From positions 1 to 45,023 of the forward strand of contig NZ_LT699738.1 in the NCBI RefSeq assembly GCF_900155365.1: 45,023 bases of DNA, in the 5' to 3' direction. This stretch comes from Collinsella bouchesdurhonensis. Its GTDB lineage: Bacteria; Actinomycetota; Coriobacteriia; Coriobacteriales; Coriobacteriaceae. Positions 1 to 45,023 of this stretch are shown piece after piece. The notes below the pieces were generated by a model. The model was not told the origin of the DNA and made no database searches. It worked only from the letters and a program-made list of their open reading frames with translations. A program made the position numbers and the translations under genes. The stretch's first letter is position 1. Each line of letters starts with the position of its first letter.

Positions 1-763
1 AGGCGAGCTCACGGGACACCTCGTCGGCGAGAGCCTCGTAGTCGCGCGCGGGGCGGCTCCCCGGCTCGAAGGCCGCCACCGGCTTCCACTGCCAGCTGCC
101 CTCGCAGACCTTGCTGCTCGCGTGTATGACCGTCTCGAACTGCTCGCCCGGGAAGAACCCGTCGAGCACGGCCGCGCCCGTGGCCTCGGCGTTGGTCATG
201 CGGCCGGGCACGCAGGTGCGCAGTATCTTCCATCTGGGCGTGGGCATGCGCAGGGCGTCTGAAATGGAGCGCGTCGCCTCCACGGTGAGCGCCGTGCCGC
301 GCATCACGGTGGAGTCGAGCTTCACGGGGATGACGACCATGCCGCCCTCCGCTGCGGCGAGGTAGGCGTTGAAGGCAAGCCTGCGCATCACGGGGCTGCA
401 GTCGATGAGGCAGACGTCGTAGGAGCCCGAGGCGTCGTCGAGGGCGAACTTGAGGCGCTGCTCGCGCAGGAGCATCTCGTTCTGGTCGACGAGGTCGATG
501 GTCGAGGCCACCACGTCGAGGCCCTCCCCGGCGGCGTAGGCGACCTCCTCCACGGGCGCGCCGCCGTAGAGCAGCTCGACCGAGGTGCGCCGCTCGGAGG
601 CGGCGCGGTCGTAGAGGCCGAAGAAGTCGGTGGCCGACGCCTGCGGGTCGAGGTCGACGAGCAGGGTCCGAAGGCCCCGGGCGGCGAAGATGGCCGCCAG
701 GTTGACGGCGGTCGTCGTCTTGCCGACGCCTCCCTTGTAGTTGGAAATGGCTATCGTGCGCAT
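1..763 (-). CDS. parA: ParA/Soj-family partition ATPase, 3' end beyond the window
   Basis: This is a deviant Walker-A ATPase of the ParA/Soj type, which in plasmids and integrated elements helps segregate or stabilise the DNA, normally with a ParB-like partner and a parS site. The reading frame starts at the ATG at 763 (MRTIAISNYKGG) and carries KGGVGKTTTA at residues 10-19, then LLVDLDPQ and CLIDCSP motifs. About 254 codons are visible and the frame is still open at base 1, so the C-terminus is missing. No ParB is seen; it may lie to the left. A long perfect palindrome (873-912) sits 110 bases upstream and is a candidate operator or centromere. Its place in the same element as the integrase suggests a role in maintenance of an excised form; that is inference. 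Confidence 0.85.
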   Translation of the reverse strand, partial: MRTIAISNYKGGVGKTTTAVNLAAIFAARGLRTLLVDLDPQASATDFFGLYDRAASERRTSVELLYGGAPVEEVAYAAGEGLDVVASTIDLVDQNEMLLREQRLKFALDDASGSYDVCLIDCSPVMRRLAFNAYLAAAEGGMVVIPVKLDSTVMRGTALTVEATRSISDALRMPTPRWKILRTCVPGRMTNAEATGAAVLDGFFPGEQFETVIHASSKVCEGSWQWKPVAAFEPGSRPARDYEALADEVSRELA

Positions 764-872
764 GGGTCGCGTCCTCTCTAGCGTGGGGCGCGCCTCGCCG
801 CATCCGGTCCGGCGCGCCCCGAGTCTCGGAGCGTCGGGACAAAACCGTACGAATTTGTCCGACAAGCGGAGT

Positions 873-912
873 GTACCACGAAAACGTACGTATATGTACG
901 TTTTCGTGGTAC
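873..912. promoter_or_regulatory. Perfect 17-bp inverted repeat upstream of parA (operator or parS candidate)
   Basis: Bases 873-889 are the exact reverse complement of 896-912, separated by the 6-base spacer GTATAT. The centre contains CGTACGTATATGTACG, which recurs exactly at 7857-7872 in the xis/repressor control region. A further small palindrome, TTGTCCGACAA (855-865), and another CGTACG lie between it and parA. The site could bind the XRE repressor, act as a ParB centromere, or serve both roles. The repeat is seen directly; its function is inferred. Confidence 0.6.
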
Positions 913-966
913 AGGGTCGGATTTCGGGGAAGTCCGGCCCCGGGAGCCCGGGGCCGGGCGCGCCGC

Positions 967-1338
967 CTAGGAGAGCGGCTCCATCTCGCCGAAGCAGTTG
1001 ATGTGGTGGCGAAGGAGCGCTCGGTTCTCCTTGACGACCATCATCGCCACCTCGTCGAAGCGGACCGGGGTGTCTGCGTAGTCGTCGCTGTTCCCCGCGA
1101 GCCACGTCGCCGCCAGCGCCTCGCGCAGCCCGCGCGCCCTGTGGGCCTCGGGGAAGCCGTCCGTTCCGATCCGGACCGTGGCGTCGACGAAGACCAGGGT
1201 CCCGTCCTCGTCCACCGCCACGAGGTCGATCCCGCCGATGCCCTCGGGCCCCTGCCAGGCCTCGTCGACGATCTCGTAGCCCTTGCGCTCGAGGAAGGCC
1301 CTGACCGCGCCCATCGCCTTTTCCTTCATGTCGTTCAT
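967..1338 (-). CDS. YraN/UPF0102-like protein with altered nuclease motif
   Basis: The 123-residue product resembles the YraN (UPF0102) fold of Holliday-junction-resolvase-like nucleases: an N-terminal helix with FLERKGYEIVDEAW, then IDLVAVDEDGTLVFVDATVR, then RGLREALAATWLA and RFDEVAMMVV. In canonical members the second strand reads FVEVKTR, providing the ExK part of the active site. Here the corresponding stretch is FVDATVR, so the lysine is missing and the nuclease centre is probably degraded or changed. The ATG at 1338 has AAGGAG six to seven bases upstream. It runs in the same direction as parA. Chromosomal yraN usually sits near rplS/rnhB, so this is an element-borne paralogue. Family call moderate, function unknown. 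Confidence 0.6.
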   Translation of the reverse strand: MNDMKEKAMGAVRAFLERKGYEIVDEAWQGPEGIGGIDLVAVDEDGTLVFVDATVRIGTDGFPEAHRARGLREALAATWLAGNSDDYADTPVRFDEVAMMVVKENRALLRHHINCFGEMEPLS

Positions 1339-1883
1339 GCCTTGCTCCTTAGACTCTGAGGCCCGCCCCTGTGGCGTGCCTTGCGCCGCGTGAGTCGCAT
1401 GCAGCGCGGGCGTGCCTGCAAGGGAGGAAGCGAAGTCGGGCGTGGTTATAGAAATCTCCCGACGTCAGTTTTTCGCGTTGTTCGCGCGCGCAGCGCATGG
1501 GGCGAAGAACCCGAAAAAGTGTCGCGGCCCTTGCGGGCCGCCTGCCGGCGTGCGACCCTGCGCGTCCAAGGAGCGCCGGGGCGAGTTTCGGGTCGGAGGG
1601 GCGGAGGCGTGCGGCATGGAATCGGGCGTGGGCGCCGAAACCCTCCGGGCATGGGATGCGGCCCGTCGGCGGTCCTGGGCTCCCGCGGGACTTGGCGACG
1701 ACGTCGCGGCGGGGACGGAGGCGGGATCCCGAGTCGTGGTGCCGCGGTATGAGTCGGGACAGATGGCTTTCCCGCGCCGCTTGCGGGCGATATGTGCACG
1801 GGACCGTGGGCAGCGAGATGGTTCTCCGCATGGAACGGCTACGGTGCTGCGCGACACGTCTGTTGAGAGAAGGAGGCGAGCTG
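1339..1883. other. 545-base G+C-rich stretch without a convincing gene
   Basis: Several long open frames exist on both strands, but all are rich in Arg, Pro, Ala and Gly, as expected from random G+C-rich DNA, and none resembles a family I recognise. A hairpin (GCGGCCC 1524-1530 with GGGCCGC 1535-1541) is visible, without a T-tract. The stretch separates leftward genes (parA, yraN-like) from rightward ones, so divergent promoters, or an origin of the element, could lie here. Neither is demonstrable from sequence alone. Confidence 0.4.
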
Positions 1884-2153
1884 ATGTTGAGCCACGAAGA
1901 GAAGTTGGAGCGCATCGAGCTCATCGATGCCGTGTGCGATGCCGGGAGACTGGCGAGGGGCCTGGACCAGCTGCTCGAGTCCCTGGCTCACGCCGACCAG
2001 CTGGACCCGCTCGACGTCGAGGGGATCCTGGTCCTGAGGTCTATAAGCGAGAGGTGTGCCGAGCGCATCGGCGACGCGGCGCGCATCCTGGAGGCTCAGA
2101 ACGAGGTCCTCTATGCGGAGGAGCGGGCCAAAGTCAAACCGCGCGATAACTGA
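1884..2153 (+). CDS. Small helical hypothetical protein
   Basis: The product is 89 residues, starts MLSHEEKLERIE, is rich in Leu, Glu, Ala and Arg, and is predicted by composition to be almost wholly alpha-helical. There is no membrane segment and no recognised motif. The ATG at 1884 is chosen because AGGAGG lies at 1871-1876, seven bases upstream; the frame stays open further upstream but becomes Arg/Pro-rich there. It is the first rightward gene of the element's accessory part. I do not recognise the family. A small regulator or antitoxin-like partner is possible but unsupported. Confidence 0.6.
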   Translation: MLSHEEKLERIELIDAVCDAGRLARGLDQLLESLAHADQLDPLDVEGILVLRSISERCAERIGDAARILEAQNEVLYAEERAKVKPRDN

Positions 2154-2280
2154 GGAACGAAACCCGGTCCGGAAACTGTTCCTTGATTCCGGCCGGATGA
2201 TCTTCTCCGCCGCCCGGTGTCGCATTGTGTCCGAGCGGCTGATGTCCCCCTATTCCCAGTGCCGCGGCGTACCGCTGCGT

Positions 2281-2286
2281 TATAAT
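2281..2286 (+). promoter_or_regulatory. Candidate -10 element for the RHH gene
   Basis: A perfect TATAAT lies 45 bases before the ATG at 2331 in otherwise G+C-rich DNA. The -35 region at 17-bp spacing is poor (around 2258), so an activator or an extended element may be needed. Start site unproven. Confidence 0.4.
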
Positions 2287-2330
2287 TCAGAAAACGCATT
2301 TGTATTGCATTTCGAGGGATAGAGGCGCGA

Positions 2331-2543
2331 ATGTCTAATGGCTATAAGGAGCTCATCAAGGGTAACCCCGGCGAGACCGAGATCAGGAGCTTCCTGGTAA
2401 ACGGCGACCAGGTATCTGTGACCCTGCGCATCCCCGACACCCTGCGCGACGCGGCGAAGGAGGAGGCTGCCCTTCGCGGCATGAGCTTCTCCGCCTTTGT
2501 GCGCACTTGCATGATCGAAGAGCTCGCGAAGAAGGGACAATAG
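2331..2543 (+). CDS. CopG/Arc-type ribbon-helix-helix regulator
   Basis: A 70-residue protein. After an N-terminal tail (residues 1-25), a short beta strand (QVSVTLRIPDTLRDAAKEE) is followed by two helices containing RGMSFSAFVRTCMIEELAKKG. This is the typical arrangement of MetJ/Arc/CopG transcription factors, which bind operator DNA as dimers through the N-terminal strand. Similar proteins act as autoregulators of small operons or as antitoxins. The stop is four bases from the GTG of the next gene, so the two were co-transcribed. That next gene is truncated, so the regulator's original operon is probably broken. Confidence 0.6.
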   Translation: MSNGYKELIKGNPGETEIRSFLVNGDQVSVTLRIPDTLRDAAKEEAALRGMSFSAFVRTCMIEELAKKGQ

Positions 2544-2546
2544 CCC

Positions 2547-2750
2547 GTGACGGAGCCAATGCACGACATCTCGGTCGAAGGCTTCATAGAGTCCTTCGAC
2601 CGCCGATACCCGACTTTCATTCTCAAGACGTTGCTGTGCGACCGCACTACGGGGCGCAACATCATATGGGCCGACAACGAATACGAGGCCCTAGGCGACG
2701 GCTACATGGGCGATGACGAGATGACCGTCGAGAATGCTCATGTACGGTAA
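2547..2750 (+). pseudogene. N-terminal fragment of an unidentified, possibly methyltransferase-type protein, cut by the tet(W) cassette
   Basis: The frame begins at GTG 2547, four bases after the RHH gene, and runs 67 codons. The residues TFILKTLLCDRTTGRNIIWADNEYEALGDGY resemble the start of adenine methyltransferases or R-M proteins that carry a TGKNIIWAT-like motif; I recall this only loosely and the family call is weak. Homology-like sequence and high G+C stop at about 2735-2745, where DNA turns AT-rich and a stop follows at once. The remainder was evidently lost when the tet(W) segment arrived. A GmrSD-type fragment on the far side of the cassette suggests a former restriction or defence locus. 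Confidence 0.5.
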
Positions 2751-3060
2751 AGAAGCAAGCAACCGAAAACAATAGATAGACCGCCAGCACTACACTATTC
2801 CGAACCAAAGACCAAAAGATAAGCATTGTGGGAAAATCTAAACTTTTGGATTTTCCTACAATGCCAACTACGGCGGAATCCCTCCCACTCCTTATATCTT
2901 TCTGTATACATTGAATTTGTATTTAGTAAAATGCAGACAACACCACGGATCGGCTTTTGGTTGGACAATTCCAACCAAACACCACAGCAGACAGCAGAAA
3001 ACATTCTGAACGCTAGGAAGCCGGTATGATTGTTACATATAAGGGGAAGAAAAATTTCTT
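2751..3060. other. Non-coding left part of the tet(W) cassette with two hairpins
   Basis: No gene is supported here. Two inverted repeats are visible. The first is a 16-bp stem with one G-T pair (2823-2838 with 2849-2864). The second is a perfect 9-bp stem (TTTGGTTGG 2956-2964 with CCAACCAAA 2971-2979). They may be remnants of the donor element's upstream gene terminator. A 67-codon open frame at 2826-3029 has no ribosome binding site and overlaps both stems. Confidence 0.4.
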
Positions 3061-3068
3061 TTAGGTAC

Positions 3069-3097
3069 TTGCTTTCCTAAAACTGATGTGATACAAT
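3069..3097 (+). promoter_or_regulatory. tet(W) promoter
   Basis: TTGCTT (3069-3074) and TACAAT (3092-3097) are separated by exactly 17 bases and precede the leader-peptide start by 29 bases. This matches the sigma-70-type promoter expected ahead of ribosomal-protection tet genes. Confidence 0.75.
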
Positions 3098-3125
3098 GAT
3101 TTTATCCAGAAAAGGAGTAAAAAAT

Positions 3126-3149
3126 ATGCGGCAAGGTATTCTTAAATAA
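3126..3149 (+). CDS. tet(W) leader peptide (7 residues)
   Basis: ATG at 3126 opens a seven-codon frame, MRQGILK, ending in TAA, with AGGAG at 3113-3117. Ribosomal-protection tet genes of the tet(M)/tet(O)/tet(W) group commonly carry a short leader peptide whose translation controls read-through of downstream terminators. The peptide's position between the promoter and two hairpins fits that model. Translation itself is not proven. Confidence 0.6.
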   Translation: MRQGILK

Positions 3150-3176
3150 AATTTGATAATGGGCGCAAAAATGATT

Positions 3177-3200
3177 GCCCCTTGCAGGGGCTTAGTTTTT
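3177..3200 (+). terminator. First attenuator hairpin in the tet(W) leader
   Basis: GCCCC (3177-3181) pairs with GGGGC (3187-3191) around a five-base loop, and TTAGTTTTT follows. It lies 28 bases after the leader peptide and can terminate or pause transcription before tet(W). Confidence 0.6.
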
Positions 3201-3295
3201 GTACCCAATTTAAGAATACTTTTGCCTTTTTAGTAAATATCGTGACGGACAGCGGCTCATGTAAGCCGTCATACTTCTGTTTGTCCGAAGTCATG

Positions 3296-3333
3296 ATCCC
3301 CAGCGGTAAAAGTATTAGCCGCTGGGGATTTTT
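3296..3333 (+). terminator. Second, strong intrinsic terminator ahead of tet(W)
   Basis: An 11-bp perfect stem (ATCCCCAGCGG 3296-3306 with CCGCTGGGGAT 3319-3329) is followed by a T-tract. It ends 33 bases before the tet(W) ATG, so read-through must be regulated. This is the expected attenuation design: tetracycline-stalled ribosomes on the leader alter RNA folding and allow read-through. Confidence 0.75.
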
Positions 3334-3365
3334 GCGCCCATTTGGGCCTTGTATGGAGGATAGAC

Positions 3366-5285
3366 ATGAACATTATCAATATCGGGATTCTTGCCCATGT
3401 AGACGCTGGAAAGACAACCTTGACGGAGAGCCTGCTATATGCCAGCGGAGCCATTTCAGAACCGGGGAGCGTCGAAAAAGGGACAACGAGGACGGACACC
3501 ATGCTTTTGGAGCGGCAGCGTGGGATTACCATTCAAGCGGCAGTCACTTCCTTCCAGTGGCACAGATGTAAAGTCAACATTGTGGATACGCCCGGCCACA
3601 TGGATTTTTTGGCGGAGGTGTACCGCTCTTTGGCTGTTTTAGATGGGGCCATCTTGGTGATCTCCGCTAAAGATGGTGTGCAGGCCCAGACCCGTATTCT
3701 GTTCCATGCCCTGCGGAAAATGGACATTCCCACCGTTATCTTTATCAATAAGATCGACCAGGCTGGCGTTGATTTGCAGGGCGTGTATCAGTCTGTTCGG
3801 GATAAGCTCTCCGCCGATATTATCATCAAGCAGACGGTGTCGCTGTCCCCGGAAATAGTCCTGGAGGAAAATACCGACATAGAAGCATGGGATGCGGTCA
3901 TCGAAAATAACGATGAATTATTGGAAAAGTATATCGCAGGAGAACCAATCAGCCGGGAAGAACTTGCGCAGGAGGAACAGCGGCGGGTTCAAGACGCCTC
4001 CCTGTTCCCGGTCTATCATGGCAGCGCCAAAAAGGGCCTTGGCATTCAACCGTTGATGGATGCGGTGACAGGGCTGTTCCAACCGATTGGGGAACAGGGG
4101 AGCGACGCCCTATGCGGCAGCGTTTTCAAGGTGGAGTATACAGATTGTGGCCAGCGGCTCATCTATTTGCGGCTATACAGCGGAACGCTGCGCCTGCGGG
4201 ATACGGTGGCTCTGGCCGGGAGAGAAAAGCTGAAAATCACAGAGATGCGTATTCCATCCAAAGGGGAAATTGTTCGGACAGACACCGCTTATCCGGGTGA
4301 AATTGTTATCCTTCCCAGCGACAGCGTGAGGTTAAACGATGTATTAGGGGACCCAACCCGGCTCCCTCGTAAAAGGTGGCGTGAGGACCCCCTCCCCATG
4401 CTGCGGACGTCGATTGCGCCGAAAACGGCAGCGCAAAGAGAACGGCTGCTGGACGCTCTTACGCAACTTGCGGATACTGACCCGCTTTTGCGCTGCGAGG
4501 TGGATTCCATCACCCATGAGATCATTCTTTCTTTTTTGGGCCGGGTGCAGTTGGAGGTTGTTTCCGCTTTGCTGTCGGAAAAATACAAGCTTGAAACAGT
4601 GGTAAAGGAACCCACCGTCATTTATATGGAGCGGCCGCTCAAAGCAGCCAGCCACACCATCCATATCGAGGTGCCGCCCAACCCGTTTTGGGCATCCATC
4701 GGACTGTCTGTTACACCACTCCCGCTTGGCTCCGGTGTACAATACGAGAGCCGGGTTTCGCTGGGATACTTGAACCAGAGTTTTCAAAACGCTGTCAGGG
4801 ATGGTATCCGTTACGGGCTGGAGCAGGGCTTGTTCGGCTGGAACGTAACGGACTGTAAGATTTGCTTTGAATACGGGCTTTATTACAGTCCGGTCAGCAC
4901 GCCGGCGGACTTCCGCTCATTGGCCCCGATTGTATTGGAACAGGCATTGAAGGAATCAGGGACGCAACTGCTGGAACCTTATCTCTCCTTCACCCTCTAT
5001 GCGCCCCGGGAATATCTTTCCAGGGCTTATCATGATGCACCGAAATACTGTGCCACCATCGAAACGGTCCAGGTAAAAAAGGATGAAGTTGTCTTTACTG
5101 GCGAGATTCCCGCCCGCTGTATACAGGCATACCGTACTGATCTGGCCTTTTACACCAACGGGCAGAGCGTATGCCTTACAGAACTGAAAGGGTATCAGGC
5201 CGCTGTCGGCAAGCCAGTCATCCAGCCCCGCCGTCCAAACAGCCGCCTGGACAAGGTGCGCCATATGTTTCAGAAGGTAATGTAA
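3366..5285 (+). CDS. tet(W): Tetracycline resistance ribosomal protection protein Tet(W)
   Basis: A 639-residue EF-G-like GTPase that binds tetracycline-blocked ribosomes and releases the drug. The start is the ATG at 3366 with GGAGG at 3354-3358; upstream codons of the same frame are leader DNA. The N-terminal G domain shows AHVDAGKTT (residues 10-18), [12 protein letters not shown] and NKID motifs. The C-terminal half carries the EF-G domain III-V equivalents ending [19 protein letters not shown] recognise it as Tet(W), not Tet(M) or Tet(O), from its overall sequence, and see no obvious mosaic junction. Expression is probably controlled by the upstream attenuator. It is the only clear resistance gene in the window and is flanked by two truncated genes. 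Confidence 0.93.
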
Positions 5286-5339
5286 CGTCTTGCGCAATGC
5301 AAGCGTTCATTGCTGGCTATTGCGAAATATCATTGATAA

Positions 5340-6128
5340 AATCACGAGGTGTTCGAGTCCACGTTCGACCCCGGCTACTGCGACGCGGACATCCCCTCCG
5401 CTCCCGGCGTCGAGCGCCTGAACGTGCTGATATTCGGCCTCAAGAACTCGACGCTCATCCCGTACGTGCTCTACGTTCGCAAGAACGCGGAGTCTTCGGG
5501 CGAGGAATCCGAGGTCTTCGCCCTGCTTGAGAGCTACATCGTCCGCCGAACGCTGGTTCAGGCGACCACGAAGAACTACAACAGGCTGTTCACCTCGCTG
5601 ATCCTGAACGAGGTGAAGGACGCGGAGACGCTGAGGAAGGCTCTTGAAGCCAACGAAGAGGCGACGACGTACATGCCCGGCGATGACGAGGTTCGAAGGG
5701 CGTTCGAGGAATCGTGTCTGTACAACCTTCAGTCCAAGGGCGTTCTCTATCTGCTGGAAAGCGCCATTCGCCCAGACATGAGCAGCACGGCCCTGCTCGG
5801 GTTCAACCAGTACACCCTCGAACACATGATGCCCAAGAAGTGGCGCAACAAATGGGGAGCCCTCGACGATGAGGCTGCCACGCGAAGGGACAGGAAGCTC
5901 CTCACGCTCGGCAACCTCGCCATCATCACGCATTCCCTTAACGCCTCCATCCGCGATGCCGATTGGCCCACCAAGAAGCAGGGAAAGGGATACAAGGACG
6001 GTCTTGCCCTCTGCGCCGCCGGCCTTGCGACCATGGCCGGCGCCCTGGAGAAGGAGTCTTGGGACGAGGGCGATATCGCCGATCGCGCCGAATGGCTTGC
6101 GGACAAGGCGTTGGAGGTCTGGCGTTAA
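5340..6128 (+). pseudogene. C-terminal fragment of a GmrSD/DUF1524-type restriction endonuclease
   Basis: The frame carries about 260 codons with no good start: an in-frame TAA lies at 5337-5339 and the first GTG (5349) lacks a ribosome binding site. Counting from that GTG, EHMMPKKW (His159, Pro162), LGNLAII (Asn189) and THSLNASIRD (His195, Asn198) match the His-Me-type DUF1524 nuclease domain at the end of GmrSD-like proteins, which restrict modified phage DNA. The usual N-terminal DUF262 ParB-like NTPase domain is missing, lost at the tet(W) junction. The frame is otherwise intact to its TAA, so the truncation may be recent. Confidence 0.75.
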
Positions 6129-6131
6129 ACC

Positions 6132-6557
6132 TTACATGCGCCCCATCTCGAAGATGCTTGCGGTGTCGGAGCCCGCATCCATGACGGATGTTGTCGGCTC
6201 TTCCAAATGCGAGGTTTGCGGTGGCGCTTCCGTCACTGGTGCCTCAACCCCCTCGCCGAGCGCCAGGAAGAACCTCATCACGAGCTCGATCCTCTGCTGC
6301 AGGGACTCGCTCAGCTCGCCGTAGGAGGCCGCCAGCCGGACCTCCTTGGCCAACTCCGTCATCGTGTCCTTCAGCGCCTTCTGAACGCTCACAGAGGGCT
6401 TCACCTCGACCTTGGTATCGGTCAGCTTGGCGATGATGTAGTCCTGCCTGCTCATGCCGCTCCAAGCTGCCATCTCGCATATGAGCTTGTGCTCCTCGGG
6501 CGTACAGCGGAACGCCATCGTCTTGCTGCGCTTGCGGGCGCTGTTCTCGCACGGCAT
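6132..6557 (-). CDS. Mobilisation-type ribbon-helix-helix protein (MobC-like)
   Basis: A 141-residue protein with RSKTMAFRCTPEEHKLICEMAAWSGMSRQDYIIAKL in residues 10-47, the strand-helix-helix pattern of plasmid mobilisation accessory proteins and other CopG relatives. A Glu/Lys/Leu-rich middle and an acidic, Thr-rich tail follow. MobC-like proteins help a relaxase open oriT, but no relaxase is visible here; a regulator of integration is equally possible. The ATG at 6557 lies five bases after the integrase stop and its ribosome site (GAGGGGG) is inside the integrase's last codons, so it is the last gene of a xis-int operon. Confidence 0.55.
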   Translation of the reverse strand: MPCENSARKRSKTMAFRCTPEEHKLICEMAAWSGMSRQDYIIAKLTDTKVEVKPSVSVQKALKDTMTELAKEVRLAASYGELSESLQQRIELVMRFFLALGEGVEAPVTEAPPQTSHLEEPTTSVMDAGSDTASIFEMGRM

Positions 6558-6562
6558 CCTTC

Positions 6563-7633
6563 TTACCCCCTCGCCCCGTCGAGCGCGGCGGCCATCTCGT
6601 CCTGCTTCGTGGGGAACAGGTGCGCGTAGCGGTAGGTGATGTCAACCGCCTCGTGGCCCATGCGCTCGGCGATGGCAAGCGCGGAGAACCCCATCTCGAT
6701 CAGCAGGCTCACATGGCTGTGGCGTATGTCGTGTATGCGGATGCGCTTCACGCCAGACGCCTTGCACCCGCGCTCCATCTCATGGGCCAGGAAGTGCTTG
6801 GTCACGGCGAACAGGCGCTCGTCGGGGGCGACGTCGTCGCGCATCTCGATGAAGTCCGCCATCTCGTCGCGCAGGAAGGCGGGCATGACGATCGTGCGCA
6901 CCGACTTGGGCGTCTTGGGGTCGGTCACGGTGTCCATGCCGTGGAGGCTCTGGTACGACTTGTTGATGCGCAGCCGCGAGCTCTCCAGCATGAAGTCGGA
7001 CGGCGTGAGCGCCAGGAGCTCGCCGCAGCGGATGCCCGTCCAGTAGAGCAGCTCGAAGGCGTGGAACGAGAGAGGCTTGTCCATGATGGCCTCGCTGAAC
7101 CTCAGGTACTCGTCCTTGGTCCAGAACTGCATCTCGCCGCCCTTCTTCGACCCTATCTTGTCGACCCTGCGCACCGGGTTGTCGGTGAGGCCGTAGTAGC
7201 GCTCGGCGTGGTTGAAGATGGCGTTGAGCTGGTTGTTCACCGTGCGCAGGTACGTCGGCGCCCAGGGCTTCCCGTCGGCGTCCCGGTGCTCGGTGAGCTC
7301 GTTTTGCCACCTGATGACGTCGATCGGCCTCACGTCGCACATGCGCATGTCCCCGAAGAACGGCACGAGCTTGTCGTTGATGATGTACTCCTTGGTGATC
7401 CACGTGTGCTCGCGTATGCGCGGCTTCACCTCGGAGGCGTACACCTCGACGAACTCGGAGAACGTCATGTCCATGGCCCCGCCGTTAAGGCTCTTGAACT
7501 GGCTCTCCCACACTGCGGCCTCCACCTCGGAGGAGAAGCCGCGCTTCGTCTTGTGGCGCTTCGAGCCGCGGGCGTCGCGGTAGTAGCACTGCACGTAGAA
7601 CGTGCCGTTGTTGTCATCCTTGTACACGGGCAT
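6563..7633 (-). CDS. int: Tyrosine-type site-specific integrase
   Basis: A 356-residue phage-type integrase. It has an N-terminal arm-binding region (residues 1-50, FYVQCYYRDARGSKRHKTKRGF), a SAM-like core-binding domain (about 55-150) and a C-terminal catalytic domain. Catalytic residues visible: Arg202 (TGIRCGELL), a lysine near 240-243 (DPKTPKS), His301 and Arg304 (HDIRHSHVS), His327 (MGHEAVDIT) and the nucleophile Tyr336 (YRYAHLF). It begins one base after the xis stop and is followed by the MobC-like gene, so all three are one operon reading away from guaA. The intact active site argues that the island could still be excised. Confidence 0.93.
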   Translation of the reverse strand: MPVYKDDNNGTFYVQCYYRDARGSKRHKTKRGFSSEVEAAVWESQFKSLNGGAMDMTFSEFVEVYASEVKPRIREHTWITKEYIINDKLVPFFGDMRMCDVRPIDVIRWQNELTEHRDADGKPWAPTYLRTVNNQLNAIFNHAERYYGLTDNPVRRVDKIGSKKGGEMQFWTKDEYLRFSEAIMDKPLSFHAFELLYWTGIRCGELLALTPSDFMLESSRLRINKSYQSLHGMDTVTDPKTPKSVRTIVMPAFLRDEMADFIEMRDDVAPDERLFAVTKHFLAHEMERGCKASGVKRIRIHDIRHSHVSLLIEMGFSALAIAERMGHEAVDITYRYAHLFPTKQDEMAAALDGARG

Positions 7634-7634
7634 G

Positions 7635-7838
7635 TCAGTCCACCTCCGGGAAGTACAGTGCGTCGAAGACGTCGCTTCGGACGCGCCCGCGGATAACCAC
7701 GCGCCCGCGCGCCTCCTGCTCGGCGTTTATCCTCCTGATCACCTCGTAGGCGCTGCCTTTCTTGATCCTCAGCAGCTCCGCGACCTCGTCGGCGTCTAGC
7801 ATGTGAGGCCTCGGCGTCTTCGCCACCTTCTCGTCCAT
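7635..7838 (-). CDS. xis: Excisionase (MerR-like HTH_17)
   Basis: A 67-residue protein with the short winged-helix form of excisionases: MLDADEVAELLRIKKGSAYEVIRRIN followed by RVVIRGRVRSDVFDALYF. Xis proteins bend attachment-site DNA and steer the integrase toward excision. The ATG at 7838 is selected because GGAGGAG lies five bases upstream; an earlier TTG at 7853 would place the ribosome site inside the gene. The stop is one base before the int start. Its promoter region carries GTACG palindromes that are probable repressor operators. Confidence 0.8.
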   Translation of the reverse strand: MDEKVAKTPRPHMLDADEVAELLRIKKGSAYEVIRRINAEQEARGRVVIRGRVRSDVFDALYFPEVD

Positions 7839-7856
7839 GGCTCCTCCAATCAACAG

Positions 7857-7947
7857 CGTACGTATATGTACGGTTTACAGATTGAGAGTAAACGTACGCA
7901 TCCGTACTGTCAATAGAATTGCGTACATTTGCGTACGCTGATAAGAT
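7857..7947. promoter_or_regulatory. Divergent xis and repressor promoters with three GTACG palindromes
   Basis: Leftward xis promoter: TTGACA (reverse strand of 7908-7913), 17 bp, TACTCT (7885-7890). Rightward repressor promoter: TTGCGT (7919-7924), 17 bp, TAAGAT (7942-7947). Three operator-like sites are seen: CGTACGTATATGTACG (7857-7872) downstream of the xis start, CGTACGCATCCGTAC (7893-7907) filling the xis spacer, and GCGTACATTTGCGTACGC (7921-7938) overlapping the repressor promoter. The arrangement predicts repression of xis-int and autoregulation of the XRE gene, like a prophage switch. Confidence 0.65.
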
Positions 7948-7978
7948 GTGCGGGTACGTAATTCCAGGAGGAGGGCGC

Positions 7979-8392
7979 ATGTCCGTAGGCGAGAACATAA
8001 GGCGGTACCGCAAGTTGCGCGGCATGACGCAGGCGCAGCTCGCCGAGGCGGTCGGTCTGACCGAGGGGGCCGTGCGCCATTACGAGAGCGGCATCCGCGC
8101 CGTCAAGCCCGAGCTGCTCGAGTCCATCTCCGCCGCGCTCGGCGTTTCCGTCAACGCCCTCAAGGATTACGGCGTCGAGACCGCGGGCGACCTCATGTCG
8201 CTGCTCGTGCGGCTCGAGGACTCCTTCGGCATCGTTCCCGCAGCCGACGGCTCGGGCCTCTCCCTGAACCCCAAGGCGCCGCACGCTCCCAAAGCCGCGA
8301 TGGCGATCGAGCTGTGGGCCGAGAAGCGCGCGCAGCTCGAGAACGGCGAGATCGACGCCGACGAATACGAGGGCTGGAAAGCCTCGCTGTAG
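7979..8392 (+). CDS. XRE-family repressor of the island
   Basis: A 137-residue protein with a Cro/C1-type helix-turn-helix at residues 4-60 (IRRYRKLRGMTQAQLAEAVGLTEGAVRHYESG). A 70-residue C-terminal part includes LWAEKRAQLENGEIDADEYEGWK, a common tail of element-borne XRE proteins. The ATG at 7979 follows AGGAGGAGG (7965-7973). It is divergent from xis-int and the GTACG palindromes lie in and around its own promoter, so I infer that it binds them and controls excision, and perhaps parA through the identical site at 885-900. No peptidase domain is present, so relief by self-cleavage is unlikely. Confidence 0.8.
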   Translation: MSVGENIRRYRKLRGMTQAQLAEAVGLTEGAVRHYESGIRAVKPELLESISAALGVSVNALKDYGVETAGDLMSLLVRLEDSFGIVPAADGSGLSLNPKAPHAPKAAMAIELWAEKRAQLENGEIDADEYEGWKASL

Positions 8393-8479
8393 CGGCTCCC
8401 CGCATTTCGCAACCAGCGCAACCGAATCAGGACGCCAGGCTAGGCGGTGAGCTCCGCCCGCTCCTGCGTCTGCTGAGTT

Positions 8480-9018
8480 TTTACTCCCCATTGCATGTCA
8501 AGGCATTTTCGGCGCTCCTGGGGAGTAAATGACGCGGTGGCTTATATGACGGCACGCGACAGCACGCCGCGGCATTTCCCCTGATTACTCCCGTTTTCCT
8601 TGAGACGGTGAGATTCTTTACTCCCCATTAACGACCTGGGGAAACGCCGTGCGGAGACCGCCGAAAAGCCTATTGAGTTCGATTTGAGTTTCACGGGCCC
8701 CGAAACGGCCTCGTTTCGTCCTCGGGGACAAAAACCGCGCGTCTACTCATTTGGGATGAATCCTTACTCCCATTCCTCCGAATACCGCCCAGTGCTTTGC
8801 CGTCTTGAAATACGGGGAGTAAATGGCGAAATCGCAGGTGAAAGGGAGTAAATAGGCAAAGAAAAAGCCTCCGTTCCAACATGGGAGCGGAGGCTAGATT
8901 ATCGTATTTACTCACCGCCGTCGCCGGTGGCTTTGCCATGACTGTCGTACGAAACGAAACTCAGCGGCACAGCGCGGCACTCAAAAATGCAGGTCAGAAC
9001 CCTATCGGCCTACTCCCA
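8480..9018. repeat. About ten copies of a TTTACTCCCC-type motif between repressor and guaA
   Basis: Forward copies: 8480-8492 and 8617-8629 (both TTTACTCCCCATT), 8585-8592 (TTACTCCC), 8764-8774 (TTACTCCCATT), 8907-8916 (TTTACTCACC) and 9011-9018 (TACTCCCA). Inverted copies: 8520-8531 (GGGGAGTAAATG), 8814-8826 (GGGGAGTAAATGG) and 8844-8856 (GGGAGTAAATAGG). A weaker forward match is CTACTCATTT near 8743. The last copy overlaps the guaA stop codon. The stretch has no gene. The motif is likely an arm-type integrase or accessory-protein site around the attachment site. Confidence 0.6.
8862..8894 (-). terminator. Intrinsic terminator downstream of guaA
   Basis: Reading leftward, GCCTCCG (from 8894) pairs with CGGAGGC (to 8867) and is followed by TTTTT. 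It lies 115 bases after the guaA stop, inside the motif-rich region, so it may be the native guaA terminator or one supplied by the island. Confidence 0.65.
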
Positions 9019-9026
9019 CTCAATCG
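9004..9026. other. Putative island attachment site at the guaA 3' end
   Basis: The end of guaA on its coding strand reads ATTGAGTGGGAGTAG. The heptamer GGGAGTA of this end is repeated in most of the nearby motif copies. A tyrosine integrase gene within 1.4 kb and the abrupt start of chromosomal genes make this the most likely crossover site. The partner site at the other end of the island is outside the window, so the core cannot be defined. Confidence 0.45.
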
Positions 9027-10608
9027 TCGCGGGCGGCTTGCTCGTGATGTCATAGCACACGCGGTTGGCACCCGGGACCTCGGCCACAATGCGACCAGAG
9101 ATCTTCGCCAGTACCTCGTAGGGAAGCTTGGCCCAGTCGGCGGTCATGGCGTCACTGGACTCCACGGCACGCAGGATGATCGGGCGCTGATAGGTACGCT
9201 CGTCTCCCATAACGCCAACAGACTTGATGTCGGGCAGCACCGCAAAGTATTGCCAGCAGCTGTGCTCGGAGTTGCGGTCGCCAGTCTCCTCAAAAAGCTT
9301 CTGGTTATACGCATCGAGCTCTTCGCGCACGATGGCGTCGGCGTTCTTCAAGATCTCGAGCTTCTCCTTGTCCACCGCACCGATAATGCGAATGGCAAGA
9401 CCCGGGCCCGGGAACGGCTGGCGGTACACAATATGCGCCGGCAGGCCAAGCGCCAAGCCAAGCGCGCGGACCTCGTCCTTAAAGAAGTGATCGAGCGGCT
9501 CGATAAGATCAAAGCTCACGCCCTCGGGGAACGGAATCAGATTGTGGTGGCTCTTGATGGTCGAGGCCTTGCCGCCCGTCTTGCGTGCACCGGACTCGAT
9601 GATGTCGGGGTAAATGGTGCCCTGGGCCAGGTACTTCACGGGTTTACCATCGGTCTCAAGCTGCTGAGCAACCGCGAAGAATTCCTTCCAGAACTGCGTA
9701 CCGATAATGCGACGCTTCTCCTCCGGCTCGGTCACGCCGGCCAGAAGCTCGGCATAGCGGTCCTCGGCATGGACGTGAACAAAGTCGACATCAAACTGCT
9801 TAGTGAAGACCTCCTCCACCTGTTCGGGCTCGCCCTTGCGCAACAGGCCGTGATTGATAAACACGCAAGTCATCTGCTTGCCGATAGCACGGGCACCAAG
9901 CGCTGCCACCACAGAGGAATCAACGCCGCCGGAAAGCGCCAGGATTACGCGGTCCTCGCCCACCTTCTCGCGGAACTCGTCCGTCATGGTCTCGACCAGA
10001 TTGTCCATAGACCAGTTCTCCTCAAGGCCGCAAATGCCAAAGAGGAAGTTCTTGAGAATCTGCTGACCGCACTCGGTATGCTTGACCTCGGGATGGAACT
10101 GCGTGGTATAGATTTTCTTCTCCACGTTCTCCATCGCCGCCACGGGGCACACGTCGGTCGAAGCAACCACGGTAAAGCCCTCGGGCACGTCCTGTACAGC
10201 ATCGAAGTGGCTCATCCACACCGTCTGGCTGGCAGGGGTGCCCTCAAACAGCTCACCGCCAGTAACATGCAGTTCGGCAGGACCGTACTCGCCCACCTCG
10301 GGATGGAACACAGTGCCGCCCAGCGTCACGGCCGTAATCTGGTGTCCATAGCAAAAGCCAAGGACCGGCACGCCCAGCTCAAATACGGCAGGATCGACAC
10401 GTGGAGCGTCCTCGGCGTTAACGGAAGCGGGACCGCCCGAAAGGATGATGGCAGAAGGAGCCATCTCGCGCACCTCGTCTGCTGTGATATCGCACGGCAC
10501 AATCTCGGAATACACATGCAGATCGCGCACACGGCGAGCGATGAGCTGGCCATACTGTGCGCCAAAGTCGAATACAAGGACCTTTTGGTCCGAGGTGTTT
10601 TTGGACAT
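9010..10608 (-). CDS. guaA: GMP synthase (glutamine-hydrolysing)
   Basis: A 532-residue enzyme that converts XMP, ATP and glutamine to GMP in the cytoplasm. The N-terminal class I glutamine amidotransferase domain has Cys86 (GFCYGHQ), His172 and Glu174 (FHPEV). The ATP pyrophosphatase domain has the PP-loop SGGVDSS at 226-232, followed by the dimerisation domain ending KPPATIEWE. The start is the ATG at 10608 (MSKNTSDQK) with AGAGGAG upstream; the open frame further upstream is antisense to asparaginase. Its 3' end is intact and appears to be reconstituted by, or to border, the integrated island. Diverges from the asparaginase gene. Confidence 0.97.
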   Translation of the reverse strand: MSKNTSDQKVLVFDFGAQYGQLIARRVRDLHVYSEIVPCDITADEVREMAPSAIILSGGPASVNAEDAPRVDPAVFELGVPVLGFCYGHQITAVTLGGTVFHPEVGEYGPAELHVTGGELFEGTPASQTVWMSHFDAVQDVPEGFTVVASTDVCPVAAMENVEKKIYTTQFHPEVKHTECGQQILKNFLFGICGLEENWSMDNLVETMTDEFREKVGEDRVILALSGGVDSSVVAALGARAIGKQMTCVFINHGLLRKGEPEQVEEVFTKQFDVDFVHVHAEDRYAELLAGVTEPEEKRRIIGTQFWKEFFAVAQQLETDGKPVKYLAQGTIYPDIIESGARKTGGKASTIKSHHNLIPFPEGVSFDLIEPLDHFFKDEVRALGLALGLPAHIVYRQPFPGPGLAIRIIGAVDKEKLEILKNADAIVREELDAYNQKLFEETGDRNSEHSCWQYFAVLPDIKSVGVMGDERTYQRPIILRAVESSDAMTADWAKLPYEVLAKISGRIVAEVPGANRVCYDITSKPPATIEWE

Positions 10609-10782
10609 AGGACTCCTCTTGTTCGGCAGAGGGGCAGCGGCTCCGCCCCATGGCTCTCTCAAGAATCTAATAATACACGCAACGTGGGCATTTACCGAAA
10701 AGTAACTCGTCTGTGCATCTCTTTTGCACGAAGGCTTAAACCTTATGCCACAATGGCCCCTGAGCGCACGGAAAGGATCGTC

Positions 10783-11820
10783 ATGAAGCGCATTTTGCTG
10801 ATCGCCACCGGAGGCACCATCGCCTCGTCGGAAGACGGAAACGGGCTCTCCCCCACCGTCACGGGAGAAGAACTCGCCCAGGCAGTGCCCGAGATTGCTC
10901 AGGTGGCGCACGTCGAGGTCGCTCAGCTTATGAACATCGATAGCACCAACATGCGCCCCAGTGATTGGCTGCGCATCGCTCGCGCCATCCACGACTCCTA
11001 CGACAGCTACGACGGCTTTGTGGTCCTTCATGGCACCGACACCATGGCGTACACCGCGGCGGCACTCTCCTACCTTATTCAAGAAAGCCCCAAGCCCATC
11101 GTGCTCACCGGCTCGCAAAAGCCCATGGAGAACCCCTTTACCGACGCCAAGCTCAACCTCTACCAAAGCCTGCTCTACGCCACCGACGATCGCTCTCGCG
11201 ATATCACGGTAGTCTTTGGCGGCGCTGTCATAGCCGGCACGCGCGCTCGTAAGCAGCGCACCATGAGCTTTAACGCATTCAAAAGCGTTAATTACCCCTC
11301 CCTCGCCTATGTGCGAAACGATCGCATCATCCGCAGCGGCGAGCATATGCTTGGCATTCGTCATAATGCCAAACGCGCACCGCACACCGAGCCTCGATTC
11401 TTCGATGCCCTTGACGAGGCGGTCTTTGCCCTCAAACTCACGCCCGGAATGAACCCGCGCATCTTCGAGGCGCTCAAAGCAAGCTACAACGCCGTTATTA
11501 TCGAAACCTTTGGCATCGGCGGCATCCCCGAGTACGAAAACGAGGACGGGCTCTCCTTTAAGCAGGCGATTTTTGACTGGGTCGACTCTGGGCGCACCGC
11601 CGTCATCACTACTCAAGTGCCGGAAGAAGGACTCGACTTGGGCGTCTACGAAGTTGGTCGCGCCTACGCCGAGCACCCCGGCATCCTGAAGGGCGACGAC
11701 ATGACCACCGAGGCACTCGTGGCTAAAACCATGTGGGCACGAGGCGTCTCAAGCGATCCCAAGACCGTCAAGGAGCTGTTTATGCAGCCCATCAACTTTG
11801 ATCGCATGGATTGGGATTAG
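10783..11820 (+). CDS. ansA: Type I L-asparaginase
   Basis: A 345-residue asparaginase that hydrolyses asparagine to aspartate and ammonia. Active-site motifs: GGTIAS with Thr12, and HGTDTMAYTA with Thr85 and Asp86. There is no signal peptide, so it is a cytoplasmic, type I (AnsA-like) enzyme of usual length. The ATG at 10783 has GAAAGGA upstream. It diverges from guaA across 174 bases that must hold both promoters. A role in nitrogen supply from asparagine is the family expectation; nothing in the context narrows it further. Confidence 0.93.
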   Translation: MKRILLIATGGTIASSEDGNGLSPTVTGEELAQAVPEIAQVAHVEVAQLMNIDSTNMRPSDWLRIARAIHDSYDSYDGFVVLHGTDTMAYTAAALSYLIQESPKPIVLTGSQKPMENPFTDAKLNLYQSLLYATDDRSRDITVVFGGAVIAGTRARKQRTMSFNAFKSVNYPSLAYVRNDRIIRSGEHMLGIRHNAKRAPHTEPRFFDALDEAVFALKLTPGMNPRIFEALKASYNAVIIETFGIGGIPEYENEDGLSFKQAIFDWVDSGRTAVITTQVPEEGLDLGVYEVGRAYAEHPGILKGDDMTTEALVAKTMWARGVSSDPKTVKELFMQPINFDRMDWD

Positions 11821-11913
11821 CCACCTTATTCACCAGTTTAATAGCCCCGTTGTTAATGCCTTTACAGCAGGTATGCCTCATAGCAATGTATAGTTTACTT
11901 GACAGATATATCC

Positions 11914-12162
11914 ATGCCCGCAACGACACTCGCAGGCATGGATACCTTTTTGCGCAAAACCCTTGGTCAAAACATCAAAGCGAGACGCGAGGAGCTTGGC
12001 CTGTCGAAGGTCGACCTGTGCATTGCTGCAGATATCCAGCGGCCCATCCTCGATCGCATCGAACAAGGACTTGGCAACATTAGGCTCGACACGCTACAAA
12101 GCCTGGCCGATGTTCTTAAAACCACTCCATCCGATTTGATTAAGGACCCAAACGAGCGATAA
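11914..12162 (+). CDS. Small XRE-type helix-turn-helix regulator
   Basis: An 82-residue protein that is nearly all one helix-turn-helix domain: LGQNIKARREELGLSKVDLCIAADIQRPILDRIEQGLGNIRLDTLQSLADVLKTTPSDLI. This resembles C1/Cro-like stand-alone regulators that control one or a few promoters. ATG 11914 (MPATT) is my choice; ATG 11938 would also keep the whole domain, and neither has a strong ribosome site. No obvious operator palindrome was seen. Its stop codon overlaps the terminator of the convergent gene. Target unknown. Confidence 0.7.
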   Translation: MPATTLAGMDTFLRKTLGQNIKARREELGLSKVDLCIAADIQRPILDRIEQGLGNIRLDTLQSLADVLKTTPSDLIKDPNER

Positions 12163-12188
12163 AAAAGCCAGCCCCAAAGGAGCTGGCT
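12160..12188 (-). terminator. Intrinsic terminator between XRE and DUF1648 genes
   Basis: AGCCAGC (12166-12172) pairs with GCTGGCT (12182-12188). On the minus strand a run of T follows, giving a terminator for the DUF1648 gene; the hairpin may also stop the short rightward XRE transcript. Confidence 0.7.
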
Positions 12189-12224
12189 CATTAGCATGCT
12201 AGCTGCTGGCGATTGACGTTACCC

Positions 12225-12608
12225 CTAGAAAACAAAGGGGCCGGCGATACCCGCCGAGACGCACATCAGGTACACGTTGGCAATGTTCAAAAGAACAGCA
12301 AGCACCAGGCCGGAGCGCACATTGCGCGTAAAGATCATGCGCGCCATAGCGTCCGACTCCGTATGCGCACGCGCCTGCTTCCTGCCGTAGGCAATCGACG
12401 CCAGGCTGAACACCAGCGCAAAGATAGGGGTAATCAAAAGCTCCCAGCGGCTTCCCCAACGCGTCACGGCGCCCGCCGCGTCATAGCGCATGGGAACCTG
12501 ATCGGCAAACTGCGGCAACACCACAGCGGCAACAATCAGCGGAACGAGGCCCAAGACCACCAGCACAATGGTCATAATCTTAGCTTTTTGTCCATACTCG
12601 TTAAGCAT
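12225..12608 (-). CDS. DUF1648/SdpI-like small membrane protein
   Basis: A 127-residue integral membrane protein. Hydrophobic segments are seen at about 10-32, 55-75 and 97-121. Between the first two lies the typical DUF1648 stretch VPMRYDAAGAVTRWGSRW, shared with the N-terminal part of SdpI-type immunity proteins. Those proteins protect Bacillus from a toxin; a short stand-alone version like this has no assigned function. The ATG at 12608 has AAAGGAG seven bases upstream. It follows ychF on the same strand by 48 bases and may be co-transcribed with it. Confidence 0.7.
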   Translation of the reverse strand: MLNEYGQKAKIMTIVLVVLGLVPLIVAAVVLPQFADQVPMRYDAAGAVTRWGSRWELLITPIFALVFSLASIAYGRKQARAHTESDAMARMIFTRNVRSGLVLAVLLNIANVYLMCVSAGIAGPFVF

Positions 12609-12656
12609 ACCGTCTGCTCCTTTGTCGTTGGCCAGGTAAGGGGCGAAGAGACATCA

Positions 12657-13733
12657 TTACACGTTGAAGCGGAAGTGCACCACGTCGCCGTCGGCCATAA
12701 TGTACTCTTTGCCCTCGATGCGCAGCTTGCCGGCAGCCTTCGCTCCCTGCTCGCCGCCAAGCTCGATGTAATCGTTATACGAGATGACCTCGGCCTTAAT
12801 GAAGCCGCGCTCAAAATCGGTGTGAATCACGCCGGCAGCCTGCGGAGCCGTTGCGCCCTTGCGCACCGTCCAGGCCTTGACCTCCATCTCGCCAGCGGTA
12901 AAGAAGCTCTGCAGGCCCAGCAGGTCGTAGGCAGCCTGCGCAAGCACATCCAGACCCGGCTGCTCAAGACCCAAGCTCTCCAGGTACTCGGCAGCCTCCT
13001 CTGCGTCGAGCTCAGAAAGCTCTGCCTCGACCTTGGCGCAGATGGGAATGGGCTTCACACCGTCAATAGGGTCAAAGTCGTCGCCGAGCATGTCCTCATC
13101 GACATTTGCCACGTAGAGAATCGGCTTCATCGTGAGCAGGAACAGGCCCTTGGCAGCAAGGCGCTCCTCGTCGGTCATTTCCATGGTGGCGGCACGGTTG
13201 CCGTCGTTAAGCCAATCGACCAGGCGCTTGGCGACCTCAAACTTAGGAGCCAGCTCCTTATCGCGCTTGGACTCCTTCTCCAACTTGGGCAGCTGCTTCT
13301 CGAGCGTGGAGAGGTCGGCCAAGATCAGCTCGGTCATGATAGTATCGGCGTCGGCCACGGGGTCCACGAACTCGCCCGTACGCCCCACCTCGCGCATGAC
13401 GTTGGGGTCCTTGAAGTAGCGCACGACCTCGCAGATAGCATCGGTCTCGCGAATGTTAGCCAAAAACTGGTTGCCCAGGCCCTCACCCTCGTTAGCGCCC
13501 TTGACCAGGCCTGCGATGTCCACAAACTCAACCGTAGCAGGCACAATGCGGCCAGGATTCACAATGTCGGCAAGCTTTTGCAGACGCGCATCGGGCACAT
13601 CGACAATACCCACGTTGGGATCAATCGTGGCAAAGGGGTAGTTGGCGGCAAGACCGCCCTTTTTGGTCAGCGCGGTAAAGAGCGTGGACTTGCCCACGTT
13701 GGGCAGGCCGACAATGCCGATAGACAGGGACAT
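12657..13733 (-). CDS. ychF: Ribosome-binding ATPase YchF (Obg family)
   Basis: A 358-residue P-loop NTPase of the Obg family that prefers ATP and binds ribosomes. The N-terminal G domain has GLPNVGKST (9-17), the glycine-rich [22 protein letters not shown] switch region, then a coiled-coil insertion and a C-terminal TGS-like domain ([28 protein letters not shown]). The start is the ATG at 13733 with GAAAGGA upstream; the open frame upstream of it is basic and lacks family sequence. Length is normal for the family. Confidence 0.95.
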
Positions 13734-13837
13734 GGCTTTCCTTTTCTCATGCCGTCGCTGCGGCGACGGATTCTTGGTAACGAACCTACGATAGCAGTCT
13801 TTGACGCAGCGCGCCCGCAAGCGGGCACTTCGCACGT

Positions 13838-15100
13838 TTAATCTGCGAGTTTCTCAACCTGATCCAGGACCTTGGTGAGCTTCTTCTTGGCGTCGGCCTT
13901 CATCTTGGCCGCCTCCTCACGAGCCTTTGCGGCCTTAGCAGCCTTCTCCTCGGCCTCCGGATCGGGCACCACAAGTTCAGATCCCGGACACGCCACCATC
14001 TTGAGCGCATGGTTCTCGCACGCCTCGACGCACAGGCCGCATCCCACGCAATACTCCGGCTCGATGGTGAACTTGCCCGAGCCCACCAAGTCAGTAGCGT
14101 TTGTAGGGCACAAGTCAACGCAAGCGCCGCACATGGTGCACTTATCAAAATCGCACTGAGGGATGGATGCCTCGATATTATCGGCAAGCTCAGGGTGATC
14201 TTGCAGGGCAGAAAGCAGCAGCTGACGATTTTGAGTCAAGACGCGACGGCGCTTGAAATCGGTGGAGCCGCAGGCATTGTTGAGGGTGCGCTCAAGTTGC
14301 GTGATGCGGTCGCTATGAGCCTTGAGCTTCTGCGTTACCGAGGCCACAGCGGCGGCGGCAGGATTGAGCTTAGAAACGGTAAGGCCCGTCGTGCGCATCA
14401 TGTTGTCCATGAATTCCTTGCGCTCGTACTCACGGCGCTTCACGCATTTGAGGTCGCGCGCCTCCACCTCAAGGCCCAGGCCGGTTCCCGCCCATTCCTC
14501 GGCGGTGGCGATGGCATCGCTCAGCATCTCTTCGCCGGTCGTGGTCTTGCAGTGGTCGCAAATGCCAAGCGGCAGGTACACGCTCACATTGGAGTAATCG
14601 GCCAAAACGGCAAACCAAACCTCGGGTGTCACGTCGCCGATGCAGGCGAGCACGATCTCGTTCTCACGCGGACGGCGACGCAGTGCACGCGTGCACGTGA
14701 CATACGTCGTGGTGTGCGACGCCGCAGCGCCGGCAATCTTGTCGTACAGCTGTTTGGGTTTGATCTTGGGGGAGTTCATCGCCTCGGTGGGACATGCTGC
14801 CGCACACAGGCCGCACTTACGACAGATATCGAGGATGTCAATACCGCCGTCGTCAATATCAACCGCATTAACCGGGCAGGCAACCTTGCAGGCGTTGCAG
14901 CTGCTCCCCTCGTGAATGCAGGCAAGACAACGATTGGAATTGCCGCGCGGCTTTTCTTTATAGTCCGCAGGATTCCAATGATTCTCTTCCGACTCGATAC
15001 CCATCAGCGAATCGGAGATTCCGCCCAGTGGGTTCTTCAGAGCACCAAGCCCTTTGCTGATGTCGATGATATCGTCAAACAGGTCGTGTTGTTGAGCCAT
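13838..15100 (-). CDS. Multi-cluster 4Fe-4S ferredoxin-type protein of unknown partner
   Basis: A 420-residue cytoplasmic protein with two pairs of ferredoxin motifs. The N-terminal half has CLACIHEGSSCNACKVACP (from Cys58) and CRKCGLCAAACP (Cys93-Cys103). The C-terminal half has CTMCGACVDLCP and CVGCGLCVEACE. In between are further Cys-containing stretches (LACIGDV, GICDHCK) and a helical, Lys-rich end. It resembles iron-sulfur electron-transfer subunits of anaerobes but contains no flavin or molybdenum domain that I recognise. The ATG at 15100 has GGGAGGG about ten bases upstream. No redox partner gene is adjacent, so its electron donor and acceptor are unknown. Confidence 0.7.
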   Translation of the reverse strand: MAQQHDLFDDIIDISKGLGALKNPLGGISDSLMGIESEENHWNPADYKEKPRGNSNRCLACIHEGSSCNACKVACPVNAVDIDDGGIDILDICRKCGLCAAACPTEAMNSPKIKPKQLYDKIAGAAASHTTTYVTCTRALRRRPRENEIVLACIGDVTPEVWFAVLADYSNVSVYLPLGICDHCKTTTGEEMLSDAIATAEEWAGTGLGLEVEARDLKCVKRREYERKEFMDNMMRTTGLTVSKLNPAAAAVASVTQKLKAHSDRITQLERTLNNACGSTDFKRRRVLTQNRQLLLSALQDHPELADNIEASIPQCDFDKCTMCGACVDLCPTNATDLVGSGKFTIEPEYCVGCGLCVEACENHALKMVACPGSELVVPDPEAEEKAAKAAKAREEAAKMKADAKKKLTKVLDQVEKLAD

Positions 15101-15215
15101 ACCGTGGCTGCCCTCCCCTTTGGCAGTGCAAACAAGCAAGCTCCTATTTTACGCTACCCGCCGCGCCGCGTCAGGTACAGTGTCGAGGGCGAACACAGAA
15201 GACAAATGCCCTCAT

Positions 15216-15348
15216 CCCCGCGTCAACCACAGTAGCGCTTGGGGCCACGGGGCCGATGCGGCCACGTCCCTACAGCGCCCCCAAAGTCCCGCAAAGTTCG
15301 GCGCAGCCGAACGAGCGCCTGGGACGGGTCCCCCGCGTCAACCACAGT
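15216..15348. repeat. Direct repeat of an 18-base word
   Basis: CCCCGCGTCAACCACAGT occurs at 15216-15233 and again at 15331-15348, exactly 115 bases apart. Sequence between the copies is not clearly duplicated. The word may be part of a dispersed intergenic repeat. Confidence 0.65.
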
Positions 15349-15382
15349 TCCCCGCTCGCCCGATTTCAAGGGCGTAAACGCA

Positions 15383-15465
15383 GGAAGGCCCCGGGTTATT
15401 CTCCTGAGCGATTCCGCAGCCGCGAAGCGGCGAGGACCAGCGAAGGAGAAAACCCGGGGCCTTCC
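15383..15465. repeat. Long inverted repeat downstream of groEL
   Basis: Bases 15383-15397 are the exact reverse complement of 15451-15465. The pairing continues inward with one bulge (CTCCT with AGGAG), and an inner CCGC/GCGG hairpin sits near the centre. It starts 25 bases after the groEL stop. There is no T-tract on the leftward side, so it is either a weak terminator, an mRNA 3' stabiliser, or a REP-like repeat. Confidence 0.65.
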
Positions 15466-15489
15466 GATGGGAAGTCAAGCCCTTACGGC

Positions 15490-17130
<1,641 letters not shown>

Positions 17131-17209
17131 TTATTCCTCCAAAAGAAGTGACACCGCGCACGAACCCGAGTCATGACGGCGCGCGGTATAGATAAAATGT
17201 CCGAGAAAG

Positions 17210-17497
17210 CTACTCGACGACGGCGTAGATATCGTCGACACGCATCAGCAGGTAATCCTCGCCGTCGACCTTAACCTCGTTGCCACCAAACTTACCGTAG
17301 ATGACAACGTCGCCTTCCTTGACATCCATGGGGATGCGCTCGCCCTTATCGTTGACCTTACCGGCACCCACGGCGACGATGGTGCCGCGCTGGGGCTTTT
17401 CCTGAGCGTTACTGGCGATGTACAGACCAGAAGCGGTCTTCTGCTCGGCTGCGTCCGGCTTGATGAGAACGCGATCTGCAAGCGGCTTCAAAGACAT
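17210..17497 (-). CDS. groES: Co-chaperonin GroES
   Basis: A 95-residue GroES subunit, the lid of the GroEL chamber: PLADRVLIKPDAAEQKTASGLYI at the start, a mobile-loop region, GDVVIYGKFGGNEVKVDGEDYLLMRVDDIYAVVE at the end. The ATG at 17497 has AAAGGAGGA upstream; codons before it belong to the leader. It is the first gene of the groES-groEL operon. Confidence 0.97.
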   Translation of the reverse strand: MSLKPLADRVLIKPDAAEQKTASGLYIASNAQEKPQRGTIVAVGAGKVNDKGERIPMDVKEGDVVIYGKFGGNEVKVDGEDYLLMRVDDIYAVVE

Positions 17498-17567
17498 GCT
17501 TTGTTCCTCCTTTGTTGCCATGCGCCAAGACGTGCGCGATGGCCCTCTCTCGTTACGAACGGTATGA

Positions 17568-17596
17568 ATAGTACCCAGCGATTCCAACTTATACAA
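17568..17596 (-). promoter_or_regulatory. Candidate groES promoter
   Basis: Reading leftward, TTGTAT (17596-17591), 17 bases, then TACTAT (17573-17568) lie about 70 bases ahead of the groES start. The -35 is weak. No CIRCE is present nearby, and no clear HspR-type repeat was recognised. Confidence 0.45.
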
Positions 17597-17738
17597 CGCA
17601 AATGCAAAAAATCTTATTTCTTGCCACTTAGATTTTATGAATCGCTCCAGACCAAGGCGAACAAGGGGTCGATGAGAGGTCCTCACCGGAAAATTCGTGC
17701 GCCAGAAATGCCCCGGGGCCGTCTTTTTGGTGTGCCTC

Positions 17739-17782
17739 GGCACATCTCGCGTCCACCCGAGGCACATCTCGCGTCCACCCGA
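17739..17782. repeat. Exact tandem repeat, two 22-base units
   Basis: The unit beginning GGCACATCTCGCGTCCACC occupies 17739-17760 and is repeated without change at 17761-17782. It lies in the long intergenic region upstream of groES. Copy number could vary between strains. Confidence 0.8.
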
Positions 17783-17792
17783 GGCTCCTTTT

Positions 17793-18007
17793 AAAATGAG
17801 TGGCGGTAAAACGTGCATTTGGCCGCGTAATCACCGCATCTGCTCGCGCCCTCGCCGCATTTCCCCGCGTGATTACCAAAATGAGTGGCGGCAAATCGTG
17901 CATTTATAAATGAGTGGCGGATAATCAAACGAAATAATGCTGATTTGCCTCGTCAGACGTTCGAAAAACCGCCACTCATTTCAAAATGTCCGAAAAACCG
18001 CCACTCA
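17793..18007. repeat. Cluster of AAATGAGTGGCGG repeats, direct and inverted
   Basis: Direct copies of AAATGAGTGGCGG are at 17794-17806, 17879-17891 and 17908-17920. Inverted copies are CCGCCACTCATTT at 17969-17981 and CCGCCACTCA at 17998-18007. The first two direct copies extend to near-identical 28-base units ending CGTGCATTT. The two inverted ones share CGAAAAACCGCCACTCA. GTAATCAC (17827-17834) also pairs with GTGATTAC (17869-17876). The cluster fills most of the 522-base gene-free region between the amidohydrolase stop and groES. Confidence 0.75.
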
Positions 18008-18019
18008 ATAGCGAAACAT

Positions 18020-19681
18020 CTAGCGTTCGAACACGCAGGTGCCGCCCAGGTAGGTTGCGAGCACCTGCGTATCAAGAATCTCCTGCGGGTCAATCGCCGT
18101 AAGATCTTGATCGAGCACAATAAAATCAGCGTACTTGCCCACCTCGAGGCTTCCGAGGTTCTTCTCATCTCCTGCCGCATAGGCGCTACCGAGGGTGTAA
18201 TTGCGAATCGCGCTCGCTGCCGAAATCTTCTCGTCGGCATGCCATCCGCCCTCAGGCCAGCGGCTCTGCGGATCTTGGCGTGTAACGGCCGTATAGATCA
18301 CATGCATGCTGTCGATAACCGTGATGGGCGAATCTGTACCAAACGCCTGGCGAATACCGCGCTGCTCGTAGGTGGCAAACGGCCACATGATCTGAGCACG
18401 CTCCTCGCCAAGGTCGCGCTCGGGACCACCGGGGTCCAGCGTGATATGGCACGGCTGGCTTGACGCCACCACGTCGAGCTCGCGCAGGCGATCGATATCC
18501 TCGGCCAGAAGATTCTCCAGGTGCTCCAAGGTGTTGTGTCCATGCGTTGGCGCACCAAAACGCGCGCGCGCCTCCTCAAAGATATCGAGCGCAGCATGAA
18601 TCGCGCCGTCACCAATCACGTGGATACGCACAGGCTCGCCTGCTTTTGCTGCAGCCAGCACCAACTCGCGCATGCGCTCGGCGGGAATCGTCAGGCGGCC
18701 GCGGTCGCCTGGGAAGCGTGGGTTGGAATACGGCTCGGTAAGAAACGCGGTATGCTCGCTCGAAACACCGTCGAAGAACTGCTTGAATCCCGGCGCCGAG
18801 AGTAACTCGTTGCCCTCGTAGCGACGCTGCAGCTCAAACAGACGAGATTGGTCGTCGAGCAATGTGGGGAACAAATGCGCGCGAACGCACAGGCGTCCCT
18901 CCTCCTGCAGTTTGTCGTATACATCGTCGCGAATAAAATCGCAGCCTGGCATGGGCATGAGCGACATGTCGCACATCGATGTGATGCCCTGCTCGGCCAT
19001 GCGTTGCATCTGCTGAGCATATGCCTCGGCGATACGGTCCTCGCCCAACCACTCAAGACAGCGCGGAAGCAGCTGCATTGCGGCCGCCTCATGCGCAATA
19101 CCCGTAAGCTCACCGTTCTCAAAGGTGTCAAAGCTGCCGCCCGCCGGAGGCTCGGTATCGGGCATCACGCCCAAAGCGTCGAGCGCGGCGCTGTTAAGCC
19201 AAAGCGTATGGCCATCACCCGAATACATCGCGCAGGGGCGATCGGGAAACGCACGGTCGAGCGAACACTTGGTAGGATGCTGGCGAGGAGTCCAGCGATA
19301 ATCGCGCCAGCCCTGCGTTACCACCCAGGCATCTGCAGGGAGGTCGCGCGCAAATTCCACCGTACGCTCCACCAGGTCCTCTTCACTTTTGCCCATATAC
19401 ATAAGCATGTAGGGAGAACATCCCACGGCCGTATGGAAGAAATGCAAGTGTGCATCGTGAAAACCGGGACAGATAAAACGATCCCCGTAGTCGGTCACGG
19501 GCACGCCTGAAGGGGCCTCGGCAATAACGCGCTCGGGCTCCCCAATGGAGACGATGCGGCCATCGCGCATGTAAAAGGCAAGCTCTCGCGGCTCGTCAAT
19601 ACCATCTTCCGAGGTAAAGACACGTTTTGATCGAACAATCAGCTCGCTATGATCGGCGTTTCGCATCTGCATCAAGCTCAT
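18020..19681 (-). CDS. YtcJ-like metal-dependent amidohydrolase
   Basis: A 553-residue protein of the amidohydrolase superfamily, subgroup YtcJ/COG1574. The metal-binding HxH is in PGFHDAHLHFF (His78, His80). Further on are GHTLWLNSAAL, HVIGDGAIHAALD and the late motif GTDSPITVIDSM with the expected aspartate. A C-terminal AYAAGDEKNLGSLEVGKYADFIVLDQD follows, as is usual. Substrates of this subgroup are mostly unknown; some members act on formamides or N-substituted amino acids. The ATG at 19681 has AGGGGAAGAG directly upstream. It diverges from an M20-family hydrolase across 119 bases, hinting at linked amide metabolism. Confidence 0.8.
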   Translation of the reverse strand: MSLMQMRNADHSELIVRSKRVFTSEDGIDEPRELAFYMRDGRIVSIGEPERVIAEAPSGVPVTDYGDRFICPGFHDAHLHFFHTAVGCSPYMLMYMGKSEEDLVERTVEFARDLPADAWVVTQGWRDYRWTPRQHPTKCSLDRAFPDRPCAMYSGDGHTLWLNSAALDALGVMPDTEPPAGGSFDTFENGELTGIAHEAAAMQLLPRCLEWLGEDRIAEAYAQQMQRMAEQGITSMCDMSLMPMPGCDFIRDDVYDKLQEEGRLCVRAHLFPTLLDDQSRLFELQRRYEGNELLSAPGFKQFFDGVSSEHTAFLTEPYSNPRFPGDRGRLTIPAERMRELVLAAAKAGEPVRIHVIGDGAIHAALDIFEEARARFGAPTHGHNTLEHLENLLAEDIDRLRELDVVASSQPCHITLDPGGPERDLGEERAQIMWPFATYEQRGIRQAFGTDSPITVIDSMHVIYTAVTRQDPQSRWPEGGWHADEKISAASAIRNYTLGSAYAAGDEKNLGSLEVGKYADFIVLDQDLTAIDPQEILDTQVLATYLGGTCVFER

Positions 19682-19800
19682 CTCTTCCCCTCTGCGGCAA
19701 TCTCGCGCCATGTGGACACGGAATGCAGTGTACGCGCAATGAGCAAGCATCACTATACTTAAGAGGATGCAGCCGCAAAAAACGTCAAAGGGGCCAAAGA

Positions 19801-21264
19801 ATGACGAAAACTCGCGCACAGCAAATCATGAGCGATAAAGATGCACGCACGCCACAGGAAGTGACTCAATGCATCCATGACATTGCCGCCGAGTTCGAGC
19901 CCTATATCATCAGGCAGCGTCGCCATTTCCATAAACACCCCGAGCCGAGCCTGGCCGAGGTGCGCACCACCTCCGACATCGCCAATCAGCTCGATGCCAT
20001 GAACATCCCCTACGAGCGCCCGCTCAAAACCGGCCTCGTGGCGACCCTGCGCGGCACCGCCCCCGATGCCTACCGCGAGGACGGCACGCCGCGCCGCCGT
20101 ATCCTGCTGCGCGCCGACATCGACGCCCTGCCCGTCACCGAGCAGACCGGCGAGGAATTCGCCAGTGTCAATGAAGGCTTTATGCATGCCTGCGGCCATG
20201 ACTGCCATATCGCCATGATGCTTGGCACCTTGCAGATCTTGCGCCATATGACCGACGATATCCACGGCGAGATCCGCATCGTGTTCCAGCCCAGCGAGGA
20301 AAACGGCCAGGGTGCCAAGATGATGATCGGCACCGGTGTGTGCGAAGGCGTGGATGGCGCGTTTGCCATGCACATCTGGAGTGAAGTGGACGCCGGCACC
20401 GTAAGCTGCGAGCCGGGCCCGCGCATGGCCAACACCGACTGGTTCCGCGTCGATGTGCGCGGTACGTCGTGCCACGGCGCTATGCCTCAGCGCGGCCACG
20501 ACGCCATCATGGTCGCCGCCGAGATCGTCAACGCGCTGCAGACCATCGTTGCGCGCGAGATCAGCCCGTACGAACCCGCCGTCGTGACCGTGGGAGAGCT
20601 TCACGGAGGCACCGCGCGCAACGTCATCGCCGGCTCTGCCTATCTCACCGGCACCGTGCGCACCTACAGCGAAGCCGCCCACAACGTGGTTCCCGACCAC
20701 ATCCGTCGTATCGTCGAGCATACCGCTGCCGCCCTGGGCGCCGAGGCCGAACTCACGGACTATACCATCGCCAACTACAAGGTCGAAAACGAGCCCGCAG
20801 CATCCGAACGCTGCCGAGGTGCCGTCGTCAAGCTCTTGGGCGAGGACGGCGTGGGTCATTACCGCGGCACGCTTTCGGGCGAAGACTTCTCCGAGTATCT
20901 GCGCCGCGTTCCCGGCATGCTCGCTTTCCTGGGCTGTCGTAACCCCGCCATTGGCGCTACATATGCCCAGCATTCATGCTTCTACAAGATTGACGAAACC
21001 GTGCTTGCCAAGGGCAGCATGCTCGCCGCTCAATACGCCATCGACTTTTTGACCGAGCCTACGCAAGCAGAGCTCGACGGCCCCGCTATCGCCGCGGTCG
21101 CCGAAACCAATCCCGATCTGGCCGCCAAACTTCGTTCCGCCAAAGCAACGGCCGCCGAGGCTCGCGACGCCGTACACGATGCGCACACTGCACGCCATGC
21201 CGCCATCAAGGGCATACGCGATGCACGTGCCGCCGCTCGTCGCGAGGAAGAACGCGACGAGTAG
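19801..21264 (+). CDS. M20-family amidohydrolase with Ala-rich C-terminal extension
   Basis: A 487-residue zinc hydrolase of the aminoacylase/hippuricase type (M20D). Metal ligands: Cys131 and His133 in HACGHDCH, Glu166/167 in PSEENGQG, His191 in AMHIWSE, and a late His in YAQHSCFYKIDE. The dimerisation domain lies between about 210 and 330. Such enzymes release amino acids from N-acyl conjugates. The last 80 residues (from about 408) are Ala/Arg/Asp-rich and helical and go beyond the usual end of the family, which is near 400 residues. The ATG at 19801 has AAAGGGG upstream. No signal peptide. Confidence 0.85.
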   Translation: MTKTRAQQIMSDKDARTPQEVTQCIHDIAAEFEPYIIRQRRHFHKHPEPSLAEVRTTSDIANQLDAMNIPYERPLKTGLVATLRGTAPDAYREDGTPRRRILLRADIDALPVTEQTGEEFASVNEGFMHACGHDCHIAMMLGTLQILRHMTDDIHGEIRIVFQPSEENGQGAKMMIGTGVCEGVDGAFAMHIWSEVDAGTVSCEPGPRMANTDWFRVDVRGTSCHGAMPQRGHDAIMVAAEIVNALQTIVAREISPYEPAVVTVGELHGGTARNVIAGSAYLTGTVRTYSEAAHNVVPDHIRRIVEHTAAALGAEAELTDYTIANYKVENEPAASERCRGAVVKLLGEDGVGHYRGTLSGEDFSEYLRRVPGMLAFLGCRNPAIGATYAQHSCFYKIDETVLAKGSMLAAQYAIDFLTEPTQAELDGPAIAAVAETNPDLAAKLRSAKATAAEARDAVHDAHTARHAAIKGIRDARAAARREEERDE

Positions 21265-21309
21265 TCACTTCACTGTCATCCCGCAGTCATAGCCACATCG
21301 CGATGTCAA

Positions 21310-21351
21310 AGCGGGGGCGGACGTTTCGACACGTCCGCCCCCGCTCATTTT
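21310..21351. terminator. Strong bidirectional terminator
   Basis: A perfect 15-bp G+C-rich stem (21310-21324 with 21331-21345) with a six-base loop is followed by CATTTTT. It lies between two convergent genes, the M20 hydrolase and the zinc-ribbon protein. Confidence 0.85.
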
Positions 21352-21395
21352 TCAAACTCTATTTCTACCCCGTCCCCAAATGGCAGGCGGCAGGG

Positions 21396-22664
21396 CTACT
21401 CGTCCTGCGGCTCCGCATCGGAGCTTAGCTCGGGCGCCGAATCAGGCTCGGGTTTCGGCGCAGATTCCGGGGCAGGCACAGGCGCGGGCGCAGGTACGGG
21501 CGCGGGTGCAGCTACGGGCGCAGGCGCGGGTGCGGAAGCAGGTACGGCACCCGGAGCGCTATAGCCAGAAGGGGCGGGCTTCTTCTCGAAGGGCAGCACA
21601 AAAGTCAGAACGTCGTCCTTGTCCTCGTCGGCCCACTCGCTTGCGTAGCGCGCCACCCAGTAGCCAACGGCACGATGCTTGAGCATCTTGCCAAAGACCG
21701 CGAGGAATACGGTGACGAATGCAATCAGCACCAGGAACAGCACGAGCATGACGCCGCCGCCGGCAACAATTGCCTCGATACCCCTGGGGCGGTAGTAGTA
21801 GCTGTATGCCCCAAACCCGGCAATGGCACCAAAGACGGCCGTCAAGATCCACGTGACAACGTTGGAGACCAGGCCCGTCAAAAATTCGGGAAGGAACGAA
21901 GCGCAGAACAGCTTGGTCTTATTGTTCTTAAAAGCCGCCCAAACCTTATCGAGCGAAAACGCACTCTCGACGCGACCGGTCACCGCAAAGTGCATTACGG
22001 CGATGTCGGCGAACATCTTAAAGAAAACCCCCAGGACCACCGTGACAATCAAGGCCAGGAAAAGCAGGCCAAGTGAGCCAAACAGCGCAGCCTCGAGCGC
22101 ATAAGAGCCGTAATAAGAGTACGAGCCCGCGGCGCCGATTACCACGCCCTCCGCCAGCGAAAGCGCTACACCAATAACGGGAATGGCAGCGATGACCTCG
22201 AGCACGGCCGAGATAACGCTCGAAAAGACTCCGAGACCAAACGATGTGGAACGCATCAGCGGACGATCCATGCCGCCATCGATCTTAAGCGACAGATCGC
22301 GACCCCACTCGATGCCAAAACCCGCACCGCACACGCTCGCCACATAGGCGGCCAAAAAGCCGATAGCAGCTGCAATACCGCCGATAACGGGAATGAACAG
22401 CACGAGCACCGACACGACGCAGATAAGCGCCGGCAAAAAGGCAATCTGGCACACGCGTTGCAGCACGCCCGGAGTCTTGGTCATATCCTCAAACGCCTGG
22501 GCCGTGCAGCCCTTGGGCACATTCATGACAGGTTGGGGAACAAGCTGCTGAGGCTGAGGCTGCCCCTGAGGAACGGAGCTTACAGCGCCGGCATTAGGGG
22601 CGCCGCAAGCGCTGCAGAACTTGTCGTTATCGCCCATGGGAGCGCCACAATGCGAACAAAACAT
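21396..22664 (-). CDS. Zinc-ribbon polytopic membrane protein with Pro/Ala-rich tail
   Basis: A 422-residue protein. It begins with a zinc ribbon, MFCSHCGAPMGDNDKFCSACG (Cys3, Cys6, Cys18, Cys21), then a Gln/Pro linker. About eight hydrophobic segments lie between residues 75 and 335, with Gly/Ala-rich helices as in DUF4013-like proteins. The C-terminal 70 residues are almost only Pro, Ala, Val and Glu. Two starts are possible: ATG 22664 is preferred because the ribbon then begins at residue 1 and AAGGG lies nine bases upstream; ATG 22673 is the alternative. Function unknown. Confidence 0.65.
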   Translation of the reverse strand: MFCSHCGAPMGDNDKFCSACGAPNAGAVSSVPQGQPQPQQLVPQPVMNVPKGCTAQAFEDMTKTPGVLQRVCQIAFLPALICVVSVLVLFIPVIGGIAAAIGFLAAYVASVCGAGFGIEWGRDLSLKIDGGMDRPLMRSTSFGLGVFSSVISAVLEVIAAIPVIGVALSLAEGVVIGAAGSYSYYGSYALEAALFGSLGLLFLALIVTVVLGVFFKMFADIAVMHFAVTGRVESAFSLDKVWAAFKNNKTKLFCASFLPEFLTGLVSNVVTWILTAVFGAIAGFGAYSYYYRPRGIEAIVAGGGVMLVLFLVLIAFVTVFLAVFGKMLKHRAVGYWVARYASEWADEDKDDVLTFVLPFEKKPAPSGYSAPGAVPASAPAPAPVAAPAPVPAPAPVPAPESAPKPEPDSAPELSSDAEPQDE

Positions 22665-22812
22665 CGAAATCATCCCTTCGTATCTTGAGCGAATCACCTG
22701 GATCGCAAACGATATCTAGCATCATTATCACCCAACGTGAGGACAAATGCTCTTAGACAACGTATTTGCAACGCGCGGGACACTATTCGATTGCTAGATG
22801 AGTGCGCCTGCG

Positions 22813-23808
22813 TTAGTTCGTTCCACGAAAACCTTTGCCTACAATCTCGGAGCTGTCGACAATCGTGATAAAGGCACCCGGATCGATCTCGCGCGCATAG
22901 CGACGCAGCTGCACGGCCTCGCGTCTGCTTAGCACGCTCATAATCACTGTGACGCACTCGCCGGTAAATGCACCATACGCACGGCTGATTGTTGCCGTGC
23001 GATTGAGTTTTTGGACGATGAAGCGCTCAACCCGCTCCGGCTCCTTGCAAATCACCGTACAGACCTTGCGCAGATGGATGCTTTCAATCGCTTTGTCGAC
23101 CACCAAGGTCTTGGCAAACAACCCCAGCACGCAATAAAGACCCACGCGCGGGCCGTATAAAAACGCCGCGATGACGACGATGCCGATATCGACATACAAA
23201 AGGGCGCGCCCAATTTCGAGCGTCATCCTGCGTTTAAGAATCATGGCGAGGATATCGGTGCCGCCCGTAGACGCGCCGATATCAAACACAATCGCGCTGC
23301 CCAGGGACGGCAAGATCACCGCAAAGCACAGATCAAGCCACATGTCCCCCGTCAGCGAAACCGTCGAAGGAATACAGAGCTCGAAGAGCGAAACGTATGC
23401 CGAAAGCGCAAAAGAGGCAAAGACACTCCAGAGAATCGCCCGGCGCTCAAGGAATATGAATCCCAAAACCACCAAGATGATGTTGAGAATCCACATGAAG
23501 ACGCCCACGGGAAGCGTCGGTACCAGCGTAGACAGAATGACCGAAACGCCCGAAGTGCCGCCAAACGCAAAGTGATTGGGAGTCTTAAATGCAACGATGG
23601 CAAAGGCCGTAAGGATAAGACCGGCGTTGAGCTCGGCAAAAAAGCGCCAAAAGCCCGGCTCGGCAGAGCGGCGGCGCTCCATGCGCTCACCGCGCTCGAT
23701 GTCCTCGGGACTCACCACTCGCTCCATCGGCTTCACCGGGGTATGGTGCATCGTGCTTGTCTTCGCATCCGCAGCAGCTTGAATCTGCCCATCGGGCATG
23801 GTGGACAT
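22813..23808 (-). CDS. YitT-family membrane protein (DUF161/DUF2179)
   Basis: A 331-residue protein. A charged 55-residue N-terminal tail precedes about five to six transmembrane segments (residues 60-230) with the family motifs FGGTSGVSVILST and DIGASTGGTDILAMIL. A soluble C-terminal DUF2179 domain follows (about 240-325, VCTVICKEPERVERFIVQKLNRTATI... FITIVDSSEIVGKGF). YitT proteins are widespread in Gram-positives and their transport substrate is not established. The long N-terminal extension is unusual. ATG 23808 is used, with GGAACGG upstream. Confidence 0.85.
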   Translation of the reverse strand: MSTMPDGQIQAAADAKTSTMHHTPVKPMERVVSPEDIERGERMERRRSAEPGFWRFFAELNAGLILTAFAIVAFKTPNHFAFGGTSGVSVILSTLVPTLPVGVFMWILNIILVVLGFIFLERRAILWSVFASFALSAYVSLFELCIPSTVSLTGDMWLDLCFAVILPSLGSAIVFDIGASTGGTDILAMILKRRMTLEIGRALLYVDIGIVVIAAFLYGPRVGLYCVLGLFAKTLVVDKAIESIHLRKVCTVICKEPERVERFIVQKLNRTATISRAYGAFTGECVTVIMSVLSRREAVQLRRYAREIDPGAFITIVDSSEIVGKGFRGTN

Positions 23809-23967
23809 ACCCGTTCCTCTCCGCTTTTACGTTGCCGTCTTGGCACAACCGGAGAAAAACTAGCACGACTCGGCATAAGCGCCATCGGCTTAGACAGAGA
23901 AACGGCCAAGCGGCGCCGTTTTATCGAAGAGCGGCAGGGCGCAGCCAGTAAGCCAACGAATCCCTTG

Positions 23968-24423
23968 TTATGACAGTAACCCAAGCCATAAGGGACGCTG
24001 CAGATGGATGATGTCATCGTCAACGCCCGCGGGCACATGGCCGCAAAACAGCAGGCCAGCATCGTGCAGGGTCATCAATCTCCACAGCCACACGCCAACA
24101 AAAAGGACGATAAGCGCCCAGGCGATAATCCAGCACGCGCGCTTGGCCCCAGGAAAAAGCTCCTGCACCACCGGGACCGCAAACACCACGGGCACGCACC
24201 AAAACAGAGGATGGTATGCCAGCGCGGCATCAAAGTGACCGGTAAGAAACGCCAGCCAGGCACGTGTCATGCCACAGCCAGGGCACGGCACCCCGGTGAC
24301 CGTGCGAATAATGCAGCCGATATCCGTTACATAGAGCAGCAACGTCACGCCCAGGAAGATACCCAGAAAAGAGAGGGCACGGCGAACCCAGCCCGCCGTG
24401 CCCTCTGGAAACGTCATACGCAT
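23968..24423 (-). CDS. DUF2752 membrane protein
   Basis: A 151-residue protein with three to four hydrophobic segments and the signature GVPCPGCGMTRAWLAFLTGHFDAALAYHP that defines DUF2752. The paired cysteines near residue 50 may bind metal or form a disulfide. The start lies nine bases after the stop of the zinc-ribbon DUF4234-type gene, so the two are an operon, a pairing that suggests a shared membrane function. ATG 24423 is taken; ATG 24417 is possible. Function unknown. Confidence 0.75.
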   Translation of the reverse strand: MRMTFPEGTAGWVRRALSFLGIFLGVTLLLYVTDIGCIIRTVTGVPCPGCGMTRAWLAFLTGHFDAALAYHPLFWCVPVVFAVPVVQELFPGAKRACWIIAWALIVLFVGVWLWRLMTLHDAGLLFCGHVPAGVDDDIIHLQRPLWLGLLS

Positions 24424-24432
24424 AAGACCGAA

Positions 24433-25092
24433 TTACGCACCCATACGTGCGTTGTATGCGGCAGCCATGGCGTTGGTGTTCTTGATGATGATGTTCATCG
24501 CAAAGATCGGGCCCAAACCGCACAGGAGCGCGCCGACGATCTGCCACATCAAAATGGTGGTGCCGTTCTCCTGGAACTGCAGACCATAACGCGGGGCGTT
24601 GGTCTGCATACGGTTGCCGATCTTGTAATACCACCAGTAGGCATAGAAGCCGCAGGTGACGATGGACAGCAGGATGAACTGCGCCAGGCCAGGTGTGGTC
24701 TCTCCGTCGTTTTGGCACATGACGTTCATATCACGAGCCAGTTCATACAGGAAGTACCACGAGTAGATGCCGCAGGTGACGATGGAGAGGATAATCCACA
24801 TCGGCAGGCTGCGATCGGCCTGTATGGGCACAAACGGCATGCCGCCCCGCGGCGTAACAGGCGTCGGGGCGACGTACGGGTTGGAGTTCGTCTGATATGA
24901 GAAATCCTGCGGAGCCTGACCCGGCGTCGCAGAGGAATACGGACCGCTGTCACCAGTCGGAGCCGGAGTGTATACCGGCGCAGGCACGGGAGCCGGAGCA
25001 GAAGCGGGTGCAGAGCCAGCTACGGGCGAGCCGCACGAGGGGCAAAACTTAGCGCCATCTGCCAGCTTCTGGCCACAATTGCCACAGAACAC
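24433..25092 (-). CDS. Zinc-ribbon and DUF4234-type membrane protein
   Basis: A 219-residue protein: zinc ribbon MFCGNCGQKLADGAKFCPSCGSPV (Cys3, Cys6, Cys17, Cys20), a Pro/Ala/Tyr-rich linker to residue 90, then SLPMWIILSIVTCGIYSWYFLYELARDMN and a second similar segment QFILLSIVTCGFYAYWWYYKIGNRM, the repeated pattern of DUF4234, and a third hydrophobic segment. The same ribbon-plus-linker layout occurs in the larger protein at 21396-22664. It is followed directly by the DUF2752 gene. Function unknown. Confidence 0.75.
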   Translation of the reverse strand: MFCGNCGQKLADGAKFCPSCGSPVAGSAPASAPAPVPAPVYTPAPTGDSGPYSSATPGQAPQDFSYQTNSNPYVAPTPVTPRGGMPFVPIQADRSLPMWIILSIVTCGIYSWYFLYELARDMNVMCQNDGETTPGLAQFILLSIVTCGFYAYWWYYKIGNRMQTNAPRYGLQFQENGTTILMWQIVGALLCGLGPIFAMNIIIKNTNAMAAAYNARMGA

Positions 25093-25206
25093 GGTGAATC
25101 TCCTTCCAATGGGATTTCTTTCAACTCAACATCCTAACGCACTTCGATGCTTAGCAAACAGAATTTAGCCTCTTGTCCCATATTCAGGCGATACATTACC
25201 AATACG

Positions 25207-25704
25207 TCACTCTTCGCTGCCCTCGTACTCCTCGGGCGTCAAAACATCCTCGATGCGCAAATTGATGCCCGCGACCTCAAGACCGGTCATAGCGCCAAGG
25301 CGCTCGGTAACGCGCTCCTTGACCTCCTCAAAAATATCGGGAGCATATGCACCGTACTCAATGATCACAGAGATGTTCACAACAACGCGATTGTCGTCGG
25401 TGACCTCGACGCTCACGCCCTTGGTGAGATTCTCGGCGCCAAATTGCTCCTGCACAAAGTGCATGAGGTTGCCCTTCATGCCCAGCACATGAGGCACCTC
25501 GCGCGTGGCCATTGCCACGATCTTCTCGATCACGCCATTGGAATAGGTGAGCGAATCTTCAGACTCGACGAGTTCCTCGTCATCGTCATCGGCATCGGCA
25601 TCCACCGTCACGGCGGCGCCATCCTCGGGCTCAGCTGCCACCGCGACAAACTCCTCAACCTGATCTTGCGTATCCTCGCTGTTGGTCTGCTCAATCTCCG
25701 CCAT
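25207..25704 (-). CDS. Asp23/Gls24-family envelope stress protein
   Basis: A 165-residue protein: an acidic N-terminal 50 residues, then the Asp23 domain (LTYSNGVIEKIVAMATREVPHVLGM... GVSVEVTDDNRVVVNISVIIEYGAYAPDIFEEVKERV). In Staphylococcus, Asp23 is a membrane-associated protein held by AmaP and linked to cell-envelope stress. Here it is the third gene after an AmaP-like protein and a DUF2273 protein, matching that operon. The acidic tail is longer than usual. Confidence 0.88.
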   Translation of the reverse strand: MAEIEQTNSEDTQDQVEEFVAVAAEPEDGAAVTVDADADDDDEELVESEDSLTYSNGVIEKIVAMATREVPHVLGMKGNLMHFVQEQFGAENLTKGVSVEVTDDNRVVVNISVIIEYGAYAPDIFEEVKERVTERLGAMTGLEVAGINLRIEDVLTPEEYEGSEE

Positions 25705-25724
25705 GTGATACTCCTGCCTTGGCC

Positions 25725-26105
25725 TTAGTGCCTGTCAAATAACTTGCCAAAAAAGTTGACGATCGCGTTATCGCCGTCGCGAACTTGCCCCAGCGTGGCT
25801 CCCACAAACACAAAAACCGCGATGACGATCGTGTTCCATAGGCCCAAGATCAAGATGAGCGCCGCGAGCACAAAGCCGATGAATCCGTACAAAACCGTAT
25901 GGGGATGCGAACGCGCATAACGCCGCATGAGCATGCCCAATCCGCGGATGAATCCCGCTGCCTCGTGAAAATCGATTTCGTCATCTACGGGCTCAGAGCC
26001 ATTGGCCGTCTGCGATCCTGGCGCACCGGCCCTCGCCTCGTCCTGGGACTCGATGGTCAAGCGAGGCTTGGACGCCTTAGACGTTTGCTTGCCGGGTTTA
26101 CTCAC
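25725..26105 (-). CDS. DUF2273 membrane protein of the Asp23 operon
   Basis: A 126-residue protein with a polar first half and one or two hydrophobic segments (about 65-100), ending VGATLGQVRDGDNAIVNFFGKLFDRH, the end pattern typical of DUF2273. The start is the GTG at 26105 (MSKPGKQT), preceded by AGGAGG; it overlaps the amaP stop by eight bases, so the genes are translationally coupled. In related operons it lies between AmaP and Asp23 and probably helps anchor them. Confidence 0.8.
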   Translation of the reverse strand: MSKPGKQTSKASKPRLTIESQDEARAGAPGSQTANGSEPVDDEIDFHEAAGFIRGLGMLMRRYARSHPHTVLYGFIGFVLAALILILGLWNTIVIAVFVFVGATLGQVRDGDNAIVNFFGKLFDRH

Positions 26106-26640
26106 GAGTAACCTCCTGAGTCGTAATCGTGGTCTTGCTGGGAAGGAAGCGCACGCGCACGGTTGCGCCCGCAGCGCCGAGCATAGTGTCGAGCGCACGA
26201 GTCACGCGCCCCTGGATACGCTGCGCGCGCTCGGTCAGGTTGTCTCTGCCAAGTGCGATGGCGTCGATATGAACGCGCACCTGATCGGCATCGCGACCGA
26301 TCACGCGGCCCTCGACCGACTCGATAAGCGCCGTAGGGTCTTGTGCTGCCGAGCGCGCCACCGATTCGATGGCGGCAAGGCTCACCTCGATATCGGGATT
26401 CGCCTGCGGATGCACGCACGTCACGACACGGCGGTGCGCCATCATGCGAATCGTCGCAGCCAGAGTACCCAAACCCAAGATGACCATGCACACGAGCAAA
26501 ACGATACGCACCGCGGGCTTTTGGAACAAGACCTCAATGTTGCGTGCCGCGGGCGAAAAGAGATAGCCAGCGAACATGGCAATGACCAAGGCACCTGAAA
26601 GCAGGTAGATAAGCGCGAGAATTCTTCTCAGTGCTCGCAT
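26098..26640 (-). CDS. amaP: Alkaline shock response membrane anchor AmaP-like protein
   Basis: A 180-residue protein with two N-terminal transmembrane segments (about 7-27 and 43-63) and a cytoplasmic domain with VSLAAIESVARSAAQDP and VRVHIDAIALGRDNL that resembles the Asp23 fold. AmaP anchors Asp23 to the membrane in staphylococci. First gene of the amaP-DUF2273-asp23 operon. Confidence 0.8.
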   Translation of the reverse strand: MRALRRILALIYLLSGALVIAMFAGYLFSPAARNIEVLFQKPAVRIVLLVCMVILGLGTLAATIRMMAHRRVVTCVHPQANPDIEVSLAAIESVARSAAQDPTALIESVEGRVIGRDADQVRVHIDAIALGRDNLTERAQRIQGRVTRALDTMLGAAGATVRVRFLPSKTTITTQEVTRE

Positions 26641-26742
26641 GCCCTGTTCCTTTCGTCCAATAGCTCAACAGCCTTAAGGCTTTCGTATACCCGTATGTCC
26701 CGCGCGCGTTGCACGCCTCAACAACTCTTTAAGAATAAACGA

Positions 26743-26783
26743 ATCGGGCCGGGTCTGTGTGATTTACACAGACCCGGCCCGAT
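26743..26783 (-). terminator. Strong hairpin terminator after yebC
   Basis: An 18-bp perfect stem (26743-26760 with 26766-26783) with a five-base loop lies 40 bases after the yebC stop. The T-tract on the leftward side is weak (TTCGTTTATTC), so termination may depend on the stem. Confidence 0.7.
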
Positions 26784-26823
26784 AACAATCCTGTCACATT
26801 GTGCAACGGCGCAACAGCTCCTG

Positions 26824-27630
26824 CTACTCCTCCTCGAGGGCGGCAATGACCTCGTCGGTCATGTCCATGGTGTGGTACACATCCTGGACGTCGTCGAGCT
26901 CCTCAAGGCGGTCAACCAGACGCTGGACCTTCTTGGCGTCGGCGCCGGAAACCTCGGTCGGGGTGGTGGGGACCATGGTAAGCTCGGAACCCTTGACCTC
27001 GATGCCCTGGGCAGCAAGAGCCTTGGAAACAGCCATCAGGTCGCCGGGGTTGGTCCAAACGATCCACTCGTCGCCAGCGTCCTCGTAGTCCTCGCCGCCG
27101 GCCTCGGCCACGGCCATCATGAACTCGTCCTCGTCACCAGCAGCGCCGTTGGCGATCATGGTCTCCTTCTTGGCGTTGGGGTCGAGGATCTCCTTGACAA
27201 CAACAACCTGACCCTTGCGCTCGAACTGGAAGGAAACGGAACCGGAAGTACCCAGGTTGCCGCCGGCATGAGAGAAGGCGGAGCGAACATCGGCAGCCGT
27301 GCGGTTGCGGTTGTCGGTCAGGCACTCAACGTAAACAGCGACGCCTGCGGGACCGTAGCCCTCATAGGAGATGCTCTCGTAAACGGCAGCGTCGGCACCG
27401 GCACCAAAGGCCTTGTCGATAGCAGACTTGATCTTGTCCTTGGGCATGGACTGAGCCTTTGCCTTGTCGACAGCGGCAGCAAGGGAAGCGTTGTTCTCGG
27501 GGTTGGGATCGTTACCCAGGCGAGCGGCAACGGTGATGTTACGGCTCAGCTTGGAGAACAGGGCAGAACGCTTGGCGTCCTGAGCGCCCTTACGATGCTT
27601 GGTAGTGGCCCACTTAGAGTGTCCGGACAT
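26824..27630 (-). CDS. yebC: YebC/PmpR-family protein
   Basis: A 268-residue protein starting MSGHSKWATTKHRKGAQDAKR, the diagnostic N-terminus of the YebC/PmpR family. The family was named as transcriptional regulators, and YebC-type proteins have more recently been linked to translation of proline-rich stretches. The middle has YEGYGPAGVAVYVECLTDNRNRT. It is about 20 residues longer than most members because of an acidic insertion (GGEDYEDAGDEWIVWT). The conserved neighbour ruvC is absent. Confidence 0.92.
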   Translation of the reverse strand: MSGHSKWATTKHRKGAQDAKRSALFSKLSRNITVAARLGNDPNPENNASLAAAVDKAKAQSMPKDKIKSAIDKAFGAGADAAVYESISYEGYGPAGVAVYVECLTDNRNRTAADVRSAFSHAGGNLGTSGSVSFQFERKGQVVVVKEILDPNAKKETMIANGAAGDEDEFMMAVAEAGGEDYEDAGDEWIVWTNPGDLMAVSKALAAQGIEVKGSELTMVPTTPTEVSGADAKKVQRLVDRLEELDDVQDVYHTMDMTDEVIAALEEE

Positions 27631-27842
27631 TCGAGTCTCCTTCTACACGATCACACCCGCGCGGGTGCATCGCGCGAGGATTGCAAACATACGGAATGCA
27701 TGATATACCACGCGGCGGGCGCGATAAAGTCTCCTCTTTTTGCCTGCACGCAATCGCTACGCACAAGGCGGCACTCCGAGCGATATAGAGAGCCATCACA
27801 ATGGCTATACTGTGGTGCAATGCAAAGCCGAAAGGAGCACCC

Positions 27843-28316
27843 ATGCCATCAGCTAAGCGCCAAAACGTCATCAGTTGGGACGAGTTCTTCATGCGCGTGG
27901 CAATTGCCGCACAGCTTAGGAGCAAAGATCCCAATACGCAGGTGGGCGCTTGCATTGCAAGCACCAACCACCGCATCCTCTCGGTGGGCTATAACGGGAC
28001 GCCCTCTGCCCTCAACGACGACGATTTTCCCTGGGGCACCTCGGACGACCCGCTCGAGGACAAGCACAACTACGTGGTGCACGCCGAGGCAAACGCCGTG
28101 CTTAACTACCGCGGCAGCCTGCGCGACCTTGAGGGCTCCACGGTCTACGTGACGCTCTTTCCCTGCCATGATTGTGCGAAGATCCTCGCGCAGGTGGGTA
28201 TCGGCGAAGTGGTCTACCTCGACAACAAATACGCCGATACCGACGACGGACGCATCAGCCGCCGCATTCTCGATTCCTGCGGCATCACCTACCGGCAGGT
28301 TCTTGTCGACGCATAG
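27843..28316 (+). CDS. dCMP deaminase / ComEB-like cytidine deaminase-fold protein
   Basis: A 157-residue zinc-dependent deaminase. The zinc and catalytic residues are His80 and Glu82 (VVHAEANAVL) and Cys108/Cys111 (LFPCHDC). The N-terminal SKDPNTQVGACI and YNGTP motifs are typical of dCMP deaminases, which make dUMP for thymidylate synthesis; the Gram-positive relative ComEB lies in competence operons but no competence gene is near here. The ATG at 27843 has AAAGGAG upstream. Diverges from yebC. Confidence 0.88.
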   Translation: MPSAKRQNVISWDEFFMRVAIAAQLRSKDPNTQVGACIASTNHRILSVGYNGTPSALNDDDFPWGTSDDPLEDKHNYVVHAEANAVLNYRGSLRDLEGSTVYVTLFPCHDCAKILAQVGIGEVVYLDNKYADTDDGRISRRILDSCGITYRQVLVDA

Positions 28317-28324
28317 TCACAACG

Positions 28325-28367
28325 ACGCCTCGCACCCATCGAATCCGACGGTTGCGAGGCGTTTCTA
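28325..28367 (+). terminator. Terminator after the dCMP deaminase gene
   Basis: ACGCCTCGCA (28325-28334) pairs with TGCGAGGCGT (28353-28362), followed by TTCTAT. It starts eight bases after the stop and separates the gene from the convergent lgt. Confidence 0.7.
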
Positions 28368-28414
28368 TCACACGGCAACGGCTCCATACCATGGCAGCCT
28401 CACCGTTTCTCTCA

Positions 28415-29236
28415 CTATTTCTCCAGGTAATCGCATTGCGGGCGCGCCTTGCGCTGCGCGTAGACGATAAGTACCGCGCCCGCCACCACAAGTGGCAGGG
28501 AAAGCAATTGGCCCATGGTTATAACGCCGCCCAAGAGATATCCCAGCTGGGCATCGGGCACGCGCACAAACTCGATCAGAAACCGCACGATACCGTAGCC
28601 CATCACAAAAACGCCCATGAACGTGCCCTGCGGCAACACAGGTTTGCGACGGCTCAGAATCTGCAGCACGCAAAAGAGCACAATGCCCTCGAGCAGGGCC
28701 TCGTAAAGCTGGGACGGATGCCGCGGCATCGTGCCCGCAGCGCCGCCAAAGACCACGCCCCATGGCAGATCGGTGGGCTTGCCCCACAGCTCACCGTTCA
28801 CAAAGTTCGCAAAGCGGCCGAGCATGAGAGCGAGCGGGGCCCCGCATACCGCGAGGTCGGCAACGGTCCATGCCGAGATCTTGTAGATGCGGCATGCGAT
28901 GGTTCCACCCACGATGCCGCCCACCAGGCCGCCATGAAAGCTCATACCGCCCTCGTTGACGGCAAAGACCTCGAGCGGATGCGCCAGGTAGTAGCCGTCA
29001 CCATAAAAGACAACGTAGAACAGGCGTGCGCCGATAATCAGGCCAAAGACCACGCCTACAACCACGCTTACCAGGTCATCAATCGTCAGATTAAGGCCCC
29101 AGCGTCGCTGCGTGCGATACATCACCACGCCCGTGATGATAGCCCCCACGATATAGGCGATTCCGTACCAGTAGATAGTAATGGGACCGGCCGATATCGC
29201 CACGGGGTCCAAGCTTTGATACAACTCGTTGAGCAC
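28415..29236 (-). CDS. lgt: Prolipoprotein diacylglyceryl transferase
   Basis: A 273-residue membrane enzyme that transfers diacylglycerol to the lipobox cysteine of prelipoproteins. About seven hydrophobic segments are present. Signature residues: GGMSFHGGLVGG with His101, the Lgt signature GRFANFVNGELWG (140-152) and HPSQLYEALLEG. Length is normal. A probable substrate, the lipoprotein at 30050-31039, lies nearby. It is followed by no gene on its strand before the terminator at 28325. Confidence 0.94.
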   Translation of the reverse strand: MLNELYQSLDPVAISAGPITIYWYGIAYIVGAIITGVVMYRTQRRWGLNLTIDDLVSVVVGVVFGLIIGARLFYVVFYGDGYYLAHPLEVFAVNEGGMSFHGGLVGGIVGGTIACRIYKISAWTVADLAVCGAPLALMLGRFANFVNGELWGKPTDLPWGVVFGGAAGTMPRHPSQLYEALLEGIVLFCVLQILSRRKPVLPQGTFMGVFVMGYGIVRFLIEFVRVPDAQLGYLLGGVITMGQLLSLPLVVAGAVLIVYAQRKARPQCDYLEK

Positions 29237-29377
29237 GATGTCCTCTTGTCTTTTGCTGTCGCCAGATACGTCGCCGTTATACCAAGCGGGCGCCCGCTTA
29301 ATGCGAACGCCCGCGACTTACATGTGCCCGCAGCCCCTTACGGGAGTGAGCGCAAATCGAATCAAATCGCCGTCGTC

Positions 29378-29656
29378 TTAGAACGGCTCGTACTCGTCCA
29401 ACATGTCTGCGGCCTCGCCGGGAAGATTGGTGGCGACAACGCGCGTGACACCGGGCACGTGCTCCTTCAAAACGCGCTCAATACCCATGGAGAGCGTGAG
29501 CTGGCTCATGGGGCAGCCGGCGCAAGCACCTTGCAGCTCCAACGACACCACGCCGTCCTCGTCAACACCAACGTACTCGAGGTCACCGCCATCGGCCTGA
29601 AGGTTAGGGCGAATCTCGTCGAGGACCTTCTTGAGATATTCTTCGTCAACAGCCAC
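29378..29656 (-). CDS. NifU C-terminal-type Fe-S scaffold protein
   Basis: A 92-residue protein of the Nfu/NifU C-terminal family, with the Fe-S binding CxxC in LQGACAGCPMSQ (Cys45, Cys48). These proteins carry and deliver 4Fe-4S clusters to apo-enzymes. The start is the GTG at 29656 (MAVDEEYLKKVLDEIRP), chosen because AGGAG lies seven bases upstream; an earlier ATG at 29719 would add 21 unrelated residues. A stand-alone minimal form. Candidate clients in this window include the multi-cluster protein at 13838-15100 and LeuC. Confidence 0.88.
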   Translation of the reverse strand: MAVDEEYLKKVLDEIRPNLQADGGDLEYVGVDEDGVVSLELQGACAGCPMSQLTLSMGIERVLKEHVPGVTRVVATNLPGEAADMLDEYEPF

Positions 29657-30049
29657 AGGGGCTCCTTTCGTCTTGATATCTTGATACCCTGCGCTGGCGC
29701 TCATGCCGCCGGCGCTCATGCATCATATGCACTCATATAGTACATGCTTGCAGACCCATGCGCGAGGTCACGCTCGGCACCGGTTTGTGATTCTCCGCCA
29801 TTTTTCATAGAGCGGAAATGTCCGCGGCAACAGTCGTGTACCCAAAAATAAACACCCATCACCTTGAAGATTAACAATTGGTAACAAACGCTCAACCGTT
29901 GACCTTTGTTTCCACGCTATTGAGCACGTATACGTATGATATTGAACATCGCACGCAGTATCTTAAGCGTTATGCGCGCTGCGGTCGGACGGCACGAATA
30001 AACAGCGCGCCCAACAGCTTTGATCAACGACTTGAAAGGGTTGATTACC
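29657..30049. other. 393-base intergenic region before the ABC importer
   Basis: No gene supported. A palindrome ACGTATACGT (29926-29935) and a TTGACC (29899-29904) are visible but no well-spaced promoter could be assigned. No T-box leader was recognised. GAAAGGG at 30034-30040 is the ribosome site of the importer's first gene. Confidence 0.4.
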
Positions 30050-31039
30050 ATGGCGAACATCAGCAGAAGGAACTTCATCGCCAGCGCCGGCCTGCTCCTG
30101 GCGGGCACGCTTGTGGGCTGCGGCTCAAACGGCTCCTCCACCGGCAGCGCCGCCGGCTCTGCAGCATCTGGCACCACCTACACCATTGGCGTGATTCAGC
30201 TCACCGAGCACAGCGCGCTCGACGCCGCCAACAAAGGTTTTGTCGAGGCCCTCAAGAAAAGCGGCCTGAACGTCAAGTTCGACCAGCAAAACGCCCAAAA
30301 CGACCAGTCTGCCTGCCAGACCATCAGCTCTAAGTTCGTGAGCGACGGCGTCGACCTCATTTACGCGATCGCCACGCCCGCCGCACAGGCAGCCGCGGCA
30401 GCGACTACCGATATCCCCATCGTGGGTTGCGCCATCACCGACTACGCCGCCTCCGGCCTCGTGCAGGATAACGACAAGCCCGGCACCAACGTCACCGGCG
30501 CCTCCGACCTCACCCCGGTCGCCGAGCAGCTCGAGATGATGCAGAAGGTGCTGCCCGACGTTAAAAAGGTCGGCCTGCTCTACTGCACCGCCGAGTCCAA
30601 CTCCGACGTCCAGATCAAGGCCGCTAAGGCGGAGCTCGACAAGCTCGGCATCGAGTACGCCGACTTCACCGTCTCCAGCTCCAATGAGATTCAGTCCGTG
30701 GTCGAATCTGCCGTGGGCAAGGTCGATGCGCTCTACTCCCCCACCGACAACACCATCGCCGCGGGCGCCGCGCAGGTCGGCCAGATCTGCAAGGAGAACA
30801 AGCTTCCGTTCATCGCTGGCGAGGAAGGCATGTGCAACGCCGGTGGCCTGTTCACCCTCTCCATCAACTACAAGGATCTGGGCAGCGCCGCAGGCAAGAT
30901 GGCCATCAAGATCTTGAAGGGCGAGGCCAAGCCCGAGGATATGCCCATCGAGCACCTTTCCGCCAAGAGCCTCGTCGTCGTAAAGAACGATGAGATGGCA
31001 AAGGCCATCGGCGTCGATCTTTCCGCCCTCGACGCATAA
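30050..31039 (+). CDS. ABC importer substrate-binding lipoprotein (COG2984 type)
   Basis: A 329-residue lipoprotein. The signal peptide has SRRNF (a twin-arginine-like motif) at 5-9, a hydrophobic stretch, and the lipobox LVGC with Cys24, so it is probably lipidated by Lgt and may use the Tat route. A Ser/Gly linker follows, then the periplasmic-binding fold (YTIGVIQLTEHSALDAANKGFVEALKK... IPIVGCAITDYAASGL... SPTDNTIAA). This family (PF04392) includes the tryptophan/tyrosine binding proteins TrpX and unknown-substrate relatives. First gene of a three-gene importer. Substrate not determinable here. Confidence 0.88.
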   Translation: MANISRRNFIASAGLLLAGTLVGCGSNGSSTGSAAGSAASGTTYTIGVIQLTEHSALDAANKGFVEALKKSGLNVKFDQQNAQNDQSACQTISSKFVSDGVDLIYAIATPAAQAAAAATTDIPIVGCAITDYAASGLVQDNDKPGTNVTGASDLTPVAEQLEMMQKVLPDVKKVGLLYCTAESNSDVQIKAAKAELDKLGIEYADFTVSSSNEIQSVVESAVGKVDALYSPTDNTIAAGAAQVGQICKENKLPFIAGEEGMCNAGGLFTLSINYKDLGSAAGKMAIKILKGEAKPEDMPIEHLSAKSLVVVKNDEMAKAIGVDLSALDA

Positions 31040-31210
31040 GGTCCGGCGGTTAGCTCGAGCCTGCGCTTGTCACTCTCCGCGCCGCGACGCGCCCGTCCAT
31101 GGGTCCGTTGCGGCGTCTTTGATATCCCACGCTATTATCTAACGGTATTTGTATTTTGAGCGCACTCCCCCGGCGGGAACGCTCCGACGTCACATAAGGA
31201 GGCACATCGC

Positions 31211-32134
31211 ATGTCCGTCGCATTGCAGGGCGCCATCTCACAAGGCATCCTCTGGGGCATCATGGTGCTCGGCGTGTTCATCACGTTCCGTCTGCTCGAC
31301 ATCCCCGATATGACCGTAGACGGCAGCTTCGCCCTGGGCGGAAGTGTCGTGGCGGTGCTTATCGTCAACGCACATGTTCATCCCGCTGTAGCCATTCTTG
31401 CCGGCATGATTGCAGGCGGCCTGGCTGGAGCCATCACGGGCGTTCTCACCACGGTGTTCGAGATTCCCGCCATCCTCGCGGGTATTCTCACCCAGATCTC
31501 GCTGTGGTCCATCAACTTGCGCATCATGGGCAAGTCCAACACCCCGCTTCTAGCCAACGACACGATCTTCTCCGACGCGTCCAGGCTAACGGGGCTGCCC
31601 CAAAGCACCGTATCGGCTCTTATGGGCATCATCATCGCCATTGTCATCGTGGCCGTGCTCTACTGGTTCTTTGGAACCGAGATCGGTTCTGCCCTGCGCG
31701 CCACTGGCAACAACGAGGACATGATTCGCGCGCTTGGCGTCAACACGAACCGCACCAAGATGATCGCCCTCGTGCTCTCCAACGCACTCGTGGGCCTTGC
31801 AGGCGGCCTTATCTGCCAGAGCCAGAAGTACGCCGATATCGGCATGGGCACCGGCGCCATCGTCATCGGCCTTGCCGCCATCGTTATCGGTGAGGTCCTG
31901 GGACGTCTGCTGCCCGGCGGCCTCACCAAGTTCGGCGCGCGCCTGGCAGCCGCCGTCGTGGGCTCTGTGGTCTACTTCCTTATCCGCGCCTTCGTGCTGC
32001 AGATGGGCATGGACGCCAACGACATGAAGCTGCTCTCGGCTGTCATCGTCGTGCTTGCGCTGTGCATCCCCGTTGTTTGGGAGAAGTACAAACTGCGCAG
32101 CTCTTACTCGAGGGGAGATGATCAGGATGCTTAA
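31211..32134 (+). CDS. ABC importer permease (COG4120 type)
   Basis: A 307-residue permease with about eight to nine hydrophobic segments, similar in type to branched-chain-amino-acid-like permeases: FRLLDIPDMTVDGSFALGGSV near the start, then GSALRATGNNEDMIRALGVNTNRTK, the cytoplasmic coupling loop for the ATPase, and GLAAIVIGEVLGRLL. The ATG at 31211 has AAGGAGG at 31197-31203. It ends inside the ATPase start, giving coupled translation. Confidence 0.88.
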   Translation: MSVALQGAISQGILWGIMVLGVFITFRLLDIPDMTVDGSFALGGSVVAVLIVNAHVHPAVAILAGMIAGGLAGAITGVLTTVFEIPAILAGILTQISLWSINLRIMGKSNTPLLANDTIFSDASRLTGLPQSTVSALMGIIIAIVIVAVLYWFFGTEIGSALRATGNNEDMIRALGVNTNRTKMIALVLSNALVGLAGGLICQSQKYADIGMGTGAIVIGLAAIVIGEVLGRLLPGGLTKFGARLAAAVVGSVVYFLIRAFVLQMGMDANDMKLLSAVIVVLALCIPVVWEKYKLRSSYSRGDDQDA

Positions 32135-32921
32135 GCTCTCCCGCGTCAAGAAGACGTTCAACAAGGGCACCGTCACCGAGAAGCGCGCCCTCACCGGTGT
32201 TGACCTTGTCCTCAACGACGGCGACTTCGTTACTGTGATCGGCGGCAACGGCGCCGGCAAGTCCACGCTGCTCAATATGATCGCCGGTGTATATCCTCTC
32301 GACTCGGGCGTAATCGAGCTCGACGGTAAAGACATTTCGCGCATGACCGAACCCCAACGCGCCAAGTACCTGGGCCGCGTGTTCCAAGACCCTATGCGTG
32401 GCACTGCCGCCGACATGCAGATCGTCGAGAACCTGGCACTCGCCAAGCGCCGCGGCCTGCATCGCGGTCTTGCCTGGGGCGTCACCAAGGAGGAAAAAGC
32501 TGAGTTCCCGGCACTCCTTAAGAAGCTCGACTTGGGCCTCGATACGCGCATGGAAGCTAAGGTCGGTCTGCTTTCGGGCGGACAGCGTCAGGCCCTCACC
32601 CTGTTGATGGCCACCCTCACACAGCCCAAGCTGCTGCTGCTTGACGAGCACACCGCAGCGCTTGACCCCAAAACTGCATCCAAGGTCCTCAATCTCACCG
32701 AAGAGATCGTCGCCGAGAACAATCTCACCACGCTGATGGTCACGCACAATATGAACGATGCCATCCGCTTGGGCAACCGCCTCATCATGATGCACGAGGG
32801 CCACGTTATCTACGACGTTGCCGGCGAAGAAAAGAAATCGCTCACCGTTCCCGACCTGCTACAGAAGTTCGAAGAGGTCAGCGGTGGCGAATTCGCTAAC
32901 GACCGCATGCTATTGAGCTAA
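32127..32921 (+). CDS. ABC importer ATPase (COG1101 type)
   Basis: A 264-residue ATPase. Walker A GGNGAGKST (39-47), Q-loop FQDPM (85-89), signature LSGGQRQAL (148-156) and Walker B LLLLDEHTAALD (168-179); the usual Pro after DE is replaced by His. The start ATG 32127 (MLKLSRV) has AGGGGAG nine bases upstream; ATG 32118 is directly adjacent to that site and unlikely. It overlaps the permease by eight bases. Last gene of the importer operon, followed by a clear terminator. Confidence 0.92.
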   Translation: MLKLSRVKKTFNKGTVTEKRALTGVDLVLNDGDFVTVIGGNGAGKSTLLNMIAGVYPLDSGVIELDGKDISRMTEPQRAKYLGRVFQDPMRGTAADMQIVENLALAKRRGLHRGLAWGVTKEEKAEFPALLKKLDLGLDTRMEAKVGLLSGGQRQALTLLMATLTQPKLLLLDEHTAALDPKTASKVLNLTEEIVAENNLTTLMVTHNMNDAIRLGNRLIMMHEGHVIYDVAGEEKKSLTVPDLLQKFEEVSGGEFANDRMLLS

Positions 32922-32974
32922 TTCAAGCGCACATGTGCGTCTGCAAAGGACCGCGATTCTAAACAGCCTGTTTT

Positions 32975-33009
32975 ACGGGGCGCCGAAGCTAATTCGGTGC
33001 CCCGTTTTT
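32975..33009 (+). terminator. Intrinsic terminator of the ABC importer operon
   Basis: A 13-bp stem with one G-T pair (32975-32987 with 32993-33005) and a five-base loop is followed by a run of T. Confidence 0.88.
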
Positions 33010-33029
33010 AGTAGCTCGTTTCAAAACTC

Positions 33030-33157
33030 TTCGAAGTGCGTACCCTAAACTAAAATTGCCGAGTAGACCCTTCTATTCGCGTGATAAAAGCCAAGGATTA
33101 CAGAGGGTTAAATAATTTGTATACTCAGCCCTTTTGATTTAGGGTACGCACTTCGAA
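33030..33157. repeat. 128-bp MITE-like element with 20-bp perfect terminal inverted repeats
   Basis: TTCGAAGTGCGTACCCTAAA (33030-33049) is the exact reverse complement of 33138-33157. The next 19 bases inward match in about 14 positions, so arms of nearly 40 bases surround a short AT-rich middle. No coding capacity. AAAAC and GTTTT continue the symmetry just outside after two unmatched bases. The base composition is more AT-rich than the neighbours. It could be a miniature transposable element, or a structured RNA region; no clear target-site duplication was found. Confidence 0.65.
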
Positions 33158-33272
33158 TTGTTTTATTGAAGTAGCATTTTACAAGGGCATTAAGCTTTTT
33201 AGTTTTGCGACAGACTGCCGTGAAATGCCCATTATCTTTTGCATGGTCGCAGAGCGCGCGGGCCCCACCGCC

Positions 33273-33318
33273 AAAAAACGCCGCAGCGGCTCCCGAAAAA
33301 ACGAAGAGCCGCTGCGGC
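33273..33318 (-). terminator. Terminator after the transglutaminase-like gene
   Basis: GCCGCAGCGGCTC (33280-33292) pairs with GAGCCGCTGCGGC (33306-33318); on the minus strand the hairpin is followed by GTTTTTTGG. It lies 28 bases after the gene's stop. Confidence 0.85.
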
Positions 33319-33345
33319 AGCACTTAAAATCGCGAAAGCTACTGG

Positions 33346-34734
33346 CTAGAGGGTTTCCATAGTCGCCGTGACCTCGGCCTCGCGGTCGTACGACGTCATG
33401 CCGACGCCGTCCACGCACAGCTCGCCCATCTGATTGTCAAAGGGATCGTCGCGCAATGCTGGGTCGGCAGGCGTGAGCGGAGCAAAGAAGCGCGCATTGG
33501 CGGGCATGCGCCAGGGCCCCAGATTTCCAAAATAGAAATGCCTGCGGGCGTCGTCCCCCTCGCGGCGCGCCGCGGAGCCAAAGGAGCAATCGGCCCAAAG
33601 CCAGCCCAGGCCCTCAATGTAGAACATCGCCCAATCGTGGCAGCCCACCGAATCGGGCTTTACGTACAAACCGCTCTGCCAGCGTGCCGGCACACCGCCT
33701 AAGCGGCACAGCGTGATAAACGTGCAGGCAAACACGCCGCAATCGGCACGGCGAGAACGTGCACATGAATCCGCAATGCTATCCAGCAGCACGTAGGCCG
33801 GCTGATAACGGTAATCCACATTCTGCGTAACCCACAGATACGCCGCACGGGCGCGCTCGAGCATATCCTCAGCCGGAATATCTGCATAGAGACGCCCAGC
33901 GACCGAGCGAAGATACGGAGTAAACACCAGATGCGGCTCCTCGGCGGCAAGATCCTCTGGCGTAGGAGCGGGCGCGGGCGCAAACGGCGCGTCCCATACG
34001 GGAGCAACGGGATTGTCTGCCCACAGATCTACATAGGGAGCGCGAATGGTGTACTCATACTCGACAAAGAACGAACGCTCACCCTGCACATCCCAGTGGA
34101 CCGTGCGCTGCGGCGCTGTCGCAGGCGCAACCTGCGCACCATCGGTTGCATCGACAAGCTTGATATCCGCCACCTGTTGACCGGAAGGATACGGAATCCA
34201 TGCCATGACGTGCGTCTCGGGGTCCACATCAACATCCTTGCCCACGCTAAGCGTATGGCGCACGCGCACGCGGCGACAGGCGTATCCCTTTGAGCGCATC
34301 TCGTCGAGCACGGCGAGCTGATCTGCGCGATCGATTGGCGGACAAGCAAGACCCGGAACGTCATTAGGGTACAGACGCAGCGACTCCACACAACTTTGCA
34401 AGAAACGTTGCTCGCCGTCCACGTAACGCCAATCAAGACGCTCGTGATCGATAAGGGCATCCAGCTCGGCATCGCCAAACTCAGGCCACTCAGCGCGAAT
34501 CTGCCCGATAACATCAGCGCGTGTCAAACAAAAATCGCGGCGCGTGCGCAGCAGGCGAGCATATTCCGCACGAAGGCAAGGCTCCATCTCGGGACGGTTC
34601 CCCATCTCGAGCTCCTCTTCGATAAGACGAAGCGCACGGTCATACTCCCCCGCGACGATAAAACGCGCGATATGCGGCGGCAGGCCATCGTTCAAATGGC
34701 GAAAATCGTCGTTCACGGTCACTACCTGCTGCAT
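33346..34734 (-). CDS. Transglutaminase-like domain protein
   Basis: A 462-residue protein. Residues 1-130 are helical and Arg/Glu-rich, 155-230 look like a beta domain, and a transglutaminase-like papain-fold core lies at about 285-385. The probable triad is Cys332 (ADCGVFACTFITLCRLGGVPARW), His366 (CHDWAMFYI) and Asp382 (LWADCSFG). Bacterial members act as proteases, amidases or cross-linkers; the substrate is not known. There is no signal peptide, so it is probably cytoplasmic. The ATG at 34734 lacks a strong ribosome site (GGGGGC), so the start is less certain. No functional partner adjacent. Confidence 0.75.
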   Translation of the reverse strand: MQQVVTVNDDFRHLNDGLPPHIARFIVAGEYDRALRLIEEELEMGNRPEMEPCLRAEYARLLRTRRDFCLTRADVIGQIRAEWPEFGDAELDALIDHERLDWRYVDGEQRFLQSCVESLRLYPNDVPGLACPPIDRADQLAVLDEMRSKGYACRRVRVRHTLSVGKDVDVDPETHVMAWIPYPSGQQVADIKLVDATDGAQVAPATAPQRTVHWDVQGERSFFVEYEYTIRAPYVDLWADNPVAPVWDAPFAPAPAPTPEDLAAEEPHLVFTPYLRSVAGRLYADIPAEDMLERARAAYLWVTQNVDYRYQPAYVLLDSIADSCARSRRADCGVFACTFITLCRLGGVPARWQSGLYVKPDSVGCHDWAMFYIEGLGWLWADCSFGSAARREGDDARRHFYFGNLGPWRMPANARFFAPLTPADPALRDDPFDNQMGELCVDGVGMTSYDREAEVTATMETL

Positions 34735-34896
34735 GGTGCCCCCACTCCAGTGCGGCGCCGCATCAGCGCCCACAACACGCGAGCCGGCGCCACCATTCCA
34801 TACAGGCGTGCCGACTCCTCAATGCAATATGCCCAAACGCAAGGCACTCCGCTTGCCCGACCGAACATGCGGAGTGCCAACATTCTGGCTTCTAGC

Positions 34897-36009
34897 CTAC
34901 GCCAAGGCTGCAACCACCTTGTCGCCCATATCGGCGGTACCGACGATCTTCTCGGCAGGCGTATCGGGATCGGCGATATCGCGCGTGCGCCAGCCCTCGT
35001 CGAGAACGCGCTCGACGGCCGCCTCGATCCATGCGGTCTCTTTGGTCATATCGAAGGCATAGGTGAGCATCATTGCCACCGAGAGAATCTGAGCGAGCGG
35101 GTTGGCAATCCCTTGGCCCGCGATATCGGGCGCGGAGCCAGCGCTGGGCTCAAAAAGCGACACGCCGTCGCCCAAACTTGCAGAAGCGAGCATACCGAGC
35201 GAACCCGTGATCTGCGCAGCCTCGTCGGAAAGGATGTCGCCAAACATGTTCTCGGTTACCACGACATCAAAGTCGGCAGGACGATTGATAAGCTGCATCG
35301 CGGTGTTGTCCACAAGCAGGTCCTCAAGCTCTACGTCTGCATACTCCTCGTCATGCACGCGATGAACTATCTCGCGCCACATGCGGGAGGTCTCGAGCAC
35401 GTTGCGCTTATCGACGCTCGTCACCTTACCGCGACGCTTGCGTGCAGCCTCAAAGGCCTGGCGAGCAATGCGCTCGACCTCGTACTCGTGATACTCCATA
35501 ACGTCCACCGCACGCTGGCCGGCTTCACCGTTTGCGCCAGCGCCCTGCTCGTCGTAGAAACGCTCATGGCTACCAAAGTAGATGCCACCCGTAAGCTCGC
35601 GCACGAGCACCATGTCAACACCCTTGATGACCTCTGGCTTAAGGGTGGAGGCGCCAGCAAGCGCGTCGTAAATCTTCACCGGACGAAGATTGGTGTAAAG
35701 CCCCAGAGCTTTGCGAATGCGCAGGAGACCTTGCTCGGGACGAGGAGCGTCTGAATCGGTCGAATCCCACTTGGGTCCGCCTACGCTCGCCAGCAAAACG
35801 GCGTCAGACGCCTGAGCGGCGGCAAGCGTGGCTTCGGGCAGCGGATCTGCGCACGCGTCGATCGCGGCTCCACCGATAAGCGCGTCCTCGCAAATAAACT
35901 CGACGCCGGCACGCGCCCCCACTGCGGCAAGAACCTTCTTGCCCTCAGCGATGACCTCGGGTCCAATGCCGTCGCCCGGCAGGGTGCATACCCTATAGCT
36001 CTTTTTCAC
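34897..36009 (-). CDS. leuB: 3-isopropylmalate dehydrogenase
   Basis: A 370-residue NAD-dependent enzyme that oxidises and decarboxylates 3-isopropylmalate in leucine synthesis. Motifs: LPGDGIGPEVIAEGKKVL at the start, GLLRIRKALGLYTNLRPVK, RELTGGIYFG, VDNTAMQLINRP and ENMFGDILSDEAAQITGSLGMLASAS. The start is the GTG at 36009 (MKKSYRVCTLPGDG) with GGAG seven bases upstream; codons before it are not family-like. It follows leuD by 57 bases and is the last gene of the leu operon. Confidence 0.95.
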   Translation of the reverse strand: MKKSYRVCTLPGDGIGPEVIAEGKKVLAAVGARAGVEFICEDALIGGAAIDACADPLPEATLAAAQASDAVLLASVGGPKWDSTDSDAPRPEQGLLRIRKALGLYTNLRPVKIYDALAGASTLKPEVIKGVDMVLVRELTGGIYFGSHERFYDEQGAGANGEAGQRAVDVMEYHEYEVERIARQAFEAARKRRGKVTSVDKRNVLETSRMWREIVHRVHDEEYADVELEDLLVDNTAMQLINRPADFDVVVTENMFGDILSDEAAQITGSLGMLASASLGDGVSLFEPSAGSAPDIAGQGIANPLAQILSVAMMLTYAFDMTKETAWIEAAVERVLDEGWRTRDIADPDTPAEKIVGTADMGDKVVAALA

Positions 36010-36066
36010 GTTGCAACTCCAATCGAGGGTTGAGGGGCCTTTGCAAAAGGGGTTTTCCACGGTCGT

Positions 36067-36573
36067 CTACTCCGTCTGTGCCTCGGCGATCTTTTGCTTG
36101 GTACGCTCTACCAAACCGCCGGCATTGATGATCTCTTGGATAAACGGCGGGAACGGCTGCGCATGGAAGATCGCGCCTGTGGTCTCATCCACAATCGTGC
36201 CGGTATCGGCATCGACACTCACCACATCCCCGTCTGAGATAGCGTCCACGGCCTCCGGGCATTCCAGAATCGGCAGGCCCATGTTGATCGAATTGCGGTA
36301 GAAGATGCGCGCGAAGCTTTTGGCGATCACGCAGGAAACACCTGCAGCCTTGATGGCGACCGGCGCGTGCTCGCGCGAGGAGCCACAGCCAAAGTTCTCG
36401 TCGGCAACAATGATGTCACCGGCCTTTACGCGCTCCACAAACGTGGTATCCAGGTCCTCCAGACAATGCTTGGCAAGCTCCGCCGGATCTGACGTGTTGA
36501 GATAGCGAGCCGGAATGATGGCATCGGTATCGATGTCACGGCCATAACGAAAAACAGTTCCGTTGAATTTCAT
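36067..36573 (-). CDS. leuD: 3-isopropylmalate dehydratase small subunit
   Basis: A 168-residue aconitase-like swivel domain protein of the short, archaeal/actinobacterial LeuD type: [15 protein letters not shown] and [19 protein letters not shown]. It pairs with LeuC to isomerise 2- to 3-isopropylmalate. The ATG at 36573 has AAAGGTGA upstream; this ribosome site lies just beyond the arm of the structured repeat at 36590-36708, which could influence its access. Confidence 0.95.
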
Positions 36574-36589
36574 ATCGTTCACCTTTCCC

Positions 36590-36708
36590 GGGAGGGAGGG
36601 GCCAGGCTTTATTTGCCATTTCAGACAGTCCTGCTCGCACGAACGTGACATTTAGTCACGTTCGGCTCGTGCGGAAACTCATGTCAAATAAAGCCTGGTC
36701 CCTCCCTC
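36590..36708 (+). repeat. Structured repeat, copy A
   Basis: Outer stem: 36592-36615 pairs with 36685-36708 over 24 positions, one being G-T. Inside: a conserved strand ATTTCAGACAGTCCTGCTCG... (36618-36640), a 9-bp apical stem (GAACGTGAC 36641-36649 with GTCACGTTC 36655-36663) with loop ATTTA, a GGCTC bulge and GTGCG that pairs back to CGCAC, then GAAACTCATGT. The same architecture is found in copy B on the other strand. Confidence 0.8.
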
Positions 36709-36810
36709 ACACATCATGTTCTTCTATCGAATAAAACTTCCACAACGCAAAGTAGTTGGACTTGCAGCACTACGCTTTTATGGCCCAGCTGCGCCATGCT
36801 TTTTTCAGCA

Positions 36811-36919
36811 GGGGCTTTGGGCTTTGCTCGCTATGAGTTCCGCACGAGCCGGAGAGCACTTAATGTGCTCTCCGTGCGAGCAGGACTGTCTGAAATAGCG
36901 AGTAAAGCCCAAAGGCCCC
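36811..36919 (-). repeat. Structured repeat, copy B (opposite orientation)
   Basis: Reading leftward, the conserved 23 bases of 36896-36874 equal 36618-36640 of copy A, and GGCTCGTGCGGAA-CTCAT equals copy A with one base less. The apical stem is different in sequence, GGAGAGCAC with GTGCTCTCC (36873-36865 and 36859-36851), loop ATTAA, yet also 9 bp. The outer stem (36811-36834 with 36895-36919) is likewise different but paired, with one bulge and one mismatch. Copy B begins eight bases before the leuC stop side of the gap. Confidence 0.8.
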
Positions 36920-36926
36920 AGCGCGC

Positions 36927-38189
36927 TTACAGGTCGCTCGGCAACGCAATGTGGCCGGCGACGGCAGAAGCGGCGCAGACGGCAGGGCTTGCCAGGTAGA
37001 CCTCGGACGTGGGGTCGCCCATACGGCCCACAAAGTTACGATTGGTCGAAGAAATGCAGCGCTCCCCTGCAGCGAGGATGCCCATGTAGCCGCCCAGACA
37101 CGGGCCGCACGTGGGCGTGGAAACCACACAATGGGCGTTGATGAAGACATCCATCAGGCCCTCGTGTACGCACTGGAGCCAAACCTTCTGGGTTGCAGGA
37201 ATCACGATGCAGCGAACGTTCTCGGCAACCGTGCGCCCGCGCAGGACATCGGCCGCGGCGCGCATATCCTCGATACGGCCGTTGGTACACGAACCGATAA
37301 CGGCCTGGTCGACCGCGATATGACGGCTCTCGGCAACGGGATGCGTATTGCTGGGCAGATGCGGCCAGGACACGCACGGCTCGATCTCGGCAGCGTCGAT
37401 CTTGATGACCTGCTTATACTCGGCATCCGCATCGGGATGATACTCAACCGGCGTGCGGCGAGCGCGGGCAGCCACGTACTCGCGGCACTTGTCGTCCACC
37501 TCAAAGAGACCGGCCTTGCCGCCCGCCTCGATAGCCATGTTTGCGATGGTCAAACGTCCCTCAACAGAGAGGTTCTCAATCGTCGAGCCGCCAAACTCCA
37601 TAGCGCAATAAAGGGCGCCGTCAACACCGATCTTGCCGATAATATGCAAGATGATGTCCTTTGCCGTGGCACCCGCAGGAAGCTCGCCATCGATTTCAAA
37701 GCGAATGGTCTCGGGCACCTTGAACCAAGCACGGCCCGTTGCCATACCCACGCCGGCGTCGGTGGATCCCACGCCGGTTGAGAAGGCGCCGATGCCGCCA
37801 TAGGTGCAGGTGTGGGAATCGGCGCCGATCATGAGGTCGCCGGGCACCACAACGCCCTGCTCGGGCAACAGTGCATGCTCAATACCCATACAACCCTGCT
37901 CAAAATAGTTGACGATCTTATGCTCATGGGCAAAATCGCGCGTGACCTTGGTCTGCTCGGCACTCTTGATGTCCTTATTGGGCGCGTAATGGTCGGGCAC
38001 GAGGCAAATCCGCTCGCGGTCAAAAACTCCAGCACCAATCTCGCGCACCGTCTTGATGGCGATGGGAGCCGTAATGTCGTTGGCGAGCACCAGGTCGAGG
38101 TCGCACTCAACCAGCCGGCCCGGCACAACCTCATCGAGTCCGGCGTGGGCGGCCAAAATCTTCTCTGCCATGGTCATGGGACGTGCCAT
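36927..38189 (-). CDS. leuC: 3-isopropylmalate dehydratase large subunit
   Basis: A 420-residue aconitase-type 4Fe-4S enzyme subunit. Key motifs: GADSHTCTYGGIGAFSTGVGSTD, GSCTNGRIEDMRAAA and TPTCGPCLGGYMG, which contain the three cluster cysteines. The length fits the short LeuC class that works with a separate small LeuD. The ATG at 38189 has AGAGGAAA upstream. Second gene of the leu operon, 60 bases after leuA. Confidence 0.96.
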   Translation of the reverse strand: MARPMTMAEKILAAHAGLDEVVPGRLVECDLDLVLANDITAPIAIKTVREIGAGVFDRERICLVPDHYAPNKDIKSAEQTKVTRDFAHEHKIVNYFEQGCMGIEHALLPEQGVVVPGDLMIGADSHTCTYGGIGAFSTGVGSTDAGVGMATGRAWFKVPETIRFEIDGELPAGATAKDIILHIIGKIGVDGALYCAMEFGGSTIENLSVEGRLTIANMAIEAGGKAGLFEVDDKCREYVAARARRTPVEYHPDADAEYKQVIKIDAAEIEPCVSWPHLPSNTHPVAESRHIAVDQAVIGSCTNGRIEDMRAAADVLRGRTVAENVRCIVIPATQKVWLQCVHEGLMDVFINAHCVVSTPTCGPCLGGYMGILAAGERCISSTNRNFVGRMGDPTSEVYLASPAVCAASAVAGHIALPSDL

Positions 38190-38249
38190 TGGGTTTCCTC
38201 TCTTGTTAAGTCTTTGGCAATCAGGCGAAAAGGGCGATTATGCACCCGG

Positions 38250-39785
38250 TTATTTGCCCTCTTTTGAGCGGGCGGTCTGAATCATGCGGTTAACTGCATT
38301 CACATAGGCCTTCGCGCTCGAAACGATGATGTCGGTATCGGCGCCACGACCGGTGTAGACCTTGCCATCTTCGGCCGTGATGCGCACCGTTACCTCACCG
38401 ATGGCATCAATACCGCGGCTGATAGCCTTGACAGAGAACTCCGCCAGGTCGCCATGAACCGCAACAACCTTGTCCACTGCCTTGTAAGCGGCGTCGACAG
38501 GGCCGGTACCCGTAGCGCACACCACGTGCTTGACGCCCAGCTCGTCGCTGATGGTCGCCGTAGCAGTGGGAACCAGCGGGTCGCCGCAGGACACCTGCAG
38601 GGCGTCGAGGGTATAGATAGCCTTCACCTCGCGCTGACGCTCCTGCACCATCGACTCGAGGTCCTCGTCAAAAACCTCCTTCTTCTGGTCGGCAATTTCC
38701 AGGAAGCGATTGTAGACGTCTTCAAACGCGGTATCGTCAAAGGTGTAGCCCAGCTCGCCCAGGCGGTGGCGCAGGGCAGCGTGGCCAGAACGGGCGGACA
38801 GGATAATCTCGGAGCCAGCGGCGCCTACATCTGCCGGGTCGATAATCTCGTAGGTATCGCGAGCCTTGAGCACGCCGTCCTGATGGATGCCGGAGCTATG
38901 CGCAAAGGCGTTGGCGCCGACAATCGCCTTGTTGGGCTGCACGTTGATGCCCGTGATGGAGCTCACCAGCCTGGAGGCGCGCGTCAGCTCGCGGGTCACG
39001 ACATCGGTATGGGCGTCGAGAGCTTCGCCATGCATCTTGATGGCCATAACGACCTCTTCGAGCGAGGTGTTGCCTGCGCGCTCGCCCAGGCCGTTGATGG
39101 TGCACTCGATCTGCGTGGCTCCATTTTGGACAGCATCGAGAGCAAGGGCGGTAGCCATGCCCAGATCGTTATGCGTATGCACGGAGATGGTCACGTTTTC
39201 GATACCGTCGACGCGCTCGCGCAGGTCCTTGATGCGCGTACCAAAATTCCAAGGCATGTTATATCCCGTAGTGTCGGGAATGTTAACGACCGTCGCACCA
39301 GCCTTCACCGCAGCCTGGATGATACGGACAAGGAACTCCTGATCGGAACGCCCGGCGTCCTCGGCATAGAACTCAACGTCGTCCACAAAGTTGCGAGCGT
39401 ACTTCACGGCATGAATTGCGCGCTCGATGGCCTCGTCCTCGGTGAGATGAAGCTTGTCGCGCAGATGGGAGGGAGAGACGCCCAAGCCGGTATGGATACG
39501 CGGACGCTTGGCACTCTTCAGGGCCTCGGCAGCCACCTCGATATCCTTATCCACGGCACGCGTCAGACCGCATACGGTGCAGGTGTCACCGGCAATCTTT
39601 CCGATTTCGTAAACCGACTTAAAATCACCCGGGCTGGAAATGGGAAAACCAGCCTCGATAACATCCACGTTCATGCGCACGAGTTGGCGCGCAATGATGA
39701 GCTTCTCCTCGGTATTCATGCTGGCGCCAGGCGATTGCTCGCCGTCGCGCAGAGTGGTATCGAAGATTGCGATTTTGCGGGTCAT
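38250..39785 (-). CDS. leuA: 2-isopropylmalate synthase
   Basis: A 511-residue enzyme that joins 2-oxoisovalerate and acetyl-CoA, the first committed step of leucine synthesis. The TIM-barrel domain has [15 protein letters not shown] (8-22) and [14 protein letters not shown]; the C-terminal LeuA dimer/allosteric domain (about 390-500) has [15 protein letters not shown] and [21 protein letters not shown], and in the family binds leucine. The ATG at 39785 has AGGAGGA upstream. First structural gene after the leader and attenuator, so it should be controlled both by feedback and attenuation. Confidence 0.96.
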
Positions 39786-39865
39786 GGTTCCTCCTGTACA
39801 TCGAAGCCGCCGGGCGACTATGTTCAACATGTCGGGCTTTGTAGGCACGTACAGGCGAAAGATAG

Positions 39866-39925
39866 AAAAACACCCGAGCGCTCATACGGACCGCAAAGCG
39901 ATGGTCAGTTACGCACTCGGGTGTT
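39866..39925 (-). terminator. Attenuator terminator of the leu operon
   Basis: Reading leftward, AACACCCGAG (39925-39916) pairs with CTCGGGTGTT (39878-39869), followed by TTTCT. It lies between the leader peptide and leuA. This is the position expected for an attenuator that is released when ribosomes stall at leucine codons. Confidence 0.82.
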
Positions 39926-39953
39926 AAGCAAGTTGAAAAGATCCCAAGCGCGA

Positions 39954-40007
39954 CTACCGTAGTAGCGCGAGGGCTAGGAGTGCAGTTGCAAAGGCGTTGT
40001 TCGTCAT
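39954..40007 (-). CDS. leuL: leu operon leader peptide
   Basis: A 17-residue frame, MTNNAFATALLALALLR, starting at ATG 40007 with AGGAG about eleven bases upstream and ending at TAG 39954. Five of the residues 10-16 are Leu, using CTC and CTA codons. An intrinsic terminator follows within 30 bases and leuA after it. Together these form a classic ribosome-mediated transcription attenuator. Some CTA codons, usually rare in high-G+C genomes, could sharpen the response to charged tRNA-Leu; this is inference. Confidence 0.82.
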   Translation of the reverse strand: MTNNAFATALLALALLR

Positions 40008-40130
40008 GGTATGCGCACTCCTCTCAGATAAAGTCTCAACAAAGGTGAGTCTAGCAGAATCGAAGTTTACTTAGAACAGAAAATCCGATTGTTACAGCTT
40101 TGAAAACGAACGGAATAACGATGCTCGCCT

Positions 40131-40166
40131 AAAAGAAAACCCGGCTCGCAAATGCGAACCGGGTTT
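40131..40166 (-). terminator. Terminator after rplA
   Basis: AAACCCGG (40137-40144) pairs with CCGGGTTT (40159-40166), continued by TCGC/GCGA inside. On the minus strand TTTTCTTTTA follows. It closes the secE-nusG-rplK-rplA operon. Confidence 0.82.
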
Positions 40167-40190
40167 AGAAGAACGAGTCAGTTCGAATGA

Positions 40191-40898
40191 CTACTCAGCG
40201 AGAAAGTTGCGCTGAACAGCAGGGTCGACCTTGACGCCAGGGCCCATGGTGGAGCTGACAGAGATGCTCTTCACGTACTTGCCCTTAGCAGAAGCGGGCT
40301 TGACGCGCAGAATCTCAGTGTAGAGGGCAGCGTAGTTCTCGACGAGCTGCTCGTCGGAGAAAGACTTCTTGCCCAGAGGCACATGGCAGATGCCATAACG
40401 GTCGGCGCGATACTCAACGCGGCCAGCCTTGAGCTCGGAGACCATCTTGGCAACATCCATGGTAACAGTGCCGAGCTTGGGGTTCGGCATCAGGCCACGG
40501 GGGCCGAGGATCTTACCGATGCGGCCAACCTTGGCCATCATGGTCGGCAGAGCGATGGCAGCGTCAAACTCGATGTTGCCCTTCTGAATCTCGGCGATCA
40601 GCTCGTCGGAGCCAACGATGTCGGCACCAGCCTCGCGAGCCTCATCGGCCTTAGCGCCCTCAGCGAACACGGCAACGCGAACGGACTTGCCGGTGCCGTG
40701 AGGCAGGGAGATGGAGCCACGGATGTTCTGATCGGCCTTACGGGTGTCGACACCAAGGCGGAAGTGAGCCTCGATGGTCTCGTCGAAGTTGGCGGTTGCA
40801 ACCTCCTTGACGAGAGTGACAGCCTTACGCGGGGTGTAGAGCTGAGCGGAATCAATCTTCTCAGCGGCGGAGCGGTACTTCTTACCGTGCTTAGCCAT
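40191..40898 (-). CDS. rplA: 50S ribosomal protein L1
   Basis: A 235-residue L1 protein of the L1 stalk: [42 protein letters not shown] and [15 protein letters not shown] are typical. L1 usually also represses its own operon by binding the mRNA leader. Last gene of the operon, 113 bases after rplK. Confidence 0.97.
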
Positions 40899-41011
40899 AA
40901 TACATACCTCCTGTGGTCAAACGGGCCTGAGCCCTCCCACATCAACGCGTGCCCTATTGCACGCAACCGGACACGACACGCATCGTGCCCGAAATTACCT
41001 AAACAGTATCG

Positions 41012-41440
41012 CTACTCGGCGATGGTGACGCCCATGGAGCGAGCGGTGCCGGCAACGATCTTCTTGGCGGCCTCGATATCGTTAGCATTGAGGTCCGGCA
41101 TCTTGATCTCGGCGATCTTGGTGAGCTGCTCCTGAGTAAGCTGACCAACCTTGTCGGCCTGGGGCTTAGCGGAACCACTCTTGAGCTTAAGCTCCTTCTT
41201 GATGAGGTGAGCCGCAGGAGGGGTCTTCGTCACGAAGGTGAAGGAACGATCCTCATAAACGGTGATCTCAACGGGGATGATGTCGCCCTGCTTGTCCTGC
41301 GTAGCGGCATTGAACGCCTGGCAGAACTGCATGATGTTGACCTGAGCAGCACCCAGTGCCGGGCCAACGGGAGGAGCGGGGTTAGCAGCGCCAGCGGGAA
41401 TCTGGAGCTTAATGACAGTAGCAACCTTCTTCTCAGCCAT
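41012..41440 (-). CDS. rplK: 50S ribosomal protein L11
   Basis: A 142-residue L11 protein: [37 protein letters not shown] forms the N-terminal domain that contacts release and elongation factors, and the C-terminal part binds 23S rRNA. Lies between nusG and rplA as in most bacteria. Confidence 0.97.
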
Positions 41441-41556
41441 GTCAAAACCTTCCTAAAACACGAATGTGTCTACAGTGCCAATATGTTCAACGCGTACCCG
41501 TTAGAAGCAATCCATCCGGTGAGCAGCCGGCAGATGAGCGTGAACGCGAGAACGAA

Positions 41557-42093
41557 CTAAGAAATAACGGAGACCTGATCGAACGAAAGCTCGACGGGAG
41601 TCTCGCGGCCAAAGATCATCAGAGTGACCTTGACCTTGCCGGCCTCGGGGTTAACCTCGGAGACCTTACCATCAAAGTCCGCAAGCGGACCAGAAGTAAC
41701 GCGAACAGACGAGCCGACCTCGATATTGACGGTCGTACGCTTAGGCGCGCCGCCCTTATCGCTCTTGCGCATCATCTTGTTGTACTCTTCACGCGAGAGA
41801 GGAGCGGGCTTACCGTTGCCACCCAGAAAACCGGTGACGCCGGGGGTGTTGCGAACACACGTCCAAGAGTCGTCATCCATTTCCATACGAACGAGAACAT
41901 AGCTCGGGAAAATCTTGGAGTCCTTGGTCTCGCGAGCACCGTTCTCCTTGATCTCGGTCACACGCTCGGTGGGAATCTCGATATCAAAGATGCGATCGGT
42001 CATACCCATGGTCTCGATGCGATGCTCAAGATCGGACTTAACGCGGTTCTCATAACCAGAGTACGTGTGGACGACATACCAGCGCTTGGACAT
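41557..42093 (-). CDS. nusG: Transcription termination/antitermination factor NusG
   Basis: A 178-residue NusG with the NGN domain (WYVVHTYSGYENRVKSDLEHR... KIFPSYVLVRMEMDDDSWTCVRNTPGVTGFLG) and a C-terminal KOW domain (VGSSVRVTSGPLADFDGKVSEVN). It links RNA polymerase to Rho or ribosomes. The short acidic insertion common in many actinobacterial NusG proteins is absent. Two bases after secE. Confidence 0.96.
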   Translation of the reverse strand: MSKRWYVVHTYSGYENRVKSDLEHRIETMGMTDRIFDIEIPTERVTEIKENGARETKDSKIFPSYVLVRMEMDDDSWTCVRNTPGVTGFLGGNGKPAPLSREEYNKMMRKSDKGGAPKRTTVNIEVGSSVRVTSGPLADFDGKVSEVNPEAGKVKVTLMIFGRETPVELSFDQVSVIS

Positions 42094-42095
42094 GC

Positions 42096-42407
42096 TTAAC
42101 CCCTCAATCCGGAGAAGGCCACCAGCGCCTGGCCGATACCGGCATCAAGCAGCGCGATGACAACGCCAACAACAATCAGGGAAACGCAAACCGTGACGGT
42201 GTAGTTGATGAGCTCCTTCTTGGAGGGCCATACAACGCGCTTCATCTCGGAACGCACGGAAGAGAAATACTTCTTGATGCGGGCAAACAGGCCGGGCTTC
42301 TTGTTCTTATCCTTGGCCTTAACCTTAGCGGTCTTCTTGACCTCAGGCTTAGCAGCAGCCTTGTTGGAGCCCTGCTGAGACTTCTTCTTGGTCTTCTTGT
42401 TGGCCAT
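42096..42407 (-). CDS. secE: Preprotein translocase subunit SecE
   Basis: A 103-residue SecE. The first 45 residues are Lys/Ala-rich and extended, then RIKKYFSSVRSEMKRVVWPSKKELINYT and one transmembrane segment (about 70-92), the conserved minimal SecE unit. ATG 42407 (MANKK) is preferred because GGAGG is nine bases upstream; ATG 42413 is too close. Typical position before nusG. Confidence 0.94.
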   Translation of the reverse strand: MANKKTKKKSQQGSNKAAAKPEVKKTAKVKAKDKNKKPGLFARIKKYFSSVRSEMKRVVWPSKKELINYTVTVCVSLIVVGVVIALLDAGIGQALVAFSGLRG

Positions 42408-42484
42408 GAACATTTACCTCCGGCACAGACCCAACATACAGTAACAAACCGTAAGCCTCCTATGGAGGCTTACGGATCAAAGAC

Positions 42485-42560
42485 TGGCACGCCAGGAAGG
42501 ACTCGAACCCTCAACACTCGGTTTTGGAGACCGATGCTCTACCAATTGAACTACTGGCGT
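42485..42560 (-). tRNA. tRNA-Trp (CCA anticodon)
   Basis: The minus strand folds into a cloverleaf with acceptor arms ACGCCAG and CTGGCGT, anticodon loop CTCCAAA (anticodon CCA), T-loop GGTTCGAGTCC and an encoded 3' CCA. It lies between rpmG and secE, as in many bacteria. Confidence 0.95.
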
Positions 42561-42573
42561 ATGTCAAAAGAGA

Positions 42574-42723
42574 CTAGCGAGTCTCTTTGTGCACGGTGTG
42601 ACGACGGCACCAGGGGCAATACTTTTTAAGCTCCATGCGATCAGGGGTGTTGGCCTTGTTCTTGGTCGTCGTGTAATTACGACGCTTGCACTCGGTGCAG
42701 GCAAGTGTAACGAGAGTACGCAT
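42574..42723 (-). CDS. rpmG: 50S ribosomal protein L33
   Basis: A 49-residue L33: [23 protein letters not shown]... [17 protein letters not shown] with both CxxC pairs (Cys9/Cys12 and Cys36/Cys39), so this is the zinc-binding form. The ATG at 42723 has TGGAGG ten bases upstream. It is the first gene after the promoter at 42769-42798 and heads the tRNA-Trp-secE-nusG-rplK-rplA unit. Confidence 0.95.
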
Positions 42724-42768
42724 GTGTCTTTTACCTCCAAATACCGTACCTCACGGGCACGGTGGTAA

Positions 42769-42798
42769 ACATTATCATCTGTAATGGGGTTATGTCAA
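42769..42798 (-). promoter_or_regulatory. Promoter of the rpmG-secE-nusG-rplK-rplA unit
   Basis: Reading leftward, TTGACA (42798-42793), 18 bases, then TAATGT (42774-42769), about 45 bases ahead of rpmG. Confidence 0.8.
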
Positions 42799-42866
42799 TG
42801 CGATTTACGTCTCCACGATTTTTCTGCAGATCCAGAACACAATCCTGTCATTAGTGCGCATCGACA

Positions 42867-42900
42867 CAAAAACCCGGCTCCCCCGAAGAGGAACCGGGTT
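42867..42900 (-). terminator. Terminator after tuf
   Basis: AACCCGG (42871-42877) pairs with CCGGGTT (42894-42900); on the minus strand a TTTTTGTGT tract follows. It separates tuf from the rpmG promoter. Confidence 0.85.
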
Positions 42901-42929
42901 GATGAAATCAACAGCTCGAGTAGCTAAAG

Positions 42930-44120
42930 TTACTCGATGATGGTGCTGACGATGCCCGAGCCGACGGTGTGGCCACCCTCGCGGATAGCGAAGCGCAGGC
43001 CCTCCTCCATGGCGATCGGGTGAATGAGGTCGCCCTCGATGGTGATGTGGTCACCAGGCATAGCCATCTCGGTGCCCTCAGGCAGCTTCACGGTACCGGT
43101 AACGTCGGTGGTACGGAAGTAGAACTGCGGACGATAACCATCGAAGAACGGGGTGTGACGGCCACCCTCCTCCTTGGTCAGAACGTAAATCTCGCCGGTG
43201 AACTTGGTGTGCGGGGTAACCGAACCGGGCTTGCAGAGAACCTGGCCGCGCTCGATGTCCTCGCGCTTGATGCCGCGGAGCAGCAGACCGACGTTGTCGC
43301 CAGCCTCGCAGAAGTCCATGGACTTACGGAACATCTCGATACCGGTAACAACGGTGTTCTGGGTATCCTTGATGCCGACGATCTCGACGGGCTCGTTGAG
43401 CTTGAGCTCACCGCGCTCGACACGGCCGGTAGCAACAGTACCACGGCCGGAGATGGTCATAACGTCCTCAACGGCCATCAGGAACGGGAGGTCGTTGTCA
43501 CGAGCAGGCGTCGGGATGTACTCGTCAACAGCGTTCATGAGCTCGCGGATGGCGTCCATCCACTTCTCCTCGCCGTTGAGAGCGCCGAGAGCGGAACCAC
43601 GGATGACGGGGATGTCGTCGCCGGGGAAATCGTACTCGGAGAGGAGCTCACGGGTCTCCATCTCGACGAGGTCGATCAGCTCGTCGTCGTCAACCATGTC
43701 GCACTTGTTCAGGAACACGACGATGTAGGGAACGCCGACCTGACGGGCGAGAAGGATGTGCTCACGGGTCTGAGCCATCGGGCCGTCGGTAGCAGCGATA
43801 ACCAGGATAGCGCCGTCCATCTGAGCAGCACCGGAGATCATGTTCTTGACGTAGTCAGCGTGGCCCGGGCAGTCGACGTGAGCGTAGTGACGAGCAGCGG
43901 TCTCATACTCGACGTGGGAGACGGAGATGGTAATACCGCGCTCGCGCTCCTCGGGAGCCTTGTCGATGTTCTCGAACGCGGTGAAGTCGGCCTTGCAGCC
44001 CTCGGTCTCAGAGAGAACCTTGGTGATGGCAGCCGTCAGCGTGGTCTTGCCGTGGTCAACGTGACCGATGGTGCCGATGTTAACATGCGGCTTAGTGCGC
44101 TCAAACTTTTCCTTGGCCAT
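42930..44120 (-). CDS. tuf: Elongation factor Tu
   Basis: A 396-residue EF-Tu that brings aminoacyl-tRNA to the ribosome. GTPase motifs: [30 protein letters not shown] and the later GSALGALNG. The start [14 protein letters not shown] at 44120 has GGAGGGC upstream. Three tRNA genes lie directly upstream on the same strand, so tuf is likely the last gene of a tRNA-tuf transcript, an arrangement known from several bacteria. No str operon genes (rpsL, rpsG, fusA) are next to it. Confidence 0.97.
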
Positions 44121-44211
44121 GAAGCCCTCCTCTTTCAAAGGTGTCCTTTTGGACTTGCCTTTATACCTAAGTGGCCCCCCTAAAAGGATTTAGGAGAGCC
44201 ACCTTGTTACC

Positions 44212-44288
44212 TGGTAGCGGTGACTGGATTCGAACCAGTGACGCCACGGGTATGAACCGTGTGCTCTGACCAACTGAGCTACACCGCC
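44212..44288 (-). tRNA. tRNA-Met (CAT anticodon)
   Basis: Cloverleaf on the minus strand beginning GGCGGTGTAGCTCAG, anticodon loop TTCATAC, T-loop GGTTCGAATCC, 3' CCA encoded. The paired first base excludes a typical initiator. An Ile2 tRNA with modified C34 cannot be excluded from sequence alone. Confidence 0.88.
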
Positions 44289-44291
44289 AAA

Positions 44292-44367
44292 TGGAGCCTG
44301 CAACCAGACTTGAACTGGTGACCTCTTCGTTACCAACGAAGTGCTCTACCGACTGAGCTATACAGGC
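44292..44367 (-). tRNA. tRNA-Thr (GGT anticodon)
   Basis: Cloverleaf on the minus strand: acceptor GCCTGTA with TGCAGGC, anticodon stem CTTCG/CGAAG and loop TTGGTAA (anticodon GGT), T-arm CCAGTTCAAGTCTGG, 3' CCA encoded. Three bases from tRNA-Met. Confidence 0.93.
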
Positions 44368-44377
44368 AACATAAGGG

Positions 44378-44459
44378 TGGGAGCTATAGGATTCGAACCT
44401 ATGTAGGCAAAGCCAACGGGTTTACAGCCCGTCCCCATTAACCACTCGGGCAAACTCCC
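44378..44459 (-). tRNA. tRNA-Tyr (GTA anticodon)
   Basis: Minus-strand cloverleaf with acceptor GGGAGTT, anticodon loop CTGTAAA (anticodon GTA) and the long variable arm expected of bacterial tRNA-Tyr. The bases after the discriminator read CCC, so CCA must be added by the nucleotidyltransferase. First gene of the tRNA-tuf unit. Confidence 0.93.
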
Positions 44460-44770
44460 ACGTATGTTCTCGATTGCATTGGCTCTAAGCTTTTGCGCTC
44501 GCGAACGAAAGAGATATTACGACGCGGGCCGGCAACCTGTCAATCAGAAAGCTATAATACACGGTGCCGGGCGTATCTATATTTCTCTTTCCTGGGGTTT
44601 TGTTGCTTTAGGCAAGTGGAGCAGTGAATATGGTGTGAAGACCGCAGGTAATTGAGGGGGGTGTTCCTATAGTTTTGTCAACTGGGAAATGCTGTCCGCG
44701 CGACTGAATCGCGGCATGCTGACGCCAGGCCATTCGGCCGGTGGGCTCCAATCTGCTCGGTGCGCTTCGG
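44460..44770. other. Promoter region and end of the IS110-type element
   Basis: No gene is supported. The left half holds the tRNA-tuf promoter. From about 44650 rightward the DNA probably belongs to the end of the IS110-family element that follows the transposase stop. IS110-type elements keep non-coding ends, but the exact terminus cannot be read without an empty site. Confidence 0.5.
44514..44543 (-). promoter_or_regulatory. Promoter of the tRNA-Tyr/Thr/Met-tuf unit
   Basis: Reading leftward, TTGACA (44543-44538), 18 bases, then TAATAT (44519-44514), 55 bases ahead of tRNA-Tyr. The intervening bases are G+C-rich, a possible stringent-control discriminator. Confidence 0.82.
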
Positions 44771-45023
44771 CTAGGCGGCGTAAGGCACCCTGTCCCGCAT
44801 GACCGCGTAGATGACCTTCAGCCTCTTTCGCGCCAGCGCCTTGAGCGCCTTGCCGTGCGGCATGCCCCGCTCTCGGCACCTGGCGTAGTAGTCACCCCAT
44901 CTCCCCTCTGTCCGGGTAAGGCAGTTGCATGAGAATATGAGCAGGTTCTTCAGCCTCTTGTTTCCTTGGCGTGATGCCGTCACCGAGGAGATCGAGGTTC
45001 CCGACTGGCGGTTGCGCGGCGCC
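44771..45023 (-). CDS. IS110-family transposase, C-terminal part (5' end beyond the window)
   Basis: The frame is open at the right edge and ends at TAG 44771. About 83 residues are visible: APRNRQSGTSISSV, then TASRQGNKRLKNLLIFSCNCL and GMPHGKALKALARKRLKVIYAVMRDRVPY. This is the C-terminal Transposase_20 domain of IS110/IS116/IS902 elements, including the RQSGTS stretch with the probable catalytic serine. IS110 elements are guided by an element-encoded bridge RNA; the non-coding end that would encode it may lie outside the window. Whether the full gene is intact is unknown. Confidence 0.85.
   Translation of the reverse strand, partial: APRNRQSGTSISSVTASRQGNKRLKNLLIFSCNCLTRTEGRWGDYYARCRERGMPHGKALKALARKRLKVIYAVMRDRVPYAA

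Follow-up and report, generated by a model that had tools for sequence, protein, structure and literature searches.

What kind of element can occur twice, in opposite orientations, within one biosynthetic operon, with stems that differ in sequence and stay paired? The question arises from a 45,023-nt stretch of Collinsella bouchesdurhonensis DNA (contig NZ_LT699738.1; hereafter, the window), in which a sequence-only reading had proposed two inverted copies of a structured element between leuC and leuD, either an unrecognised structured RNA or the substrate of a REP-type transposase. We confirmed both copies, A and B, and their structure in the sequence. Read along the minus strand, leuA and leuC come first, then copy B, a spacer of 102 nt and copy A, and lastly leuD and leuB (gene names from NCBIfam). 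The gap between leuC (36927..38189, minus strand; TIGR02083, 663.3 bits) and leuD (36067..36573, minus strand; TIGR02084, 247 bits, cut-off 245.85) measures 353 nt and is filled by the two inverted copies and the spacer. Copy B starts 7 nt past the leuC stop codon, and copy A ends, with its 5' arm, 18 nt ahead of the leuD start codon.

Copy A (36592..36708, plus strand; model match 36592-36705, 89.7 bits, E 1.7e-20) consists, all on the plus strand, of a 5' arm (36592..36615), a left core block (36618..36641), an apical hairpin CGAACGTGAC-ATTTA-GTCACGTTCG (36640..36664), a right core block (36663..36682) and a 3' arm (36685..36708) that matches the 5' arm in 23 of its 24 pairs, the remaining one being G.T. 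Copy B (36811..36919, minus strand; model match 36810-36922, 92.7 bits, E 2.6e-21) has the apical hairpin CGGAGAGCAC-ATTAA-GTGCTCTCCG (36850..36874, minus strand) and paired arms with a one-base bulge and mismatches. Common to both are the left block ATTTCAGACAGTCCTGCTCGCACG (24 nt) and the right block CGGCTCGTGCGGAA followed by CTCAT, with one extra A in copy A. The apical stems, 10 bp each if the closing C-G pair is counted, differ and nonetheless pair, as had been claimed, around the loops ATTTA (A) and ATTAA (B). The outer stems were likewise said to differ and remain paired; the pairing holds, but their sequences are not entirely unrelated, as the 5' arms are alike (GGGGCC-AGGCTTTATTTGCCATTT in A, GGGGCCTTTGGGCTTTACTCGCTATTT in B) and copy A shows 83.75% identity to inverted copy B across 80 nt (BLAST). 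Both copies match one 16-mer exactly; with up to three mismatches, 0.34 matches would be expected in the window, and two or more such matches appeared in 5 of 100 window shuffles. The spacer (36709..36810) had no full-length match among 42 other Collinsella genomes, 15-27-nt pieces of it being found in 31 of them (E 0.005-0.97). It contains a single terminator-like hairpin with a T run at 36779-36798 on the plus strand, opposite to the leu genes, which is weak and falls within the range of shuffles. Scanning the window copies for intrinsic terminators (a GC stem with a T run directly after) revealed none at A or B.

The two copies are members of a dispersed family of intergenic hairpin (palindrome) elements of the Coriobacteriia. 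The exact core pattern CAGACAGTCCTGCTCG-N10-38-GCTCGTGCGGAA occurred in 32 contigs of the genome_contigs collection, every title belonging to the Coriobacteriia, in Adlercreutzia, Slackia, Gordonibacter, Enteroscipio, Parvibacter, Collinsella and other genera. A covariance model of the element (R1) matched 201 of 396 sampled Coriobacteriia genomes, representing 60 of 153 genera, at E <= 0.01, in a survey that scored nine candidates per genome and whose E-values are rough. The recurrence anticipated by the sequence-only reading, which would have taken a lack of further copies as its refutation, was thus borne out: the genome containing the window has 8 model matches at E <= 1, of which 7 score under 1e-7, and five genomes searched in depth contain 34, 31, 18, 30 and 34 (33, 23, 18, 29 and 33 after overlapping opposite-strand matches were removed by hand). 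In all of this material the architecture consists of a fixed centre, CAGACAGTCC..GCTCGC and GCTCGTGCGGAACTCGC with few variants, around an apical hairpin of variable sequence, and of arms of ~15-55 bp that are specific to each site and complementary to each other. Core variants exist (e.g., GCGCAAGAC..TTTGCGTGC), and a subclass in Eggerthellaceae has no apical hairpin. A second Collinsella core subfamily, GGTCAAGTCC...GCGGAATCTACGAAA, has the same architecture (loci L124-L126; G001:C1 near 379805).

Also as the sequence-only reading had supposed, the element corresponds to no known RNA family: Rfam 15 at gathering scores found only tRNAs in the window, and ten loci searched at E <= 1 gave only three sub-threshold matches to miRNA families, which we take as chance. 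The literature searched contains no description of the family, which is apparently an undescribed family of interspersed palindromic repeats. A study reporting 250 palindromic candidate structured RNAs from human microbiomes (PMC8040213) mentions Collinsella once in its main text, for a different motif located before L7/L12; its supplements, outside the literature searched, could hold an unnamed overlap.

An alignment of 36 copies had 35 invariant columns; since 35 of the 36 had been retrieved by an exact pattern that fixes 28 core letters, the conservation of the centre, including the invariant middle helix (9 pairs), is partly by construction. RNAalifold proposed 32 pairs, 20 of them with double-sided changes. 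In this structure, derived from the same alignment as the pair counts, 90.1% of the paired cells are complementary versus 69.9% in shuffled alignments and 34-46% with slid partners, and the covariation score is 0.489 versus 0.140 in shuffles; pairing in the outer helix taken alone is 80.4%, that in the apical helix 97.2%. One of five covariation measures, the number of double-change pairs, did not exceed shuffles (20 vs 18.8; 138 of 500 shuffles reach 20). The covariation is strong, in agreement with the sequence-only reading, but it is not RNA-like, as it shows no excess of G.U. In covarying RNA stems, G.U pairs are the usual intermediate. We counted 995 apical pairs from 102 distinct copies, whose stem strands come in 54 different sequences (five further copies, devoid of apical hairpin, stand outside this count): 986 were Watson-Crick, 3 G.U, 4 A.C and 2 other. 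The distal arms of 107 deduplicated copies, chosen out of 111 because their arms paired and their apical stem was perfect, showed 24 G.T and 28 A.C versus 1242 Watson-Crick pairs. Thirteen tRNAs from element loci, used as a control, gave 22 G.U and 0 A.C among 292 pairs, with the proviso that ARAGORN itself favours pairing. Close to the core, the proximal arms exhibited a recurring A.C mismatch (108 A.C vs 27 G.T), which may be part of a recognised shape or represent G.U on the opposite strand; in the latter case, it could be tolerable for an RNA read from that strand and would count against a DNA reading. From these pair counts, we infer that the hairpin would matter or act as DNA, in cruciform or single-stranded form, and not as RNA.

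How the element came to lie between leuC and leuD can be followed in relatives. We detected leuD at E <= 1e-20 in 12 of 43 Collinsella genomes. The relative with the most similar leuD (G028, 90%) has a leuC-leuD gap of 12 nt versus 353 nt in the window, the kind of empty site for which the sequence-only reading had suggested searching, and a core was absent from the 400 nt ahead of leuD in all 11 other leuD-bearing Collinsella relatives. Therefore, the A/B unit entered the window lineage. The insertion is visible among relatives too distant to define exact breakpoints, and no parent transposon was found according to the MITE criterion of terminal inverted repeats plus target duplication. A clean single-element insertion with target duplication was seen at none of the sites compared, which counts against a mobile-element reading. 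Across 400 kb compared among G001, G002 and G023, the element sites were mostly shared and the arms often were not; the sharing of most compared sites within this C. aerofaciens-like group indicates slow movement.

The arms change in ways that preserve their complementarity. At one site in G001 and G023, flanks 98.5-98.9% identical enclose arms that are unrelated yet paired in both genomes, although such whole-arm replacement could alternatively reflect allele exchange between strains. Upstream of leuS, G000 and G002 have arms in common, whereas the distal arm of G023 differs on both sides. At the 3' end of nrdD (21 loci, one of them incomplete), two arm-and-core haplotypes alternate, with 26-39 pairs in 19 of the 20 parsed copies; G012 is a recombinant with a broken outer stem (14 of 17 paired), and in G030 both of two arm mismatches have been changed to the exact complement, giving 39 of 39 pairs. 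In the same gap, a relative devoid of the element (G036, locus L185) has a different palindrome, GGCGGGAAAATGGGGACAGTCCCTATTTTCCCGCC, which looks like a separate REP-type repeat. At another site, the core has disappeared from G018, where the 3' arm is now exactly complementary to the 5' arm; at a further one, G023 has the outer hairpin alone, without core, a state in which insertion into a hairpin and core loss are indistinguishable. Natural re-copying of one arm from the other is observed in G018 and G030. Fold-back template switching in the course of DNA synthesis would both create the arms and maintain their match.

In several copies, the palindrome runs on, decaying, into the gene on the 5' side (the end of nrdD, a gene ending in KIFKFN, and others). 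At thrB, the gene start reappears in inverted form past the arm (24 of 26 nt), with a score of 42 versus a maximum of 26 in 1000 shuffles. Anchored palindromes extending 18 nt or more into the gene called on the 5' side were found in 7 of 74 copies (four in G002, two in G178 and one in G124, the gene calls of the last two genomes being less reliable; an eighth case, G124:2123587, rests on a doubtful start call). None of the 74 copies had an anchored palindrome into the 3'-side gene, only one unanchored 11-mer overlapping such a gene; this asymmetry is partly expected, given that 3' genes are farther away (median 233 vs 26 nt) and that selection acts against damaging genes. In a permutation test, 6 of 56 copies exceeded the 99% level versus 1 of 56 for direct copies, one of the six being an unanchored 14-mer taken as chance and the permuted set containing some shared regions. 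A simple model in which each arm copies its flank was set aside, as it is clear only in a minority (7 of 74). The inverted gene edges suggest fold-back copying of the 5' flank, at insertion or later. It is conceivable, and we propose it tentatively, that integration or spread of the element itself builds the arms, the core-bearing strand folding back to copy the 5' flank, with the arms later rewritten as a unit.

Positions relative to genes come from a gene caller based on codon usage, which, tried on two stretches of a Collinsella aerofaciens record, found 69 of the 73 annotated stop codons. The 53 copies of G000, G002 and G016 were all intergenic by these calls: in tandem gaps, 15 were sense and 18 antisense (p 0.73), and a further 19 lay in convergent gaps and 1 in a divergent gap. 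We claim this lack of gene orientation for Collinsella only because the caller was poor on high-GC contigs, where 10 of 28 copies fell inside called ORFs. Inclusion of the less reliable calls for G178 and G124 gave 28 sense, 20 antisense, 19 convergent and 2 divergent copies, and 5 inside called ORFs (n = 74). The 5' side tends to be near a gene edge, stop or start (median 26 nt; 34 of 53 within 40 nt), and the 3' side is distant from genes (median 233 nt; 3 of 53 within 40 nt). In sense copies, the 5' side lies a median of 17 nt behind a stop codon (n = 15); in antisense copies it is looser (median 82 nt). The neighbouring genes are unrelated (leuC/leuD, nrdD, leuS, thrB and pheS). Seven inverted pairs, plus then minus with the 5' sides outward, occur in G000 (one), G002 (four) and G016 (two), the window pair included, and their spacers are unrelated by BLAST except for one apical-hairpin-like fragment in one G002 pair. 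In the spacer of the G002 pair at 1996-2397 of locus L089, the apical-like fragment GAAGGCCACATTAAGTGGCCTTC is perhaps the relic of a third copy. Two copies in Adlercreutzia sp. ZJ176 (L046, 6940-7206), 154 nt apart, point the same way, in contrast to the inversion usual in pairs. In four Eggerthellaceae genomes (L018, L032, L047 and L130), the element is directly behind pheS, in the same orientation and with different but paired arms; pheS was identified by NCBIfam in L018, L032 and L130 and by a shared C-terminal motif in L047, and the gene after the element, recognised by its start, is presumably pheT.

Could the hairpins nevertheless work as RNA? The proposal of a structured RNA was not supported, as the copies have no gene orientation and no excess of G.U, and A and B are opposed within one operon. 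A strand-specific cis-regulatory RNA (riboswitch, leader or protein-binding site) controlling leuD and other genes is very improbable: the strong covariation around fixed internal-loop bases is consistent with it, but it is contradicted by the opposed copies, the 15 sense versus 18 antisense positions, the diversity of the neighbours and the absence of an Rfam match. Any putative effect on leuD expression would be incidental. An RNA hairpin that functions regardless of orientation, capping or protecting transcript ends as a terminator or exonuclease barrier and kept paired by RNA selection, would explain why divergent (promoter) gaps are avoided (19 convergent vs 1 divergent), why the 5' side often sits just behind a stop codon (at the 17-nt median of the 15 sense copies) and why the element follows pheS in four genomes. 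We nonetheless regard it as unlikely, given that the G.U excess is absent in either reading, that no T run stands behind the window copies (only the spacer hairpin was found), that 18 of 53 copies are antisense in tandem gaps and that a simple barrier has no need for a fixed centre.

The distribution of the element follows that of neither RAYT-type transposases nor reverse transcriptases. The suggestion of a REP-type transposase substrate held for the habit of the element (inverted pairs, intergenic, palindromic) but not for the enzyme: the Y1_Tnp domain (PF01797) was detected in 3 of 12 genomes (G000, G002 and G212) and not in G016, G178, G124 and G128, each with 18-34 element matches. A classical REP/BIME moved by a RAYT (Y1) transposase, to which the Y1_Tnp frames of 265-288 aa in G000 and G002 would lend themselves, was therefore rejected and is quite improbable, the more so as the consensus lacks GTAG or CGTC and the genomes contain 18-34 matches and not >100, the usual number for REP/BIME (PMC2817692). 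These RAYT-sized frames are G000:C11:435323-435661 (L162) and those at 881179 and 760130 of G002:C1 (L161 and L163). Reverse-transcriptase-driven insertion was rejected on similar grounds. The RVT_1 domain (PF00078), present in 5 of 24 genomes, three with the element (G001, G124 and G307) and two without it (G112 and G114), is unrelated to element presence, and it was not found in G000, G002, G016, G023, G178, G128 and G254, all of them carriers; target-primed reverse transcription of an element RNA followed by fold-back synthesis over the flank, which would account for the inverted copies of 5' gene edges, is thus extremely improbable. We also rejected a mobile unit with a conserved spacer, as BLAST similarity among the seven pairs is confined to the elements (apart from the apical-like fragment); a phage carrier, as the exact core pattern had 0 occurrences in viral_contigs and no match in phages; and a plasmid carrier, as the sole record labelled 'plasmid' appears chromosomal. 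This record, NZ_OY725717.1 (900 kb, plasmid 6 of C. aerofaciens), contains ribosomal protein and RNA polymerase genes and is probably a piece of chromosome.

We favour a REP/BIME-like DNA hairpin element whose arms are kept matched by template switching, and give this explanation as a whole a probability of about 0.6. The element is probably non-autonomous, and its centre would be bound by a putative enzyme or architectural protein that spreads it. A widespread repeat of a common class of gut bacteria has been absent from Rfam 15 and from the literature searched, and it offers a warning case, with covariation that looks like that of RNA, no G.U intermediates and footprints of template switching. 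If the fold-back reading is true, a copy would acquire, next to it, an inverted version of neighbouring DNA, which may include a gene end or start, and would insert or be maintained in a self-templating manner that differs from cut-and-paste, copy-out, RAYT and retro-insertion; the origin and upkeep of perfect stems would then be testable at many orthologous sites in close relatives.

Several known repeats offer points of comparison. ERIC/IRU, NEMIS/Correia and RUP are hairpin-forming intergenic elements of ~100-150 bp with conserved ends. The element resembles them in size, hairpin and intergenic location and differs in that its ends and arms vary between copies. With the REP/BIME of RAYT systems, as outlined in PMC2817692, it shares a location between genes, a palindromic form, inverted pairs joined by linkers, stems that change without losing their pairing and a non-autonomous habit; it is longer (~100-180 bp vs 20-40 bp), has its fixed part in the middle and not at the foot, has site-specific arms, and occurs in ~20-30 copies per genome without a consistent Y1 transposase, versus >100 copies with RAYT. 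REPs have a GTAG or CGTC tag at one end of their 20-40-bp palindrome (PMC3733652), whereas the 36-copy consensus has no such tag and its ends are not conserved. A parallel for the arms comes from template switching, which, as described in PMC8794818, makes perfect stems by reverse-complement copying and produces multi-base compensatory changes in one event. That work concerns RNA genes; here, the one-step compensations that it predicts are seen in the arms of a dispersed element family, together with an event of core loss in G018.
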